Positions 1 to 61,755 of a DNA stretch of 61,755 nt are shown here, piece after piece (position 1 is the stretch's first letter; the number at the start of each line of letters is the position of its first letter). The DNA comes from Pelagicoccus sp. Its GTDB lineage: Bacteria > Verrucomicrobiota > Verrucomicrobiia > Opitutales > Opitutaceae. Made by a program: the position numbers and the translations under genes. The stretch lies in assembly GCA_028284635.1 (NCBI GenBank), contig JANQRJ010000055.1:1-61755 (forward strand). The letters are read 5' to 3'. The notes under the pieces were generated by a model. It ran no database searches. It saw only the letters and a list, made by a program, of their open reading frames with translations, and was not told the DNA's origin.

Positions 1-417
1 CCGATTTGCGTCCCAATGTGCACGCGTATGCGTTCCCGACTTCGGTCGGGACCGCACCACCCTCCGAAAATGCGACTGAACAAACGAAAAATGCTCTAGC
101 TGCAGTTAGCTGGATGTCTCGCATGCAACGCGGCGGGCGTCCTCAGATTTGAGGTGTAGCCGAGGTCGATAGACCTTGGTTCTCTACCTCTCCGCCCAAG
201 GTCTATCGACCTCGGCTACAGAAGAACCAATGAGCAGCTAAGCGAAAAACGACGGGCCGCTTTTCGGCAAGAGGAGCAGCTAAGCCACTATCAACAAACA
301 AGTTTCGCGGGCGTCACGGAATTGTTACAATTTGCGTGGCCATCCGCTTCTGGTTTGCATGCTTTTTGGAGCAACGGCAGTTGTCTTGCTAGATTCCGAT
401 CAAGATTAGTTTCCTCC
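1..417. other. non-coding stretch before ppk2, with two hairpins
   Basis: No convincing gene is seen. Positions 34-51 form a 7-bp perfect stem (TCCCGAC/GTCGGGA) closed by a TTCG tetraloop, and positions 156-219 hold a long inverted repeat listed separately. The ATG open frame upstream of the kinase (322-417) reads through an unconserved 32-residue extension, so this DNA more likely holds the promoter and leader of the kinase-Nudix pair. Confidence 0.5.
156..219. repeat. GTAGC-ended palindrome, 24-bp perfect arms
   Basis: Positions 156-179 (GTAGCCGAGGTCGATAGACC then TTGG) are the exact reverse complement of 196-219, with a 16-nt loop. The GTAGC/GCTAC termini are shared with otherwise different palindromes at 4115, 5936, 26308 and 41755, so this looks like one member of a dispersed palindromic element class rather than a gene-specific terminator. 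Confidence 0.85.
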
Positions 418-1275
418 ATGGCCCGACAAGATTTCGTCAAAAGCAAGTTCTTCGATTTCTACTCGAATATCGACTACGCGACTTACAAGCAGGAAAAGCA
501 ACGCCTGCAAGTCGAGCTGCTGAAGCTCCAGCACTGGGTCATCGGGAACAAGAAGCGCGTGGCCATCGTCTTTGAAGGTCGCGACGCCGCTGGAAAAGGC
601 TCCTCCATCAAGCGACTGACCGAGTACATGATGCCTCGCTACTTCCGTGTCGTCGAACTGGGCATCCCCACCAAGAAGGAATCGAAGTACTGGTTTCGAC
701 GCTACGAGCAGCACTTCCCCAATCCCGGAGAGATCGTCTTCTTCGACCGTTCGTGGTACAATCGGGCGATGATCGAGCCCACCATGGGCTACTGCAAAAA
801 GTCCCAGTACCGCTACTTCATGAGCAAGGTGCTCGACTGGGAGGAGCAGCATATCGACGACGGGCTTATCCTGATCAAACTCTACCTTTCGGTTGGCAAG
901 GATACCCAGCTGGTGCGCTTCCAGCAGAGGATCGTCGATCCGCTCAAGTACTGGAAATACTCCAAAAACGACGAGCTCGTGCGCGACTACTGGGACGTGC
1001 TTACCAAGTACAAGGAACAGATGTTCGCCCGTACCGCTTCCAACAAGAGCCCCTGGGTCGTCATCGGATCGGACAACAAGCTGGAGGCCCGGCTCAAAGC
1101 CATGCTCTACATCCTCTCCAACATCCCCTACGAGGCAGGCAAGAACTTCAGACCGCTGGCCAAGGAAAACAGGCGGGAACGCTTCAGCATCACCATCGAA
1201 GGCGTTCCCTTCAACAACCTCAACTACCGCCAGTTCAAGATCCTCGAAACGCTGCACGGCCTCTACAATGCCTGA
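418..1275 (+). CDS. ppk2: PPK2 family polyphosphate kinase
   Basis: Polyphosphate kinase 2 transfers phosphate between polyphosphate and nucleotides in the cytoplasm. The 285-aa product has the PPK2 Walker A (GRDAAGKGS, residues 54-62), the lid-like stretch that follows, and the Walker B/FDRSWYNR block (FFDRSWYNRAMIEP near residue 110), which are the diagnostic elements of single-domain PPK2 enzymes. Length fits the class I/short PPK2 group. I chose the ATG that begins MARQDFVKSK; a longer open frame from 322 adds 32 residues that look non-conserved. The gene overlaps the Nudix gene downstream by 8 bp, so the two are probably translated together. Which nucleotide (ADP or GDP) it prefers cannot be told from sequence. 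Confidence 0.93.
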   Translation: MARQDFVKSKFFDFYSNIDYATYKQEKQRLQVELLKLQHWVIGNKKRVAIVFEGRDAAGKGSSIKRLTEYMMPRYFRVVELGIPTKKESKYWFRRYEQHFPNPGEIVFFDRSWYNRAMIEPTMGYCKKSQYRYFMSKVLDWEEQHIDDGLILIKLYLSVGKDTQLVRFQQRIVDPLKYWKYSKNDELVRDYWDVLTKYKEQMFARTASNKSPWVVIGSDNKLEARLKAMLYILSNIPYEAGKNFRPLAKENRRERFSITIEGVPFNNLNYRQFKILETLHGLYNA

Positions 1276-1711
1276 CCTCAAAACCGTCGAGGCAGCCGGA
1301 GGTCTAACTCTCGACGCGGACGACAATGCGCTTTTCATCTACAAGAATGGCCGTTGGGACCTCCCAAAAGGCTTGATCGAACCACCTCAAGGCGGCCGAG
1401 AAACCGCGCTGCGCGAAGTCTCCGAGGAAACCGGCTTGCCGCTGGAAAGCCTCCGCATCCAGAGCGAGCTGATACCGACCACCCACGTCTCCAAATTCGC
1501 CAAGCAGCGTTCGCTCAAGCGAACGATCTGGTTCTACCTTCGCCACGACGGAATTCGTTCGCCGCTCGATCCGCAAATCGAAGAAGGCATCGAACGCTGT
1601 GCCTGGATCCCACTCGCCCAATTGGAAGTCCCACTCGCCAACTGCCCCATGCGTATCCTCTACCTGGTGAACTTCTGGCTGAAGATCCGCAAGGACCTGG
1701 AGAAAGCTTGA
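1268..1711 (+). CDS. Nudix hydrolase
   Basis: A 147-aa Nudix (nucleoside diphosphate linked to X) hydrolase, cytoplasmic, hydrolysing an unidentified nucleotide derivative. It starts inside the end of the polyphosphate kinase gene (8-bp overlap), suggesting translational coupling and a shared nucleotide or polyphosphate context. The Nudix box is present as G-x5-Q-x7-REVSEETGL: the metal-binding REUxEExG core is intact, but the first Glu of the GX5E part is Gln. A long overlapping frame from 893 contains this gene in its C-terminal half; the ATG at 1268 gives the conventional Nudix N-terminus (MPDLKTVEAAGG). Single-domain proteins of this type include diadenosine polyphosphate and diphosphoinositol polyphosphate hydrolases, but I cannot assign the substrate. 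Confidence 0.88.
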   Translation: MPDLKTVEAAGGLTLDADDNALFIYKNGRWDLPKGLIEPPQGGRETALREVSEETGLPLESLRIQSELIPTTHVSKFAKQRSLKRTIWFYLRHDGIRSPLDPQIEEGIERCAWIPLAQLEVPLANCPMRILYLVNFWLKIRKDLEKA

Positions 1712-1739
1712 TCCATCCTCATCTGCTTCCTTTTCCAGG

Positions 1740-1792
1740 TTTGAGGAAGAAGATGAAGAAGCAGAAGAAGATGAAGAAGATGAAGATTGTTT
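1740..1792. repeat. purine-rich GAAGAT simple-sequence tract
   Basis: The plus strand is almost pure GAAGAAGAT-type sequence, with a shorter pyrimidine tract (ATCCTCATCTGCTTCC) just upstream at about 1716. It resembles a decayed copy of the GATGAAGAT hairpins found at 11074, 16064, 26514 and 50829. Confidence 0.6.
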
Positions 1793-1855
1793 GTCCCCAA
1801 GATCCAGATACAGAAGCGGCGACCTTTTCGCATCGCGAAAGGCCGCCGTCTGAAG

Positions 1856-1932
1856 TGGCACGGGGTAAGGGAGTCGAACCCCTAACCTCCTGATCCGTAG
1901 TCAGGTGCTCTATCCAATTGAGCTAACCCCGC
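1856..1932 (-). tRNA. tRNA-Arg (anticodon ACG)
   Basis: Read on the minus strand, the sequence folds as a standard cloverleaf: acceptor stem GCGGGGT pairing with ACCCCGT, D-arm TAGCTCAATTGGATAGAGC, anticodon stem CCTGA/TCAGG with loop CTACGGA (anticodon ACG), T-arm GGGTTCGACTCCC, discriminator G, and a genomically encoded CCA. It is a stand-alone gene between the Nudix gene and hpf. Confidence 0.97.
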
Positions 1933-2074
1933 TTCAGCTTCTCTCCGGCTCAGGCCGGTTGAGAGCCGAGAAGAAAGTGGCATTGACCAGGCGTTTCAAG
2001 GACAATCTTCAAAAAATGAGCCGCCCGTAAAACACGGGCGACTCGAGGAAAATCAGGCAATTCGCCAACCCTCC

Positions 2075-2446
2075 CTACACCTTCGGGATGCTCGCTGGAA
2101 TCTCGATTTCGTGCGTGTCCTTGCGCTTCGCTACCCGCAAACGAGAGCGCCGGCGCAACATCCGATCCAGTTTGTCGACCAGCAGATCGACCGCCTTGTG
2201 GCAATCCAGATCGGAGACCGACACGTTCAGGCTCGGACCGTTGATCTCGATGTGGCCTTTGGCCGTAAACTCATGCTCGCTCCCGCCGTGCCCATGGCTG
2301 CACTCCAGATCGACCTTGACCCTAATAATTCGCTCCTCATGCCTAAAAAGCCTTTCCACTTTCTCACGCACCATCTCCTTAAGGCTTTCGGTCAAATCCA
2401 TGTGGATTCCGGTAATGATCAAGTCGCGGCTATTTTCAGTGTGCAT
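2075..2446 (-). CDS. hpf: ribosome hibernation promoting factor (HPF/RaiA family)
   Basis: A 123-aa protein of the short HPF/RaiA/YfiA family that binds the 30S decoding region and silences ribosomes in stationary phase. The beta-alpha-beta-beta-beta-alpha pattern is visible: strand 'LIITGIHMDLT', helix 'ESLKEMVREKVERLFRH', strands through 'VDLECSHG' and 'GHIEINGPSLNVSVS', and the closing helix 'CHKAVDLLVDKLDRMLRRRS' with the basic surface typical of the family. There is no C-terminal dimerisation domain, so it is the short form. AGGA lies upstream of the ATG. It is divergently oriented to the SDR gene. A second, more divergent HPF-like gene is found at 48922. Confidence 0.9.
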   Translation of the reverse strand: MHTENSRDLIITGIHMDLTESLKEMVREKVERLFRHEERIIRVKVDLECSHGHGGSEHEFTAKGHIEINGPSLNVSVSDLDCHKAVDLLVDKLDRMLRRRSRLRVAKRKDTHEIEIPASIPKV

Positions 2447-2481
2447 AGTTATCCTTTGGTTTTATTTTATTACTCTCGGGT

Positions 2482-3291
2482 ATGACCCAGAAATCCAAAG
2501 CAAACGAAAAGGGCTTCGAATATGGCCTCGCCATCGTGACGGGAGGCTCTTCTGGGATTGGAAATTCGATCATCGAACAACTTCGGAAAGTAGAACCCGC
2601 TCCCAAAGTTTTCAACCTTTCTCGGAGCAAGCCGACATCTTTTTACAACGACCCGGAAGTCGATCACCTTGAATGCGATCTCGCTGACCCTGAGCATCGC
2701 AAGGCCGTTTTCGCCGACCTCATCAAACGGATTGAGGAAGAGAAAGAGTCAGGCCCCATTCTCCTCGTAAACAACGCTGGCTTCGGACTTTACGGATCCG
2801 TAGACGATGTTGCTCCAGAGCGACACCTGGAGCTGATCCAGGTGAATATCGCGGCGCTCGTCGAACTCGGCACTCGCCTCCTGCCCATCATCCGGCAACG
2901 TGGCGGCTCCATCATGAACATCGCCTCTACAGCCGCTTTCCAGGCGACCCCGCACATGGCAACCTACGGAGCCTCTAAAGCCTTCGTGCTCAGCTGGACC
3001 CTCGCCCTGAACGAAGAGCTGCGCGGCTCGCCCGCCTCTGCCATCGCCGTCTGCCCTGGAGCAACCGAAACGAATTTCTTTCGTCAAGCCGGAGCGACCG
3101 CCAAAGGCGCCGTCCAGACGCCAGACCAAGTCGCTCGCGCCGCTTTGCAAGCCCTGCGAAAAGGCCGCAGCCACACGGTCACCGGCTGGACCAACAAGCT
3201 AATGATAGCTGCCTCCCGCATGCTGACCCTGTCTCTGCAAGCGTGGATATCCGGCCAGATAATCGCTCGCTTCCGCTCGCAGGATTCCTGA
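2482..3291 (+). CDS. short-chain dehydrogenase/reductase
   Basis: A 269-aa classical SDR oxidoreductase, cytoplasmic and NAD(P)-dependent. The Rossmann glycine motif TGGSSGIG is at residues 20-27, NNAG at 97-100, the catalytic Ser at 149 (NIAST) and the catalytic YGASK (Tyr162, Lys166). The C-terminus (after about residue 230) carries a hydrophobic amphipathic helix (LMIAASRMLTLSLQAWISGQ), which could mediate membrane association. Substrate is unknown. It is followed within 12 bp by a pseudouridine synthase gene in the same direction, probably an operon of convenience. Confidence 0.9.
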   Translation: MTQKSKANEKGFEYGLAIVTGGSSGIGNSIIEQLRKVEPAPKVFNLSRSKPTSFYNDPEVDHLECDLADPEHRKAVFADLIKRIEEEKESGPILLVNNAGFGLYGSVDDVAPERHLELIQVNIAALVELGTRLLPIIRQRGGSIMNIASTAAFQATPHMATYGASKAFVLSWTLALNEELRGSPASAIAVCPGATETNFFRQAGATAKGAVQTPDQVARAALQALRKGRSHTVTGWTNKLMIAASRMLTLSLQAWISGQIIARFRSQDS

Positions 3292-3303
3292 GGTCTTAAC
3301 CCT

Positions 3304-4092
3304 ATGCCAGCCACCGAATGGGGATGGCTCGTCACGCCAGACGAGCTGAAAGCTTGGACGCTCGTAGACGACGAACACGTATTGGTGGTGAACAAGCCAG
3401 CTCTGCTCGTGTGCCATCCGTCCAAAAACGGGCCATGGTCCTCCCTAGCCGGAGCCTGCCGCGAATATCTGGAAGGCGAACGCTCGCACTTGGTCTCCAG
3501 ACTCGACCGCGAAACAAGCGGCCTAGTCATATTCGCCAAGCATCGCTTGAAGGCCAGACACCTGCAAATGGCCCTCGAGAAAAGGCAGGTTGCGAAGACC
3601 TACATCGCGATTCTCGAGGGAAGATTGAAAGAGGAGCTCCTCGTCGACAAGCCCCTCGGGCCCGACACCCAAAGCATCGTGCGCAGCAAGACCGCGGTTC
3701 GCCACGATGGCCGGCGCCAGGAGGCCAAAACGCTGTTCACTCCGCTTCATGGCAACGACCGATACACGCTTGTCAAAGTAACCCCGATCACCGGCCGCAA
3801 GCATCAGATCCGAGCCCACGCGCTGCACGCCAGCCACCACGTGGTAGGCGACAAGCTGTACGGGCCCGACGAAGGCCTGTTTCTCGACTTCATCGAAGAC
3901 GGCTGGACCCAGGCCATGGCCGAAATACTTCCTCTACCCCGCCACGCATTGCACGCCTACCGCATGACTTTCACCCTGCCAGATGGCGAAGAAACCTACC
4001 AAGCCCCATTGACCGAGGATCTTGTCCAGTTCTGTCACGCTCGACTCGGCCTCGACGCAGCTCGGCTCGAAAAGCTGCTAAAGACGGTTTAG
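3304..4092 (+). CDS. RluA-family pseudouridine synthase
   Basis: A 262-aa RNA pseudouridine synthase of the RluA/RsuA superfamily. The catalytic motif is SRLDRETSGL, with the nucleophilic Asp at residue 68; the usual His at the start of HRLDxxTSG is Ser here. The KPALLVCHP segment (residues 31-39) and the closing RKHQIRAH motif (near residue 165) are the other family hallmarks. There is no N-terminal S4 domain, so it resembles the RluA/TruC-type short enzymes. Target uridine cannot be assigned. A palindromic element begins 22 bp downstream and may act as the terminator. Confidence 0.88.
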   Translation: MPATEWGWLVTPDELKAWTLVDDEHVLVVNKPALLVCHPSKNGPWSSLAGACREYLEGERSHLVSRLDRETSGLVIFAKHRLKARHLQMALEKRQVAKTYIAILEGRLKEELLVDKPLGPDTQSIVRSKTAVRHDGRRQEAKTLFTPLHGNDRYTLVKVTPITGRKHQIRAHALHASHHVVGDKLYGPDEGLFLDFIEDGWTQAMAEILPLPRHALHAYRMTFTLPDGEETYQAPLTEDLVQFCHARLGLDAARLEKLLKTV

Positions 4093-4114
4093 CTCGAATC
4101 CCGAGAAAATCGAC

Positions 4115-4190
4115 GTAGCGCGGAGCTTCAGCCCGCGTCCACGCTGTAGGCTCTATTCTTTGACGGACGCGGGCTGAAGCTCCGCGCTAC
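4115..4190. repeat. GTAGCGCGGAGCTTCAGCC palindrome (family B), 26-bp perfect arms
   Basis: Positions 4115-4140 are the exact reverse complement of 4165-4190, with a 24-nt loop. The same sequence recurs as the outer shell of the elements at 11025 and 50784, and in modified form at 26308 and 57752. The sequence just after it (to about 4215) resembles the flank shared by those copies. Confidence 0.9.
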
Positions 4191-4365
4191 GGGGTCTGCA
4201 TGATACGACACCAAAACGGCACAGTCCCAATCAGCATCGCAGGAACGGCACTGCTTCCATGAATCAATTCACTCCCATTAACGAAAAGCTAAAGGAATCC
4301 ACTACATGTAAATAATCCGCTAATTAGCGCTTTCTTTACGCGGGCGCTTTGCTACATTTTTTCGC

Positions 4366-4473
4366 ATGCGGCTCAACATGCTTGGCATTCTAACGCTCAT
4401 GATTTCGGCGATCTTCATTTGGATCTACGTCATCGATGCAGTGTGGACGATCGCCCGCACCGTAGTCGCATAG
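4366..4473 (+). CDS. possible 35-aa single-span membrane peptide
   Basis: A short ATG frame encodes MRLNMLGILTLMISAIFIWI followed by YVIDAVWTIARTVVA. About 20 hydrophobic residues would span a membrane, with two Arg flanking, and a strong hairpin-plus-T tract lies 39 bp after the stop, as expected for a small transcription unit. It sits alone in the 515-bp gap between the pseudouridine synthase and the MFS gene. I see no good Shine-Dalgarno sequence, and I recognise no family, so it may be spurious. An alternative ATG lies 12 bp further in. Confidence 0.35.
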   Translation: MRLNMLGILTLMISAIFIWIYVIDAVWTIARTVVA

Positions 4474-4511
4474 TGCTGCACAGCCACTATTCCAAACCCA
4501 CGTCTTGTCCG

Positions 4512-4544
4512 AAAAAAGCCGCTTCCCCCAGGAAGCGGCTTTTT
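4512..4544. terminator. intrinsic bidirectional terminator
   Basis: A 14-bp stem (4513-4526 with 4531-4544: AAAAAGCCGCTTCC/GGAAGCGGCTTTTT) with a 4-nt loop. The A tract on one side and T tract on the other allow termination in both directions. Confidence 0.85.
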
Positions 4545-4607
4545 CTATCTGCACTCGGAGCTCACTTTTAACTTTTCGCTCTTCGCTTTTCACTCTCTCC
4601 TCCTCCC

Positions 4608-5939
4608 GTGTCCGACCCACTCAGCCTGCCGAACGTCAAACGCTTCATCGCGTTTCGTATCTTCTTCAACGCCCGCTTCTACTACCCGGTCTTCACCATC
4701 CTCTTTCTGGACTTCGGACTGACCCTGGAGCAGTTCGCCATCCTGAACAGCATCTGGGCAATCAGCATCGTCTGTCTCGAGGTACCATCCGGAGCGTTGG
4801 CCGACACCATCGGCAGGCGAAACCTGGTCGTAGCTGCGGCGGCAATCATGGTGATCGAGATGGCCGTGATCTGTTTCGCCCCGATCGGTTCGAGCGATCT
4901 GGTCTTCTACCTCTTCATGGCGAACCGCATACTCAGCGGAGCCGCCGAAGCCGCGGCCAGCGGAGCGGACGAAGCCCTCGCCTACGACTCGCTGGTCGAA
5001 CGCGGCATGGAGGAGCAATGGAGCAGCGTGCTGGAGCGACAGATGAAGCTCCAGTCCATCGCCTTCGTTGCCGCGATGAGCCTGGGGGCCATTCTCTATG
5101 ACCACGAGAGGCTCAGCCTCGCTCTTGGCTTCGTGGGACTCGATTGGGAAATCAGCAAGGATTTCGCCATGCGCCTGCCTCTTTTCGGCACGCTCGGCCT
5201 GGGCATCCTGGCTCTCTTCACCACCCTCGGCATGAAGGAAACCGCCACCGAAAGACCCAGTGGCTCATCTTGGGCGGCAGTGAGCTCGGCCTTCCTGCGC
5301 ACCCTGAAGGCAGGCGGATGGATTCTCAAAACGCCTCTCGCCCTAAGCGTCATCGTAGCCGGTCTGCTCTTCGATCACGTAGTACGCCTCATTCTCACCC
5401 TAAACAGCGAATTCTACCGGCAGATCGATCTGCCCGAATACAGCTTTGGCTTCATCGGAGCGGGACTGGCCTTGCTTGGCACCTTCGTTCCGAAGATCGG
5501 CCGCTACCTCTTGGACACCCGCAGCAAGACCTTCAACTACCTCGCCCTCACCGTCGTCGTCTTCGTCGGGATATGGATCATGGCTCGCTTCATTCCCTAT
5601 TGGGGAGCCAGCGCCATGATCCTCGTCTACAGCGGCATCTTCCTCAACGGGCTTTTCGTCAGCCACTACCTCAACAAAATCACCGACTCGAAGCAGAGAG
5701 CTACCGTGCTCAGCTTCAAGGGCCTGTCTTTCAACCTGGCGTATGGAGCAATTGGATACGTCTATGCCGCAGTAATCGCAGGACTTCGCCAGTCCGATTC
5801 GACAAAGGCTCTCCCGCCACAGCAAGTCGAAGACAGCCTCTTCCAAACCGTATTCGTTTGGCTGCCCTACTACTTTCTCGTCTTGGCTGGCGTCGTCTTC
5901 CTCTTCGGCCTTTTCATGCTGGGAAAGCGAAACGCGTAG
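4608..5939 (+). CDS. MFS transporter
   Basis: A 443-aa major facilitator superfamily protein with about 12 predicted hydrophobic spans, located in the cytoplasmic membrane. The loop 2-3 signature GALADTIGRR (residues 62-71) is the MFS motif A. The start is a GTG (protein begins MSDPLSLPNVKRF), without a clear Shine-Dalgarno; no better start exists nearby. The family covers drug and sugar exporters; substrate unknown. Its TAG stop codon lies inside the first bases of a half palindrome (see 5936). Confidence 0.85.
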   Translation: MSDPLSLPNVKRFIAFRIFFNARFYYPVFTILFLDFGLTLEQFAILNSIWAISIVCLEVPSGALADTIGRRNLVVAAAAIMVIEMAVICFAPIGSSDLVFYLFMANRILSGAAEAAASGADEALAYDSLVERGMEEQWSSVLERQMKLQSIAFVAAMSLGAILYDHERLSLALGFVGLDWEISKDFAMRLPLFGTLGLGILALFTTLGMKETATERPSGSSWAAVSSAFLRTLKAGGWILKTPLALSVIVAGLLFDHVVRLILTLNSEFYRQIDLPEYSFGFIGAGLALLGTFVPKIGRYLLDTRSKTFNYLALTVVVFVGIWIMARFIPYWGASAMILVYSGIFLNGLFVSHYLNKITDSKQRATVLSFKGLSFNLAYGAIGYVYAAVIAGLRQSDSTKALPPQQVEDSLFQTVFVWLPYYFLVLAGVVFLFGLFMLGKRNA

Positions 5940-5957
5940 CCGCGTTCGCGAGAACGC
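5936..5957. repeat. half copy of the GTAGCCGCGTTC palindrome
   Basis: GTAGCCGCGTTCGCGAGAAC plus GC matches, with one difference, one arm of the complete palindrome at 41755-41818. Only one arm is present here. The TAG at 5937-5939 is the stop codon of the MFS gene. Confidence 0.7.
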
Positions 5958-5963
5958 TAGACT

Positions 5964-6995
5964 CTATGCAGGGATCGTCTCTACGGCGCCGTTGCCCAAG
6001 TCATCGCCTTCATCCACGGCATTCAGCTCGCTAAACCATTCCGGCAGATTCGCCAGGATACTCAGAACCGTGCCGACGTAAATGATCTGGCTCAGAGCCA
6101 GGCTGTCCTCACCGATAGGCTGGGTATTGTTCGCGACCCTGTCGGTGAACCGGGCCACGATCTCCAGCCGCGCCTTGAACTGCTTGAATTCGTCGTAGAG
6201 ATTCGTATCCGAAAGTCTGATACCGGACCGAGACTTCCCCGAAAGACGGCTGGTCAGAGCCACCAGCCGTTCGTTGAGCCACTGCAAAGTGCCACGATCG
6301 CAGAAGGTACGAAATTCCTCGATAGTATCTAGAAACCCCCGTTGCAGCAGGCTTACCTTGTCCTTGCCGACGGCGCGAGCGAGAGACACGATCTCCTGGG
6401 ACCTCAGCAGCTCTGGACTCAAGTCGATCGAGCCGTCGTCTTCCGGCGGCTTCTTCCGGTCCAACATCCGGTGATTGTCCAGGATATGGCGAAGCTGCTC
6501 CTGTATATCCAGGAATAGCAAGTAGCCAATCTCCCCCCTCATGAATCCCCACTGCCGGTCGCATACCGCGATGAACTTCGAAGATCGCACGGAGCTCGTC
6601 TCGCCCTCCATGCCATAGGAATTTTTCGCATAGCTGTCGGCCAGCTTCTGGTAGGCGCAAGACGCGGCCTTGGCGAATTCCGCCATGCGACTCGCCGCAG
6701 AATCCAGCATTTCGTCCAAAAAGTTCCTGCACTCCTCCTCGTAGCGTTCAACAGCCAATTCCTTGCTGCTCTTGCCGGAAACCACAGTCGCCACAGAATC
6801 CTTTTTCATATAGTCGGCCGCGCTGAGCGAGCTCTTGCCCACTGTGTCGCAACGCTTCGCCCCATCCTGCAACAAAGTCATCCCGATGTAGATGGCCACC
6901 CCGAGAAACGCGAGCACCGCAAAGCCGCCCAGCACCTGCATTATGAGGTCGCTAGAATGGCTGCTGGAGAAGGACGCTAGCAAATCGATGGCCAT
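5964..6995 (-). CDS. membrane-anchored protein of unknown function
   Basis: A 343-aa protein I do not recognise. One transmembrane segment lies near the N-terminus (about residues 19-42, LIMQVLGGFAVLAFLGVAIY and on), followed by a long soluble, charged and mainly helical region with many Arg/Glu residues (for example EERRVEEECRN-like helices and LRHILDNHRMLDRKKPPEDD-type segments). A second hydrophobic stretch near the C-terminus (ALSQIIYVGTVLSILANLPEW) may be peripheral. The architecture, short anchor plus helical cytoplasmic domain, would fit a signalling or scaffolding role, but nothing identifies it. It converges on the MFS gene. Confidence 0.7.
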   Translation of the reverse strand: MAIDLLASFSSSHSSDLIMQVLGGFAVLAFLGVAIYIGMTLLQDGAKRCDTVGKSSLSAADYMKKDSVATVVSGKSSKELAVERYEEECRNFLDEMLDSAASRMAEFAKAASCAYQKLADSYAKNSYGMEGETSSVRSSKFIAVCDRQWGFMRGEIGYLLFLDIQEQLRHILDNHRMLDRKKPPEDDGSIDLSPELLRSQEIVSLARAVGKDKVSLLQRGFLDTIEEFRTFCDRGTLQWLNERLVALTSRLSGKSRSGIRLSDTNLYDEFKQFKARLEIVARFTDRVANNTQPIGEDSLALSQIIYVGTVLSILANLPEWFSELNAVDEGDDLGNGAVETIPA

Positions 6996-7141
6996 AGAAG
7001 AGAGTCGGACCCCGAATCAAGGCCCGCTCTAACTACAATTTCGACCGCCCCCGGACAAAAGTTAACCCCGGGGCCAACTCTCTGGACGGAACAGAAACCC
7101 CAGGGTCGTATATTAGCTAAACTTTAGCGCCAAACGGTCGA

Positions 7142-7375
7142 CTAGGCGCGCCGGTCGATCAACACGCCCAACATCTGATCGCTGGTACGAACCACTGCCG
7201 CATTCGCCTGGTACATGCGCTCGGACACGACCAGCTCGACCATGCGAGACGAGTTTACGTCGCCCGACGCTATGCTGCGAGCCGCGCGTTCAAGCTGCTG
7301 TTCGCTCCGACGCAAACCCTGCTGGGCCACGCCAAGAACTCCAAAACTGCTGGAAGGAATAGGCGAAACGGACAT
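7142..7375 (-). CDS. miniature flagellar rod/hook-like protein
   Basis: A 77-aa protein that reads like the two ends of a flagellar axial protein joined without a middle. Residues 10-32 (FGVLGVAQQGLRRSEQQLERAA) resemble the N-terminal rod helix of FlgB/C/F/G, and residues 44-77 (VELVVSERMYQANAAVVRTS, then DQMLGVLIDRRA) resemble the C-terminal flg_bbr_C helix with its YQANA core. No other flagellar gene is in the window. It may be a rod-like adaptor or a relic. Family assignment rests on motif resemblance by eye. Confidence 0.65.
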   Translation of the reverse strand: MSVSPIPSSSFGVLGVAQQGLRRSEQQLERAARSIASGDVNSSRMVELVVSERMYQANAAVVRTSDQMLGVLIDRRA

Positions 7376-7677
7376 CCGCCCATCATAGCAAAAGCCAGCT
7401 TCTCACACCATCGAGTCCAGCGCTCAAATGACGCTCCGCGCCACTCGTCATCAGGGGTGAGCGCTTTCCCCCCCGGAGAGCGACCAACCGGACATGCCCC
7501 TCTTCACCCAAAGCAACATTCCAAAAGCGACCGACATCTCTCGCAGCGTAGGAGGTCGCTCGGCCAGAACCCCTCCGCGCATTCACGGAGATAATCACGA
7601 ATCATATGATTTACACAGGATTAAATACTTATATTACCTAGTAGTTAATATTTATCTAACCTCAACCCCCTCCTCCC
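7376..7677. other. spacer with AT-rich promoter-like end
   Basis: The stretch is divergent between the flagellar-like gene and the vWA gene. Its last 70 bases before the vWA ATG are AT-rich (TTATATTACCTAGTAGTTAA and following), unlike the GC-rich neighbourhood, and could hold a promoter. Three in-frame stops (TAG TAG, TAA) lie upstream of the vWA start, ruling out an N-terminal extension. Nothing else is seen. Confidence 0.5.
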
Positions 7678-10600
7678 ATGCCTTGCCTCAACATCACCAC
7701 CGGTCAGTTCATCAACAGCGAGTCCGCCCTCCTCTGGAACGAATCCTCCTCCGACACCGCCCCCAACGGTACGCAGATCACCCTCACTACCAGCGGCTCC
7801 AACCCGGGCCTGCTCTTCGAGCGAGGCTCTGCCAACCAGTTCTTCCCGCAATTCCCCGGCGGCCAGCTGAAATTCATGCGCTTCGGCGATCCCGCCAACT
7901 ACATGCTGGCCCTCGATGTGAGAAGCTCGGGCGATCGCTTCGTCACCTTGATCGACACCAGTGGCCCGTCCGGCATCGGCACCCAGTCGATCATCTTCGT
8001 CAACGAACCAAGCTCCGTCGGACTGCCCGCCGTGCATCGCAGTCAGGGAAACGGAAGCCTCTTCTTCATCTTCTCTCCCTCCGCAGGCGGCTCCATCAAG
8101 AGCGTGCAGATCTGCCGCAGCGACACCGGAGACACGCTCTGCTCCGCCGTCCCCTTTTCGCCTTCCGGTCAGGCCAACGCCGAGGCCACCACGACCGCTC
8201 TTCTCATCAAGGACGGCGGTTCAACCGTTTCCTCTTGCTCTCGACCGCTTGGAGAATGCGACGTCATTCCGAACACCAAGACCTTCCCCGATGCGGTGCT
8301 TGGCCCCGGCGTCCCGGCAGCCCTCTCCTCCCACACCGAGCAATTCACCGTAAAAAACAAAGGCGACGACTGTCTGACCATCAACAACATCGGCAACGTT
8401 TCACCCTTTTCCGTAGCCGCCACCTCCGTTCCGCTGCCAATCACGCTCGATCCCAACGACGACTTCACCGTCGATGTGCTTTTCGCCCCAGGGATGCTGG
8501 GCAACTACGACGAAAACCTGCCCATCAACCCCACGCCAGCCGACGGCGATACCTTTCTCCGCTGCAAAGGCGAAGCCCGCCCTCCAATCGTTTCACTGTC
8601 CTATCCCGGCACCCTCTCATTCGGCAAAGTGCCCGTCGGTTCCTCAAGCAGCGAGTCGCTAACCATTTCCAATAACGGCGAGGCAAACGTCACCGTCAGC
8701 CTTCCGGCTTCCGCCCCAGGGTTGCTCTTCCAGTGGGCCGCATTCAATGGCAGCCTGGCTCCCGGAGCCTCCCAAAATATTCCGATCACCTTCAGCCCAG
8801 TGGCCGAAGGCGCCGCCAGCCAAACCCTCAGCTTCACCAGCTCCGCGCCGGCCAGTCCCCACAACGTCTCCCTCCAAGGCGAAGGTTGCATCGCCAACGC
8901 CAACCTCTTCGTCCAGCCGCCCAACGCATTCGGCGAGATCCAGCGGGGCTTCCGGACCGTCCGCGTCGTCAGGATCACCAACAACGCAGACGGCATCCTC
9001 AATTTCCAAGCCCATATCCAAGGTCCTGACGCCGCCCTGTTCGGCCTTCAGCTCGAGGGCGCTTCCATTACCTCGCCCGTCTCCGATCTAAGCCTGTCCC
9101 TGAATCCGCCCGCCCCCTGCGGAGCCATCTCCCCAGGCACTGGCGAACTCCTGTTCGCCGTCACCTTCTACGCCAATGACGTTCCCGGCAACTACAACGC
9201 CGAGCTGGTCATCGACAGCCACAATGCTACCAACGTCGCCGCGCCCTCCCTTACCTATCCGCTCTCCGCTTCAATCATCCCCCTGGTCAACATCGATGTG
9301 CAACTCGTCCTCGACCGCTCAGGCTCCATGAGCGACACCTCCGGCGAACGCCTCAAGATCGAAACCGCCATCGACGCCGGACAGCTTTTCGTCGAACTCG
9401 CCCGCCCCGATGTCGATGACCGTATCGGCGTCACCCGCTTCAACGACACGCCCGAGGTCATCCCAGGCCTCTCAATCACCAACATCACCTCCTCCAACCA
9501 AGGCCTCATCGCCGGAGGCATCAACGCCGCCAACCTTACCCCCACCGGCTTCACCTCCATCGCCGGCGGCGTCATGGTCGCCATCAAGGACATCGACGAC
9601 CATCCCAGAGCCAGCCCTCCAGCCGAACTCAACACGGCTGTCGTCGTCCTCACCGACGGCTTCGACAACACTCCCTATCTGAATCCCGAAGACAGTGTCA
9701 CCTACTCCCTCCTGGGCGAAGACGGAGCCACCGCACTACCCGCCCCCACTGGCAAGCGACTCTACGCCGTCGGCATCGGAGACAGCATCGATGTCGGACG
9801 GCTCAGCGTCCTCGCCCAGTCCACCGGCGGCGAATTCCTTCACGTCGAGAGCTTCTCCGGACTCGACTTCTTCTCGCTGGAAAAGCACTTCACCCAGATC
9901 TACATGGAGGCCGTCGATCTCGCCATCATCGAGGACCCCACCTACTACATCGACCCGAACAGCGAGCACAGCCACGACTTCGACGTCCTCAGAGGCGACA
10001 CCCGCTTCATGATCGTCATCTACGACAAGCAAGGCATCCGCCTCCCCTTCTACCTCAAAGCCCCCAACGGCGAAATCGTCGAGCTCACCACCGTGCCCCC
10101 CGGCTACCAAGTCCGGCCCGGCATCGCCAACACTGCCCGCTTCCTCGAAGTCGTGCTTCCCGAAGGCCAGCCCGAACGCTATGCCGGACTCTGGAAAGCC
10201 ATCCTCTACCATGACGGAAAAGCCTGCGTCGATCGACCGCGACAAACTACCGACGCCACCGGGGCCGCCGACAATCCCCAGCAGAACTTCGAAGACTTCT
10301 CCTTCGGCTTCCGTCCCGACAAGTGCCGGGAATACGACCAACCCATCCTCTACGGCATCGCCATCGGCGCCGGTTCGAACTTCCGCATGACCCCCTTCGT
10401 CCAGCCTGGCATCATCAAGGTCGGCGAGCCCATCAGGCTAAACGCCCTCGTATCCGAATTCTCGTTACCCGTCCTCAACTGCGCCGTCACCGTCGAAGCC
10501 CAGGACCCCAACGGAGTCGTCAGCCACCACACCCTCAAAGACGATGGAGCCCACCAGGACGACGACGCCAACGACGGCAACTACGGGCGGCTCTACACCG

Positions 10601-10854
10601 CCACGAATGTCGAAGGCGTCTACACCTTCACCTTCCGAGCCCACGGCTTCACCCGCGACGGCGAGCCCGTCAAGCGCGAAGCCGTTCGCTCGAAATACGT
10701 CGAAGGCCGCGTCCCGCTCAAGCCCACCGATCCAGGCCGTCCCAGCGGCAAAGGTGAGCTCGACTGCTGCAACCGCCTCGCCAGGTTCCTCCAATACCTC
10801 ATCGCCTTGGTCGGCATCGCCGTCGTCGTCCTCATCCTTCTTCTGATTCGCTAG
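7678..10854 (+). CDS. large vWA and ASPM/SPD2-Hydin-type protein with C-terminal membrane anchor
   Basis: A 1058-aa protein. From the N-terminus: a beta-rich region with no clear signal peptide; three immunoglobulin-like repeats of the ASPM/SPD-2/Hydin choice-of-anchor D type (about residues 215-530, with 'FTVKNKGDDCLTINNI', 'SFGKVPVGSSSSESLTISNN' and 'RVVRITNNADGILNF' as repeat starts); a von Willebrand A domain (about 540-740) with the MIDAS motif DRSGSMS and downstream Thr/Asp residues (VVVLTDGFDN); a beta-sandwich domain with the 'LKDDGAHQDDDANDGNYG' turn; and a hydrophobic C-terminal span followed by a single Arg. Three in-frame stops exclude a longer N-terminus, so either secretion is unconventional or the protein is tail-anchored. 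vWA with Mg2+ usually mediates protein contacts. GC-rich codon use is heavy in C at third positions. Confidence 0.75.
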   Translation: MPCLNITTGQFINSESALLWNESSSDTAPNGTQITLTTSGSNPGLLFERGSANQFFPQFPGGQLKFMRFGDPANYMLALDVRSSGDRFVTLIDTSGPSGIGTQSIIFVNEPSSVGLPAVHRSQGNGSLFFIFSPSAGGSIKSVQICRSDTGDTLCSAVPFSPSGQANAEATTTALLIKDGGSTVSSCSRPLGECDVIPNTKTFPDAVLGPGVPAALSSHTEQFTVKNKGDDCLTINNIGNVSPFSVAATSVPLPITLDPNDDFTVDVLFAPGMLGNYDENLPINPTPADGDTFLRCKGEARPPIVSLSYPGTLSFGKVPVGSSSSESLTISNNGEANVTVSLPASAPGLLFQWAAFNGSLAPGASQNIPITFSPVAEGAASQTLSFTSSAPASPHNVSLQGEGCIANANLFVQPPNAFGEIQRGFRTVRVVRITNNADGILNFQAHIQGPDAALFGLQLEGASITSPVSDLSLSLNPPAPCGAISPGTGELLFAVTFYANDVPGNYNAELVIDSHNATNVAAPSLTYPLSASIIPLVNIDVQLVLDRSGSMSDTSGERLKIETAIDAGQLFVELARPDVDDRIGVTRFNDTPEVIPGLSITNITSSNQGLIAGGINAANLTPTGFTSIAGGVMVAIKDIDDHPRASPPAELNTAVVVLTDGFDNTPYLNPEDSVTYSLLGEDGATALPAPTGKRLYAVGIGDSIDVGRLSVLAQSTGGEFLHVESFSGLDFFSLEKHFTQIYMEAVDLAIIEDPTYYIDPNSEHSHDFDVLRGDTRFMIVIYDKQGIRLPFYLKAPNGEIVELTTVPPGYQVRPGIANTARFLEVVLPEGQPERYAGLWKAILYHDGKACVDRPRQTTDATGAADNPQQNFEDFSFGFRPDKCREYDQPILYGIAIGAGSNFRMTPFVQPGIIKVGEPIRLNALVSEFSLPVLNCAVTVEAQDPNGVVSHHTLKDDGAHQDDDANDGNYGRLYTATNVEGVYTFTFRAHGFTRDGEPVKREAVRSKYVEGRVPLKPTDPGRPSGKGELDCCNRLARFLQYLIALVGIAVVVLILLLIR

Positions 10855-11024
10855 CCCTACTTTGTTGGACTATCATTTGTAGCGCCAGCGCTCGTCGCCG
10901 TGCCGTTTTAGAAATAGATCGAACCTACGCGGTGCGTCGCGAGCGACGACCCCACACTCGAGATGCTTTCAGTGACTTAGCAAAGTAGACCTAGTGTACT
11001 GTCAAGGATGCAACGTCGCGAAGA
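10855..11024. other. spacer after the vWA gene
   Basis: A 170-bp non-coding stretch. The piece at about 10989-11024 (CTAGTGTACTGTCAAGGATG and following) is the inverted form of the conserved flank that accompanies family B palindromes elsewhere (17519, 32263, 57961). Confidence 0.5.
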
Positions 11025-11198
11025 GTAGCGCGGAGCTTTCGAAGCCTGAAGCCCGCGTCCGCGATTCCCCCCTCCTCATCCCCTTCCTCATCTTCATCCT
11101 CATCCCAAGATAAAGATGAGGATGAAGATGAGGAAGGGGATGAGGATGAGGATAGGAACCGACGGAGATGTGATCTCGCTCTGCGGGACCGCACTACT
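11025..11198. repeat. family B palindrome with a nested GATGAG hairpin
   Basis: An outer shell of GTAGCGCGGAGC...GCGGGACCGCACTAC type encloses a perfect 31-bp-armed hairpin, 11074-11104 against 11115-11145, made of CCTCATC/GATGAGG repeats. The shell is imperfect here. The same hairpin core recurs at 26514 and 50829 inside the same type of shell. Confidence 0.85.
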
Positions 11199-11204
11199 AG
11201 CCCT

Positions 11205-12095
11205 CTACCAAATCATATCTACCCAAACCGGACGGTGATCGCTGCCTTGATAATAGTCGGCTCGATTTAGGATGCCACCGGGCGAAATAAGCCTCTCCGC
11301 CATGCCGCCAGAACGAAGAATGTAGTCGATCTGCGAATACTCGCCGCCTTTCTTGTAGTAGTGCGTCCAGACGAGCCCATGCTCGTCAAGGCACTCCACC
11401 GCTTTGGCGATCGCCGTCTCCCCGCGCCGCAAAAACCGTCTGACTGCGCGAGAATTCGGACCGTCATTCAAGTCGCCTACGATCAGAAAGCGCCCCGCAG
11501 CCGGATCCGGAAACAGCTGCAAAATACGATTGCGGGCCGCTTGGGCCTCGCCAACCCGCCGCTCCTCGGATCTCTCGTCTCGCGGATCGTCCGTGTATTT
11601 GCTTTTCAAATGCAGGATAAAAATGCTGAAACGCTCGCCATCAGCCATCGCAATGCGCAACTCCAGCATCCCCCTCTTCACAGGCTGCCGCTCCTCGAAG
11701 TACTTGAAGCTCAAATCCGCATGCGACACCGCCTCGACCGAAAGTCCTTCGCGCCACAGAGCCGCCACCCGCCTCTTCTCGTCGGCCGCTTCGAGTATCG
11801 CATAGCCCGCGTACTGCAGGCCCTCGGCTGCCAGATCGTCTCTTAGCTCGAGCAGGTGAGCCTCCGAACCCATTTCCTGCAAAGCCAGAATATCAGCGCC
11901 AACATCCCGTATCGAATATCTAACTACATTCTTCGCCGCTTCCGGCTTAGGGTAGTCCTGGCGAAACCGACCCTCGACAAGCCGGTCCATGCTCAGGTAG
12001 TTCCGCGCATTGAAAGTCGCAACCCGCAGGAAATCCTCCGCCTGCACCGAAATCGCGAAGAAGCTCCCAAGAATGTAGATACAAAAAAGTCGCAT
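11205..12095 (-). CDS. secreted endonuclease/exonuclease/phosphatase family protein
   Basis: A 296-aa metal-dependent phosphodiesterase fold of the EEP superfamily. The start chosen gives a signal peptide (MRLFCIYILGSFFAISVQAE) cut before DFLRVATFN; a longer frame adds 20 residues without sense. EEP landmarks: N in ATFNARNYLS, E in LALQEMGSE, D and N in VGDLNDGPNS, and the closing GSDHRPVWVD. Likely periplasmic or extracellular, releasing phosphate or degrading nucleic acid; true substrate unknown. Closest described types are the secreted EEP domains of marine Bacteroidetes and Verrucomicrobia. It ends only a few bases from the nested palindrome at 11025, which may terminate it. Confidence 0.8.
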   Translation of the reverse strand: MRLFCIYILGSFFAISVQAEDFLRVATFNARNYLSMDRLVEGRFRQDYPKPEAAKNVVRYSIRDVGADILALQEMGSEAHLLELRDDLAAEGLQYAGYAILEAADEKRRVAALWREGLSVEAVSHADLSFKYFEERQPVKRGMLELRIAMADGERFSIFILHLKSKYTDDPRDERSEERRVGEAQAARNRILQLFPDPAAGRFLIVGDLNDGPNSRAVRRFLRRGETAIAKAVECLDEHGLVWTHYYKKGGEYSQIDYILRSGGMAERLISPGGILNRADYYQGSDHRPVWVDMIW

Positions 12096-12191
12096 CGAAT
12101 CACATTGCCGAGAACGAACACGAATACCTTGAAAGCACACCCTATTCGCAGGCATTGGCGGCTATTCGCGGTCTAGAAAGCCACGGAATCC

Positions 12192-13430
12192 TCATCCCCG
12201 CATCGCAGCCTCTCGCTCGAGCAAGGTCGGGTGCGAGTAGTGAAAGCCGCTATACGCCGGATGCGGCAGCAGGTTGCTCAGATTCTTCTCGCTCAGGCGA
12301 CGCAAGGCTCCACTGAGCGGCTTCCAGTCTCCCACGACTTCACGGGCGAAGGCATCCGCTTCGTATTCGTGCTTTCGCGACAGACGATTGAAAAGCGGGG
12401 ACAGCCAAAACGTAAACAGCCCTCCGAAAACGCTGAATAACAGGAACGCGACCCCAATGCTCATCGTCTCGAAGCCGAAGTCCTCGAAAAACCACTCGCT
12501 ACGGGCCAGGTAGCCGACCAGCCAGAAGCCCGCCAGCATCATGACTGCCGAGCTGGCGATCATCTTCGGCACATGCCCCTTTTTATAGTGGCCTATCTCA
12601 TGAGCCAGGACGGCCTCGATCTCGTCCTCGCCAAGCTGCTCGATCAACGTATCATATAGTACGATACGCCGAAACCGCCCGAAACCCGTAAAATAAGCAT
12701 TCGAATGAGCCGAGCGCTTGCTGCCGTCGATTACCTGGATCGCGTTGCACTTGAAACCCGCCTTGTCAGACATCGCCATGAGACGACTCTTGAGAGGTCC
12801 GTCCTCAAGAGGCGTCAGCTTGTTGAAAAGCGGCACGATCAACATCGGATACAGCACCATCATGACCAATTGGAAGCAGAACATCAGGACAAAGCCGTAG
12901 AGCCACCAGTAGGCTCCCAGCCAATCCACCAGGCTGATCAATACCCAAAGCAGCGGCCCGCCGATCGCCAAGCCCACTAGCATCCCTTTGATCTTGTCCA
13001 TTATCCACAGCCCAAGCGTACTGCGATTGAAGCCAAACCGCTCCTCGATCCTGAACTGTCGGTGGTAGTCCAGCGGCACGCCAACCAAGCTAATGACCAT
13101 CATCGTAACGATCAGAAACAACGCCTGACTCCAGGCGCCCTCCCCTAGCCAGCCCGTCCAAGCAGCAAAAGCCTCCGGCAATACGCCGCTCAGAACCACG
13201 GCCGCCACTACGACCGCATCGAAGACCAGCTCCAGCGAACCAAAACGACTCTTGACCAGCGTGTATTCGTTCGACTTGGCGAAATTCTCCGCGCTCATCA
13301 CCCCTTCCAAAGACTCGGGCAAGGCGCCTGTGCGCCCGGACACGTAAGCTCGATTCAGAAATTCAAGCGCCAGCTCAGCGACCAGCTTCGCCAACAAGGC
13401 AACGACGAAAACGATTTCCAGGGAAGACAT
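12192..13430 (-). CDS. M48 family zinc metallopeptidase (Ste24/CAAX-like)
   Basis: A 412-aa integral membrane peptidase. The zinc motif HEIGH is at residues 277-281, followed by the second metal-ligand region EYEADAFA, as in M48A CAAX prenyl protease 1 (Ste24). At least six hydrophobic spans, including the N-terminal EIVFVVALLAKLVAELALEF, place it in the membrane. Start chosen at the Met beginning MSSLEIVF, with 26 upstream residues of a longer frame judged unconserved. Bacterial Ste24-like enzymes degrade misfolded membrane proteins or process signals; no specific client is suggested. Confidence 0.88.
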   Translation of the reverse strand: MSSLEIVFVVALLAKLVAELALEFLNRAYVSGRTGALPESLEGVMSAENFAKSNEYTLVKSRFGSLELVFDAVVVAAVVLSGVLPEAFAAWTGWLGEGAWSQALFLIVTMMVISLVGVPLDYHRQFRIEERFGFNRSTLGLWIMDKIKGMLVGLAIGGPLLWVLISLVDWLGAYWWLYGFVLMFCFQLVMMVLYPMLIVPLFNKLTPLEDGPLKSRLMAMSDKAGFKCNAIQVIDGSKRSAHSNAYFTGFGRFRRIVLYDTLIEQLGEDEIEAVLAHEIGHYKKGHVPKMIASSAVMMLAGFWLVGYLARSEWFFEDFGFETMSIGVAFLLFSVFGGLFTFWLSPLFNRLSRKHEYEADAFAREVVGDWKPLSGALRRLSEKNLSNLLPHPAYSGFHYSHPTLLEREAAMRG

Positions 13431-13810
13431 ACCGAGAAACACAACCCCGTACGCCCCACCCCTGTCGAGCGTCGATTCGCTCCCCTGCCTAAACGGGGTG
13501 TGTTTCAAAGTGGCGCCTTCCTAAATGCGACGCTTTTAATCACACCTGCCTAACCGAGCTCGACAAAACGCCAAGCGGATCCAATCGACGGGATCGCGCT
13601 ACAGCCAACAACATCCCATGCATGACGTCTCGCGAGTCCCCCCTGCGCAAACAAAACTTCAACGTTGAAGTTTTGTTTGCGCAGGGGGGGCGGATCCAAT
13701 CGACATCCGTATCTGCCGAATTTTTGGAAGCAGCCACATCAGCGACTCACGAGCGCCTCTTCCGTTTCGCTCCTTGAAGTCGGAGCCAGCCACGCCATAG
13801 TCCCCAAGCC
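13431..13810. other. spacer with a 52-bp perfect palindrome
   Basis: About 380 bases between the M48 gene and xseB hold no gene. They contain the palindrome and 15-bp direct repeat described in the next entry. Confidence 0.6.
13575..13704. repeat. 15-bp direct repeats bracketing a 52-bp perfect palindrome
   Basis: GCGGATCCAATCGAC occurs at 13575-13589 and again at 13690-13704. Between them, 13638-13689 is a perfect palindrome with no loop (each base from 13638 pairs with its mirror; centre AACGTT at 13661-13666). The 100 bp bracketed also include GCGCTAC and CATCCCATGCATGAC, pieces shared with the flank of the family B palindromes. Confidence 0.9.
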
Positions 13811-14056
13811 GTGAGCGAAAAGAAGACGGAAAAGATCGCATCTTTCGAAGAAGGCCTGGAAAAGCTCGAAGCCATCGTTGAGGAAATGGAAGAGGGCAAG
13901 CTGCCGCTAGAGAAGCTAATCACCCAATACGAGGCAGGCAACAAGCTCCTCGCCGCCTGCGACGCCAAACTCAAGGAGGCGGAAAAGAAGATCGAGATTC
14001 TCAAGTCGAAGGACTCCGCCAACCCCCAGTTCGAGAACTTCGATCCCGACCGCTGA
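13811..14056 (+). CDS. xseB: exodeoxyribonuclease VII small subunit
   Basis: An 81-aa protein of the XseB family, the small subunit of the ExoVII single-strand nuclease. The sequence is two helices in a coiled-coil arrangement (FEEGLEKLEAIVEEMEEGKL, PLEKLITQYEAGNKLLAACD) with the family signature 'LEKLITQYEAGNKLL'. Start codon is GTG. The nuclease subunit XseA is not in the window. It lies 20 bp upstream of dxs, the common xseB-dxs arrangement in bacteria. Confidence 0.92.
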   Translation: MSEKKTEKIASFEEGLEKLEAIVEEMEEGKLPLEKLITQYEAGNKLLAACDAKLKEAEKKIEILKSKDSANPQFENFDPDR

Positions 14057-14076
14057 GCGAGCCGAAGGAGTAAGTT

Positions 14077-16062
14077 ATGGACACGCCCCGCGCAATCCCT
14101 TCAGTTTCGCCCCTCCTCAAAACCAGCGCTTTGAACGACTCTTCCGAAAACACCGCCTCCGGCCAGGGCCCGCTTCTAGATTCGATCGCCGGGCCAGCCG
14201 ACCTCCGCAGTCTTGACGAGACTCAGCTCGCCAAACTCGCGGAAGAAATCCGCAACCGCCTCATCGAGGTCACCTCCACCAACGGCGGGCACCTCGGCCC
14301 GAATCTCGGCGTAGTGGAGCTCACCATCGCTCTGCACCTCGTCTTCGAGACGCCCCAAGACCAGTTCGTCTTCGATACTTCCCACCAAGGCTACGTTCAC
14401 AAGCTGCTCACCGGACGCAAAGGCCCGGAGTTCGATAATATCCGCTCTGGTTCTGGACTCAGCGGTTTTCTCGCTCGCGAGGAAAGCCCCCACGACGCTT
14501 TTGGAGCGGGTCATGCTGGCACCGCTCTCTCAGCGGCTCTCGGAATGGCTGCCGCCCGCGATCAGCTCAAGTCCAAGGACCACGTGGTCGCCATATGCGG
14601 AGATGCCGCCTTCACCTGCGGCATCACCATGGAAGCGCTCAACAACGTAACAGCTGCCACCAAGCGGCTCGTCATCGTCCTCAACGACAATGAATGGTCT
14701 ATCGCCAAGAACGTCGGAGCGATCCCCAAGTACCTCAACGAGCTCATAACCAACCCCATCTACAACCGCCTGCACCACGACTTCGGCTCCCTGCTCCAGA
14801 AGGTCCCGGGAGGCGACCAGCTCGTGCGTCTCGGCAAGAGCGCCGAAAAAGGCTGGAAGAGCATGATGGTCCCCTCCTCGCTCTTCGAGAAGTACGGCGT
14901 GCGCTACCTAGGCCCCATCGACGGCCACGACCTCGCCCTCGTGAAGCGCTACCTCGAATTCGCTCGCGACTCCGACGAGCCCGTCATCGTCCACGTCGTC
15001 ACCAAAAAAGGCAAAGGCTACAAGCCCGCCATCGACTTTCCCGAACGCTTTCACGGCACCAGCCCCTTCGCTGTCACCTCCGGCAAGCCAGCCGCCAAGA
15101 CCGAGCCCTCTCCCCCGCCCGCCTATCAGGATGTCTTCGGTCAAGCCATGGTACGCTTTGCCAAAGCCGACTCCAAAGTGATCGGCATCACCGGCGCCAT
15201 GCCCTCCGGCACCGGACTCATTCACCTCAGCAACAAGGTGCCCAAGCAATTCTACGACGTCGGCATCGCCGAAGAGCACGCCGTGCTCTTCGCCGCCGGC
15301 ATGGCCACCCGCGGCCTCCGCCCCGTCTGCGGCATATACAGCACCTTCCTCCAGCGAGCCTTCGACCAGATCATCCACGACGTCTGCCTGCAGAACCTCC
15401 CGATCGTCTTCTGCATGGACCGGGCCGGCCTTTCGCCCAACGACGGCCCCACCCATCACGGCCTCTTCGACATCGCCTACCTGCGCATGGTCCCCAACCT
15501 CGTCGCCATGCAGCCTAGAGACGAGGACGAGCTGGTCGACATGATGCATACCGCCCTCAGTCAGAAAAGCCCTGCCTTCATCCGCTATCCACGCGGGGCG
15601 GGAGAAGGAGTTCCCATAAAGTCCGAGCCTGCCGCACTGGAAATCGGCAAGGCCGAAGTCCTGCAAGACGGCGACGACATTCAAATCTGGGCTCTCGGCC
15701 CCATGCTTAAAGACGCTCGCTACTTGGCCGACCAGCTCTCCCAGTCGACAGGTCAAAGCGTCGGCATCGTCAACGCCCGCTTCATCAAGCCGATCGACAC
15801 GGATCTTCTTCTCGCTCAAGCAGCAAAAGCCAAGCTCGTCGTCACCCTGGAAGACGGCGTGCTCTCCGGCGGCTTCGGCAGCCTCGTCGCCGAAACCCTT
15901 TCCGACGCCAACCTAGCTACCCCACTACATCGCATCGGCTGGCCAGACGAATTCGTCGCCCACGGCGACAGCGTATCCAGCATCCGAGCGCGCTATGGCC
16001 TATCTCCCGAAGCCATGCTGGAAGGCATCAAAGCCAAGCTGAAGATCTTCTCCCTCACCTAA
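14077..16062 (+). CDS. dxs: 1-deoxy-D-xylulose-5-phosphate synthase
   Basis: A 661-aa thiamine-diphosphate enzyme that condenses pyruvate and glyceraldehyde-3-phosphate, the first step of the MEP isoprenoid pathway. GGAG lies six bases before the ATG. The transketolase-like domains are all present: N-terminal catalytic part, the LNDNEWSIAKNVGAI segment, the GIAEEHAVLFAAGMA segment with its Glu, and the C-terminal domain. Oddities: the ThDP-binding segment reads CGDAAFTCG near residue 174, where most Dxs have GDGAxTxG, and TSHQGYVHK stands where GHQxYPHK is usual. Both point to a divergent Dxs clade, but Asp and the surrounding fold signals are kept, so activity is likely. Confidence 0.95.
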   Translation: MDTPRAIPSVSPLLKTSALNDSSENTASGQGPLLDSIAGPADLRSLDETQLAKLAEEIRNRLIEVTSTNGGHLGPNLGVVELTIALHLVFETPQDQFVFDTSHQGYVHKLLTGRKGPEFDNIRSGSGLSGFLAREESPHDAFGAGHAGTALSAALGMAAARDQLKSKDHVVAICGDAAFTCGITMEALNNVTAATKRLVIVLNDNEWSIAKNVGAIPKYLNELITNPIYNRLHHDFGSLLQKVPGGDQLVRLGKSAEKGWKSMMVPSSLFEKYGVRYLGPIDGHDLALVKRYLEFARDSDEPVIVHVVTKKGKGYKPAIDFPERFHGTSPFAVTSGKPAAKTEPSPPPAYQDVFGQAMVRFAKADSKVIGITGAMPSGTGLIHLSNKVPKQFYDVGIAEEHAVLFAAGMATRGLRPVCGIYSTFLQRAFDQIIHDVCLQNLPIVFCMDRAGLSPNDGPTHHGLFDIAYLRMVPNLVAMQPRDEDELVDMMHTALSQKSPAFIRYPRGAGEGVPIKSEPAALEIGKAEVLQDGDDIQIWALGPMLKDARYLADQLSQSTGQSVGIVNARFIKPIDTDLLLAQAAKAKLVVTLEDGVLSGGFGSLVAETLSDANLATPLHRIGWPDEFVAHGDSVSSIRARYGLSPEAMLEGIKAKLKIFSLT

Positions 16063-16063
16063 G

Positions 16064-16134
16064 AATCTTCATCCGCTTCTACTTCTTCATCTGCGTTTTG
16101 GAAAAAGATGAAGAAGTAGAAGCGGATGAAGATT
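16064..16134. terminator. 28-bp perfect hairpin, probable bidirectional terminator
   Basis: Positions 16064-16091 (AATCTTCATCCGCTTCTACT and on) are the exact reverse complement of 16107-16134, with a 15-nt loop. It starts one base after the dxs stop and ends nine bases from the stop of the convergent EVE gene. The GATGAAG units resemble the repeat hairpins at 11074 and 26514. Confidence 0.8.
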
Positions 16135-16142
16135 GGGGGCTG

Positions 16143-16649
16143 CTAAACTCCTAGCTTCTTCAAGGCGCTGGGACTCAGTCCACCCATTTCGCAAACGGCG
16201 CGAAAATGCTTCAGCTCCACGGGTTGGATCGAGAGCCGCTGGCCGCGCTTGACCACCAGCATGTCGTCCAGCTCTGGCGTCTCCTTCATTTCCTTCAGCG
16301 AGACGAGGCGCTTGAACGCCGCCTTCCACTTGAAGTCCACCATCAACCAGCGAGGTTCGTCCTTCGGCGCCTTCGCATCGTAGTACTTCGACTTCGAATC
16401 CCACTGCGAAGGATCAGGCCGAGCTCCACCGCTCGCCACCGCAGCGACGCCCACGGCGCCAGACTCCGGTCCCGCGTTGGAATGATAAAACAGAGCCAGA
16501 TCGCCTCGTTTCATCTCGTCCCGCATGTAGTTGCGAGCCTGGTAATTCCGAATGCCGTCCCAAGGCTCCGTCTTGCCTGGACAATTCGCCAGATCCTCGA
16601 AGGAAAACACATCCGGTTCGCTCTTGATCAGCCAAAAACTCTTCGCCAT
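16143..16649 (-). CDS. EVE domain protein
   Basis: A 168-aa single-domain EVE/PUA-like protein, a fold related to YTH readers that binds modified nucleotides in RNA or DNA. The N-terminus MAKSFWLIKSEPDVFSFEDL and the WDGIRNYQARNYMRDEMKRG block, the FYHSNAG tail and the WDSKSKYYD region match the family. It is a stand-alone gene, as in many bacteria; partners are unknown. Convergent with dxs. Confidence 0.9.
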   Translation of the reverse strand: MAKSFWLIKSEPDVFSFEDLANCPGKTEPWDGIRNYQARNYMRDEMKRGDLALFYHSNAGPESGAVGVAAVASGGARPDPSQWDSKSKYYDAKAPKDEPRWLMVDFKWKAAFKRLVSLKEMKETPELDDMLVVKRGQRLSIQPVELKHFRAVCEMGGLSPSALKKLGV

Positions 16650-16704
16650 CCCCGATGCCTGCCTCTGACGGACTTTCAGCTCAAGAAAATTTCTTCACTG
16701 CGAA

Positions 16705-17112
16705 CTACCGCAGGCGAGATTCAATCTTACGCATAAACTCGGTTTCAGAAGCGACTTCGCCATCTGACTCGAAAAGCTTGCTCATCAAGGAATAGGCGGT
16801 CGATTTCGATTTTTCCGAAACAAGTCTGCCGACGATGTCGTCGACTAGCTCTTCTTCCATTCTTTCGTCAGGCATAGCTCTCCTGACTTTATCAGTCGCA
16901 GTTGAAATGTAGATATCCACGGAAGTTCCGGAGTCCCAGCTAAGACGTTCCGCCTCTTCCTTGAAAACTCGATCCTCAGCTAGAGAAAGATGATTGTCCA
17001 AGTACGTACACAGCAGAAGGAGATCTAAGATCGCTTCTCTTTCCCCTTGCGCGAGGCCGTCGCTGCTTTGCGAATCTTGGTCGTTGCCAAATAATTTTGC
17101 TAGGATGTTCAT
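16705..17112 (-). CDS. TerB-like domain protein
   Basis: A 135-aa helical cytoplasmic protein. Residues 27-60 (ILDLLLLCTYLDNHLSLAED) and 95-135 (MSKLFESDGEVASETEFMRK) match the paired helix pattern of TerB/DjlA-type domains, in which acidic residues (E, D) can bind metal. There is no J-domain and no tellurite operon nearby. I call it TerB-like by eye, not with a database match. Confidence 0.6.
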   Translation of the reverse strand: MNILAKLFGNDQDSQSSDGLAQGEREAILDLLLLCTYLDNHLSLAEDRVFKEEAERLSWDSGTSVDIYISTATDKVRRAMPDERMEEELVDDIVGRLVSEKSKSTAYSLMSKLFESDGEVASETEFMRKIESRLR

Positions 17113-17551
17113 AAGAGCTTTTTCGCCACCGCGAATCTGTTGAAGAATCTGGATTCTTGCAGAACTGGAGAGGCCATTTATCCATCAAGGATGATCGATT
17201 GTCGAGCGCCTAGTAGAAACGGCGCTATTCAGGGGTTTGTTTTAAAGTGTCGGCTCTGGGAACGCGGGCGGCTCGCCCGCAGCCAAGCTGATTTCCGCAT
17301 TGCTGCGGGCGAGCCGCCCGCGTTCCTAGAATGATGCAGTTAAAAACACACCCAATAGAATCTTGCAACATGACTCACGACAAGTCCCCAACTCGTCGGG
17401 AGCCCTACCAAGGCATGTTTATAGCCGTGCTTCACGTCTCTATACGTCGCAGACCTTGAGCTTGTCGAAAGGCAGAGAGTAGAGCCTGCAATGCGGACGC
17501 GGGCTAAAAGCGCCGCGCTACTCTTGGTGACATCCCATGCATGACACCACA
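17113..17551. other. spacer carrying a GC-rich palindrome
   Basis: About 440 bases without a gene between the TerB-like and GspE genes. Besides the palindrome at 17259, positions 17519-17545 (CTCTTGGTGACATCCCATGC and on) are a copy of the conserved flank of family B elements, preceded by GGCGCTAC-like remnants at 17511-17518. Confidence 0.6.
17259..17326. repeat. 25-bp perfect inverted repeat, GGAACGCGGGCGGCTCGC type
   Basis: Positions 17259-17283 are the exact reverse complement of 17302-17326, around an 18-nt loop. It is a GC-rich palindrome with no other copy seen in the window. Confidence 0.85.
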
Positions 17552-19267
17552 CTAAAACATATCGACTGGTACGGTGGCGAGGGCTTCTTCTAGAGTGCTG
17601 AGCCCGTCCTTCACTTTGAGGAGACTGTCTTGGTGGAGGGTCTTCATGCCGGACTTCACTGCGGTACGCTTGATGTCGGCCGTCTCGCGTCCCTTGTTGA
17701 TGTCTTCGATGAGCTCCTCATTGGTCGTCATGAGTTCGTGGATACCGACTCGACCTTTGTAGCCTGTGCTATTGCAGCGAGGGCAGCCTTTGGGGCTGTG
17801 CTTGAAGATGGGACCGGACCAGCCAAGAGCGTTTTCGAGAATTTCCTTCTCGCGGCCCTCGGGCTCGTATTGCACGCGGCAGGTCTTGCAAACGCGGCGC
17901 ATGAGACGCTGGGCGCAAACGCAGAGCAGGGAGGAGGAGATCATGAAAGGCTCGATACCCATGTCGGTCAGACGGGCGACCGTACTTGGGGCATCGTTTG
18001 TGTGCAGCGTACTGATGAGGAGGTGACCGGTGAGGGCCGCTTCCACTGCGATGTTGGCAGTTTCCTGGTCGCGAATTTCGCCGACTAGGATGATGTCGGG
18101 GTCCTGGCGGAGAAAAGCGCGAAGAGCGCTGGCGAATGTCAGACCGATCTGCCGGTTCATCTGCATCTGATTGATGCCGTTGAGAGTGTATTCGATGGGA
18201 TCTTCCGCAGTGCGGATGACGATGCCCGGATCGCTGATCTCGTTGAGCGCCGAATAGAGGGTCATGGACTTGCCGGAGCCGGTGGGACCGCAATGCAGGA
18301 TCATGCCGTACGGGTTCTTGATGATCTCGCGGTAGCGTTCGAGGTTCTCGGGCGAGAAGCCGAGGGCGGGCATGGGAAGGGTCGACTTCTGCTTGTCGAG
18401 GATACGCATGACGACGCCTTCGCCGTGGTTGAGCGGGGCGGTGGAGACGCGGAGGTCGATGTCGACGTTCTTCTTGGTAAACTGTTTGAAAACGATACGA
18501 CCGTCTTGCGGGAGGCGACGTTCGGCGATGTCGAGATTGGCCATGATCTTCAGGCGAGCGACGAGCGAACCGGAGACTTTCTGCGGGAGCTTGAGCTTCT
18601 CTTGGCAGACGCCGTCGATGCGGTAGCGCACGACGAGGTCCTTCTCGCGAGGCTCCACGTGGATGTCAGAGGCCCCACCGTAGTAGGCATCCTCGACGAT
18701 GCGATTGGCGAGCTGGATGATCGGGGCGGACTCCTCGCTGTCGAGAGCTTCGTCGGCATCCTCGATCTCGCCTTCGTCGAACTCCATGCCGACCGCTTCG
18801 ACAACGTCCCCGAAGTCGGCGGAGTCGGGCTTGACGTCCTGCTTGAGAACTTCGCAGATCTCCGCTTCGGAAGCGAGCAAAGCGACGACACGACGCTTGC
18901 TGAGGTTGGCAATGCGGGAGGTGAGCGTGAGCTCGAAGGGGTTGGCGAGGGCGACGACGATGAAACCGTCGAAGCAGCTCACCGGCACGACGTGGTTCTT
19001 GCCGCAAAATTCCTGATCGAGCACCTCCCAGGTGCCCTTGTTGATCTCGACACGCCTGACGTTGATCGGAGCAACGCCGTAGGTCTTTGCCTTGGCGAGA
19101 TTGAGCTGGTGGTCGGAGACTCGATACTCGGTGAGCAGGAGCTCGTCGAAAGAGCTACCGTTGAGTTCGGCTTCGCGTTGCTTGATCTCGCTCGTCTGAT
19201 CCGCGTCGAGGTATCCGAGAGAGCTGAGATGGTCTACGATGCCCGCTTGTAATCGCCCTAGCGCCAT
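17552..19267 (-). CDS. type II secretion/type IV pilus assembly ATPase (GspE/PilB family)
   Basis: A 571-aa hexameric secretion ATPase. N-terminal T2SSE_N domain (about 1-140), then the ATPase: Walker A GPTGSGKS (327-334), the Asp box with [19 protein letters not shown] as Walker B, the His box, and two zinc-type CxxC pairs ([15 protein letters not shown]) that mark the PilB/GspE zinc domain. The protein energises a pseudopilus or pilus from the cytoplasmic side. No other gsp/pil genes are in the window. It is separated by six bases from the next upstream gene, so the pair is probably co-transcribed. Assigning it to GspE or PilB is not possible here. Confidence 0.93.
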
Positions 19268-19273
19268 CCGATG

Positions 19274-19783
19274 CTACTTGGCCGCCATCGCGGCCTTGGC
19301 CTCCTCTGCCTCAAGCGATTCCAGGTATTCCGATATCGAATCCAATGGGGCGGCGTACCAGACGACGTTGCCTGGATATTTCTTTTCCCAAAACTCGCGA
19401 ACGGCTGGACTGAGGTAGTAGGCGGTAGCCAGGTAGCAGGTCCCTTCCATCAGGTCGAACGGCACGGTCCAGGTGGCCCAGCATTCGGCGCGGTCGACGG
19501 TAGCGGTGAGCTCGTCCTGAGGCTCCAGATTGCGCACGTCGATGAGGCCAAGAGACTCCTCCTCGAGGAGGTGTTCCAGAAGCGTCTTTTCGGCAAGGCT
19601 CTGGTTCTCGTTTATCAAGATGGTAAGCAGACTCACGCGCAACTCTTCCTTGGCGTTGGAAAGCAGCTCGAGCAAGCGCTCGTTTGCCGCGTCCAAAGCG
19701 TCGATGGAAATGAGCCCACGTTCCACTAAATTCGCCCCGAGGAGGCGATTTGCGCGCATGATAAGTGGCTTGAGACTGGCCAT
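19274..19783 (-). CDS. small partner protein of the secretion ATPase, unknown
   Basis: A 169-aa protein directly upstream of the GspE/PilB gene. Its first half (LLGANLVERGLISIDALDAA followed by NERLLELLS) resembles the helical start of a T2SSE N-domain, as in GspE, MshEN and related proteins; the second half (YYLSPAVREFWEKKYPGNVV and on) lacks any ATPase motif. It may be a truncated or stand-alone N-domain homologue that binds the inner-membrane platform or the ATPase. The start ATG follows a weak Shine-Dalgarno region. I did not recognise the family with certainty. Confidence 0.65.
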   Translation of the reverse strand: MASLKPLIMRANRLLGANLVERGLISIDALDAANERLLELLSNAKEELRVSLLTILINENQSLAEKTLLEHLLEEESLGLIDVRNLEPQDELTATVDRAECWATWTVPFDLMEGTCYLATAYYLSPAVREFWEKKYPGNVVWYAAPLDSISEYLESLEAEEAKAAMAAK

Positions 19784-19807
19784 GGGTCGGTTGGAAATCC
19801 TTTTTGA

Positions 19808-20866
19808 CTACAGAGATTCCGAGTCGTCGTTCGCGGATTCGCTGTTGGCTATCTCGGCTTCTTTGGCCCTGTCTTTAGCCTCGGTCACCTTTTCCCACAG
19901 AACTTCCTTGAATTCATCCAATCCCTCACCCGTGAGACAGGAAATCGGCTGAGTGACGCAATCGTGACGCCTGCCAAACTCGGCAAGATTCTCAACCGAG
20001 ACCTCCTCATCCATCTTATTGGCCAGCACGATACGAGGTTTCTCCAGCAAAGAGCGATCGTAGGCCCCGAGTTCGGCGAGCAGTTGGGCGTAGTCGTCCC
20101 AAGGCATGCGGCCATCGATGCCCGACATGTCGACAAGCAGCGCTAGGACGAAGCAACGCTCGATGTGCCGCAGAAAACGGTGTCCGAGGCCCCGGTTTTC
20201 GCTAGCCCCCTCGATGATGCCTGGGATGTCAGCCATCTGGAGGCGTTGGTAGCGATCGGGATATTCGATGACCCCAATGCCGGGATGCAGCGTAGTGAAG
20301 GGATAGGCCGCCATCTTCGGGCGAGCGTTGGTGATCATGTTGGTCAAGGTAGACTTCCCGGCGTTGGGATAGCCGACGAGACCTACGTCGGCAATGCTCT
20401 TGAGTACGAGCTTGAACTCGCCCCGCTCGCCTGCCTCGCCCGGATTGGACTGCCGAGGGGCTCGGTTGACCGAGCTCTTGAACTTGGCATTGCCCCAACC
20501 GCCATTGCCGCCCTTGAGCAAACGCACGCGCTGGCCGACCTCCAAGATCTCCGCTACAAGCTGGCCCGTGGAATGATCCGTAACCACTGTGCCAAGCGGC
20601 ACCAGCAGCACGGCATCCGCTCCAGCGCGACCCATCTGGTCAGAGCCGCGACCGTGCTCGCCACGCTTGCCCTTCCAGTGCGGCTGATAGCGATACTTGA
20701 CGAGGTTGTTCTCGTTGTTGGTGCCCTCGAGAATAACGTCGCCACCCTTCCCTCCGTCTCCTCCATTGGGACCGCCAAAGGCCTCGTACTTCTCCCGGCG
20801 AAAGCTGACACACCCATTGCCACCATCCCCCGCCTGGGCCATAATCCTGACTTCGTCCACGAACAT
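19808..20866 (-). CDS. obg: Obg/CgtA ribosome-associated GTPase
   Basis: A 352-aa GTPase needed for 50S maturation and stress control. The Obg fold is seen at the N-terminus with its glycine-rich loops (GDGGNGCVSF, GGPNGGDGGKGGDV). G1 is GYPNAGKST, G3 DIPGIIEGA, G4 NKMD. The start was placed at MFVDEVRIM, the conventional Obg beginning; a longer frame adds 31 residues with no conservation, and an in-frame Met three codons earlier is also possible. It lies 24 bp upstream of the secretion-ATPase partner gene in the same orientation. Confidence 0.95.
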   Translation of the reverse strand: MFVDEVRIMAQAGDGGNGCVSFRREKYEAFGGPNGGDGGKGGDVILEGTNNENNLVKYRYQPHWKGKRGEHGRGSDQMGRAGADAVLLVPLGTVVTDHSTGQLVAEILEVGQRVRLLKGGNGGWGNAKFKSSVNRAPRQSNPGEAGERGEFKLVLKSIADVGLVGYPNAGKSTLTNMITNARPKMAAYPFTTLHPGIGVIEYPDRYQRLQMADIPGIIEGASENRGLGHRFLRHIERCFVLALLVDMSGIDGRMPWDDYAQLLAELGAYDRSLLEKPRIVLANKMDEEVSVENLAEFGRRHDCVTQPISCLTGEGLDEFKEVLWEKVTEAKDRAKEAEIANSESANDDSESL

Positions 20867-21004
20867 GGGCGGCATCCAATAGATAAGCCCCGCCGAAAAG
20901 CAACTGCGCAGGACAGCCCAAGAGTTTGGGAGCAGCGACCATCCCGACAAGTTTCCCACTCGCTGGGATCCCTACTAGGACGCAGTTCTATTCGCACCTC
21001 CCGT

Positions 21005-21040
21005 GCAGTAACTCTGGTCAGGAGACCAGAGTTACTGCAA
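21005..21040. repeat. TGCAGTAACTCTGGTC hairpin, 16-bp perfect arms (family E)
   Basis: Positions 21005-21020 are the exact reverse complement of 21025-21040, with loop AGGA. Related elements occur at 50398-50435 and 50988-51025, with different central bases. The element sits in the 291-bp gap between obg and the subtilase gene. Confidence 0.85.
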
Positions 21041-21157
21041 AGAAGATCGTTTCATTCGCAGGGTTTCGTGGTTAGGCGAAGAAACGACACCGCAACCGCT
21101 CGGAGCATGCACTCACGAACACGGCTACCCCTGAGAATCGTCCTTTTCAACATGCTC

Positions 21158-24100
21158 TCAGCGAAGTTCGAATACCCCCAGCAGAGCGTTGCCGGAAGTA
21201 GCTGACTCCGCCTTCAGCCGCGCCACGTAAGTTCCAGGTTCCAGCCAGATCCTCATCGCGGCATCCTCTACCGCCTCGAGCTCAGCCAATCCGACATCCA
21301 GGGCCGCGCTCAACAACGCTCGAAACGGACCCTGCGAAGACTCGCCAGCTAGAGAAAAAAGCGTACCCTCAAGCCAAGAAGCGTTGGCTGCCAATTCCTC
21401 GAACGCCTCGCCGTCGAAGCGAAAAACCGCCAACTCAGGATCCGCCCCAAGCAACGATCTAGCCGAAACCAGAACCTCCAAAGGCTCGCCGCCCTCCACG
21501 GAAAAGACCACTGCGGAGCCAGCATCTCCACCAACCGGAAACTGGAAACGCAAGGCTCGCGACAGCCGACTCGAAGTCTCCAAATCCCCCGTGGCCAAAG
21601 CTCGACCCACCACTTCCAACAAGTCCGACGAGTCGCCGGCATCCAAACGCTTCAAGTGCCCTTTGTCACTCAAGGCCACGAATTCCAGCGACGAAAGCGA
21701 CAACGGCGCCCTACCCAGAGCCCCAGTCGCCAGTTCAGCCTGCGCCGTCTCGCCTTCGCCCACAAAGCTGCCAAAGAAACTCCCCTCATCTCCCAGAGCA
21801 GAGACCACCGAGCCAGCCCGCAGCCTTCCTTCCGAATTCACATCCTCCGCCTTCAGGAAAAACGCGGCTTCACCCACCGTCCCAACCACGCTCGCCGCCT
21901 CCAGATCGATCGATCCAGAAAAAGCTTCGCCCCGCGACGACGCCAACGAAAAGCTTCCATCCTCCTCGATCCGTCCCAAGGCCAAATCCGCCGCAAATCC
22001 CTCGCGACTCAACAAGGCGCGCCCATCCGGCAACACCTCCAGAACGACCGAATCACCAGCCCGGCCTAGAACTCCACCTCGGTACCTGCCCGCAAAAGAA
22101 CTGCTGGAGAAAGGCAGAATCAGCGTCTCGCCATTAAAGCTTATCCCATAGCCCGGCACTTCGCCCACAAGCCCATCCACCAGCAAACCGGCAACCCGGC
22201 CTACCGAATCCTCCAACGTCGAAAACGCCCCTGAAGCGTCGATTCGGGCCTCTTCGCGAAACCTGTAGAAACCCGTATCCGGATCCAGAATCGTAACGTA
22301 TCCAACATCCGATGACGGCTCCAACTCCAGCCAGATCTGCCCTCCGCCGCTCGTCTGTCCCGTATGGAAACGTTCCAGTCTCGAGCCGAGACTTCGCGTA
22401 AAGACCCGAGTCGCTATCCCGTCCGAGACATAGGCGCTCACCACGTAGGCGGTCTCGTCCAGCAGCCGAACCTCTAACGAGCTCGCCGAAGAGGAAGACA
22501 CCTCGTGGCGGCCCAAACTCGAAACGCGCCACCGTGTCGACACTCCCGCTATCGAGAGATCTTGTATCGATAAATTCATGACATCCCCTGGCGAGAAGTC
22601 CTCCGGCCCCTCGAGCGTCGCTCCCTCCCAGCGAGCGGCCGTCATGCTGGCCCCCAATGCCGCCACTTCCGCCTCGCCTAGCTCTCGATTATAGAGCCGC
22701 ACGCTAGCGATCGGGCCCTGCCAAGATCGATCGCTAGCCTCGTTGTTGCCCACGAACGCCGGACCGCTGGTCGTCGTCGCGCTGCCAGCCGGCAGCTGCT
22801 GCAAGCGCGCCGCCAGCCGCTTGCCATTCAGGAAGAGCGAAGGCGCGTTGTCCAAATTCGAGCTGTCGTAAGAGCCCACCACATAGTACCATTCGCCCTG
22901 CCGCACGGACTCGGGCGGCGCGTTCCAGACTCCGAAACTCTGGCTGCGATCCGCGTAGAACTTCAGGGTGTTTCGATTGCCATCCGGCGTACCCGCCCCA
23001 GAGCTGGAAGAGAAGTAGAGATAATAGGCAGGCGTATTCACAATCCGAGGATGCGGACTGGAACCGAAGTTGTCTGATCTCACCAGCGCGGCGATCGTGA
23101 CGCGCGACGAGTAGTTCGCGTTGAAAAGCATCTTGCTCGCTCCACCGGCGAACTGGGCGGCCCGTCCGTAGTTAGTATCCAATTTCTGGGCGCTTTGCAG
23201 CGTTCCATCGCCGTTTCCCGCCAGATCCGGTTCGCTGCTGCCGCTGCCTTCGAACTCGTAGCGATGCTGCAGCCCGCTAAGCACGTCGTTCGCGGAGCCC
23301 AGGACAACCCACCGGTCCACTGTTTTCTCCAACCCAGACAGAACCGCCGAAAAGCGGACACGAGCCATGCCTTCCCCAGAAGGCAGCAAAGCGAACGATC
23401 CACCGTCCACCTCCACCAGCGTCGCCACCGTAGATCCATCCAAAAGCTCCGCCGCTACCTCTGCCCCAGGCAATGTCGCAACATCGAAGAAAATCGGCGA
23501 ACGACTGCCGCCAGCCAAGACGATCGCGTCGTCCACGTTGCTGACCCCTACGAAATGTCCTTTCAACTCCGGTCGCAATGCCGCTAGCAGATTCAACCGC
23601 CCGCCCGTCACCGAGGTTCCGGCCTGGTTGGGTATCAGGTCTACCGTATCCAGAATCCGCTGTCTAATCTCGGCTCCACTCAGCTCCGGCTCCTCCCCGG
23701 CAATCAAGGCAACCGCTCCCGCCACCATAGGAGAAGCCATCGAGGTACCACTCAGAAAAGCGTATCCATTTCCTAGGTACGTCGAATAGATTTCCGTACC
23801 CGGAGCCGACAGATCGACACTGATTTCCCCGCGATTGGAGGCAAGGCTGAGAAGGTCCCCCTGGTTCGAATTGGCCACCGACAGAATATTCTCTATGGTA
23901 TAGCCTGCAGGAAACTGCAAAGCGATCGAGCTGTCATCCATATCGAAGCCATCGTTGCCAGCCGCCGCCACAAACACGATTCCCAGGTCTCGATGCCGCC
24001 GTATTTCTTGCTGAACCGCCGAACTCGGAGAGCCAGATCCGTAGGAATTGTTCGTAACCGCAATATTGACTCCCGACTGCTTCATCCGAGCGACGTAGGC

Positions 24101-25153
24101 CAAGGCTTCCACGATCGCCCCCGTTCGCAAACCGTCGTCGGTCCCCACTCTCAGTGGCATGATGCTGATATCCCAATTGACTCCCACCGTACCCACCTGG
24201 TTGTCGCCCACTGCCCCCAGAATACCAGCCACATGAGTGCCGTGACCATCGATGTCGTCAGGCGAAGAATCGCCGTCGAAAAAGTCCCAACCAGACCTGT
24301 CGTCCCTCAATCCATTGCCGTCATCATCCAATCCGTTGTTTGCAATCTCCTCTGTATTCAAAAAAACATTACTACTAATATCCGAATGACCCACATTCAA
24401 GCCCGTATCAAGCACCGCGACCACCACAGACTCCGTACCCGTCGCAAACTCCCAGGCATCCAAGGCTCCGATCTGCTCCAGTCCCCACTTTCTCGAAGAA
24501 TCGAACTCCCGCGGGGCCGCAGCCGTGAAGTTGACGATCTCCAACTCGACGATCGCATCCGGAAAACGCGCTTGATACTCCGCTACCAGAAACTCCAATT
24601 TTCCCAGACTCGGTTCTGGCACTCCAAAACTCGTGTATCCAGAAAGCGGCAACTCTCTTTCGACATAGAGATCGAACTCCTGGACGAACCGCTGCAGGGC
24701 CTTCCGATCGACCACTTCAGGATCCGTCTCCGCCAGAAACACGTTGCCCATGTAGGCCGTGAAGCCGAAGTATGCGGCCTCGCCACGACTATCGCGGCCC
24801 ACTTTGTCCTCCCAGATGACGTAGGGAAAATCCGAATTCCCCGTCTCCAGCAAATACTGGATGCGAAGCTCGTCAGGACTCCGCAAAAGACTGCGCTCCT
24901 CCCGAACGGTCGCCTCTGGATAGCGATCCAGCCAATCGCCCCCACCAGTCCCGTCCTCTGGGACGGTCAAGGCAACCGGAACCTTCTTTTCCTCAGGAGC
25001 TCGCAATAGATCCGAGTCCCGAACCACTAAACCGTCGCCAGAGATCGACCCGCGAAAATCGCTTCTGTCCGTAGGCCAGAGCATCAAGCCGATCAGGACC
25101 AGCCCAACCGCCAGTCCCGCCAAGCCCACAATCGCGAATTTCGAATCCTTCAT
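21158..25153 (-). CDS. subtilisin-type (S8) serine peptidase with LamG domain
   Basis: A 1331-aa membrane-anchored or secreted peptidase. An N-terminal hydrophobic segment (residues 6-26) is a signal or anchor. The S8 catalytic triad is intact: Asp249 in VAVLDTGLN, His304 in DGHGTHVAG, Ser471 in LSGTSMASP, with the oxyanion Asn400 in AAAGNDG. A Ca-binding-like 'DDDGNGLRDD' loop lies between Asp and His. A LamG/concanavalin-type domain with 'YVVGSYDSSNLDN' and 'LFLNGKRLAA' follows at about 660-830, then long beta-rich repeats to the C-terminus. Start placed at MKDSKFAIVG; 21 residues earlier are unconserved. It may act on extracellular proteins or on glycan-bound substrates. Confidence 0.85.
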   Translation of the reverse strand: MKDSKFAIVGLAGLAVGLVLIGLMLWPTDRSDFRGSISGDGLVVRDSDLLRAPEEKKVPVALTVPEDGTGGGDWLDRYPEATVREERSLLRSPDELRIQYLLETGNSDFPYVIWEDKVGRDSRGEAAYFGFTAYMGNVFLAETDPEVVDRKALQRFVQEFDLYVERELPLSGYTSFGVPEPSLGKLEFLVAEYQARFPDAIVELEIVNFTAAAPREFDSSRKWGLEQIGALDAWEFATGTESVVVAVLDTGLNVGHSDISSNVFLNTEEIANNGLDDDGNGLRDDRSGWDFFDGDSSPDDIDGHGTHVAGILGAVGDNQVGTVGVNWDISIMPLRVGTDDGLRTGAIVEALAYVARMKQSGVNIAVTNNSYGSGSPSSAVQQEIRRHRDLGIVFVAAAGNDGFDMDDSSIALQFPAGYTIENILSVANSNQGDLLSLASNRGEISVDLSAPGTEIYSTYLGNGYAFLSGTSMASPMVAGAVALIAGEEPELSGAEIRQRILDTVDLIPNQAGTSVTGGRLNLLAALRPELKGHFVGVSNVDDAIVLAGGSRSPIFFDVATLPGAEVAAELLDGSTVATLVEVDGGSFALLPSGEGMARVRFSAVLSGLEKTVDRWVVLGSANDVLSGLQHRYEFEGSGSSEPDLAGNGDGTLQSAQKLDTNYGRAAQFAGGASKMLFNANYSSRVTIAALVRSDNFGSSPHPRIVNTPAYYLYFSSSSGAGTPDGNRNTLKFYADRSQSFGVWNAPPESVRQGEWYYVVGSYDSSNLDNAPSLFLNGKRLAARLQQLPAGSATTTSGPAFVGNNEASDRSWQGPIASVRLYNRELGEAEVAALGASMTAARWEGATLEGPEDFSPGDVMNLSIQDLSIAGVSTRWRVSSLGRHEVSSSSASSLEVRLLDETAYVVSAYVSDGIATRVFTRSLGSRLERFHTGQTSGGGQIWLELEPSSDVGYVTILDPDTGFYRFREEARIDASGAFSTLEDSVGRVAGLLVDGLVGEVPGYGISFNGETLILPFSSSSFAGRYRGGVLGRAGDSVVLEVLPDGRALLSREGFAADLALGRIEEDGSFSLASSRGEAFSGSIDLEAASVVGTVGEAAFFLKAEDVNSEGRLRAGSVVSALGDEGSFFGSFVGEGETAQAELATGALGRAPLSLSSLEFVALSDKGHLKRLDAGDSSDLLEVVGRALATGDLETSSRLSRALRFQFPVGGDAGSAVVFSVEGGEPLEVLVSARSLLGADPELAVFRFDGEAFEELAANASWLEGTLFSLAGESSQGPFRALLSAALDVGLAELEAVEDAAMRIWLEPGTYVARLKAESATSGNALLGVFELR

Positions 25154-25282
25154 GCCTAGAAAGAGAGCACGTTCGGCCCAAGGTATTCCCAAGAACCCAA
25201 TCCATATACGGCGCAATCAGCCCGAGGTATTCATAAAAACGACACTCGTTTTTCAGTCGCCGTTCCGCTGATCGGAGCCAAG

Positions 25283-26311
25283 GTGACAGGCACTATGGCA
25301 TTGAGACTTGGCGAATACGTCGTAAAAGGGGAACTCTATAACGTTGATCGGAATTCGACTCATGGGTGGCTGCTTTTGCGAGATCAGCCCGAAACGGTGA
25401 CCTTCGAACTGACGGGGAATCCTTGGCCCGACTTGATAGGCAAGCGCTTGCGCTTCGCGTGCAGCGAGAGGGAGTTTGGCGGGGCAGAACATCTCTCGGC
25501 CAAGGGACGGGAAATTCCAGGACGCTTTGTTGGAGCGGTTGGAGACATAACCATCGAGCGCCAGAACCGTGTATTCGAGTGCTCGGTGGAAGAGTTCCTG
25601 CATCGCTCGAAACTGGGGGAGCCACTTCCCACTTTCTGGAAACGGTGTCTCTATCTGGAGTGGTATGGCAACTGCGGCCGCGTCGTTATCGAAATGGTGG
25701 ATCCGCAAGCCTGCCTGATCGAGGAAGTCGATGGGGAGGAGATTGCTCTGCCGTTGCCTCCCCTGCCACCAGCGCCTTTCGATCCGAATAACCCGCCAAA
25801 GCCGAGCAAGGAAGACTCTGGGATGGAAATCACCGAGGTGGAACTCATCGACGAAAACACGGCTCGAATCACGCGTCACGAGACTGCGGATACAGAGGAG
25901 GAAGAGGATAGTCCCTACGCCCTCTTTTCCGACGACTTCAAAAAACTGATACAGGCGGACGAGAAGCCGGGCAGCAAATACACGCAAGAGCTTAAAATAT
26001 TCGACTCCATCCTGGATGGAAGCGCCGAAGAAGACTCCTTGCGAAGTCTGATCGGCCCCACGCCTGACTGGTCCGAAATGAGCGACGAGGAGATCGAGAC
26101 GAAACTGCTAGCCACGATAGGGAAGCTCGGGCTGTACAATATAGCCTACCACATCTGCCCTCACTATAGCATGGCACAGGCCTGCAAATACTTGTTCGAG
26201 GAACTGGCCGACGAGAAGATACATCCGGAGCAGCTGCCGAAGACCGGCTTCTTCCAGCATTTTTCGACGCCGGAAGATTGCCCGCAGTGCGTGGAGGAGA
26301 TGGAGTCGTAG
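25283..26311 (+). CDS. protein of unknown function, acidic
   Basis: A 342-aa soluble, acidic protein that I do not recognise. GTG start with GGAG five bases upstream; an ATG four codons in is the alternative. The first half (residues 1-150) is beta-rich with a 'ALPLPPLPPAPFDPNN' proline linker near residue 160, and the second half contains acidic helices and a Cys/His-rich tail (YHICPHYS, EDCPQCVEEMES). Its stop codon TAG is the first part of the nested palindrome at 26308. No signal peptide is present. Confidence 0.7.
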   Translation: MTGTMALRLGEYVVKGELYNVDRNSTHGWLLLRDQPETVTFELTGNPWPDLIGKRLRFACSEREFGGAEHLSAKGREIPGRFVGAVGDITIERQNRVFECSVEEFLHRSKLGEPLPTFWKRCLYLEWYGNCGRVVIEMVDPQACLIEEVDGEEIALPLPPLPPAPFDPNNPPKPSKEDSGMEITEVELIDENTARITRHETADTEEEEDSPYALFSDDFKKLIQADEKPGSKYTQELKIFDSILDGSAEEDSLRSLIGPTPDWSEMSDEEIETKLLATIGKLGLYNIAYHICPHYSMAQACKYLFEELADEKIHPEQLPKTGFFQHFSTPEDCPQCVEEMES

Positions 26312-26617
26312 CGCGGATCCCGCAAAGCGCATAGGCGTCAACTTAAGCCTAAACGCAGTGCTGTGGAGGGCAATGCTCTGTCATTGCCGCGGAGCCTACA
26401 GGGGGGGGGAATAACCGGCGCGGCAACGACGGAGCGTTGCCCTCCAAATGATGCTTCTTACGTTAAGTTGACGCCAATGTGCAAAGCGGGACCGCGTCCG
26501 CGTTGTTTCTTATCCTCATCCTCTTCCTCATCTTTATCCTGGGATGAGGATGAAGATGAGGAAGAGGATGAGGAGGGGAATCGCGGACGCGGTCCCGCTC
26601 TGCGGGATCCGCGCTAC
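26308..26617. repeat. three-level nested palindrome (composite element), copy 1
   Basis: From outside in: GTAGCGCGGATCCCGC with GCGGGATCCGCGCTAC; GCGCATAGGCGTCAACTTAA with TTAAGTTGACGCCAATG; TGGAGGGCAATGC with GTTGCCCTCCA. A fourth palindrome, the GATGAG hairpin (26514-26539 with 26548-26573, one mismatch), sits on the right side inside ACCGCGTCCGCG/CGCGGACGCGGT. The element fills the gap between two convergent genes exactly; its first bases give the stop of the upstream gene. Other copies: 32064 and 57729. Confidence 0.85.
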
Positions 26618-26621
26618 ACGA

Positions 26622-29120
26622 TTACGACTCGCTTTGGACTTCGGTGCTTTCGACGTCGATGGCCTGCGTGAAGGTGAGCTTATCGCCGTCGCGACCGACG
26701 GCGAGGTTGTCGCCTTCCTGGACAGTTCCAGCGAGCAGCGCTTCGGCGAGGGGATCCTCGAGATAGCGTTCGATGGAGCGGCGCAGCGGACGGGCTCCAT
26801 ACTTTTCGTCGTAGCCTTCGTCGATGAGAAGAGCCTTAGCGTCGTCGTCGAGCGTCATGGTGATGTTCTTGGCGTCGAGGCGCTTCTGCAACTCGGCGAT
26901 TTCGAGATCCACGATGCGCATCAGGTCCTCGCGGTTGAGGCTGTGGAAGACGATCATGTCGTTGATGCGGTTGAGGAACTCGGGTTTGAAGACCTTCTTG
27001 GCCTCGTCCATCACCTTCTCCTTGATGCCTTCGAAATTGCCGGACATCGAAGTGGCGGCTCCAAAGCCCATGGAGGTCTGCTTCTGGATAACGCTGGCTC
27101 CGACGTTGGTCGTCATGATGATGATCGTATTGCGGAAGTCGATCACGCGGCCGAGACTGTCGGTCAGGTGACCTTCCTCGAAGATCTGCAGCATGATCTG
27201 CACGACGTCGGGGTGGGCCTTTTCGATCTCGTCGAAGAGCACCAGCGAATAGGGCTTGCGGCGAACCTGCTCGGAAAGCTGACCGCCCTCTTCGTGGCCA
27301 ACATAGCCGGGGGGCGAGCCGATCATGCGCGAGACGGAGAACTTCTCCATGTACTCGGACATGTCGACCTGGATGATCGAGTCGCGGTTGCCGAACATCT
27401 TTTCGGCCAAGGTACGGGCGAGGAAGGTCTTTCCGACGCCGGTTGGGCCGAGGAACATGAAGGATCCGATCGGACGCTTGGGGTCCTTGAGATCGGCCCG
27501 ACTGCGACGAAGGGCCTTGGCGATCGCCACGCAGGCTTCATCTTGGCCGATGACCGCTCGCTGCAGTTCCTTCTCGAGCTGGAGCAGGCGTTCGGTCTCC
27601 TTTTTCTCGAGGCGCTGGAGAGGCACGCCTGTCCAGTCGGCCACGACTTTGAGGATGTCGTCCTCGCCGATGGTGATGCGATTTTCCTCACGGCTCTTTT
27701 TCCAATCTTCGAGGACGCTTTCCTGCTTCTGGCGCAGGCGCTTCTCCTCGTCGCGAAACTTGGCAGCTTCCTCGAAATGCTGCTTGCTTATGGCCTCTTC
27801 CTTCTTGGCGCAGACTTCCTCGACGTCCTTGGCAAGCGTTTCGATTTCGGGCGGGCGGTTGAGGGAGGCGATGCGAGCACGCGAACCGGCTTCGTCCATC
27901 ACGTCGATAGCCTTGTCGGGCAGGTGACGCGAGGTGATGTAGCGATCGGAAAGCTTGGCAGAAGCGGCGAGCGACTCGTCGGTAAACACCGCCTTGTGAT
28001 GGTCCTCGTACTTGGCCCGGATGCCTTTGAGGATGAGAATGGTGTCCTCGATGCTGGGGGCTTCGACCTTCACGCTTTGGAAGCGGCGGTCCAGGGCGCT
28101 GTCCTTTTCGATGAACTTGCGGTATTCGTTGAGCGTGGTGGCGCCGATGCACTGCAGCTCGCCGCGAGAGAGGGCAGGCTTGAAGATGTTGGACGCATCC
28201 ATGGCGCCTTCGGCAGCTCCAGCGCCGACGATGGTGTGCAGCTCGTCGATAAAGATGATGACGTTTCCGGCCCGTTTGATCTCGTCCATGACGGCCTTGA
28301 TGCGTTCCTCGAACTGGCCACGGTATTTAGTGCCGGCGACCATCAGGGCGAGATCGAGGGTGATGACTTTCTTGTCGACCAGGATCTCGGGCACGACGCC
28401 GCTGGAGATCTCCAGGGCGAGGCCTTCGACGATAGCAGTCTTGCCCACGCCGGCTTCGCCGATGAGGACGGGATTGTTCTTGGTGCGACGGCAAAGGATC
28501 TGGATGACGCGGCGAATCTCGTTCTTGCGGCCGATGACGGGATCGAGCTCTCCCTTGCGGGCGAGCTCGGTGAGATCGCGACCGAATGCCTTGAGGGCAG
28601 GCGTCTTGGTTTCCTTCTTGTCCTCGGCGGCTTGGCCACGGCCGGGGGCTACGGCTTCTTCCGTTTCGCCGGAGAACTGAGGATCGAGCTCGCGCAGGAT
28701 TTCGTTGCGAGTATGCTCGATGTCGACGTCGAGCGACTTGAGGACTCGGGCGGCTACGCCTTCGCCTTCGCGCAGCAGGCCGAGCAGGATGTGCTCCGTG
28801 CCGACATAGCTGTGGTTGAGGGCCTTCGCTTCCTTGCCGGCCAGGGCGAGGACTTTCTTGACGCGCGGAGTGTAGGGAATGCTGCCCGTGGCCTTGCCTT
28901 CGGGTCCGGAGCCCACCTGCTTCTCGACGGCGCTGCGCACGGTTTCGAGGTCTAGGCCCATCTTTTGGAGGACGCTAACCGCAACGCCTTGGCCGAGCTT
29001 GATCAAGCCGAGCAGGAAGTGCTCGGTGCCGACGTAGTTGTGGTGAAAGCGGTCCGCCTCCTTGCGCGCCAAGGCGAGAACCTGTTGGGCGCGGGGGGTA
29101 AAATTGTTCATCGGTTCCAT
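26622..29120 (-). CDS. clpC: ATP-dependent Clp unfoldase ClpC
   Basis: An 832-aa AAA+ unfoldase that feeds ClpP. Two N-terminal Clp repeats ([39 protein letters not shown]), D1 Walker A GEAGVGKT, Walker [17 protein letters not shown], a ClpC middle domain (about 400-480), D2 Walker A GPTGVGKT, and the C-terminal domain. The ATG at 29120 and another at 29111 are both plausible starts; the second has a better Shine-Dalgarno (GGA). Six bases separate it from mcsB, forming mcsA-mcsB-clpC. Arg-phosphorylated proteins are the substrates of McsB-directed ClpCP in Firmicutes; the same use is inferred here. Confidence 0.95.
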
Positions 29121-29126
29121 AAAGCG

Positions 29127-30260
29127 TTACTTGGTCTCCTTCTTGGGATCGTCGTCGTTTGGTTCGTCGACCGAGGTTGGCGTTTCGTGAAGGTTGAAAA
29201 TGGGTCTTTCTACGTTTTCGAACTGCTTTCGCAGGTATTCGGCTCTGAAAGCATCGCGAGCGCCAGAATCGAATTCCTGACCGCCATGATACTGAACGTG
29301 GCCGGGTTGGCACTCGATGAACATACGGTCAACGATATGCCGGGTCTTCTCGGGAAACATCTCCAAGTCGACTCCGAAGCGGACGAGCGAGGCGAGATTC
29401 ATGCACTCCGACGAAGTGAGCAGGTGGCAGTGGCGGAGAATGCCGTAGGCCCGGCCGATCTTGTCGAAAAGCTTGTAGGCGTCCTTTTCCAGGATTTTTT
29501 CCCGGGCGTTCATTTCCTGGTCGATGATGGTCCGCAACACCGCAGAGAGGCGCTTGATGATCTCCTGCTCGGACTCGCCAAGGGTGGTCTGGTTGGAAAT
29601 CTGGAAGATGCTGCCGCTGGCGTCGGAGCCCTCGCCAAAGAGGCCACGTACGGCCATGCCGAGTTCGTTGACCGCTCGCACCACCTTCTCCATCTGACCG
29701 GAGATCACGAGGGCGGGCAGGTGCATCATGACAGAGGCGCGCATGCCGGTGCCGACGTTGGTCGGACAGGCCGTCATGTAACCGAGCTTGGATGAGAAAG
29801 CGAAGTCGAGCTGCTCCTCGAGGGCGGTATCGACCGCATCGATAGCGCTCCAGGCGGCCTTGAAGCGGTAGCCGGACTTGATGACCTGAATGCGGAGGTG
29901 GTCCTCCTCGTTGATCATCACGGAGATCGACTGGTCCTTGCTGATCACCACCCCAGCCGCGTCAGCATGGCTAGAGAGCTCGCGACTTATCAAATGACGT
30001 TCGACGAGGATCAGCTTTTCCAGATCGGAAAGTCCGGAAAGTTCCGCGGATATGCCGCGTTTCATCTGCGGCAAGGAGGTCACGGAGGGCAAACATGTCT
30101 CTAAAACCTCCTGGCGGCGCGACTCCTTGGCCCAGCCGGGAAACGGCACGTCGCTCAGGTTGCGAGCGAGGCGAACGCGGGTCATCAGCACGACAGGACA
30201 CTTCTTGGAGCTGGCCTCGGTGACTTCAGACTTCCCGCCAAATATGCTTTTTATGAGCAT
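29127..30260 (-). CDS. mcsB: protein arginine kinase McsB
   Basis: A 377-aa ATP:guanido phosphotransferase-fold kinase that phosphorylates arginines in proteins. NEEDHLRIQ (residues 117-125, with the catalytic Glu pair) and CPTNVGTGMRAS (165-176, catalytic Cys loop) are the guanidino-kinase hallmarks; RDAFRA (335-340) fits the RDxxRA allosteric phosphoarginine-binding motif described for McsB. AAGGA lies upstream of the start. It follows mcsA after seven bases. In Bacillus the operon also has the repressor CtsR, which is absent from this window. Confidence 0.93.
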   Translation of the reverse strand: MLIKSIFGGKSEVTEASSKKCPVVLMTRVRLARNLSDVPFPGWAKESRRQEVLETCLPSVTSLPQMKRGISAELSGLSDLEKLILVERHLISRELSSHADAAGVVISKDQSISVMINEEDHLRIQVIKSGYRFKAAWSAIDAVDTALEEQLDFAFSSKLGYMTACPTNVGTGMRASVMMHLPALVISGQMEKVVRAVNELGMAVRGLFGEGSDASGSIFQISNQTTLGESEQEIIKRLSAVLRTIIDQEMNAREKILEKDAYKLFDKIGRAYGILRHCHLLTSSECMNLASLVRFGVDLEMFPEKTRHIVDRMFIECQPGHVQYHGGQEFDSGARDAFRAEYLRKQFENVERPIFNLHETPTSVDEPNDDDPKKETK

Positions 30261-30267
30261 CGTTCCT

Positions 30268-30783
30268 TCAATCCTCGCTGACTAATTCGGTGGCCGACTT
30301 CTTCAGCTCGATGATCTGGTCTCGCAAGCGAGCCGCATCTTCGTAGCGCTCCGAACCGATGGCGTCCGCCAAGTCGGTCTCCAGTTGGTCGAGTTCGTCG
30401 GCAAAGCTTTTGCGAGCCAAGGCTCGGCGCGGCACCTTGCCTTTGTGCGACACGCCTCGATGCATGCTCTCCAGAGCGGGATTCACCATGCTGGCAAAGG
30501 CCTCGTAGCAGGCTCGGCAACCCAGTCGACCGGTCTTCTTGAACTCGCGTTGCGTGCAGCCGCATTCCGAACATACCAGCACGTCGAAGTCCATTTGGCT
30601 GGATGACGCCTCGTCCGGCTTCACCAGCAGATCGGCCAGCGAGTAGCCGCTGGGGTCCGTAATGCCCTTCTGCTCGGCGCAGCTTTCGCACAGGTCGATC
30701 TTGTGAATCTGATTATTGATAATCTGCGTCAGGTGCACGGTCGCAGGCTTGTCGCAAACATCGCATTTCAGGGGTTTCGCCAT
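30268..30783 (-). CDS. mcsA: McsA, zinc-finger activator of McsB
   Basis: A 171-aa protein with two zinc-binding CxxC pairs at the N-terminus (Cys7/10 and Cys32/35) and a second set (Cys71/74 with Cys76, then Cys89/92), and a C-terminal UVR coiled-coil motif (residues 132-167, LDQLETDLADAIGSERYEDA). McsA binds and activates McsB and helps stabilise it. The gene is first in a tight three-gene operon with mcsB and clpC. Confidence 0.93.
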   Translation of the reverse strand: MAKPLKCDVCDKPATVHLTQIINNQIHKIDLCESCAEQKGITDPSGYSLADLLVKPDEASSSQMDFDVLVCSECGCTQREFKKTGRLGCRACYEAFASMVNPALESMHRGVSHKGKVPRRALARKSFADELDQLETDLADAIGSERYEDAARLRDQIIELKKSATELVSED

Positions 30784-31085
30784 TTTTTTATAAACTGTGA
30801 TCTACGTGGGATGGGAAGGGGCAAAAAGCGCCACACTCCCCGGATGGCAGCTGCAATGCAGACGCCATGCCATAGTTGCCCGAGAGCTCTCTACCTGTCC
30901 ACTCTGAAACCACGCTGGGCGCGGGTTGAAGATTGCGGGTTTATGATCGAAGATTGAAGTTCGAAAATTGAAGATTCGAGCTTGCCGTTAGCGAGAGGGC
31001 ACTAGACCCACGCCGAAACCGGAGATTAAACAGAGCCTACACAGCCGCAGCCCAATCGCAATTTTCAATCCGCAATCTTCGATTT
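30784..31085. other. spacer with inverted simple-sequence copies
   Basis: Non-coding. The stretch 30928-30976 and 31062-31091 contain related, inverted copies of a TTGAAGATTG/CAATCTTCAA-rich sequence, an imperfect long-range inverted repeat around the promoter side of mcsA. An AT-rich TTTATAAAAAAATG precedes the mcsA start. Confidence 0.5.
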
Positions 31086-31961
31086 TCAATCAATCGAGAT
31101 CATCGAGCCATGGGTACCCACTTCCTCGTGAAAAGCGGCGTGCAGCTGCTGCGTCACTTTGCCGGGCCTGCCGTCGCCGATGACACGGGTATCGAGCTTG
31201 ACCACTGGAATCAGTTCGGCCGCCGTGCCGGTGAGGAAACACTCCTCCGCGTTCCAGATCTCGTAGCGCGTGAGGTTCGCCTCCTTTACCTCGTAGCCCG
31301 CAGCCTGCGCGATATCGATAACCGCCTGACGCGTGATGCCACGCAAGGCTCCATTGGCCACATCCGGCGTGTAGAGTATGCCTTTGTGAACGATGAAGAT
31401 GTTGTCCCCCGTGCACTCGGCGACGAAACCCTGATCGTTGAGCATGATCGCTTCCAAGGCGCCGGACTGTGCTGCCTCGATCTTGGCCATGATGCTGTTC
31501 AGATAGTTGAGCGACTTGACCCCGGGATTCAGAGAAGCTGGGCCGGTGCGCCGCGTCGGCACCGTTACGATAGACAGGCCTTCGGTGTAGGACTCAGGCG
31601 GATACAAGGCGATCTTGTCCGCGATGATGATCAAGGAGGGCTTCGGACAGGAGTTCGGCGACAGCCCCAAGCTGCCCACCCCACGCGTGACGATCAGCCG
31701 AATGTAGCCGTCGCTCAAGCCGTTGACTCGACACGATTCACAGACCAGCTCGGCCAGCTCGGCTCGACTCCACGGCATGTCCAAAAGCAGCGCCTTGGCC
31801 GAATACTCCAGTCTCTCGAGATGCTCGTCCAGTCGGTACACGCAATTGCGGTAGAGGCGGATCCCCTCGAAAATGCCATCGCCGTAAAGCAGACCATGGT
31901 CGAAAACCGAGATCTTGGCCTCCTCCTTCTCAACGAATTGCCCGTCCAAATAGATTTTCAT
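31086..31961 (-). CDS. ilvE: branched-chain amino acid aminotransferase
   Basis: A 291-aa fold-type IV PLP aminotransferase that makes or degrades Val, Leu and Ile. The catalytic Lys is Lys149 in NPGVKSLNYLN; FDHGLLYGDGIFEGIR (20-35), the EAIMLN and AECTGDNIF blocks, and the C-terminal FLTGTAAELIPV (with the TGTAxE motif) are the family signatures. D-amino acid aminotransferase and ADC lyase are alternatives in the same fold, but the LNYL and GTAAE arrangement fits IlvE best. Confidence 0.88.
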   Translation of the reverse strand: MKIYLDGQFVEKEEAKISVFDHGLLYGDGIFEGIRLYRNCVYRLDEHLERLEYSAKALLLDMPWSRAELAELVCESCRVNGLSDGYIRLIVTRGVGSLGLSPNSCPKPSLIIIADKIALYPPESYTEGLSIVTVPTRRTGPASLNPGVKSLNYLNSIMAKIEAAQSGALEAIMLNDQGFVAECTGDNIFIVHKGILYTPDVANGALRGITRQAVIDIAQAAGYEVKEANLTRYEIWNAEECFLTGTAAELIPVVKLDTRVIGDGRPGKVTQQLHAAFHEEVGTHGSMISID

Positions 31962-32332
31962 GCCCGCGGAATAAGTGAAGGCGAGCTGCCAACTGGCAAA
32001 TCAAATTTTTCGGGCGACTCGGTTGACGGGTGCAGGAAGCGGGCGCGACTAAAACGTTATCCTGGTAGGGCCCGCTCGTCCCGCCGACCGCGCATAGGCG
32101 CCAACTTAGCGGAAGAAGTATCCTTTGGAGGGCAACGCTTCGTCGTTGCCGCACCGGTTGTTCCCTCTGTAGGCTCCGCGGTCCCGCAGTCGCGGGAGAG
32201 CATTGCCCTCCAGCCCACCGCCTTTTGGCTTAAGTTGACGCCAATGCGCCCTGCGGGATCCGCGCTACGGATGGCGACACCCTAGGCGTGACACGACGCT
32301 AGCAAGATCTAGCCACGGGCGTATCGCCTCGG
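31962..32332. other. spacer with composite palindrome, copy 2
   Basis: A 371-bp non-coding gap between ilvE and the kinase. It is mostly the composite palindrome (next entry) and its flank. Confidence 0.6.
32064..32268. repeat. composite nested palindrome, copy 2
   Basis: GGTAGGGCCCGCTCG at the left edge is a family-A half end; inside lie CGCATAGGCGCCAACTTA with TAAGTTGACGCCAATGCG, and TGGAGGGCAACGC with GCATTGCCCTCCA as an inner palindrome. The right end reads CTGCGGGATCCGCGCTAC. After it comes ATGGCGACACCCTAGGCGTG ACACGACGCTAG, similar to the flank at 57966. The left outer shell is missing compared with copies 1 and 3. Confidence 0.7.
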
Positions 32333-35326
32333 TCACCCATCGCTTTGCAGTTCCGTTTTCTCGCGGCTGAGCAAGATGCCAGCTGTCGCGTCCCAGATCC
32401 TTAGGGTGCCATCATGGCTGGCGGAGGCTAAACGGCGGCCTTCGCGGTCCCAAGCCAGGTCGGCAACGCGGTCGCGGTGTCCGGGCAATTCGAGCAGTGG
32501 CTCGCCGCTTTGCCAGTCCCAGACAATGAGTTCGCCTTGTACGCCTCCTGACACCAGGCGGTTGCCATCGGGGTGCCAGGCCAAGGCGCTAGCAGTCTGG
32601 CTCCGGGCTTGGAATCGCCTGATAGGTTCCTGCTCCTCAACCGACCTGATGGCGATTTTGCCCGCACTGTCGAGAGTGGCAAAATACTGGCCGGCCGGAT
32701 GCCAGGCACGGGCCTCGTTGGGGGCGACAGACATGCCGTCGCGGGAGAAATCTGCTGAGGCTGAGGGATCGTCACTCCGCATCCCCACATCCGCGTCAGC
32801 AGCATCCAGAATCGTCGTCTCCTGCCTCTGACCCGTCGTCGCGCTAAAAGCGGTAAGCGTACCCAAATTATCAACACAGATCACCTGCGCGCCATCCGGA
32901 CTCCACTGGACTGATGCGAGAGGAGCTTCGCCCTCGTGCAGTATCCGAGCCGCTTCCGGCAGTCCATCGCGCCAAATCGCAATTTTCCCATCCGCGCTTC
33001 CAGCTACGATAGAGTGCGCCTCAGCGTTCCAGGCGAGCGCCGAGATGTGACCTTCGAAAACGTGGAAGTCATTGTTCGCATTCAGCGCGAAATCGAGCTG
33101 CATTATTTTCCCTAAGTCTTTAATGGTATGGAGCAGGACATGGCCATCCGGGTCCCAAACCAGGCTTGTCACCGGCGCCTCCCAGTAATTGTTCATGCCA
33201 ATGTTCGCAACCCTCCGGCCTCCGGGAACGCGCCAGATCCTGATGGCTCCTTCAACGCTTCCGGTTGCGAGCCATGCGCTGTTGTACATCCAGGCCAGCT
33301 TCGTGAGTTGACTCTTGTGGCCCTGGTAAACTTCAAGCGGAGCGCCTGGCGCCTCGATATCCCAGACAAACACCTTGCTGGATTTGCCAATGCCGGCGAG
33401 GTATTGGCCATCGGGACTCCAAGCGATTTTTTCCAGTTCCGCAGGCGGATGAAGTTTCTCTGCTAAAAGCCGAGGCGCTTTGTTGCTGGACCAGATGCCG
33501 ATGGTGTTGCTGGAGTGGAGAACGGCTAACCGCTTTCCCGCAGAGCCCCAGGAGACCGACAATGCTGGATCATCCTCGGGAAGCGAAGCAATCGATTCCG
33601 CTGTTTTGGAATTCCAGAAAGTGGTTTTGCCGGATTTCCCGAGCGTAACGATCATTTGCTCGTCAGTGCTCCATGACGAGTGAAGGTGTTCTTCACCGTC
33701 TCGCATTCTTCGGCCCATCACCCGAGTCAAGGTGTCGAAAATGGTGGTGCCTCGCGGGTTGCTTACGAGGAAGGATTCGCCAAACGGTGAAAATTCAAGC
33801 GAATTGATCGGTCCTTTTTGGCCGAAACGGATGGTGGGGAGGTGAAGATTTCCGAAGGCGTAATACCATTCCCAATCCCTAAAATCATCTTCGGCAGCGC
33901 CGGGCCGCAACCCGTTTAACATGGTTTGAGTGCCGATGGTTGGCGTGGTCCCAAGATGCGCCGCCATGGTGATCAGTCGCATGTTGGAGGCATAAGCCAA
34001 ACGACGGTTCGCGTAGGCTCTTTGGTTGGCCAGCTCGGCCGCTTCGATCGCCTCCGCCCGCGCCTTCTCGGCAATCTCCCTCAGAGCCACCTGCCGGAGG
34101 GCCATGAGCGGTCCGCCGATGCCGAGCGACAACAGCAGGAGGACGAGCGAGCCGGACAAAGCAGCATGGACCGGCTTCCTCTTGGTCCATTTCAAGACCC
34201 GCTGGGCGAGCGTTTGCCTGCGGGCGGAAATCGGACGATTGTCGAGCCAGGCTTCCAGATCCTCGGCCAGACTTTCAGCGGACGGATAGCGGTCTGCCGG
34301 GTTTCTCTCCAGGCATTTGGCAACGATGACTTCGAGATCGCGATCGATGCTCGAGTCGACCATGCCGAGCCGAGGGGGAGTCTCCTCCGCGAGACGCTGC
34401 AGGGCGCCCATGAATGAATCCGCTTCGATGACGGTTCGTCCGGACAGCAAAACGTATAGAATCGCCCCCATGCTGTAGATGTCGGTCTGGGCCGATATCT
34501 CGCTGGCGTCGCCTACCGCCTGTTCCGGCGCCATGTACTGCGGCGTGCCCAGGATTTGGCCCGTGAGGGTAAGGCCGCTGCTCTGCGTCAGATCATACGC
34601 GAGCCCGAAGTCGCTGACGAGCGGTTCGCCCTCCTCGCCGAGCAGAATGTTATCCGGCTTCAGGTCCCGGTGGAAGATTCCCCGGTTGTGGGCGACCTGC
34701 ATGGTGTGAGCCACCTTTGCGATTAGGCTCACCGCCTTCTTTCTATCCTTGCGGATCTCTTTGAGATGGCGACCAAGCGTGCCTCCAGGGATGTAGGCCA
34801 TGCTGTAATAGTCGTGGCTTCGGTAGTGCCCTATTTCGTAGACAGGCACGATGTGCCGATGATTGAGGCCCGCCGCCGCTTCCGCTTCCTGGCGAAAACG
34901 CCGACGGCCCGCCGACGTCATCCAGGTGGTGCCAAGAATGACTTTGACGGCGACCTCGCGATTCAAGCTGACCTGTCTTGCCCGGTACACGACGCCGGAA
35001 GCGCCCCGTCCAATTTCCTCTAGCAATTCGTAGTCGCCCAGGCGCTGGATGGCTTTGCCCAGATCCGCCATGAAGCGGGATTCGCTTTGAATATCCTCGG
35101 CGAGGGCGCCCAGCTCCTCCTCCACGACGGAAAACCGTTTCGCATCCAGGAAATGGCCCGTTTCTCCGCTCGCTCTCAGCAGCCTTTGGACTCGCTGCAG
35201 CAACGCGTCGTCGCCCAGGCATTCGTCTCTGACGTACGTTTCTCGCTCTAGCGGGTTTTCGCGCTCGAGAGCGGCGAGAAAGATTTCCTTCTCGGATTTC
35301 GGGAAGACTGAGGGGGAGTCACTCAT
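32333..35326 (-). CDS. membrane-anchored Ser/Thr protein kinase with WD40 repeats
   Basis: A 997-aa protein. After an N-terminal segment typical of planctomycete and verrucomicrobial kinases (about 1-95), the eukaryotic-type kinase domain spans about 100-365: GRGASGVVYRA glycine loop, catalytic Lys128 (VAVKVIL), HRDLKPDN (219-226), DFG (239-241). A single membrane span follows at about 390-415, then a helical linker (EIAEKARAEAIEAAELANQR) and the DWEWYYAF motif, and about ten WD40-like repeats to the C-terminus (WSPDGQYLAGIGKSSKVFVW and similar). Start chosen at MSDSPSV, one ATG three codons inside a TTG-led frame. Targets unknown; a signal-transduction role at the membrane is likely. Confidence 0.9.
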   Translation of the reverse strand: MSDSPSVFPKSEKEIFLAALERENPLERETYVRDECLGDDALLQRVQRLLRASGETGHFLDAKRFSVVEEELGALAEDIQSESRFMADLGKAIQRLGDYELLEEIGRGASGVVYRARQVSLNREVAVKVILGTTWMTSAGRRRFRQEAEAAAGLNHRHIVPVYEIGHYRSHDYYSMAYIPGGTLGRHLKEIRKDRKKAVSLIAKVAHTMQVAHNRGIFHRDLKPDNILLGEEGEPLVSDFGLAYDLTQSSGLTLTGQILGTPQYMAPEQAVGDASEISAQTDIYSMGAILYVLLSGRTVIEADSFMGALQRLAEETPPRLGMVDSSIDRDLEVIVAKCLERNPADRYPSAESLAEDLEAWLDNRPISARRQTLAQRVLKWTKRKPVHAALSGSLVLLLLSLGIGGPLMALRQVALREIAEKARAEAIEAAELANQRAYANRRLAYASNMRLITMAAHLGTTPTIGTQTMLNGLRPGAAEDDFRDWEWYYAFGNLHLPTIRFGQKGPINSLEFSPFGESFLVSNPRGTTIFDTLTRVMGRRMRDGEEHLHSSWSTDEQMIVTLGKSGKTTFWNSKTAESIASLPEDDPALSVSWGSAGKRLAVLHSSNTIGIWSSNKAPRLLAEKLHPPAELEKIAWSPDGQYLAGIGKSSKVFVWDIEAPGAPLEVYQGHKSQLTKLAWMYNSAWLATGSVEGAIRIWRVPGGRRVANIGMNNYWEAPVTSLVWDPDGHVLLHTIKDLGKIMQLDFALNANNDFHVFEGHISALAWNAEAHSIVAGSADGKIAIWRDGLPEAARILHEGEAPLASVQWSPDGAQVICVDNLGTLTAFSATTGQRQETTILDAADADVGMRSDDPSASADFSRDGMSVAPNEARAWHPAGQYFATLDSAGKIAIRSVEEQEPIRRFQARSQTASALAWHPDGNRLVSGGVQGELIVWDWQSGEPLLELPGHRDRVADLAWDREGRRLASASHDGTLRIWDATAGILLSREKTELQSDG

Positions 35327-35540
35327 GAGCGCCAACTATGCGGTCCAAACACCAAAGCGTTATTCCGTTTTGGATTCTGCCAGGATGCAGGAAAGAAATT
35401 TTTACGATAATTTGGCAAAATATCGGAGATAAATCCGCTTTGGATGCCAGAAGCCGCATAGGCCGATTTCCAATTGGGCCCACTGCCTGGGCGAAAGGAC
35501 TCGCGCCTTCAGCTTTATCCTCAGTCAACAACCAAACATC

Positions 35541-36179
35541 ATGAAAAAGCCCAAACTTCCAATCCTCCTCACCGCATCTCTCGCGCTCTTCGCCTCGTCG
35601 GCCTCCGCAGTGACGGTGCTCGACCAGGCTTCCGACGGCCCGCAAAGCGATTTCTATATTATCGGCTCTCTATATCGAGCGCAGACCTTCACAGTAGGAA
35701 TCTCCGGCACGCTCACTCGGTTCGAAGTGTTCATAGAATCGCTTTCCGGCTCGGCGCTGTTCGAAATTTGGGACGCTTCTTCGGGATTGCCAGCCCTGGC
35801 GAGCTCAGGAGTCGCACTAGCATCCGCCACCGTGTCCTATTCAGGCTCAGGCTTCTTCGGCACGGATGTTTCCCTCGACGTAGATGCCGGAGATGTTCTG
35901 GCGCTTGTCCAAATTGGAGGGAACTCCACAGGTATCGGTGAATGGGCGGGAAGTTCCGCAAATCCATACGCAGGCGGGGCTGCGTTCACGACCTTCACTT
36001 CCGATCCAGACGGCGCGTTTTTCCCAGAACATCCCACCGATTTCTCATTTAAAACCTACGTTGCCACCTCGGTTCCCGACGCCGGCTCCACCCTTTCCCT
36101 CCTGTCCGCATCCGCCCTCGCCCTCGTCTTCCTCCGCCGTTTCCAGAAAAACCCAAAACTCAGTTTAGCAAAGCGCTGA
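35541..36179 (+). CDS. PEP-CTERM sorted protein, paralogue 1
   Basis: A 212-aa secreted protein: signal peptide MKKPKLPILLTASLALFASS ending ASA, a beta-rich body (SLYRAQTFTVGISGTLTRFE, LFEIWDASSGLPALAS), and a C-terminal sorting signal VPDAGSTLSLLSASALALVF followed by LRR. It is the VPDxGST variant of PEP-CTERM, recognised by an exosortase at the membrane. The body is strikingly similar to the protein at 38102, so the two are recent duplicates. It lies divergent to the WD40 kinase. No exosortase or epsH gene is in this window. Confidence 0.88.
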   Translation: MKKPKLPILLTASLALFASSASAVTVLDQASDGPQSDFYIIGSLYRAQTFTVGISGTLTRFEVFIESLSGSALFEIWDASSGLPALASSGVALASATVSYSGSGFFGTDVSLDVDAGDVLALVQIGGNSTGIGEWAGSSANPYAGGAAFTTFTSDPDGAFFPEHPTDFSFKTYVATSVPDAGSTLSLLSASALALVFLRRFQKNPKLSLAKR

Positions 36180-36486
36180 GCTATGCTTATATCATCTAGT
36201 GCCTCAAGCATTCCCTTTTGACACGCAACGCCTTACTAATGCGCCCAAAAATATTTAACATGCTCTGGCAGAGATGCGAAAAATCGGTTCGTCAGGATCT
36301 CGCTACGCTCGATACAGGCGTCGCTTCGGCGACGACAGGTCTTTCGGGATCAAACCTAATGCCGAAGGCACCTAATCGGCGAAGCCGACCTGACAAAAAA
36401 CAACGAAACATAACAATTCCTGTGCCTCTTATCAATTTCTCGCACAGAAGATAAAGAACAATCACCCATTCAAACCTTCCTAGTCA
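36180..36486. other. spacer with small stem-loops
   Basis: A 307-bp non-coding stretch. It includes a GTCGCTTCGGCGAC hairpin (about 36322-36335) and a nearby CGGCGAAGCCG stem. No gene or recognised site is seen. Confidence 0.4.
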
Positions 36487-37174
36487 ATGAGCAAACCAAT
36501 CGTATCCAAACTCCTGTTGCGCGGCGTCCTTCCCGTCGGGCTGCTTTGCTTCACCCTCCCGCTCGAGGCGATAGCCATATGGGACAACGGCGGACCCTAC
36601 CCAGATCACACAAGCACCGCGTCTGCCAACGTAGACCCCTCTGCAAACGCATGGGAAGCCGCCGACAACTTCACGCTGGCGCAAGACACCTTTCTGACCG
36701 GATTCGACTGGTGGGGCACGGAAGCCGCGATTCCTGACTTTTCCATCCGGATCTAGGATCTATGAAGATGTCGGAGGAATCGCTGCAGAGACCGCGTCGA
36801 TGACGCTTCTGCAGACGGACTTCACCGCATTTACCCAGACCTTCGCATTTACGAATCCGTTCCGCGAAGACTATTACCTGTTTCACGCGGAAGTCAGTCC
36901 TACTCTGCTAGGGGCCGGCAACTACTGGATTTCTTTCTTCAGCACTACCCCAGGCCAACACTGGAGCTGGAACGGAAGATTTGATCCGCCTGGGAATTCC
37001 ATCATAAGGCAATCGGCGAGTACGAACACATGGGATCCTAACAACGATCCGGCGGACCTGTCGTTTTCCATCATGGGAGAGACAGCCCACAGAATTCCGG
37101 ACACCAGCAACAGCATAGCATTATTAGCGATGGGTCTCATTGGCCTCATCGCCATCCGAAAGAAGATGGCCTGA
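36487..37174 (+). pseudogene. PEP-CTERM gene broken by a 7-bp tandem duplication
   Basis: The reading frame starts MSKPIVSKLLLRGVLPVGLL and runs to a premature TAG at 36754-36756; the rest continues in another frame from the ATG at 36800 and ends in IPDTSNSIALLAMGLIGLIA plus IRKKMA, a PEP-CTERM sorting tail. At 36749-36762 GGATCTA is present twice in tandem (GGATCTAGGATCTA). Removing one copy restores a continuous 226-codon frame (...FSIRIYEDVGGIAAETASMT...). So the gene is a frameshifted member of the same family type as its neighbours, or is phase-variable, or carries a sequencing error. The signal peptide is intact. Confidence 0.85.
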
Positions 37175-38101
37175 GTGGAAACGGTTATGGCTAAATGATC
37201 CTCACTGTTTCATAAATTTGGGTCTGAAATTTCTTAAGTCGCTGGTTTTTAATTGCTTAAGCCTTAAAGACGAGAATTTCGCAACCCAACTAAAAGTGAG
37301 CTTTGGGGAAGGGCTAGTTTTGGCCGCAAAAAAGACGCAAAAAATGATAGGCTTCGTGGCCTTCGTTATAACGAAGGAGTTTACCTTGAAGATTAGCCCA
37401 ATCGGTAGCTTGAAGAGCCCTATGGGGCGGTAACAGCCCGATCTTTTGCGCTTCTTTGCGGCTAAAAACAGTCAACTCGAAGACGGATAGTGCATGCTCC
37501 GTCCCCTTTTCAGAAGAGGAAATATGAAACGTTAGGGTTATGACATTGCTTGCATCATCTGAAAACCCAACTCCAAGTGAGTTTCCGAAAGACTGCTATT
37601 TTCTGAAGCTATGAGGTCTGAATCCGCGCATGCGCAACCGCGTTCCACAATCTCCAATTCGGATAATGATTTTGCCGAAAAATGATTTTGCAAAAAAATC
37701 TCCTACAAGGATCGAGCAAAACAGGTGGAGCAAAATCATTTTGGGCAAAATCATTAAAAATCCCTGAAACTGCGAGGCAAGCCACCTGCTACACCGGAGA
37801 ACGCGGAGACACGGGAGCGTCGGAATTTCTTACGGGTTGCTAGATCTACTCAACTTCTTTTCCGTCAAAGATTTATATAATACAAGGGATCGTATGCGTG
37901 CAAAAGCATAAAAAAACTATACGCTTTCGAGAACTTGCTGCCCTAGGTTTTCTAAAACATTAAAGCAACAGAATTACCGTAAGTCCTTCTTAAACAAACT
38001 ACTAGATCACGAGAGCCGAAAAATGCGGCCGCATCTAGCACGACAATTGCTAATAAAGAAATTCCTCTTTCAGCGTTAACTCCAGCCAACGGCCTGACAT
38101 T
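37175..38101. other. long non-coding spacer between PEP-CTERM genes
   Basis: About 930 bases with no convincing gene. They are AT-richer than the surroundings and hold the repeat at 37665, and an imperfect inverted repeat TTTGGCCGCAAAAAAGACGC (about 37319) against TTTTGCGCTTCTTTGCGGCT (about 37444). Short frames here lack family resemblance. An AT-rich stretch (GATTTATATAATACAAGGGA, about 37868) could be a promoter, though far from the next gene. Confidence 0.4.
37665..37755. repeat. AATGATTTTGC repeats in opposed pairs
   Basis: AATGATTTTGC occurs at 37665-37675 and 37681-37691, and its reverse complement GCAAAATCATT at 37730-37740 and 37745-37755. Two copies each way make an interrupted palindrome around an A-rich centre. 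Confidence 0.85.
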
Positions 38102-38734
38102 ATGAAAAAACCCAAACTTCCAATCCTGCTCGCCTCGTCCCTCGCTCTCTTCGCCTCGTCGGCATCCGCCATAACAGTGCTGGACCAGTCCTCTGAGGGC
38201 CCATACAATACTTTCTTTGAGACAGGTTCTTTATATCGAGCGCAGACTTTCACAGTTGGGATCTCGGGCACGCTTTCTCGGTTCGAGGTGTTTATGGATA
38301 GTAGTTCCGGCTCGACGCTTTTCGAAATTTGGGACGCTTCTTCGGGATTGCCAGCCCTGGCAAGTTCAGGGGTCGCGTTGGCATCCGCCACCGTATTCTA
38401 CTCAGGAACAGGTCCTTCCTTTACGGGCTCGGGCTTCTTCGGAGCAGACGTTTCCCTCAGTGTAAATGCCGGAGATGTTCTGGCCCTTGTGGAAGTTGGA
38501 GGGAGTTCAACAGGATTTGGCAGATGGGCGGGAAACTCCACAAATCCATACGCCAGCGGGTCTGCCTTCACAACGAGCACTGCTGATCCAGACGGAGCGT
38601 TTCTCCCACTTCATCCCATCGACCTCTCTTTCAGAACCTACGTCACCACGGTTCCCGATGCGGGCAGCACCCTCGCCCTTCTCGGCGCCGCCTTCGTCGG
38701 CCTCCTCGGCTTGCGCCGGAAACTTATCGCCTGA
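38102..38734 (+). CDS. PEP-CTERM sorted protein, paralogue 2
   Basis: A 210-aa close paralogue of the protein at 35541, sharing the signal peptide (MKKPKLPILLASSLALFASS), the LYRAQTFTVGISGTLSRFEV core and most of the body. It differs in a short insertion (GPSFTGSGFFG) and the tail, VPDAGSTLALLGAAFVGLLG then LRRKLIA, which is the consensus PEP-CTERM pattern for this phylum. Secreted and processed by exosortase, probably a surface or matrix protein. It lies downstream of the frameshifted gene and the 930-bp spacer. Confidence 0.88.
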   Translation: MKKPKLPILLASSLALFASSASAITVLDQSSEGPYNTFFETGSLYRAQTFTVGISGTLSRFEVFMDSSSGSTLFEIWDASSGLPALASSGVALASATVFYSGTGPSFTGSGFFGADVSLSVNAGDVLALVEVGGSSTGFGRWAGNSTNPYASGSAFTTSTADPDGAFLPLHPIDLSFRTYVTTVPDAGSTLALLGAAFVGLLGLRRKLIA

Positions 38735-38781
38735 AAAGCTAAGCCGGCAGAGCCGGAGGCCAATAAAATGAGGGCTGCGCG

Positions 38782-39285
38782 CTAGAAAAGCGGCTTCGGT
38801 CCCACGTCCACCCGCTTGCCAGTCAAGCGGTACAAGTGGCTGAAGTAGCCGCTTTCCCAAGCCTCTTCGATCGTGAACTTGCCGACCACTCGAACGGGCA
38901 CGTTCTCCAAGGCGTTGGCCGTCTTGGTCATTTTGACGAGAACATATTCGTTGAAGTTGGGCATCATGCCGTAGCAGCAAGCCTGGGTGTTGGGCATGAG
39001 CAGAAATGTCTTCACCCGGTTTCCCTTGAGGGTCAGCGGTAGCATGTAACCGGAAATTTCCACAGTCGCCCCATCGAATGCCATGACTTTGTCCGGCATG
39101 AACGACTGCAGGTACTCAGGCTTGTCGCGCACCACGACACCCCTGTCCTCAGGAACTTCCGGACTGTACTCGAAAGAAGAAAGCTCCGCAAAGGTCAGCG
39201 GCAAAGCGACATCAGGCTCCCTCCCCCAAAGGCTGGAAACCATCAGCGCCGACATGCAGAACAACCCTGTCCAGTGGAATTTCAT
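38782..39285 (-). CDS. DUF3299-type periplasmic protein, last gene of a Zrg-like operon
   Basis: A 167-aa exported protein: signal peptide MKFHWTGLFCMSALMVSSLW; mature part with the conserved VEISGYMLPL, FLLMPNTQACCYGMMPNFNE and VVGKF blocks of the DUF3299 family. The CC and histidine-poor core suggest redox or metal contact. In the Zrg operon of Vibrio a DUF3299 protein accompanies an ABC pair and a His-rich protein; the same gene types are found here. Start placed at the Met giving the signal peptide; a longer frame adds 11 residues. Confidence 0.8.
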   Translation of the reverse strand: MKFHWTGLFCMSALMVSSLWGREPDVALPLTFAELSSFEYSPEVPEDRGVVVRDKPEYLQSFMPDKVMAFDGATVEISGYMLPLTLKGNRVKTFLLMPNTQACCYGMMPNFNEYVLVKMTKTANALENVPVRVVGKFTIEEAWESGYFSHLYRLTGKRVDVGPKPLF

Positions 39286-39304
39286 CGATCGTGAAGCGGC
39301 ATTC

Positions 39305-39796
39305 TCAGTGAGACCCATCAGGATAGAAAAACCGCCGTTCGCCGAAACGGTTCCCCCTAATCTCGAAACTGCCCAATATGATCTCGAAGCGCGGGTGGTC
39401 TGCCAGCCAGGGCGCCAGGGCCGAAAAGCGAGCCGTATCTCCCACCGTCTCCCCCGTGGCCGACTCAGCGACAGGCAGGAACGTTATGGGCCGATTCGAG
39501 CCCCCCACCAAACCCGTAGCCTGAATCGACGAGGCATCGATACGGATGAAATTCTCAGCCTCCCCGTCGAGTATGTAGAGATCGAGAACCCCACGCTCCA
39601 CGTCGCCTACGAATTCCAGCTGATAGACGTGGTTCCCGAGCATGACCAGAGAACCCCCATGCGGGGCGACGTGCACGTGCCCACCCTCATGGTGTTCGTG
39701 CGGCTCTCCTCCCGGACCACAACCCGTCAAAAGCCAAGCCAAGGCAAGCCACAGACCGGCCTGCCATCTCCACGGTAAAATACGTTTCGGTTTCAT
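39305..39796 (-). CDS. His-rich lipoprotein, possible metal-binding component
   Basis: A 163-aa lipoprotein: N-terminal signal followed by lipobox LLTGC (residues 22-26), then HEHHEGGHVHVAPHGG, a His-rich stretch suited to Zn2+ or Cu+. The body (VYQLEFVGDVERGVLDLYIL) is beta-rich. It starts inside the end of the permease gene (ATGA overlap), so it belongs to the same operon as the ABC pair. By position and composition it would play the ZrgA role (His-rich periplasmic metal protein), although it is smaller. Confidence 0.78.
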   Translation of the reverse strand: MKPKRILPWRWQAGLWLALAWLLTGCGPGGEPHEHHEGGHVHVAPHGGSLVMLGNHVYQLEFVGDVERGVLDLYILDGEAENFIRIDASSIQATGLVGGSNRPITFLPVAESATGETVGDTARFSALAPWLADHPRFEIILGSFEIRGNRFGERRFFYPDGSH

Positions 39797-40995
39797 ATCA
39801 GATTTTTAACCACATCCGTTCGATACGCCTTGAAAGCAGGAGCCACGCCCGCCAGCAAACCAATCCCAAAAATCCCCAATGGGGTCCACCAAAAAGCCGC
39901 ATTGCGGGCGAAGATATCGAAAGCCACACCCGCCTCTCGCTGCACGAAAGCAGACAAGGCCGAACCGGCAAGCACGTACAATGCAAACGCTCCCACGAGA
40001 CCGGCGAGCGTGATGCCCAGCGACTCAAGCACCGCGATGCCGAATACCGTGCGACGGCGAGCGCCAAGAGCCCGCCAGACCGCGATATCGCGTTGCCGCT
40101 CGCTCATCGCGTTGTAAAGCAGAGCCGTAATCCCCGCTCCGGCAATCACTGCCACCAGCGTCGCGATGGTGCGCAAGACATGATCGAACCAGCTCAGTTT
40201 GTCGAAGAGCTGCAATATGGAACGGCTCGCTGGCCAGGCGAAAGTAAGCCGGTCGCCCCGTTTGTTGTAAAGCATGTCGAGCTGGAAACCAGCCATCCTC
40301 GCCCCCGGTCGCAGTTTGACCAAGACGCCGCTCACGTCCGTAGCCGTCGCCGGGTCGTGCCCGCTCATGTTCTGCACCCCGGAGATCGGGATCCAGATCA
40401 CCCGGTCGGCTGGCGTGCCGGTTGGCTCCAATATCCCAGTCACCGTGTAGAGTTCCTCATGCCGGGCCGAGACATCGTATTGAAGACCGTGATACGGATT
40501 GAAGGTATATCCTACCGACAAACCGAGCTGACGAGCCGCCACGCTGCCCGCTACGGCTTCCAATGCGTCTTGCTGAAAAAGGCGACCGCCTTCGGCGACT
40601 TCAAAACGGCGGCCCTCCCTGTAGGAGTGCTGCTCCAGGTATTCGATTTCCGTACCCACCAAGCGGATACCAAGATAGTTGTCGCCTACCGCGATCGGAT
40701 AAGCGGCCTCCACCGCCCGATTCGCCTTTATCTCCTCGTAGTCCGCCCAGCGCATCAGGCCAGGCGACTCGTCCAGATGGTAAAGCGCGTTGAGCACGAT
40801 CTGCAGCTTCGAGCCCCGCGGACCCAGCACGGCATCGAAGCCCCCGTCCGCAGAAGCGAAGGCCCGCTCAGCTTCGCCCTTGAAGGCCCAGACAAGCATG
40901 AGCAAGCAACCGGAGAGAGCCACCGAAAAGGCGGCGATACTGCTGGACACCGTTCGCTGCCGCAAGCCCTTGGCCGCCATGCGAAGCGGACTCAT
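39793..40995 (-). CDS. ABC transporter permease, FtsX/MacB-type
   Basis: A 400-aa permease with an N-terminal span (QRTVSSSIAAFSVALSGCLL), a large periplasmic domain (about 40-260) and three C-terminal spans (about 275-400), the FtsX-like four-helix arrangement. The typical ERQRDIAVWRALGARRRTVF cytoplasmic loop before a TM span is present. Start set at MSPLRMAAKG, giving an ATGA overlap with the upstream ATPase. Together with the ATPase it forms a Type VII (MacB/LolCDE-like) exporter-type system; the operon context suggests zinc handling, as in Zrg. Confidence 0.88.
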   Translation of the reverse strand: MSPLRMAAKGLRQRTVSSSIAAFSVALSGCLLMLVWAFKGEAERAFASADGGFDAVLGPRGSKLQIVLNALYHLDESPGLMRWADYEEIKANRAVEAAYPIAVGDNYLGIRLVGTEIEYLEQHSYREGRRFEVAEGGRLFQQDALEAVAGSVAARQLGLSVGYTFNPYHGLQYDVSARHEELYTVTGILEPTGTPADRVIWIPISGVQNMSGHDPATATDVSGVLVKLRPGARMAGFQLDMLYNKRGDRLTFAWPASRSILQLFDKLSWFDHVLRTIATLVAVIAGAGITALLYNAMSERQRDIAVWRALGARRRTVFGIAVLESLGITLAGLVGAFALYVLAGSALSAFVQREAGVAFDIFARNAAFWWTPLGIFGIGLLAGVAPAFKAYRTDVVKNLI

Positions 40996-41672
40996 CGCGC
41001 CAATCCGCCTCCTGCGGAATTGAGCTCGGCAAACTCCACGCGTCGCTCGAAAGCCTCGATCACCGTTCGATCGTGGCTCGCCAGAATCAAGGCCGCCCCA
41101 TTCTCCCGACACAGCTCCCGGATCAGAGCGAGAGCCTGAGATGCGTTGTCCTCGTCCAAACTGCCCGTCGGCTCGTCCGCCAAAACAAGTTTGGGTCGAT
41201 TGGCCAAGGCCCTGGCCACGGCAACCCGTTGCTGCTGGCCGACCGACAAGGCCGAAGCTCGGTACTTCAATCGATCCCCCAAACCCACTCGCTTCAAAAG
41301 ACTGCGGGCCAACTCGCGATCCACGCCCGCTCCAAAAGACATGCCCAACTCCACGTTCTCCAAGCAGGTATACTCCCGCATCAAGTGAAAGCTTTGAAAC
41401 ACGTAGCCGATATTCGCCGCTCGGAAACGATCTCGTTCCGCTTCTTTCAGTCCAGCCACATCCGTATCTCCAATTTGAATACGCCCCGAATCGGCCGCTA
41501 GGATACCGGCAATCAGATGCAGAAACGTCGTCTTGCCGCAGCCGCTTGGTCCCTGCAAAGCGACCTGCTCCCCTACCTCCAATTCAAAGGAGTCCACCGC
41601 AACCACAGGCAAAGCCGAACCATGCTCGCCCGCATAGCTTTTGCGAAGATCGGAAACGGAGAGAAGAGCCAT
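40992..41672 (-). CDS. ABC transporter ATP-binding protein
   Basis: A 226-aa nucleotide-binding subunit of the LolD/MacB group. Walker A is GPSGCGKTT (41-49), signature LSVGQQQRVA, Walker B LVLADEPTGSLD, H-loop ASHDRT. It is the first gene of the four-gene operon, followed with an ATGA overlap by the FtsX-type permease. The palindrome pair at 41755 and 41871 lies in its upstream region. Confidence 0.93.
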   Translation of the reverse strand: MALLSVSDLRKSYAGEHGSALPVVAVDSFELEVGEQVALQGPSGCGKTTFLHLIAGILAADSGRIQIGDTDVAGLKEAERDRFRAANIGYVFQSFHLMREYTCLENVELGMSFGAGVDRELARSLLKRVGLGDRLKYRASALSVGQQQRVAVARALANRPKLVLADEPTGSLDEDNASQALALIRELCRENGAALILASHDRTVIEAFERRVEFAELNSAGGGLAR

Positions 41673-41754
41673 CGCAACAAGAACGTAGAAGCCGGCCCTT
41701 CAACCGCGCAAACAATCTCGCGGCGCAACCGCCGATTTGGCAACCGCCAGGATC

Positions 41755-41818
41755 GTAGCCGCGTTCGTGAGAACGCTGATCTCCCAAGCCGATTCCGCGT
41801 TCTCACGAACGCGGCTAC
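41755..41818. repeat. GTAGCCGCGTTCGTGAGAACGC palindrome, 22-bp perfect arms
   Basis: Positions 41755-41776 are the exact reverse complement of 41797-41818. One arm recurs alone at 5936-5957. Confidence 0.9.
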
Positions 41819-41870
41819 ACTAAAAAACCGGACTTTTTCAACACACTCCAAGGGGCGGGGTATTCAAAAA

Positions 41871-41951
41871 GGTAGGGATCCCGACCAGTCGGGAAGCCGT
41901 CCGGCGAAGCATGATCTTGCACAGCGGACGGCCCGGCGGTCCATCCCTACC
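41871..41951. repeat. family A element (GGTAGGG ... CCCTACC)
   Basis: GGTAGGGA at the left and TCCCTACC at the right bracket GC-rich arms (CCGTCCGG/CGGACGG) and a central GCATGATCTTGCACA segment. Elements of the same design are at 50584, 52817 and 61694. The sequence TATTCAAAAA just before it is also seen before the 50584 copy. Confidence 0.8.
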
Positions 41952-41998
41952 TCAAACGCCGCAAGCGGCGGGGTATTTATACCCAATTTGAATTCAGC

Positions 41999-42292
41999 TC
42001 AGCGCTTTGGGGAGTCCACCTTTTCCTCCGTAGCTAGGACCCGGCCGAGCAGATGGGCCGCGATAGGCGCGGTCGTGTAGAAAAAGGTCACGATCAGGAC
42101 CGCTTCGATGTAGACGATCCATTGCCTAAAGAACAGAGAGGCCGCGATGAGCAGAAGCGTCGCTCCGAATGCCCCAGCCTTGGTTGCGGCATGCAGCCGA
42201 CAAAGCGTGTCGGGAAAGCGCAGCAAACCGAGAGCGGCGACTACCGAAAAAGCGGAACCGAAAAGGATGAAAGCGGCTATCAGGTATTCCAT
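41999..42292 (-). CDS. mrpG: Na+/H+ antiporter subunit G
   Basis: A 97-aa subunit of the Mrp (Mnh) Na+/H+ antiporter, with three hydrophobic spans (LIAAFILFGSAFSVVAALGL; FGATLLLIAASLFF; VYIEAVLIVTFFYTTAPIAA). The GLLRFPDTLCRLHAATKAGAFG block is conserved in MnhG. The last gene of the operon. Start chosen at MEYLIAAF, overlapping the end of mrpF by 13 bp; a longer frame begins within mrpF and is not conserved. Confidence 0.93.
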   Translation of the reverse strand: MEYLIAAFILFGSAFSVVAALGLLRFPDTLCRLHAATKAGAFGATLLLIAASLFFRQWIVYIEAVLIVTFFYTTAPIAAHLLGRVLATEEKVDSPKR

Positions 42293-42585
42293 TTTTCGTC
42301 GGATTTGCGGGACAGGTAGAGGGCAAGAGCCACCGTGGCGAGAAACGAGAGAGCAGCCAGGCACACCCCGACATTCAAATAGACGCTGCGGCCCGTCTCG
42401 AGACAGAGCAGGACGATCGCGGATAGCGCTATGCCGGAGAGAAGATCCAGAGCCGCGATCCGGTCGGCCATGGTCGGGCCCTTGATCAACCGGATGAAGG
42501 CAAGCAGCAGCGCTAGGCCAATCAGGCCGAAGCCGGCATTCAAAGCGAATTCGATCGCAGGATGGCTCATCAGATCAGAAAGCAT
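42280..42585 (-). CDS. mrpF: Na+/H+ antiporter subunit F
   Basis: A 101-aa subunit with three spans; KGPTMADRIAALDLLSGIALSA is the MnhF signature. Start fixed by GGAGG seven bases before the ATG at 42585; a second ATG six codons upstream has no such site. Overlaps mrpE by 11 bp and mrpG by 13 bp. Confidence 0.93.
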   Translation of the reverse strand: MLSDLMSHPAIEFALNAGFGLIGLALLLAFIRLIKGPTMADRIAALDLLSGIALSAIVLLCLETGRSVYLNVGVCLAALSFLATVALALYLSRKSDEKWNT

Positions 42586-42898
42586 TGCGAATCCTCCGTT
42601 CATAGCCCTCGCGCACCATCTCTTCGATCTCTTCCTTCTGATCCGCGTAAAGACTATGGATCTTCACAACCCGATTTTCCAGAGAGATATCGACCGTCAA
42701 AGTGCCCGGCGTCATCGTGATGAGATTCGCCAGCCAAAAGCCTTGCATCTCGTCCAACTCCCCACAGCGAATCTCTACGATCCCCGGCGAAATGCGCGGG
42801 CGGGGGCTCAAAACGTCACGGGCCACCGAGAGGTTACTCAACAACACCTCCTTTATATAGAAGGCCAGGAATTCCAGTTTGGCAAAAAGTCGTTTCAT
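42575..42898 (-). CDS. mrpE: Na+/H+ antiporter subunit E, short
   Basis: A 107-aa protein; the MnhE family is usually about 150-170 residues with two or three N-terminal spans. Here the N-terminal spans are missing or reduced (starts MKRLFAKLEFLAFYIKEVLL), leaving the conserved LITMTPGTLTVDI block and the C-terminal cytoplasmic part. It may be a natural short form. It is separated from mrpD by 82 bp that contain an imperfect inverted repeat (CCGCGAATATACACGAATC against ATTCGTGTTCATTCGCGG). Confidence 0.85.
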   Translation of the reverse strand: MKRLFAKLEFLAFYIKEVLLSNLSVARDVLSPRPRISPGIVEIRCGELDEMQGFWLANLITMTPGTLTVDISLENRVVKIHSLYADQKEEIEEMVREGYERRIRNAF

Positions 42899-42980
42899 AT
42901 TTTTTTGCTGCGCTTTTTCTAACCACTAATTGCCGCGAATATACACGAATCTTTTGAAAACCAGTACCTCTTGTTAGCGT

Positions 42981-44510
42981 TCATTCGTGTTCATTCGCGG
43001 TTGAAGAGAATTCTTCCAAATATTCCGCCGGCAGTACGGCTTCCATATACAGGCTAGGGTCGAGGAGCTGCCGAGCCGCCTCTTCCGAGAAGCTGAAAAG
43101 GGGCTGGGCCATCAGACCGATGTAGAGCGTGATCGCAGCAAAGCCGACGACCGGCAGATAGTGCCAGACACCCGCCTTTCCCTCGGTTTCAGCGCATTGA
43201 GCCGGCTTCGCCTTCCAAAAGGCTTCTCCCCAGATCTTCGTCATCGAGTAAAGCGTCATCACGCCAACCGCGAGCGCAATGGTGGCCACCCAGTAGCCTT
43301 CGACATCCAGGCTAGCCTTTATCAAAGCGAATTTCGCCCAGAATCCGGACAAGGGCGGGATGCCGCCCAGGGAAAAAGCGGGAACGAAAAACAGCAAAGC
43401 CAGCCAGGGAGCCGACTTGTAGAGTCCGCCGATCTTCAGGACGTCGTCGCTCCCCAGTTTTTTGGACGCGATGCCGGCAATGAAGAACAGGTTCGATTTC
43501 ACCACGATATGGTGGATCGTGTAGAATATGCACGCCGCGATAGCCAACTCGGTAAACAGAGCCAAGCCAAGCATGATATAGCCGATTTGGCTGATGATAT
43601 GGAAAGACAATATCCGGCTCATCTGATAACGCGAAGCCGCGCCCAACACCCCTACCAGCATGGTAGCAAGCGTGAGGGCTAGCAAGGTCCCACGCATGAA
43701 TTCCGGGTCCTGTGTAAAGACCAGCGTGAAGCAGCGGTAGAAGGCATATACGCCCACCTTGGTCAACAGCCCGGCAAACAAGGCGGTCACCGCCATCGGC
43801 GGCGTATGGTAGGACGCCGGCAGCCAGAAGAAGAAGGGAAACAGGCCTGCCTTGATGGAAAAGGCGATAAAGAAGAGGATCGCCGAACTGTTGGCGAGGG
43901 CGCCGCTCTCGTCGGTCGACAGCTTCAGGGCCACGTCCGCCATGTTAAGCGTACCCAGTTTTCCATACAGCAGGCCGAGGCCGGCGAGGAAAAACGCCGA
44001 GGAGACCAGGTTGATCGCCACGTACTTGAAGCCGCCCTCGAACTGCGGCTTCGACCCGCCGATCGTCATCAAGGCAAACGAAGAGATGAGCATCACCTCG
44101 AACCACACGTAGAGGTTGAACAAGTCGCCGGTTAGAAAGGCGCCATTGACGCCCATGATGAGAAACTGCACCAGCGGGAAGAACCACTTCTGTAAGTCCT
44201 TCGACTTCACGTCGCCCACCGCGTATATGGAAGTCGCCAAACCGACCAGGCTGGAAACCACCGTCATGATCGCCGCAAACCGGTCCGCCACCAGAGAGAT
44301 GCCAAACGGGGCCTGCCAATCACCGAGATAGAGGACCACGAAATCCGCAGCATGAACCGCCGTCAGCAGGAAGACCGAAGCGATCAACGTCACCACGCTC
44401 GTCGCGATCCCCACCGTCGCCTGCAGCGATGTGCCATGACGGGCAAGCAAGCCAATCACCGCGCCAAGCAAGGGAAGCGCTATAGGAAGAATGGGAAGCA
44501 GCGTATTCAT
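42981..44510 (-). CDS. mrpD: Na+/H+ antiporter subunit D
   Basis: A 509-aa proton-pumping-type subunit related to NuoN/NuoM, about 14 spans. Start overlaps the end of mrpC by 4 bp (ATGA). Blocks such as FNLYVWFEVMLISSFALM, SIKAGLFPFFFWLPASYHTP and KSNLFFIAGIASKKLGS are typical for MnhD. It forms with MrpA the ion-translocating core in the cytoplasmic membrane. Confidence 0.95.
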   Translation of the reverse strand: MNTLLPILPIALPLLGAVIGLLARHGTSLQATVGIATSVVTLIASVFLLTAVHAADFVVLYLGDWQAPFGISLVADRFAAIMTVVSSLVGLATSIYAVGDVKSKDLQKWFFPLVQFLIMGVNGAFLTGDLFNLYVWFEVMLISSFALMTIGGSKPQFEGGFKYVAINLVSSAFFLAGLGLLYGKLGTLNMADVALKLSTDESGALANSSAILFFIAFSIKAGLFPFFFWLPASYHTPPMAVTALFAGLLTKVGVYAFYRCFTLVFTQDPEFMRGTLLALTLATMLVGVLGAASRYQMSRILSFHIISQIGYIMLGLALFTELAIAACIFYTIHHIVVKSNLFFIAGIASKKLGSDDVLKIGGLYKSAPWLALLFFVPAFSLGGIPPLSGFWAKFALIKASLDVEGYWVATIALAVGVMTLYSMTKIWGEAFWKAKPAQCAETEGKAGVWHYLPVVGFAAITLYIGLMAQPLFSFSEEAARQLLDPSLYMEAVLPAEYLEEFSSTANEHE

Positions 44511-44853
44511 TTATCGGTGTTATCGAAGTCCTCCAAATCGTCGCTGCCCACGGACTGGATCGCCCGCTGAGAGAGGGCCAAGGTAAACGCCAGCAGTCCG
44601 AAGCCGATCACGATCGCGGTGAGAATCAACGCCTGGGGCAAGGGGTCCGCGTAGCCGCTCGCAAGCGTCGTGGCGTCTCCTTCGATGAGCGGGGCCTCGC
44701 CGCGCGTCATCCCCGCCGACATGAAGATCAGAAGATTCACCGCCTGGCTCATCAAGGCGATGCCCACGATAAACTTCGCCACGCTCCGCCGCAGCAGGCA
44801 GTAGATGCTGGCCGCCCCGAGGGCGCCGATTACGATTGCGACAAGAGTTTCCA

Positions 44854-44854
<1 letters not shown>
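44507..44854 (-). CDS. mrpC: Na+/H+ antiporter subunit C
   Basis: A 115-aa NuoK-like subunit with three spans; AQAVNLLIFMSAG and DPLPQALILTAIVIGFGLLA are the MnhC/NuoK signatures. Start overlaps the last base of mrpA's stop (TGATG-like contact at 44854), end overlaps mrpD by ATGA, so the operon is tightly packed. Confidence 0.95.
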
Positions 44855-47627
<2,773 letters not shown>

Positions 47628-47628
<1 letters not shown>

Positions 47629-48557
47629 CAGATTTCTTCGCCCCGAGAGCTGGAAGATCCGAGCAAGGACTCGAGGAAGCCGCGTCCCGTCCCCTTCTCC
47701 TTAACCGCCAGCACCGCAGTGCTTTTAGCCTCGCGCAGCACGTCTTCCGCATTGCTGCCGACCAGGGCTGCCGTCAGAGCGCTCTTGCCCCGGCAGCCGA
47801 TGACCAGCAAGTCGTATCCATCTTCCTCGCACAGACTGAGAAGCCTCAGCCCAGGGACGGCGCTTTCCAGCACCCGAAGATTGGGCTCTATTCCTTTCAA
47901 ATCGCATTTGCCCAAAAACTCCTCCAAGCGTCCCTTAGCATGGCTGCGCAAGTCCTGCACGAATTCATCTCGAGGGATGCTCGCCTTGTGCAGGCCCGGC
48001 GGGATCTCGTACATCGTAATCGCATCGACGGACGGTAGGTCTCGAGCCACGGCAAAACTGGAGGAAACGTCCATCACGTATTTCGAATAGCGAGAGAAGT
48101 CCACCCCTGCGGCAATCTTGCTGTAGTGCCCGCTCGACTCCGCAGGCACCAGCAGGACCGAACACGGCGCCTTGCGGGCCAGCTTGGTCACCAGCCAAGG
48201 GTCGCTCTCGCATTCGCCCGTGATCACCAGATCGATATCCTGCGAGACGCAGCGCTCAAGCAAGGCCAGCGACGGATCCTGCTCCTCCAGCTCCACGGAA
48301 ACATTCGTCTCAGACTCGCCAGCGAACCCCTTCTCCACCGCGTCGCGAGCCCGTTCGCCTGCCGCCTCCTGAATCGGCTGCACCAGCCACGGGTACTGCT
48401 TCTGCAAAGACTCCGGCACCTCCACAGGCTCCCGCGAGTAGAGAAACGTGACGGATTCCGCCCGACTCAGCTTGGCCACCAGACTGGCAAAGCGAAGGAC
48501 CGAAGTGTCGCCGTGAGTGAGGGAGAGATTAACCAGAATTTTTTTGAAGCGATACAT
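47628..48557 (-). CDS. two-domain universal stress protein, first gene of the mrp operon
   Basis: A 309-aa protein with two tandem UspA domains (about 1-145 and 146-300). The first begins [20 protein letters not shown] and the second [20 protein letters not shown]; the second ends with [20 protein letters not shown], the G-x2-G-x9-GS ATP-binding pattern. Start chosen at MYRFKK; an upstream frame adds 30 unlikely residues. Stop and mrpA start share a base, so the protein is made with the antiporter and may sense nucleotide or stress state for it. Confidence 0.9.
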
Positions 48558-48921
48558 GCAGTTGGAACGTTCTAGATCACTGAGAGCCGAGCAGCCGGTT
48601 GCGCGAAAATTTTTCGCTAAAAATCTCCTTCGCAGCTTGACTGTCAAACCCTTTTTTGCGAATTATTTTTCACGTATTCAATTTCCGTAATTTAACCCAG
48701 CCCAAAACCATGACCAACGATAGACTGAACACGAAAGCGGAGAAGAATCCGCGGCGTCCCGCCCTTGGTTGGCGGAGCGGAAAACGGGGCTCCCTGAGGT
48801 CCTCCATAGCGAAAAGAATCTGGTCGTACGACGACGCTCGCGTAGCTGCCCGCACGCCACCTTTTTCATGGGCCGAAAGCCCTCTCAAGTGACAGAACGT
48901 AAAACCAATGAAAGCCATAGA
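48558..48921. other. divergent promoter region of usp-mrp and the HPF-like gene
   Basis: About 360 bases without a supported gene. An AT-rich stretch (GCGAATTATTTTTCACGTATTC, about 48658-48679) is the likeliest promoter area. Short frames on either strand show no family resemblance. Confidence 0.4.
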
Positions 48922-49266
48922 ATGAAAAGACTCACCTTCAAGAATGCCGCCTGTTTGATCAACCTCGTACGCGTTCGCCCCAGTCCAGCTATTTTCGGCT
49001 ACCTGTCGAAAAAGGCCGGCAGCATCTTTAGGCGACACCCCGGTCTGCAGGAAGTCAGGCTCGACCTCAAACGCGAGCCTAGCCGCGAGAGCGTCAACGA
49101 CTTCACTGCAAGAGCCCGCCTGGTGCTGCCCGGCTACGACAGGATCATAGAAAAGCGTAGCAACGACCTGTTCGCCGCTATCGCCGAGGTTATGGAAGTC
49201 GCCGACCGCCAGCTACGGCGCCGAGCTCGCCTCGCGCGAGCCAAGATCCGGCCGACCGCCGCCTAG
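48922..49266 (+). CDS. HPF/RaiA-like ribosome-associated protein, divergent
   Basis: A 114-aa protein with the HPF fold order: helix 'SPAIFGYLSKKAGSIFRRHP', strand 'EVRLDLKRE', strand 'FTARARLVLPGYDRIIEKRS' and helix 'NDLFAAIAEVMEVADRQLRR' then RARLARAKI. The basic last helix (RRRARLARAK) fits rRNA binding. It is shorter and more divergent than the hpf at 2075. Start taken at MKRLTFKN; a longer frame upstream is unlikely. A terminator follows at 49284. Confidence 0.7.
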   Translation: MKRLTFKNAACLINLVRVRPSPAIFGYLSKKAGSIFRRHPGLQEVRLDLKREPSRESVNDFTARARLVLPGYDRIIEKRSNDLFAAIAEVMEVADRQLRRRARLARAKIRPTAA

Positions 49267-49283
49267 AGGCCTTCGAGAAGTCC

Positions 49284-49314
49284 GCCGTCCTCAACGAGAG
49301 AGGACGGCTTTTTT
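49284..49314 (+). terminator. intrinsic terminator after the HPF-like gene
   Basis: Stem GCCGTCCTC (49284-49292) with GAGGACGGC (49300-49308), 7-nt loop, followed by six T. A classical Rho-independent terminator for the plus strand, 18 bp after the stop. Confidence 0.9.
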
Positions 49315-49420
49315 GGCTCCAGAAAACCAGGAAAGCCAATAGAAACTTGCGTGATGACGAAAAACTATTAGCGAACTTTACTTCATATTTCTTCTTAGAC
49401 AGCCCCGAAGCTCCTGAATC

Positions 49421-49714
49421 ATGCAACCAGCAGACAAGAATGCCTCTCATACTTGGACCTTTCTATCCAACCATTCCCACGTGCTCCTCTGTCTGCACCG
49501 AAGCCCCGACTGCGTACTGCGGGAAGTCGCCTTAGAAGTTGGCATCACCGAACGCGCCGTGCAGAAGATCGTCAGCGAAATGGAAGCCGGCGGCGTCTTG
49601 ACCCGCACTCGCGTAGGCCGACGCAACCGCTATACCATCAACAAGAACTGCAAGCTGCGCCACCCCATCGAAGCTCACCGCCGGGTAGCTGACCTGCTCG
49701 AATTCGTCAACTAG
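49421..49714 (+). CDS. winged-helix transcriptional regulator, short
   Basis: A 97-aa DNA-binding protein: helix-turn-helix LREVALEVGITERAVQKIVS (residues 33-52) and a wing region GVLTRTRVGRRNRYTIN. It fits the small MarR/ArsR-like winged helix regulators without an effector domain (helix-turn-helix domain-containing proteins). Effector and targets unknown. It may control the neighbouring genes. The alpha/beta hydrolase follows 24 bp downstream. Confidence 0.8.
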   Translation: MQPADKNASHTWTFLSNHSHVLLCLHRSPDCVLREVALEVGITERAVQKIVSEMEAGGVLTRTRVGRRNRYTINKNCKLRHPIEAHRRVADLLEFVN

Positions 49715-49738
49715 CGCCACGCCCCCGCAAGGCGGCCG

Positions 49739-50338
49739 ATGATCCACTTCTATCCAGGCATGGGTGCCACCGGCGCCATGTACAGTGGTCCCTGGCGACG
49801 CCTCTCAAACGCCGCTTTCCACGACTGGCCACCCTACCAGGGTGAAACAACCATCCCGCAAATCGCAAAGCGGCTGATAGGCGAACACGCCATTCGCCCC
49901 GGCCATAGCGTGGCTGGATCCTCGCTCGGCGGGATAGTCGCTTGCGAAATCGCTAACCAACTAGAGACCGACCGGCTCATCCTGATCGGAAGCGCAAGGA
50001 GCAAGCAGGAGATCAGCGCTATCCTCGCCCTACTTCATCCACTAGCGAAACTCGCCCCGCTAGAATTCCTGCGGCAAGCCGCTGGCAAGTTTCCTCAAGA
50101 GCTTTCCGCCATGTTCGCCCAGTCCGATCCAGCCTTCGTTCGAGCTATGTGCCAGGCCATTTTCAAATGGGAAGGACTGAAATCAGATGTAACAAAAATC
50201 CGGATACATGGAAAAAACGACCGGGTCATTCCCCTACCCTCCGACGTTCGACACCCTATCGACGGTGGACACCTAATCGCGATGACCCATCCAGAAGAGT
50301 GTATCGAACAGATGGGACAAAGCGGAGCCCGAATCTAA
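49739..50338 (+). CDS. alpha/beta hydrolase
   Basis: A 199-aa short alpha/beta hydrolase. The nucleophile elbow GSSLGG (residues about 60-65, VAGSSLGGIVACEIA) and a late GGHLIAM, with the His of the triad, are clear, plus the GKNDRVIP acid-residue block. Small esterase- or lipase-like enzyme without signal peptide, so cytoplasmic. Substrate unknown. It follows the winged-helix gene in the same direction. Confidence 0.82.
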   Translation: MIHFYPGMGATGAMYSGPWRRLSNAAFHDWPPYQGETTIPQIAKRLIGEHAIRPGHSVAGSSLGGIVACEIANQLETDRLILIGSARSKQEISAILALLHPLAKLAPLEFLRQAAGKFPQELSAMFAQSDPAFVRAMCQAIFKWEGLKSDVTKIRIHGKNDRVIPLPSDVRHPIDGGHLIAMTHPEECIEQMGQSGARI

Positions 50339-50397
50339 ACGCAGCCCGCAACTCGATGTGCAGTCCCATAGGAACGCCTGCCCTTCGTCACCCTTGA

Positions 50398-50435
50398 GTG
50401 CAGTATTCCTGGTCACCTGACCAAGAATACTGCAC
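50398..50435. repeat. family E hairpin, copy 2
   Basis: GTGCAGTATTCCTGGTCA (50398-50415) against TGACCAAGAATACTGCAC (50418-50435), one mismatch, two-base loop. Confidence 0.85.
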
Positions 50436-50583
50436 AGGCGGGTTTCGAACTTCTGGAAACGCGGCAGATTGATAGGCGTGGCTTATTAGGAATCCGACAA
50501 ACTGCTCTCGTGGTCGTCGTCCGCGAGTTTCAGTAAGGCTGCGAATAAAGATCCCCTTCAAGCGGGCTGAGTATTCAAAAATA

Positions 50584-50658
50584 GGTAGGGACGGACCGCC
50601 GGGCCGTCCGCAGTGCAGGATCAGGCTTCGACGGACGGCTCGGCGATCCGTCCCTACC
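50584..50658. repeat. family A element
   Basis: GGTAGGGACGGACCGCCGGG at the left and a GGATCCGTCCCTACC-like right end bracket CCGTCCGCAGTGCAGGATCA. The core GCAGTGCAGGATC is shared with the copies at 52817 (GTTGCAGGATC) and 61694 (GCAGTGCAGGATC). Confidence 0.85.
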
Positions 50659-50783
50659 CCAAGTATCTTAAACCTAACTCGAATGAAATCGTTCATACCA
50701 CCGCGATGAAGATGACGGCTGCCCAGCGGTTCAAGACGAGGCGCTCGACACAGTAGCAGCTTTTGGAGAGGCAATATCGCTTC

Positions 50784-50933
50784 GTAGCGCGGAGCTTCAG
50801 CCCGCCCGCGTCTGCGATTCACCTTCATCATCCCCCTCCTCATCTTCATCCTCATCCCGGGATGAAGATGAGGATAAAGATTAAGATGAGGATATTGAAC
50901 CGATCCGGACGCAGGCTTGTAGCTCCGCACTAC
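50784..50933. repeat. family B palindrome with GATGAG hairpin inside
   Basis: GTAGCGCGGAGCTTCAGCCC at the left and AGCTCCGCACTAC at the right form the shell; inside is a CTCATCTTCATCCTCATCCC / GATGAAGATGAGG hairpin, imperfect on its right side (GATAAAGATTAAGATGAGG). Confidence 0.85.
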
Positions 50934-50987
50934 TTCGTCCAGGCCATTAACAGCCCCATCAGGACGCCTTCCCTCCATCACCTTCTG

Positions 50988-51025
50988 GTGCAGTATTCCT
51001 GGTCAGGTGACTAGGAATATTGCAC
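50988..51025. repeat. family E hairpin, copy 3
   Basis: GTGCAGTATTCCTGGTCA against TGACTAGGAATATTGCAC, with two G-T type wobble differences. Confidence 0.85.
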
Positions 51026-51074
51026 AGACGGCTCCCGTCAGTAGATCTTGAGCGGTCAGTCTGACGAGCACGGC

Positions 51075-52832
51075 CTACTGGGAATCTGGCGCGGCACTCT
51101 CATTGCCGTCTTCCGCGAGTTTCAGCAGAGCCACGAATGAAACCGTCCATACTGCTGCGATGGAGATGGCGTCCGCCCAGCGGTTCAAGACGAGGAACAT
51201 GGGCAACATGAAGGTCGAGACCTGCCAAACGACGGCAACCGCCAAGCGTATCCAGTTCTTGCGAAGCTCTGCTTGATGAGGCGATTTCCAATCCTTCCGC
51301 CAGAGCCCGTTCGGGCGTATCTGCTGGTAGAAACGATGGAGGGCTTTCGTTGGAGTGGGTTTGAAGGCGAAAGCGCCGGCGATGCAGCCGAGAAGGGAGA
51401 TCGACGAAACGGCGGCGAGCGTTTGGGCTTCGTTTAGTTCCTTTCCAAACGGCGTGATCGCCGCCAGGAGCGAAGCGGCGAACCCGAAGACGATTCCCAG
51501 GCTAAAGCCTTCTCCATTGAAGCGTCCCCAAAACCAGCGCAGGGCGAACGGAACCAGGAAAGCCGGAAAGAGCTGTATGACGATCGTTATCCAGACATCC
51601 ACTACGGACTCGACCACGAGCATGGCGAGAACCAGCCCTAGGGCGACGATCGCGATCGAAGCGACGTATCCGCAACGCACTTGCGCCTTTTCGTCAGCTC
51701 CTTCTCGCAGCGGCAGGTAGAGGTCGCGAACCACGTACGAGGCTCCCGCATTGATGGTGGAGTCGAAGGTCGACATGGAGGCGGCGAAGAGCGCAGCGAC
51801 TACGATGCCGCGAACGCCGTTGGGAAAGATGTCGGACGTCAACGCTTGCGGGAGCAGTTTCTCGGGATCTTCCCCGCCGATCCCCAAGTGGATTCCGATA
51901 ATGGCGATGCCGATCGCCATGGGCCAACGGAAGGCGAAGAGCAGCGTCCAGAGCATGCCTATCTTCTGGCATTCGGAGGGAGTGCGGGCGGCGTAGAAAC
52001 GCTGGGCCATGTAAGCCGAACCTCCACTGCCTCCCAGCCCCTCCACCATGCCTTTCGCCATCCAGGCGAGGAGAAAGGCGCCGAACAGCTCGTACTGGCC
52101 CAATCCGGAGTCGCTCGTCTTCGGCAGTACCGTGTTGAGCCGATTCGCTTCCCACCTTCCTAGCAGCTCGGCGTCGACAAGCATTCCTGCTTGGATGGAT
52201 ATGTAGATGGCGGCAGCCGCTATGAGAAATCCTTGAAAGACGTCGGTCCAAACGACCCCGAAAAGCCCGCTGAGCAGCGTGTAGACCAAGGCGATAAGCG
52301 CCATGCCGATCGAGCAGGTCGCGGGACTGAACGGGAGAAAGACGGCCAGAAACTTGCCCGCCGCAGCGAGAAAGAAGACCACCATGCCGATAGTGATGAC
52401 AAGGTAGGTAAGAGCCGCCAGAAAACGGGCGGACTTGCCTCCAAACCCGTCGCCGAAACGCAGCTTCATCCACTCGGCCGTAGTGACAACCTGACTACGC
52501 TGGTGCCACTTTCCCATGAAGGCGAGAAAGACGGCGATGGGAAGTACCACACCGCCGCGCATCTCGATGAAGAATCCATGAACGCCATACAGGTAGAGCA
52601 TGGTGACGATGGTCATCGTGCCAGCGGCGTCGAGATTGCTGGACATGCCCGACGCTCCAAGGGCCCACCAGGGCAGCTTCCGTCCACCTAGGAAATAGGC
52701 TTCCGAGTCGGTTCGAGCGCGACGCGAAAGGTAGGCTCCGCAGGCCAGCAGACCTAGGAGGTAGATGACGATGATACTGTAGTCGAGCGGGGAGATGGGA
52801 GAGCTAGTAGTTTGAAGGTAGGGCCCGATCAC
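51075..52832 (-). CDS. sodium:solute symporter (SSS family)
   Basis: A 585-aa cytoplasmic-membrane symporter with about 13 spans of the LeuT-fold SSS family (SglT/PutP relatives). YFLGGRKLPWWALGASGMSS is the family opening motif, SAYMAQRFYAARTPSECQK and AALFAASMSTFDSTINAGAS fit the substrate and sodium core region. Position after the PfkB gene suggests sugar transport. Start is a GTG (GTG ATC GGG CCC TAC) that lies inside the palindrome at 52817; no better start is seen before TM1, so either the repeat supplies the start codon or translation begins at a weak codon downstream. Confidence 0.88.
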   Translation of the reverse strand: MIGPYLQTTSSPISPLDYSIIVIYLLGLLACGAYLSRRARTDSEAYFLGGRKLPWWALGASGMSSNLDAAGTMTIVTMLYLYGVHGFFIEMRGGVVLPIAVFLAFMGKWHQRSQVVTTAEWMKLRFGDGFGGKSARFLAALTYLVITIGMVVFFLAAAGKFLAVFLPFSPATCSIGMALIALVYTLLSGLFGVVWTDVFQGFLIAAAAIYISIQAGMLVDAELLGRWEANRLNTVLPKTSDSGLGQYELFGAFLLAWMAKGMVEGLGGSGGSAYMAQRFYAARTPSECQKIGMLWTLLFAFRWPMAIGIAIIGIHLGIGGEDPEKLLPQALTSDIFPNGVRGIVVAALFAASMSTFDSTINAGASYVVRDLYLPLREGADEKAQVRCGYVASIAIVALGLVLAMLVVESVVDVWITIVIQLFPAFLVPFALRWFWGRFNGEGFSLGIVFGFAASLLAAITPFGKELNEAQTLAAVSSISLLGCIAGAFAFKPTPTKALHRFYQQIRPNGLWRKDWKSPHQAELRKNWIRLAVAVVWQVSTFMLPMFLVLNRWADAISIAAVWTVSFVALLKLAEDGNESAAPDSQ

Positions 52833-52891
52833 CGAGCGGGCCGTGTTGCAGGATCCATTCTTCGCGGCCCGCTCGGCGATCGGGCCCTACC
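52817..52891. repeat. family A element overlapping the symporter start
   Basis: GGTAGGGCCCGATCACCGAG and six more bases (52817-52842) pair with 52866-52891 with one mismatch; the centre reads GTGTTGCAGGATCC. The GTG start of the symporter (minus strand) and its first five codons are inside the left arm. Confidence 0.9.
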
Positions 52892-52925
52892 TCGAACCAA
52901 ATTGAAACGCTCACAACGGAAAGCC

Positions 52926-53813
52926 CTATTCCAATCCTATTCGTGCGGGATCATAGTGCGGTTGGGCGCCGCGGGAGCTGGCGACGTAGGCGCCCAGGTC
53001 AGCCGCGTTTTTCAGGGCGACGTTCGCTTCGCGACCTTTCAGGCGATAGACGGCAAATGCGGCGGTGAATGAATCGCCCGCCCCGATAGTGTCCTTCACT
53101 TGCACCGGTCTCGGCGTGACGCGACTCATCTTTTCGTTCGCGTAGCGAATCGCTCCCTCCGCGCCTAGAGTAACGAGCAGCTCGTTGACGCCTAGCAGCA
53201 AGGAGCATTCCCTTATGGCGTCTTCCAGGTCGAAACGTTCCGGGGTAGCCGCGATCAAGCGATAGAGTTCTTCGCTGTTGAGCTTCACTACATCGGCTAG
53301 CCGCGCGAAGTGGAGGGCTCGCTTCAGGTCGTCGTAGGGCGGGCGAAGATTGACGTCGCAGATCTTCGAGCCGCCAAACGATTGCAGGAGTCTCTCGAGA
53401 CAGTATCGACTCGGCTCGGAACGCGTGGCGAGAGAGCCGTAGACCAGGGCATCGGCTTTGAGAACGGTTTCGCGTTCCGCAGAGTCCAAGGAGATTTCGT
53501 CCCAGGCCGACGGATAGCGGATATCGTAGCTTGCGTTCCCCTGCTCGTCCAGTCTGGCGATCGCGACGCCCGTCTCCAGAATATCATGACGCTTGATCAG
53601 GTCGACGCTCATGCCCGCCAATCTCGCTCGATCAATCACCTGGTCTCCCAGAAGATCGTCCCCGACGCAGGTGATCGGCAGGGCTTTCGCCCCTAGCCTT
53701 GCGGCGTGGAACGCGACATTGAAAGGCGCGCCGCCCAGAAAGAGGCCTTCCGAAGCGCAGTCCCAGAGAGCTTCGCCGAAGGTCGCGACAGTTGGCGCAT
53801 CTTCCAGACTCAT
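52926..53813 (-). CDS. PfkB-family sugar kinase, probable fructokinase
   Basis: A 295-aa ribokinase-fold kinase. GEALWD, GGAPFNVAFHAARLGAKALP (N-terminal PfkB signature) and DTIGAGDSFTAAFAVYRLKG (C-terminal signature with catalytic Asp) are clear. Start placed at MSLEDAPTV, giving a 4-bp ATGA overlap with the upstream HAD-glycosidase gene. Together with the GT4 and HAD-GH genes it would phosphorylate fructose released from the disaccharide; a fructokinase sits likewise in the mannosylfructose operon of Agrobacterium and in sucrose clusters of methanotrophs. Confidence 0.9.
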   Translation of the reverse strand: MSLEDAPTVATFGEALWDCASEGLFLGGAPFNVAFHAARLGAKALPITCVGDDLLGDQVIDRARLAGMSVDLIKRHDILETGVAIARLDEQGNASYDIRYPSAWDEISLDSAERETVLKADALVYGSLATRSEPSRYCLERLLQSFGGSKICDVNLRPPYDDLKRALHFARLADVVKLNSEELYRLIAATPERFDLEDAIRECSLLLGVNELLVTLGAEGAIRYANEKMSRVTPRPVQVKDTIGAGDSFTAAFAVYRLKGREANVALKNAADLGAYVASSRGAQPHYDPARIGLE

Positions 53814-55876
53814 ACGATCTTCAACAGGTGACAGGCCTTTATGAATTCCGAGCAGGACCACGCTTGGTAGACCTTGCCCATGGGCTTGCCGGTCTGGCCG
53901 TGAGCCCATTCGTTGAACTCCCATTCGCCGCCGATTCCCGACTGGTTCAGCTTGGCGAGCTTGACCAGCTCCTTGACCGCGAGTTCGTGAAAGCCGAGCT
54001 TATAGATGTACTGTACCCACATTGCTCCTACAAACGGCCAGATTCCTCCATTGTGATAGTGGTGGGGAAGGTTCAGAAGGTTGACCGTGTAGTACGGTTT
54101 CCAGTCGGGATCCCCTGCCTGCACGACGGGGTATAGATTCGCGACAGGAAACGGCTCGTTGACGCTGACCCCCCACATGAAGCGGAAGGTCTTCTGGGCC
54201 TGCTCGATATCCAGGACGTCCAGGAGAAAGGCGAGAATGTTGCCATAGACATCGCAGCGCCAGTCGAAGGAAAAAGGCGTCGTCTGCGCCAGCAAGTACT
54301 GCGTATCGCCAAGCGAGGTCTGTCTATCGGCAAAGGTGTATTCGGTATCCCCGTTCCTTCTGATGCTCGGCCAGAACTTGCGCAGGATGGACCGCTTCAC
54401 GTGGCTGGCCCAGCGCAGATAGTCTCCCGCCATACGGTGCTCGCCGAGCTTCTCCATCATGCGTCCGAAACAGACGTTCGCCCGGTACCAAAGCACCTCA
54501 TCGTAGAGCGGGTTGTAGCTGCGACCGAAGAGGTCGGTCCAGTCGCCGGCTTCGGGCACTTCGATAAGACCGTCGTTGTTGGAGTCCTGAGCGCTGAGCC
54601 AGTCCATGACTCGCTGCAGGCGACCCCACTGCTCGCGAAGGAATGCTATGTCGTTAGTGTGATTGCTGTATTCAAAACAGGCGATGATGACCCAAATCCC
54701 GCTGTCGATCGAACAGATGCCGCCGACCCCGGAGTAGTCTGGCTCTTCGGTATCGATAGAGACGTTGGCGGGCACTTGCCCAGGAGGCGTGATATGGTCG
54801 AGAAGCGTGGTGAGCGTCGCCTTTTGGCACTGGCGAACGTCTTGGTCTTCCAGTTTCAGCGAGCCGATCACCGTGATGGCTCCATCGCGAGCCCAGACGC
54901 TACGGTAGTTCTGGTCCGTGCCTTCGGAGACGTTGTCCTCCAGGGAGCAAGCCGAAAATCCCATCGGCGTGATATTCCGGCGCAGACCTTCGATAGCCTT
55001 TTTGTATGCGACTTTCAGATACGAGAGATCGCTCTTGTCGACATGGGACTCCTCTTCCTCGTGTACCAGACGCAGAGTATCGGGATGAATAGTCGGGTCG
55101 CTCAACTCCAGGGCCCCATCACGGACAGGTTCGCATATCGTCTCGATAGCCCCGAAATGCAAAAGCCCCTCCAGGACGCCATCAGCGCAGGAGCCTTCCG
55201 CTCGATGCACGTCGAGCCCCACGGTGTGCTCGTGAAGCTCTGGCTGGGCATTGCCAACTACGATGCCGTGGATGCCCGGCAGGTGAAACATGGCAGCGTC
55301 GTTTCCCGTGTCGCCCGCCACGACAACCTGCTCGCGCGGAATTCGCAGTCGCTTCAGCAGCCATGAGAGGGCGTTGCCCTTGTTGGCGTACTTCGGCAGA
55401 ATATCGAGGTCGCGACTGGATGAATACACGATATTGACGTCGAGACCGGCCTCTTCGAGCGCCCTTTCCATTCCCTCAAGATCCTCCGAGGCCGCGTTTT
55501 CGAGATACCAGCTTGTTTTGAAGGGAGCTTGGTACTTCTTCGGCTGCCTTGTGGCTTTAGTGAAACTGGATACGACTTCGTCCGCCCTTTCTCGGTCCCA
55601 TCCCTCTTCGAGAACATCGGCGAAGTCCTTTATCTTCGTCTTCTTCTTGAAGCTGTATATGGACGTGCCGACGCCGCAGATCAGGTAGTCGGGTTCGACG
55701 AGGTCGCCACGTTCGATCAGTTCCAGCATGTCGTCCAGCATGCGCCCGGTATTGTAGCACAACCGAGGCCGACGTTTCCGCTTTTGCGTTTCCCTCCACG
55801 TGGCGTTGAAGCGCTCTAGAGCATCCGGCTTGCCGATCAGAGTTCCGTCGATGTCGGTGGAGAAAAAGCGGATCAT
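53810..55876 (-). CDS. HAD sugar-phosphate phosphatase fused to a GH100-like glycosidase
   Basis: A 688-aa fusion. Residues 1-245 are a HAD-IIB phosphatase: DxD in FFSTDIDGTL (Asp8, Asp10), Lys166 in KYANKGNAL, and GDTGND (188-193), the arrangement of sucrose-phosphate or mannosylfructose-phosphate phosphatases. Residues about 285-688 are an (alpha/alpha)6-barrel glycosidase: VWARDG (328-332), PPGQVPANV, CSIDSGIWVII, GDWTDLFGRSYNPLYDEVLW (444-463), a pattern resembling neutral/alkaline invertases of GH100. Start placed at MIRFFSTD; the longer frame adds 66 residues overlapping the synthase gene. If both halves are active, one protein can release and split the same disaccharide. The ATGA overlap with the fructokinase gene supports a common pathway. 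Confidence 0.85.
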   Translation of the reverse strand: MIRFFSTDIDGTLIGKPDALERFNATWRETQKRKRRPRLCYNTGRMLDDMLELIERGDLVEPDYLICGVGTSIYSFKKKTKIKDFADVLEEGWDRERADEVVSSFTKATRQPKKYQAPFKTSWYLENAASEDLEGMERALEEAGLDVNIVYSSSRDLDILPKYANKGNALSWLLKRLRIPREQVVVAGDTGNDAAMFHLPGIHGIVVGNAQPELHEHTVGLDVHRAEGSCADGVLEGLLHFGAIETICEPVRDGALELSDPTIHPDTLRLVHEEEESHVDKSDLSYLKVAYKKAIEGLRRNITPMGFSACSLEDNVSEGTDQNYRSVWARDGAITVIGSLKLEDQDVRQCQKATLTTLLDHITPPGQVPANVSIDTEEPDYSGVGGICSIDSGIWVIIACFEYSNHTNDIAFLREQWGRLQRVMDWLSAQDSNNDGLIEVPEAGDWTDLFGRSYNPLYDEVLWYRANVCFGRMMEKLGEHRMAGDYLRWASHVKRSILRKFWPSIRRNGDTEYTFADRQTSLGDTQYLLAQTTPFSFDWRCDVYGNILAFLLDVLDIEQAQKTFRFMWGVSVNEPFPVANLYPVVQAGDPDWKPYYTVNLLNLPHHYHNGGIWPFVGAMWVQYIYKLGFHELAVKELVKLAKLNQSGIGGEWEFNEWAHGQTGKPMGKVYQAWSCSEFIKACHLLKIV

Positions 55877-55911
55877 AGTCCCGTAAGAACGGATTCCAGG
55901 TCGAATAGCAA

Positions 55912-57264
55912 TCAAGCAATCGGCTCGGCTATCTCGTACCTCGGCAGCTTCGTGCCCTCCACGATGGCGATGAGCTGCTGGGCGATGCCCGTCCACGTAA
56001 ACAAGGACCGGGCAATGCCCGCTCCGTTTTCGCTCATGCGCATGCGAAGCTTCGGGTAGTTGAGCGCCTTGCAAATCGTGATGCCGAAATCGGTCTTGTC
56101 GAAAGTGTTGGCGAAAAGAGCGTTCACTCCGTATTCGAGCGTTCGATACAGACCTCCGTGCGTCGTCACGACCGTAGGCGTCCCACTAGCCATCGCTTCG
56201 ACTGCCGTCATGCCGAAGGGCTCGTAGCGGCTTGGGAGGCAAAAGACGTCGCCCGCTCGATAGAAGTCGGGCATGACATCGTCGGGTAGAGATTCGGTGA
56301 TCGTGACGCGATCCTCCAGCTTGAGGTCGTGGATCTTCTGCACCAACTCGCCGAGTATCGGATCCTCGGCCTGATCCTCGGACTCCGATCCCACTGGCAT
56401 GAAGAGCCTCACGTCGTCGAATCGTTCGGCCACCACCGAGAAGGCGTCCACCAGCAGGTCGAAGCCCTTGTTGCGGCTCAAGCGGCCGATGCTCGTGATG
56501 ACGCGACCCTCGAATCCAAACTGCTCGCGAATCGCCGCTCGCGAAGCAGAGCTGACTGGAAAGAATCGATTGTCGTCGTATCCCGGCGGGATCATGATCA
56601 GCTTGCCGGACGATACCTCGTAGTCCTTCTTGAAGAGATCCATCTGTATCGGGGAAGTGGCGACGACGTAGTCGGCCGCCTTGTAGATGATCGATTCGCT
56701 CTTGATGCGCTGGGTAAAGTTGTAGGTGCTTTCGAAAGTGTCTCTGCTGTCGGGAAAATCGGTCTCCATATTCTGCTTCTTCCAGGTCCCCAGCGAGTGG
56801 GGCGTATGAATGTGCGGGCAACCGAGCGACCCGCTCAAAGTCTGTCCGGCCAGACCAGCGTCCCAGTAGTGCGAGTTGATAAACTCGTAGGACACCTCCT
56901 CTTCTTCGATGCGTCTCAGCGCATTTCGACACCATTCGGGGATGTTCCTGTGGAGAAATTCCTTGGCGATGAAGTCCGGTCCGCCGCAAGGAACGCGGAC
57001 AAGGCGAACGTCTTCATCGACCTCTTCGATTTCCGGCTGGTCTTCGAAACGCCGCGTCCAGATGTCGACCTGGTATCCAAGTTGAGCCAGCTTTTTCGAC
57101 AGCTCCAAAACGTAGACGACCTGGCCTCCCGTATCAGGCATGCCGAGCGGAGGTTCTGCGGCCACATAGCCGTGAGTCGAAATCATGGCGATGCGGGATT
57201 TCGAGTCCGGACTCGGTTTTTCCAGTTCGAAGTGTTCGATGAATTCTTCCGGTTGCGTGTTCAT
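55912..57264 (-). CDS. GT4 disaccharide-phosphate synthase (sucrose-phosphate or mannosylfructose-phosphate type)
   Basis: A 450-aa retaining glycosyltransferase of family GT4, cytoplasmic, joining a nucleotide sugar to fructose-6-phosphate. GMPDTGGQVVYVLELSKKL (residues 40-58) is the sugar-acceptor loop of SPS-type enzymes, NSHYWDAGLAGQ and HTPHSLGTWKK follow, and EPFGMTAVE is the EX7E catalytic motif. NSHYWDAG, WTGIAQQL and RRFEDQPE also recall the mannosylfructose-phosphate synthase of Agrobacterium as I remember it, so GDP-mannose instead of UDP-glucose is a real alternative. First gene of the four-gene cluster. Confidence 0.88.
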   Translation of the reverse strand: MNTQPEEFIEHFELEKPSPDSKSRIAMISTHGYVAAEPPLGMPDTGGQVVYVLELSKKLAQLGYQVDIWTRRFEDQPEIEEVDEDVRLVRVPCGGPDFIAKEFLHRNIPEWCRNALRRIEEEEVSYEFINSHYWDAGLAGQTLSGSLGCPHIHTPHSLGTWKKQNMETDFPDSRDTFESTYNFTQRIKSESIIYKAADYVVATSPIQMDLFKKDYEVSSGKLIMIPPGYDDNRFFPVSSASRAAIREQFGFEGRVITSIGRLSRNKGFDLLVDAFSVVAERFDDVRLFMPVGSESEDQAEDPILGELVQKIHDLKLEDRVTITESLPDDVMPDFYRAGDVFCLPSRYEPFGMTAVEAMASGTPTVVTTHGGLYRTLEYGVNALFANTFDKTDFGITICKALNYPKLRMRMSENGAGIARSLFTWTGIAQQLIAIVEGTKLPRYEIAEPIA

Positions 57265-57728
57265 GGCGTACTGGTGGAGTGGAGTTAGGTAGCGGCGTCC
57301 AACAAATGCGGGAGAGCGCTCTTGGCTGGCCTAGCTCGCAGAGCGAAAAGGTTTGTCACGCGGTAGCGATGCGGGACCAGGATTCTGCTGTCGCGCGGCG
57401 AGCGCGCTCCCAGATCAGGGGAATTGCATCGTTGCGAATTGCTGGACATTTTCTTAGGGGCGTTCGCCGCCTATTTATTGGTAAAACGATGGAGCGAAAT
57501 TTGCAAGCAGAGTAAACAACTGACTGCGACGTCCTCGCCGGCAAGCGAGACTACGTCCTGATCCTTTGGATACTCGCTGGGGATGCGCAACGCGACGTCC
57601 GCGAGATGGAGATGGCGGAAGGTCGAACGCGATTCCATGAAGCTGGCAGCCCTCTACCCCAACCCCCTCGCAGGCATGCGATACAGTCGCGAGAGTCTAT
57701 GCTTCCAGAGATTTAACAAAGTAGACGC

Positions 57729-58001
57729 TAGTGTCGTGTCCTGCGGGAAACGTAGCGCGGATCCCGCAGAGCGCATAGGCGTCAACTTAGCCGCCTTTGT
57801 CTGTGAAAGAACGTGTCCGGAGGACTCGTTCCACCCTCTATGCCAGTGATGAAAAGGCGACGATCGGCCTCTAAACGAGCTTAAGTTGACGCCTATGCGC
57901 AGAGCGGGACCGCGTCCGCAGTGCACAATCCAACCGACCGGGACGCGGTCCTGCGGGATCCGCGCTGCTCTTTGCGACATTGCATCCGCGACACGACACT
58001 A
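57729..58001. repeat. composite nested palindrome, copy 3, with outer TAGTGTCGTGTC ends
   Basis: Outermost TAGTGTCGTGTC (57729-57740) pairs with GACACGACACTA (57990-58001). Next inward GTAGCGCGGATCCCGC with CGGGATCCGCGCT, then GCGCATAGGCGTCAACTTA with TAAGTTGACGCCTATGCGC, and on the right GGGACCGCGTCC with GGACGCGGTCC. The central 80 bases (57791-57870) differ from copies 1 and 2, where they are another palindrome. Confidence 0.85.
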
Positions 58002-58026
58002 ATTCTCCCTCAATATAGACCAAACT

Positions 58027-58077
58027 ATCGCAAATTATTTGCAAAAAGACTTGATCTAGATGAAAGTCGTTTGCGAT
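58027..58077. promoter_or_regulatory. candidate zinc-regulator (Fur/Zur-type) operator
   Basis: GCAAATTATTTGC (58030-58042) is a perfect 6-1-6 palindrome with an A/T-rich centre, 43 bp before the TonB gene ATG. ATCGCAAA (58027-58034) also matches TTTGCGAT (58070-58077) in inverse, so the region can form a second dyad. Spacing and composition resemble Fur-family 7-1-7 sites. No regulator gene is in the window, and the match is by eye. Confidence 0.45.
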
Positions 58078-58085
58078 AAGGCCTT

Positions 58086-60290
58086 ATGAGAACAACGCGA
58101 TTTTTATTGGCAACGACCGCTCTGCTTTCCGTGGAGATCGGATTCGGACAAACCCGCGACGATTCGGCGGTCGTCGACCTGGACCCGATGGTGGTCACCG
58201 CAAGTCCCTTCGTCGAACGCAAGGAGGAGCTCGTAGTCCCTGCGGGCGAATTGAGGGGCGAAGCGCTGAGCCGCTCGGCGGAGTCCTCCCTGGGAGCGAC
58301 CTTGTCCGGGGAGCCGGGGGTCCACTCGACCTACTACGGCCCGGGAGCTGGGCGACCGATCATCCGAGGCTTCGATGGCGACAGGATACGTATCCTTAAT
58401 CAGGGTACAGATAGCTTCGACGTTTCCCAGACCAGTCCCGACCACGGGGTGAGCATCGAACCGCTTTTCGCTGACGATATTGAGGTAGTACGCGGTCCGG
58501 CATCCTTGCTCTACGGGAACGCGGCGATCGGCGGTGTGGTTAACGTACTGGGCAAAGAGCTGCCGCGAGAGCGGGCCTTGGCTCCTTTCAGCGGCCAAGC
58601 CGAAGCCTTTTACGGCTCGGTCTCCGACGAGAAGTCCTTCGGGCTTGCCCTTCAGGGCGGGCAAGGCGACTTCGCTTGGAGCGCTGGTTTCCTGGATCGC
58701 CAGTCAAACGATTTCGAGATCCCTGGCTTCGCCGAATCGATCTATCAGATGGAAGCCGAAGAACACGAAGAGGAACATGGCCACGAAGAGGGCGAGGAGC
58801 ATGAGGAGGAAGAGCACGAGGAGCATGAAGAACATGAGGAGGAGGAAGAAGTCTTCGGCGTTCTGGAAAACAGCTTCGTAGACACGCGTTCCGGCTACCT
58901 CGGCTTGGGCTGGTTCGGCGAGAGCGGAAGCTTGGCTGTGTCCTACTCCGAATACGCTACCGACTACGGCGTTCCGGGACACTCTCACGCCCATGGACAT
59001 GAGCACGAAGAAGGTGAAGAACACGAAGAAGGCGAGGAGCATGAGGAAGAAGAGCACGAGGAACACGACGAACATGGCGAAGAAGGAGTCTCCATCGATC
59101 TCGACCAGTCGCGTTTCACTCTACGCGGCGAATTGATCGACCCGGTTGATTTCCTGGAGCGCCTAGAACTTGATCTCACCTTCGGCGACTACAGGCATAC
59201 CGAAATTGAGGGCGAGGAAGTAGGCACGGTTTTCGATCGCGACGGCTACGAGCTGCGTCTTATTGGCGTACACAGCCCATTTGGCGATTTCACAGGAGCC
59301 TTCGGCTTCCAAGCCAAGGTCGACGACTTCTCGGCGGTCGGGGAAGAGGCCTTCATCCCCAGCTCCGAAACTTCCCAGTATGGGATTTTCGTCATGGAGC
59401 GTCTCAACCAGAATTGGGGAGCGTGGGAGTTCGGCGCTCGCCTGGAAAGCGTCGAAATCGACCCGGCCGATACTGATCTCACTGACAGAAGTTTCGACAC
59501 CATCAACGCCTCAGCGGGCTTCGTAAATCGTCTCACTGAAGGTTCGCTCGCTTCGGCAAATCTCGTTTACGCGGAACGGGCCCCCAATGCGAGCGAGCTG
59601 TTCGCTTTCGGTCCGCACGTCGGCACGCAGAGCTTCGAGATCGGCGACTCCACGCTCGGCAAGGAATCGTCTATCAGCCTCGACCTCTCCTACCGGCTGA
59701 CGGCTGGAAAGATCACCGGGGAAGTGACCGCATTCTACTCGGACTTCAGCGACTACGTCTATTTACAGTTTCTGGATCACGAAGCGGTAGAGGATCTGTA
59801 TGGAGAATTGGATACGGATGGACTTGACGTTTTCCGCGCGACCGCCGTCGACGCCAGTTTCTACGGCTTTGAAATCGATCTGCGCTACCACCTGGTCGAC
59901 GAGGCGGATCGCGCCATGCACATCGATCTCATCTACGACCAGACTCGAGCGACCAACGATAGCTTCAACGAAAACCTGCCCCGCATTCCGACCCGTCGCC
60001 TGGGCTTGCGCTACGAGTACGCTTTTGGTCCTTGGCTATTGGGCGCGGAAGGACGCTGGAACGACAGCGCCTCGCATCTCGGGCCGAATCAGCTTCCGAC
60101 CGACAGCTACACGCTTTGGGGCGCCGACGCTCGCTACCGTATGCTTGTTTCCGATGCGGCGATCGTGGACCTCTTCGTGGTGGGAACGAATCTCGGCGAC
60201 GAAGAAGCCCGCCCGAACACTTCGTTCTTGAAGGACCTCGCTCCGCAGCCGGGACGCAACGTGAAGCTTGGCGTGCGAACAAGCTTCTAA
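58086..60290 (+). CDS. TonB-dependent receptor with His/Glu-rich loops, ZnuD-like
   Basis: A 734-aa outer-membrane receptor. Signal peptide MRTTRFLLATTALLSVEIGF, plug domain about 45-155 (LSGEPGVHSTYYGPGAGRPI, VSIEPLFADDIEVVRGPASL), then a beta-barrel ending in Phe (VKLGVRTSF). Two extracellular-loop segments, at about residues 222-256 and 299-335, consist almost only of His, Glu and Asp with some Gly, suited to capture Zn2+; ZnuD of Neisseria has similar loops. It is followed by a COG0523 GTPase gene, which supports a metal role. A palindromic operator candidate lies upstream. Confidence 0.9.
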   Translation: MRTTRFLLATTALLSVEIGFGQTRDDSAVVDLDPMVVTASPFVERKEELVVPAGELRGEALSRSAESSLGATLSGEPGVHSTYYGPGAGRPIIRGFDGDRIRILNQGTDSFDVSQTSPDHGVSIEPLFADDIEVVRGPASLLYGNAAIGGVVNVLGKELPRERALAPFSGQAEAFYGSVSDEKSFGLALQGGQGDFAWSAGFLDRQSNDFEIPGFAESIYQMEAEEHEEEHGHEEGEEHEEEEHEEHEEHEEEEEVFGVLENSFVDTRSGYLGLGWFGESGSLAVSYSEYATDYGVPGHSHAHGHEHEEGEEHEEGEEHEEEEHEEHDEHGEEGVSIDLDQSRFTLRGELIDPVDFLERLELDLTFGDYRHTEIEGEEVGTVFDRDGYELRLIGVHSPFGDFTGAFGFQAKVDDFSAVGEEAFIPSSETSQYGIFVMERLNQNWGAWEFGARLESVEIDPADTDLTDRSFDTINASAGFVNRLTEGSLASANLVYAERAPNASELFAFGPHVGTQSFEIGDSTLGKESSISLDLSYRLTAGKITGEVTAFYSDFSDYVYLQFLDHEAVEDLYGELDTDGLDVFRATAVDASFYGFEIDLRYHLVDEADRAMHIDLIYDQTRATNDSFNENLPRIPTRRLGLRYEYAFGPWLLGAEGRWNDSASHLGPNQLPTDSYTLWGADARYRMLVSDAAIVDLFVVGTNLGDEEARPNTSFLKDLAPQPGRNVKLGVRTSF

Positions 60291-60347
60291 ACCTGGCTGT
60301 GCCAGGAGGCTGTAGGCATTTAGGCTGAAGGTGTTTAGGTTTGGATA

Positions 60348-61625
60348 TTGCGCGGCGATAAGGGTCTCGGGAATTTGAATCCGGATTCGAAAAACGCCGT
60401 TAACGAAGAGGATGCGCCGGACGAGCGCATCCCTCTTCTCGTTTTGAGCGGATTTCTTGGGGCGGGCAAAACCACGCTGCTCAACCACCTGCTTCGCCAG
60501 GCAAACGGGCGCCGGATCGCGGTCTTGGTGAACGATGTGGGCGAGATCAATATCGATGCCGCCCTGACGCGCGAGGTTGCCCAAGTCGAATCGAAGTCTG
60601 CCGACGACATCGTCGAGCTGAGCGATGGCTGCATTTGCTGTGGCATTCAAGGCGCCTTTGGCGAAGCCGTCATCAAGCTGGCCAAGCAGGCTCCTGACTT
60701 CATCGTGGTGGAAGCCACTGGCATCGCCGAGCCGCAACGCATCATCGCCAGCCTGGCAGCTATGGACGAGGATGGCGTCTCGCCTCTCGACTACACGCGT
60801 ATCGTAAATCTGGCGACAGTGATTGACGCTCAATGGTGGGGCAAGAAGGTGCAGGAAACTCACCTTCCGATGCGGCGGTCTTTGCTGTTGCTGTCGGATC
60901 CTCGCCGACCTCTGAGCGAACTGCTAGCCGTGCAGGTCGAGTACGCAAACGTGGTCATTCTCAACAAGACAGACTTGGCGGACGAGGAAGCGCTCCGGCG
61001 TTCGCGAGCCGCTCTTGCCGCCATCAATCCCACAGCCGAGACGCTTTTGGCCCGCGAAGGGCAAGTCGAGCTTGAGCAGCTGCTCGAAGTCTCCCGCTTC
61101 GACTTTTCCGATATTCAACGCAGCGCCCGATGCGATCTGGAGCTCGGGGCGAAAGCGGAAAATGCCAAGCCGAGCGTCCAGCGGGGCCACGATCACGGCG
61201 ACTTTGGACTGATGGCGTTCGTCTACAAGTCGCGGGTTCCGATACGCCAGGACAAGTTCATCGCCTTCCTGCGCAGCGGCATACCCGGCTTGCTGAGAGC
61301 CAAGGGCTTCGCGTGGACGGATCGCGAGCCGGACCGAGTCGGTTTTATGTCTCTCGCGGGAGACGTTCTCCGATTCGATCACCTCGGCAAGTGGATACAT
61401 GCCTTGGTCAAGGAAGGCTCCATGGACCATTCTCGCATTCCGGCCGAGGTTTGGAAGAAATGGGATTCCAGCGTCGGCGACCGGCGGCAAGAGATCGTCT
61501 TCGTCGGCATTGACCTGGATCGCAAAAGGATAGAGGAAGAGCTGAGGAGTTTTGAAAACGCGGAGGCCCTCAAGCCCTTTGCTCCCCTTCAAGACATTCC
61601 GAACTCGAGCCAAATTCGCCAATGA
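60348..61625 (+). CDS. COG0523/CobW-type GTP-dependent metallochaperone
   Basis: A 425-aa G3E GTPase of the COG0523 group. Walker A GFLGAGKTT (35-43), the GCICC metal site (94-98), EATGIAEP (switch II), NKTD, and the CobW C-terminal domain (MAFVYKSRVPIRQDKFIAFL). A His-containing linker (QRGHDHGDFG) could bind metal. Members deliver Zn, Co or others to client enzymes. Start: no ATG precedes Walker A in frame; TTG at 60348 is taken, TTG at 60375 is possible. It follows the TonB gene after 57 bp; likely co-transcribed. Confidence 0.9.
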   Translation: MRGDKGLGNLNPDSKNAVNEEDAPDERIPLLVLSGFLGAGKTTLLNHLLRQANGRRIAVLVNDVGEINIDAALTREVAQVESKSADDIVELSDGCICCGIQGAFGEAVIKLAKQAPDFIVVEATGIAEPQRIIASLAAMDEDGVSPLDYTRIVNLATVIDAQWWGKKVQETHLPMRRSLLLLSDPRRPLSELLAVQVEYANVVILNKTDLADEEALRRSRAALAAINPTAETLLAREGQVELEQLLEVSRFDFSDIQRSARCDLELGAKAENAKPSVQRGHDHGDFGLMAFVYKSRVPIRQDKFIAFLRSGIPGLLRAKGFAWTDREPDRVGFMSLAGDVLRFDHLGKWIHALVKEGSMDHSRIPAEVWKKWDSSVGDRRQEIVFVGIDLDRKRIEEELRSFENAEALKPFAPLQDIPNSSQIRQ

Positions 61626-61693
61626 TCGCCACCCAAAATCGTACAAGCTCCACAATCCAGGTGCGATTAAAAGCGTGTCCTGTGATGGGCAGA

Positions 61694-61755
61694 GGTAGGG
61701 CCCGATCGCCGAGCGGGCCGCAGTGCAGGATCTTGCAGCGCGGCCCGCTCGGCGA
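61694..61755. repeat. family A element, cut by the window end
   Basis: GGTAGGGCCCGATCGCCGAG then CGGGCCGCAGTGCAGGATCT, followed by the start of the right arm CGGCCCGCTCGGCGA. Apart from a few bases it is the same as the 52817 element. Confidence 0.85.

What the first reader, a model, noticed from the sequence alone, without database searches (positions are those of the whole stretch)
51075..57264. Four-gene cluster with a phosphatase-glycosidase fusion that may both make and break one disaccharide
A GT4 synthase (SPS/mannosylfructose-phosphate synthase type), a HAD phosphatase fused to a GH100-like glycosidase, a PfkB kinase and an SSS symporter are co-oriented, the middle two overlapping by ATGA. 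Synthase plus phosphatase gives a free disaccharide such as sucrose or mannosylfructose; the fused glycosidase would hydrolyse it and the kinase would recover fructose-6-P. Having the phosphatase and hydrolase in one chain looks futile unless the halves are regulated separately or the glycosidase acts on another sugar. As I recall, Agrobacterium (mfpsA-mfpsB-frkA) and methanotrophs (sps-spp-fruK-ams) have the pieces, but I do not know a described fusion of this kind.
Basis: partly seen in the sequence, partly recalled or inferred. Interest (0 to 1): 0.78.

Follow-up and report, generated by a model that had tools for sequence, protein, structure and literature searches.

The report
Enzyme fusion making and breaking disaccharide
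A bacterial gene cluster carries one protein that appears to finish the synthesis of a protective fructose-containing disaccharide with one half and to break that sugar down with the other, an arrangement shared by a number of Verrucomicrobiota and not found described in the papers searched.

The parts
55912..57264 (-). GT4 synthase, 450 aa, MfpsA-like (mannosylfructose-phosphate synthase type, by a recalled reference); GGQ, HSLG His, EPFG Glu kept
53810..55876 (-). HAD phosphatase - clan GH-G glycosidase fusion, 688 aa
55127..55876 (-). HAD half (about residues 1-250), sucrose-phosphatase type; motifs DIDGT (D8, D10), NTGR, ANKGN Lys, GDTGND kept
55085..55126 (-). low-confidence linker, about residues 251-264
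   Evidence: block pLDDT 49 and 56
53813..55084 (-). GH100-like (alpha/alpha)6 glycosidase half, residues 265-688; proposed acid D448 (codon 54533-54535), proposed base E656 (codon 53909-53911)
53810..53813 (-). ATGA stop/start overlap between fusion and kinase
52926..53813 (-). PfkB-family kinase, 295 aa, proposed fructokinase
52816..52892 (.). inverted repeat of a genome-wide REP-like family, between kinase and symporter
51075..52832 (-). SSS-family Na+/solute symporter, 585 aa; membership of the transcript uncertain

Best explanation
The cluster makes and recycles a compatible-solute disaccharide with a fructose unit, more likely mannosylfructose than sucrose. The GT4 enzyme joins a nucleotide-activated hexose to fructose-6-phosphate; the HAD half removes the phosphate; the free disaccharide accumulates under osmotic stress; the glycosidase half (inverting, proposed acid D448 and base E656) hydrolyses it when no longer needed; PfkB returns fructose to fructose-6-phosphate. 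Fusing phosphatase to hydrolase gives 1:1 dosage of the last making step and the breaking step, so the pool is set by synthase flux and by whatever restrains the glycosidase. Shown here: gene order, families, fold, conserved catalytic residues, conserved linkage. Inferred: all activities, the identity of the sugar, the osmotic role and the regulation.
Against: No activity measured. MfpsA and MfpsB were recalled, not fetched. The window's own HAD passes the NCBIfam SPP cut-off (186.8 against 183.65), whereas the five other HADs scored (125.5 to 167.0) and recalled MfpsB (141.5) do not; this leans to sucrose for the window. Three fusions sit beside true SPS. Identity to GH100 is about 20%, and Pfam also scores GDE_C, Bac_rhamnosid6H, MGH1-like and DUF608 over cut-off. 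The D448 match rests on a weak local alignment (4.7 bits) and E653 is as invariant as E656, so both residue assignments are provisional. The window has no MscS in the cluster. In L044 and L050 the fused HAD lacks its Lys and no second phosphatase was seen on stretches that contig ends cut short. In Acidimicrobiia the GH lies on the opposite strand to GT4 and phosphatase. More distant stand-alone relatives of the GH sit in assorted contexts. No NCBIfam kinase model reaches its cut-off for PfkB.
Confidence: 0.5

Rival explanations
1. Same make-and-break module, but the sugar is sucrose: the GT4 uses a glucose nucleotide, the HAD half is a true sucrose-phosphatase and the GH half an intracellular invertase.
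For: Best solved relatives of both halves are sucrose enzymes. The window HAD passes TIGR01485. In G066, G243 and G254 the fusion lies beside SPS over the TIGR02472 cut-off (599-615 bits against 576). By the rule used only one GH position (451, Gly to Asn) is a fixed difference between four SPS-paired GHs and the 25 other GHs of that clade, so one substrate for all is possible.
Against: The window GT4 scores 185.3 bits on TIGR02472, cut-off 576, and groups with recalled MfpsA at 62.6% identity rather than with the SPS structures. No genome of 288 holds both the window-type GT4 and SPS (about 1.5 expected by chance, so weak).
Confidence: 0.28
2. The glycosidase half acts on another sugar (for example an imported oligosaccharide), and the fusion only co-locates two sugar enzymes.
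For: GH half is about 20% identical to GH100 and scores over cut-off in five Pfam families of different specificity. An SSS symporter is next to the cluster. Remote stand-alone relatives sit in other contexts, some with transporters or other glycosidases.
Against: The near GH relatives stay near a GT4, and in nearly every complete stretch a phosphatase, in Verrucomicrobiota, Planctomycetota, Chloroflexota and Actinomycetota, fused or not (exceptions G119, where the GT4 is elsewhere, and L046, where no phosphatase was seen). No signal peptide was looked for; HAD phosphatases of this kind act inside the cell (general knowledge).
Confidence: 0.15
3. One half is a non-catalytic sensor in the fusion, as in the degenerate HAD tail of SPS.
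For: 3 of 3 Anaerolineae fusions lack the motif III Lys of the HAD half; SPS tails in the same kind of cluster are degenerate, 4 of 4 examined.
Against: In the window and the 31 other non-Chloroflexota rows the HAD motif residues are kept and the proposed GH catalytic pair is invariant.
Confidence: 0.05

Closest known systems
Agrobacterium mfpsA-mfpsB-frkA mannosylfructose operon
   Same: GT4 synthase, HAD phosphatase and PfkB kinase in the same order; recalled MfpsA 62.6% identical to the window GT4 and 75.1% to relative L087; recalled MfpsB 44% to the window HAD.
   Different: As recalled it has no glycosidase fused to the phosphatase.
Cyanobacterial sucrose pathway: SPS, SPP and GH100 invertase InvA/InvB
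   Same: GT4 synthase, SPP-fold phosphatase and GH100-fold hydrolase.
   Different: Phosphatase and invertase are separate proteins there (general knowledge); the GT4 here is far below the SPS cut-off.
Methanotroph sps-spp-fruK-ams cluster
   Same: Making and breaking enzymes plus a kinase in one cluster.
   Different: The breaking enzyme is amylosucrase, not a clan GH-G glycosidase, and is not fused to the phosphatase.
GH63 mannosylglycerate hydrolase (and the related glucosylglycerate hydrolase)
   Different: Clearly below GH100 in fold score; different aglycone; fusion to a phosphatase not known to me.

Membership tests
Sucrose-phosphatase (SPP, TIGR01485 / PF05116) | HAD-IIB fold with motifs DxDGT, T/S, K, GDxxND | tested here: met
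   PF05116 239 bits; Foldseek to 1s2o E 8.1e-18; motifs intact
Sucrose-phosphatase (SPP, TIGR01485 / PF05116) | Score over the equivalog cut-off 183.65 | tested here: met
   186.8, marginal; the five other HADs scored fall below, 125.5 to 167.0
Sucrose-phosphatase (SPP, TIGR01485 / PF05116) | Dephosphorylates sucrose-6F-phosphate | not testable with these tools
   no assay
GH100 alkaline/neutral invertase | (alpha/alpha)6 fold with GH100 as nearest solved relatives | tested here: met
GH100 alkaline/neutral invertase | Catalytic Asp and Glu | tested here: met
   D448 and E656 invariant; alignment to InvA good for the Glu region, weak for the Asp; E653 is also invariant; InvA numbering D188/E414 is recalled
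GH100 alkaline/neutral invertase | Pfam PF12899 over cut-off | tested here: met
   62.0 against 23.6 bits, but four other GH families also over cut-off
GH100 alkaline/neutral invertase | Hydrolyses sucrose specifically | not testable with these tools
   no assay
Sucrose-phosphate synthase (TIGR02472) | Score over equivalog cut-off 576 | tested here: not met
   185.3 bits
Mannosylfructose-phosphate synthase (MfpsA) | Clusters with characterised MfpsA | tested here: inconclusive
   62.6% identity and grouping with the same set, but the reference was recalled and unverified
Mannosylfructose-phosphate synthase (MfpsA) | Uses GDP-mannose and fructose-6-phosphate | not testable with these tools
   only residues of the kind that TeSPS uses were checked, GGQ among them
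MshA (TIGR03449) | Score over cut-off 462.5 | tested here: not met
   190.9 bits

The most novel reading that the evidence does not exclude
The fusion is a dedicated make-and-break enzyme for mannosylfructose, holding a mannosylfructose hydrolase of which I know no earlier example, in which one residue near the catalytic acid (Gly451, Asn in the four SPS-paired relatives examined) tunes the glycosidase to mannosyl- or glucosyl-fructose to match the partner synthase. In Chloroflexota the phosphatase half has become a non-catalytic sensor controlling the hydrolase.
Probability: 0.25. Interest if true: 0.78.

Novelty: new variant of a known kind. Interest (0 to 1): 0.6.

Why it matters
In the compatible-solute pathways that I know, making and breaking enzymes are separate proteins that can be regulated apart. 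A conserved single chain holding the last making step and the breaking step raises a direct question about how futile cycling is avoided. It also gives a candidate degrading enzyme for mannosylfructose, for which I recall none, and a natural set of fused, split and half-degenerate versions that allow the question to be tested with purified proteins.

Full report
OBSERVATION. The window lies in a 4.57-Mb draft genome (96% complete). All are on the - strand: GT4 55912-57264, fusion 53810-55876, PfkB 52926-53813, SSS 51075-52832. The fusion starts 35 bp after the GT4 stop, and its stop overlaps the kinase start by ATGA. Pfam gives the fusion S6PP (6.9e-71, residues 4-242) and GH100 (5.7e-17), with GDE_C and three other glycosidase families also over cut-off. 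A 93-bp gap holding a repeat of a genome-wide family separates PfkB and SSS, so the symporter may be on a separate transcript.

DISTRIBUTION. In 288 Verrucomicrobiota genomes drawn evenly from the phylum, the window's own included, 45 have some match and 23 a full-length fusion. The window-type GT4 (56% identity or more) is in 20 genomes, all with the fusion. It lies within about 2 kb of the fusion in 19; in two of these (G091, G271) an SSS gene on the other strand lies between, in G169 a channel gene, and in G119 the GT4 is on another contig. The other three fusion genomes (G066, G243, G254) pair the fusion with an SPS over the equivalog cut-off (three of the proteins also). SPS over the cut-off is in 22 of 288 genomes, none of which has the window-type GT4. 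Two genomes have phosphatase, GT4 (44%) and GH as separate neighbours (G251, G178). A genome-contig scan found 44 loci, partly the same contigs. They include fusions in Prosthecobacter, Verrucomicrobium, bins labelled Akkermansia and Spirochaetales, and three Anaerolineae. They also include unfused GH near GT4 and phosphatase in Pirellulaceae and, with the GH on the opposite strand, Acidimicrobiia. G143 has a second locus with SSS, GT4 and a free phosphatase but no GH.

WHICH SUGAR. The GT4 is neither SPS nor MshA by NCBIfam cut-offs. It keeps the equivalents of residues that TeSPS uses (PMC7264703: abstract and passages seen): His158, Glu331 and the Gln of GGQ, with Lys for Arg105; GGQ reads GGM in MshA. 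An MfpsA sequence that I recalled is 62.6% identical to the window GT4 and 75.1% to that of L087, whose letters no call had shown me, and joins L086, L087 and L095 at 95/97. These belong to the window's family, probably Opitutaceae (my inference). Its recalled end, WNDGD, recurs at the end of the L103 GT4, printed only afterwards. A recall shaped by the window would sit nearest the window, so I take it as probably sound, but it remains unverified. A recalled MfpsB joins the verrucomicrobial-type HADs, most of them fused, at 100/98. Against this, the window HAD itself passes the SPP cut-off narrowly, while the five other HADs scored and recalled MfpsB do not. The own genome has a GDP-mannose-pyrophosphorylase-like frame, 289 bits on a two-domain model with cut-off 373, which does not decide between the sugars. 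I put mannosylfructose ahead of sucrose by about two to one.

WHY NOT FUTILE. The linkage is shared by several phyla in fused and split form, so the pairing is probably useful. Where a locus has two HADs, one is degenerate: in Anaerolineae L043 the fused HAD, beside an intact separate phosphatase; in four SPS loci the SPS tail, beside an intact fusion in three (L097, L098, L099) and an intact free phosphatase without GH in one (L102, G277). L044 and L050 have a fused HAD without the Lys and no second phosphatase on the stretch held. Five of 25 stretches (L079-L103) carry an MscS-type mechanosensitive channel in the cluster: four directly downstream of PfkB, one between GT4 and fusion. A channel that opens on osmotic downshift next to a hydrolase fits disposal of an osmolyte. 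The window lacks this channel. The Paracoccus plasmid locus L077 has a weak GH32-like protein (24.6 bits, cut-off 22.1) beside an HAD and a 44% GT4, perhaps an independent make-and-break pairing.

A LEAD. With the rule of at least 90% conservation in the 25 other GHs of the verrucomicrobial-type clade and fixation of a different letter in the four SPS-paired ones, a single position differs: 451, Gly to Asn, three residues from the proposed acid. The four form one clade, so this could be descent alone.

NOVELTY. Known pathway parts, in a fusion that five literature searches did not show, in an open-access library that lacks most subscription journals and of which I saw listings only. Hence new variant of a known kind.

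Noticed in passing
window 52816-52892 and many places in G000: A roughly 77-bp inverted repeat of REP-like type: 80 matches listed, from the 40 of 179 first-look candidates that were scored; many places match on both strands.
   Followed up: partly
window 58086-61625: TonB-receptor-like ORF with His/Glu-rich stretches followed by a CobW-type GTPase ORF, which looks like a zinc-uptake pair; read from the translations only.
   Followed up: no
L043, L044, L050: Anaerolineae fusions whose HAD half has lost the motif III Lys (and in L044 two further motif residues, in L043 the motif I Thr), a possible non-catalytic phosphatase domain.
   Followed up: partly
L045 from 7296; L047 from 7236; L066 from 7488: Open frames of the stand-alone GH genes extend about 170-255 aa upstream of the GH match without a Pfam hit; the true starts are uncertain, and in L047 the frame overlaps the phosphatase gene.
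   Followed up: no
L086, L087, L088, L094, L095: MscS-type mechanosensitive channel gene in the synthase-fusion cluster.
   Followed up: yes
L103 (G143 C27): Second locus in one genome with symporter, synthase and free intact phosphatase but no glycosidase.
   Followed up: partly
window about 57740-57970: Long inverted repeat upstream of the GT4 gene, seen by eye.
   Followed up: no
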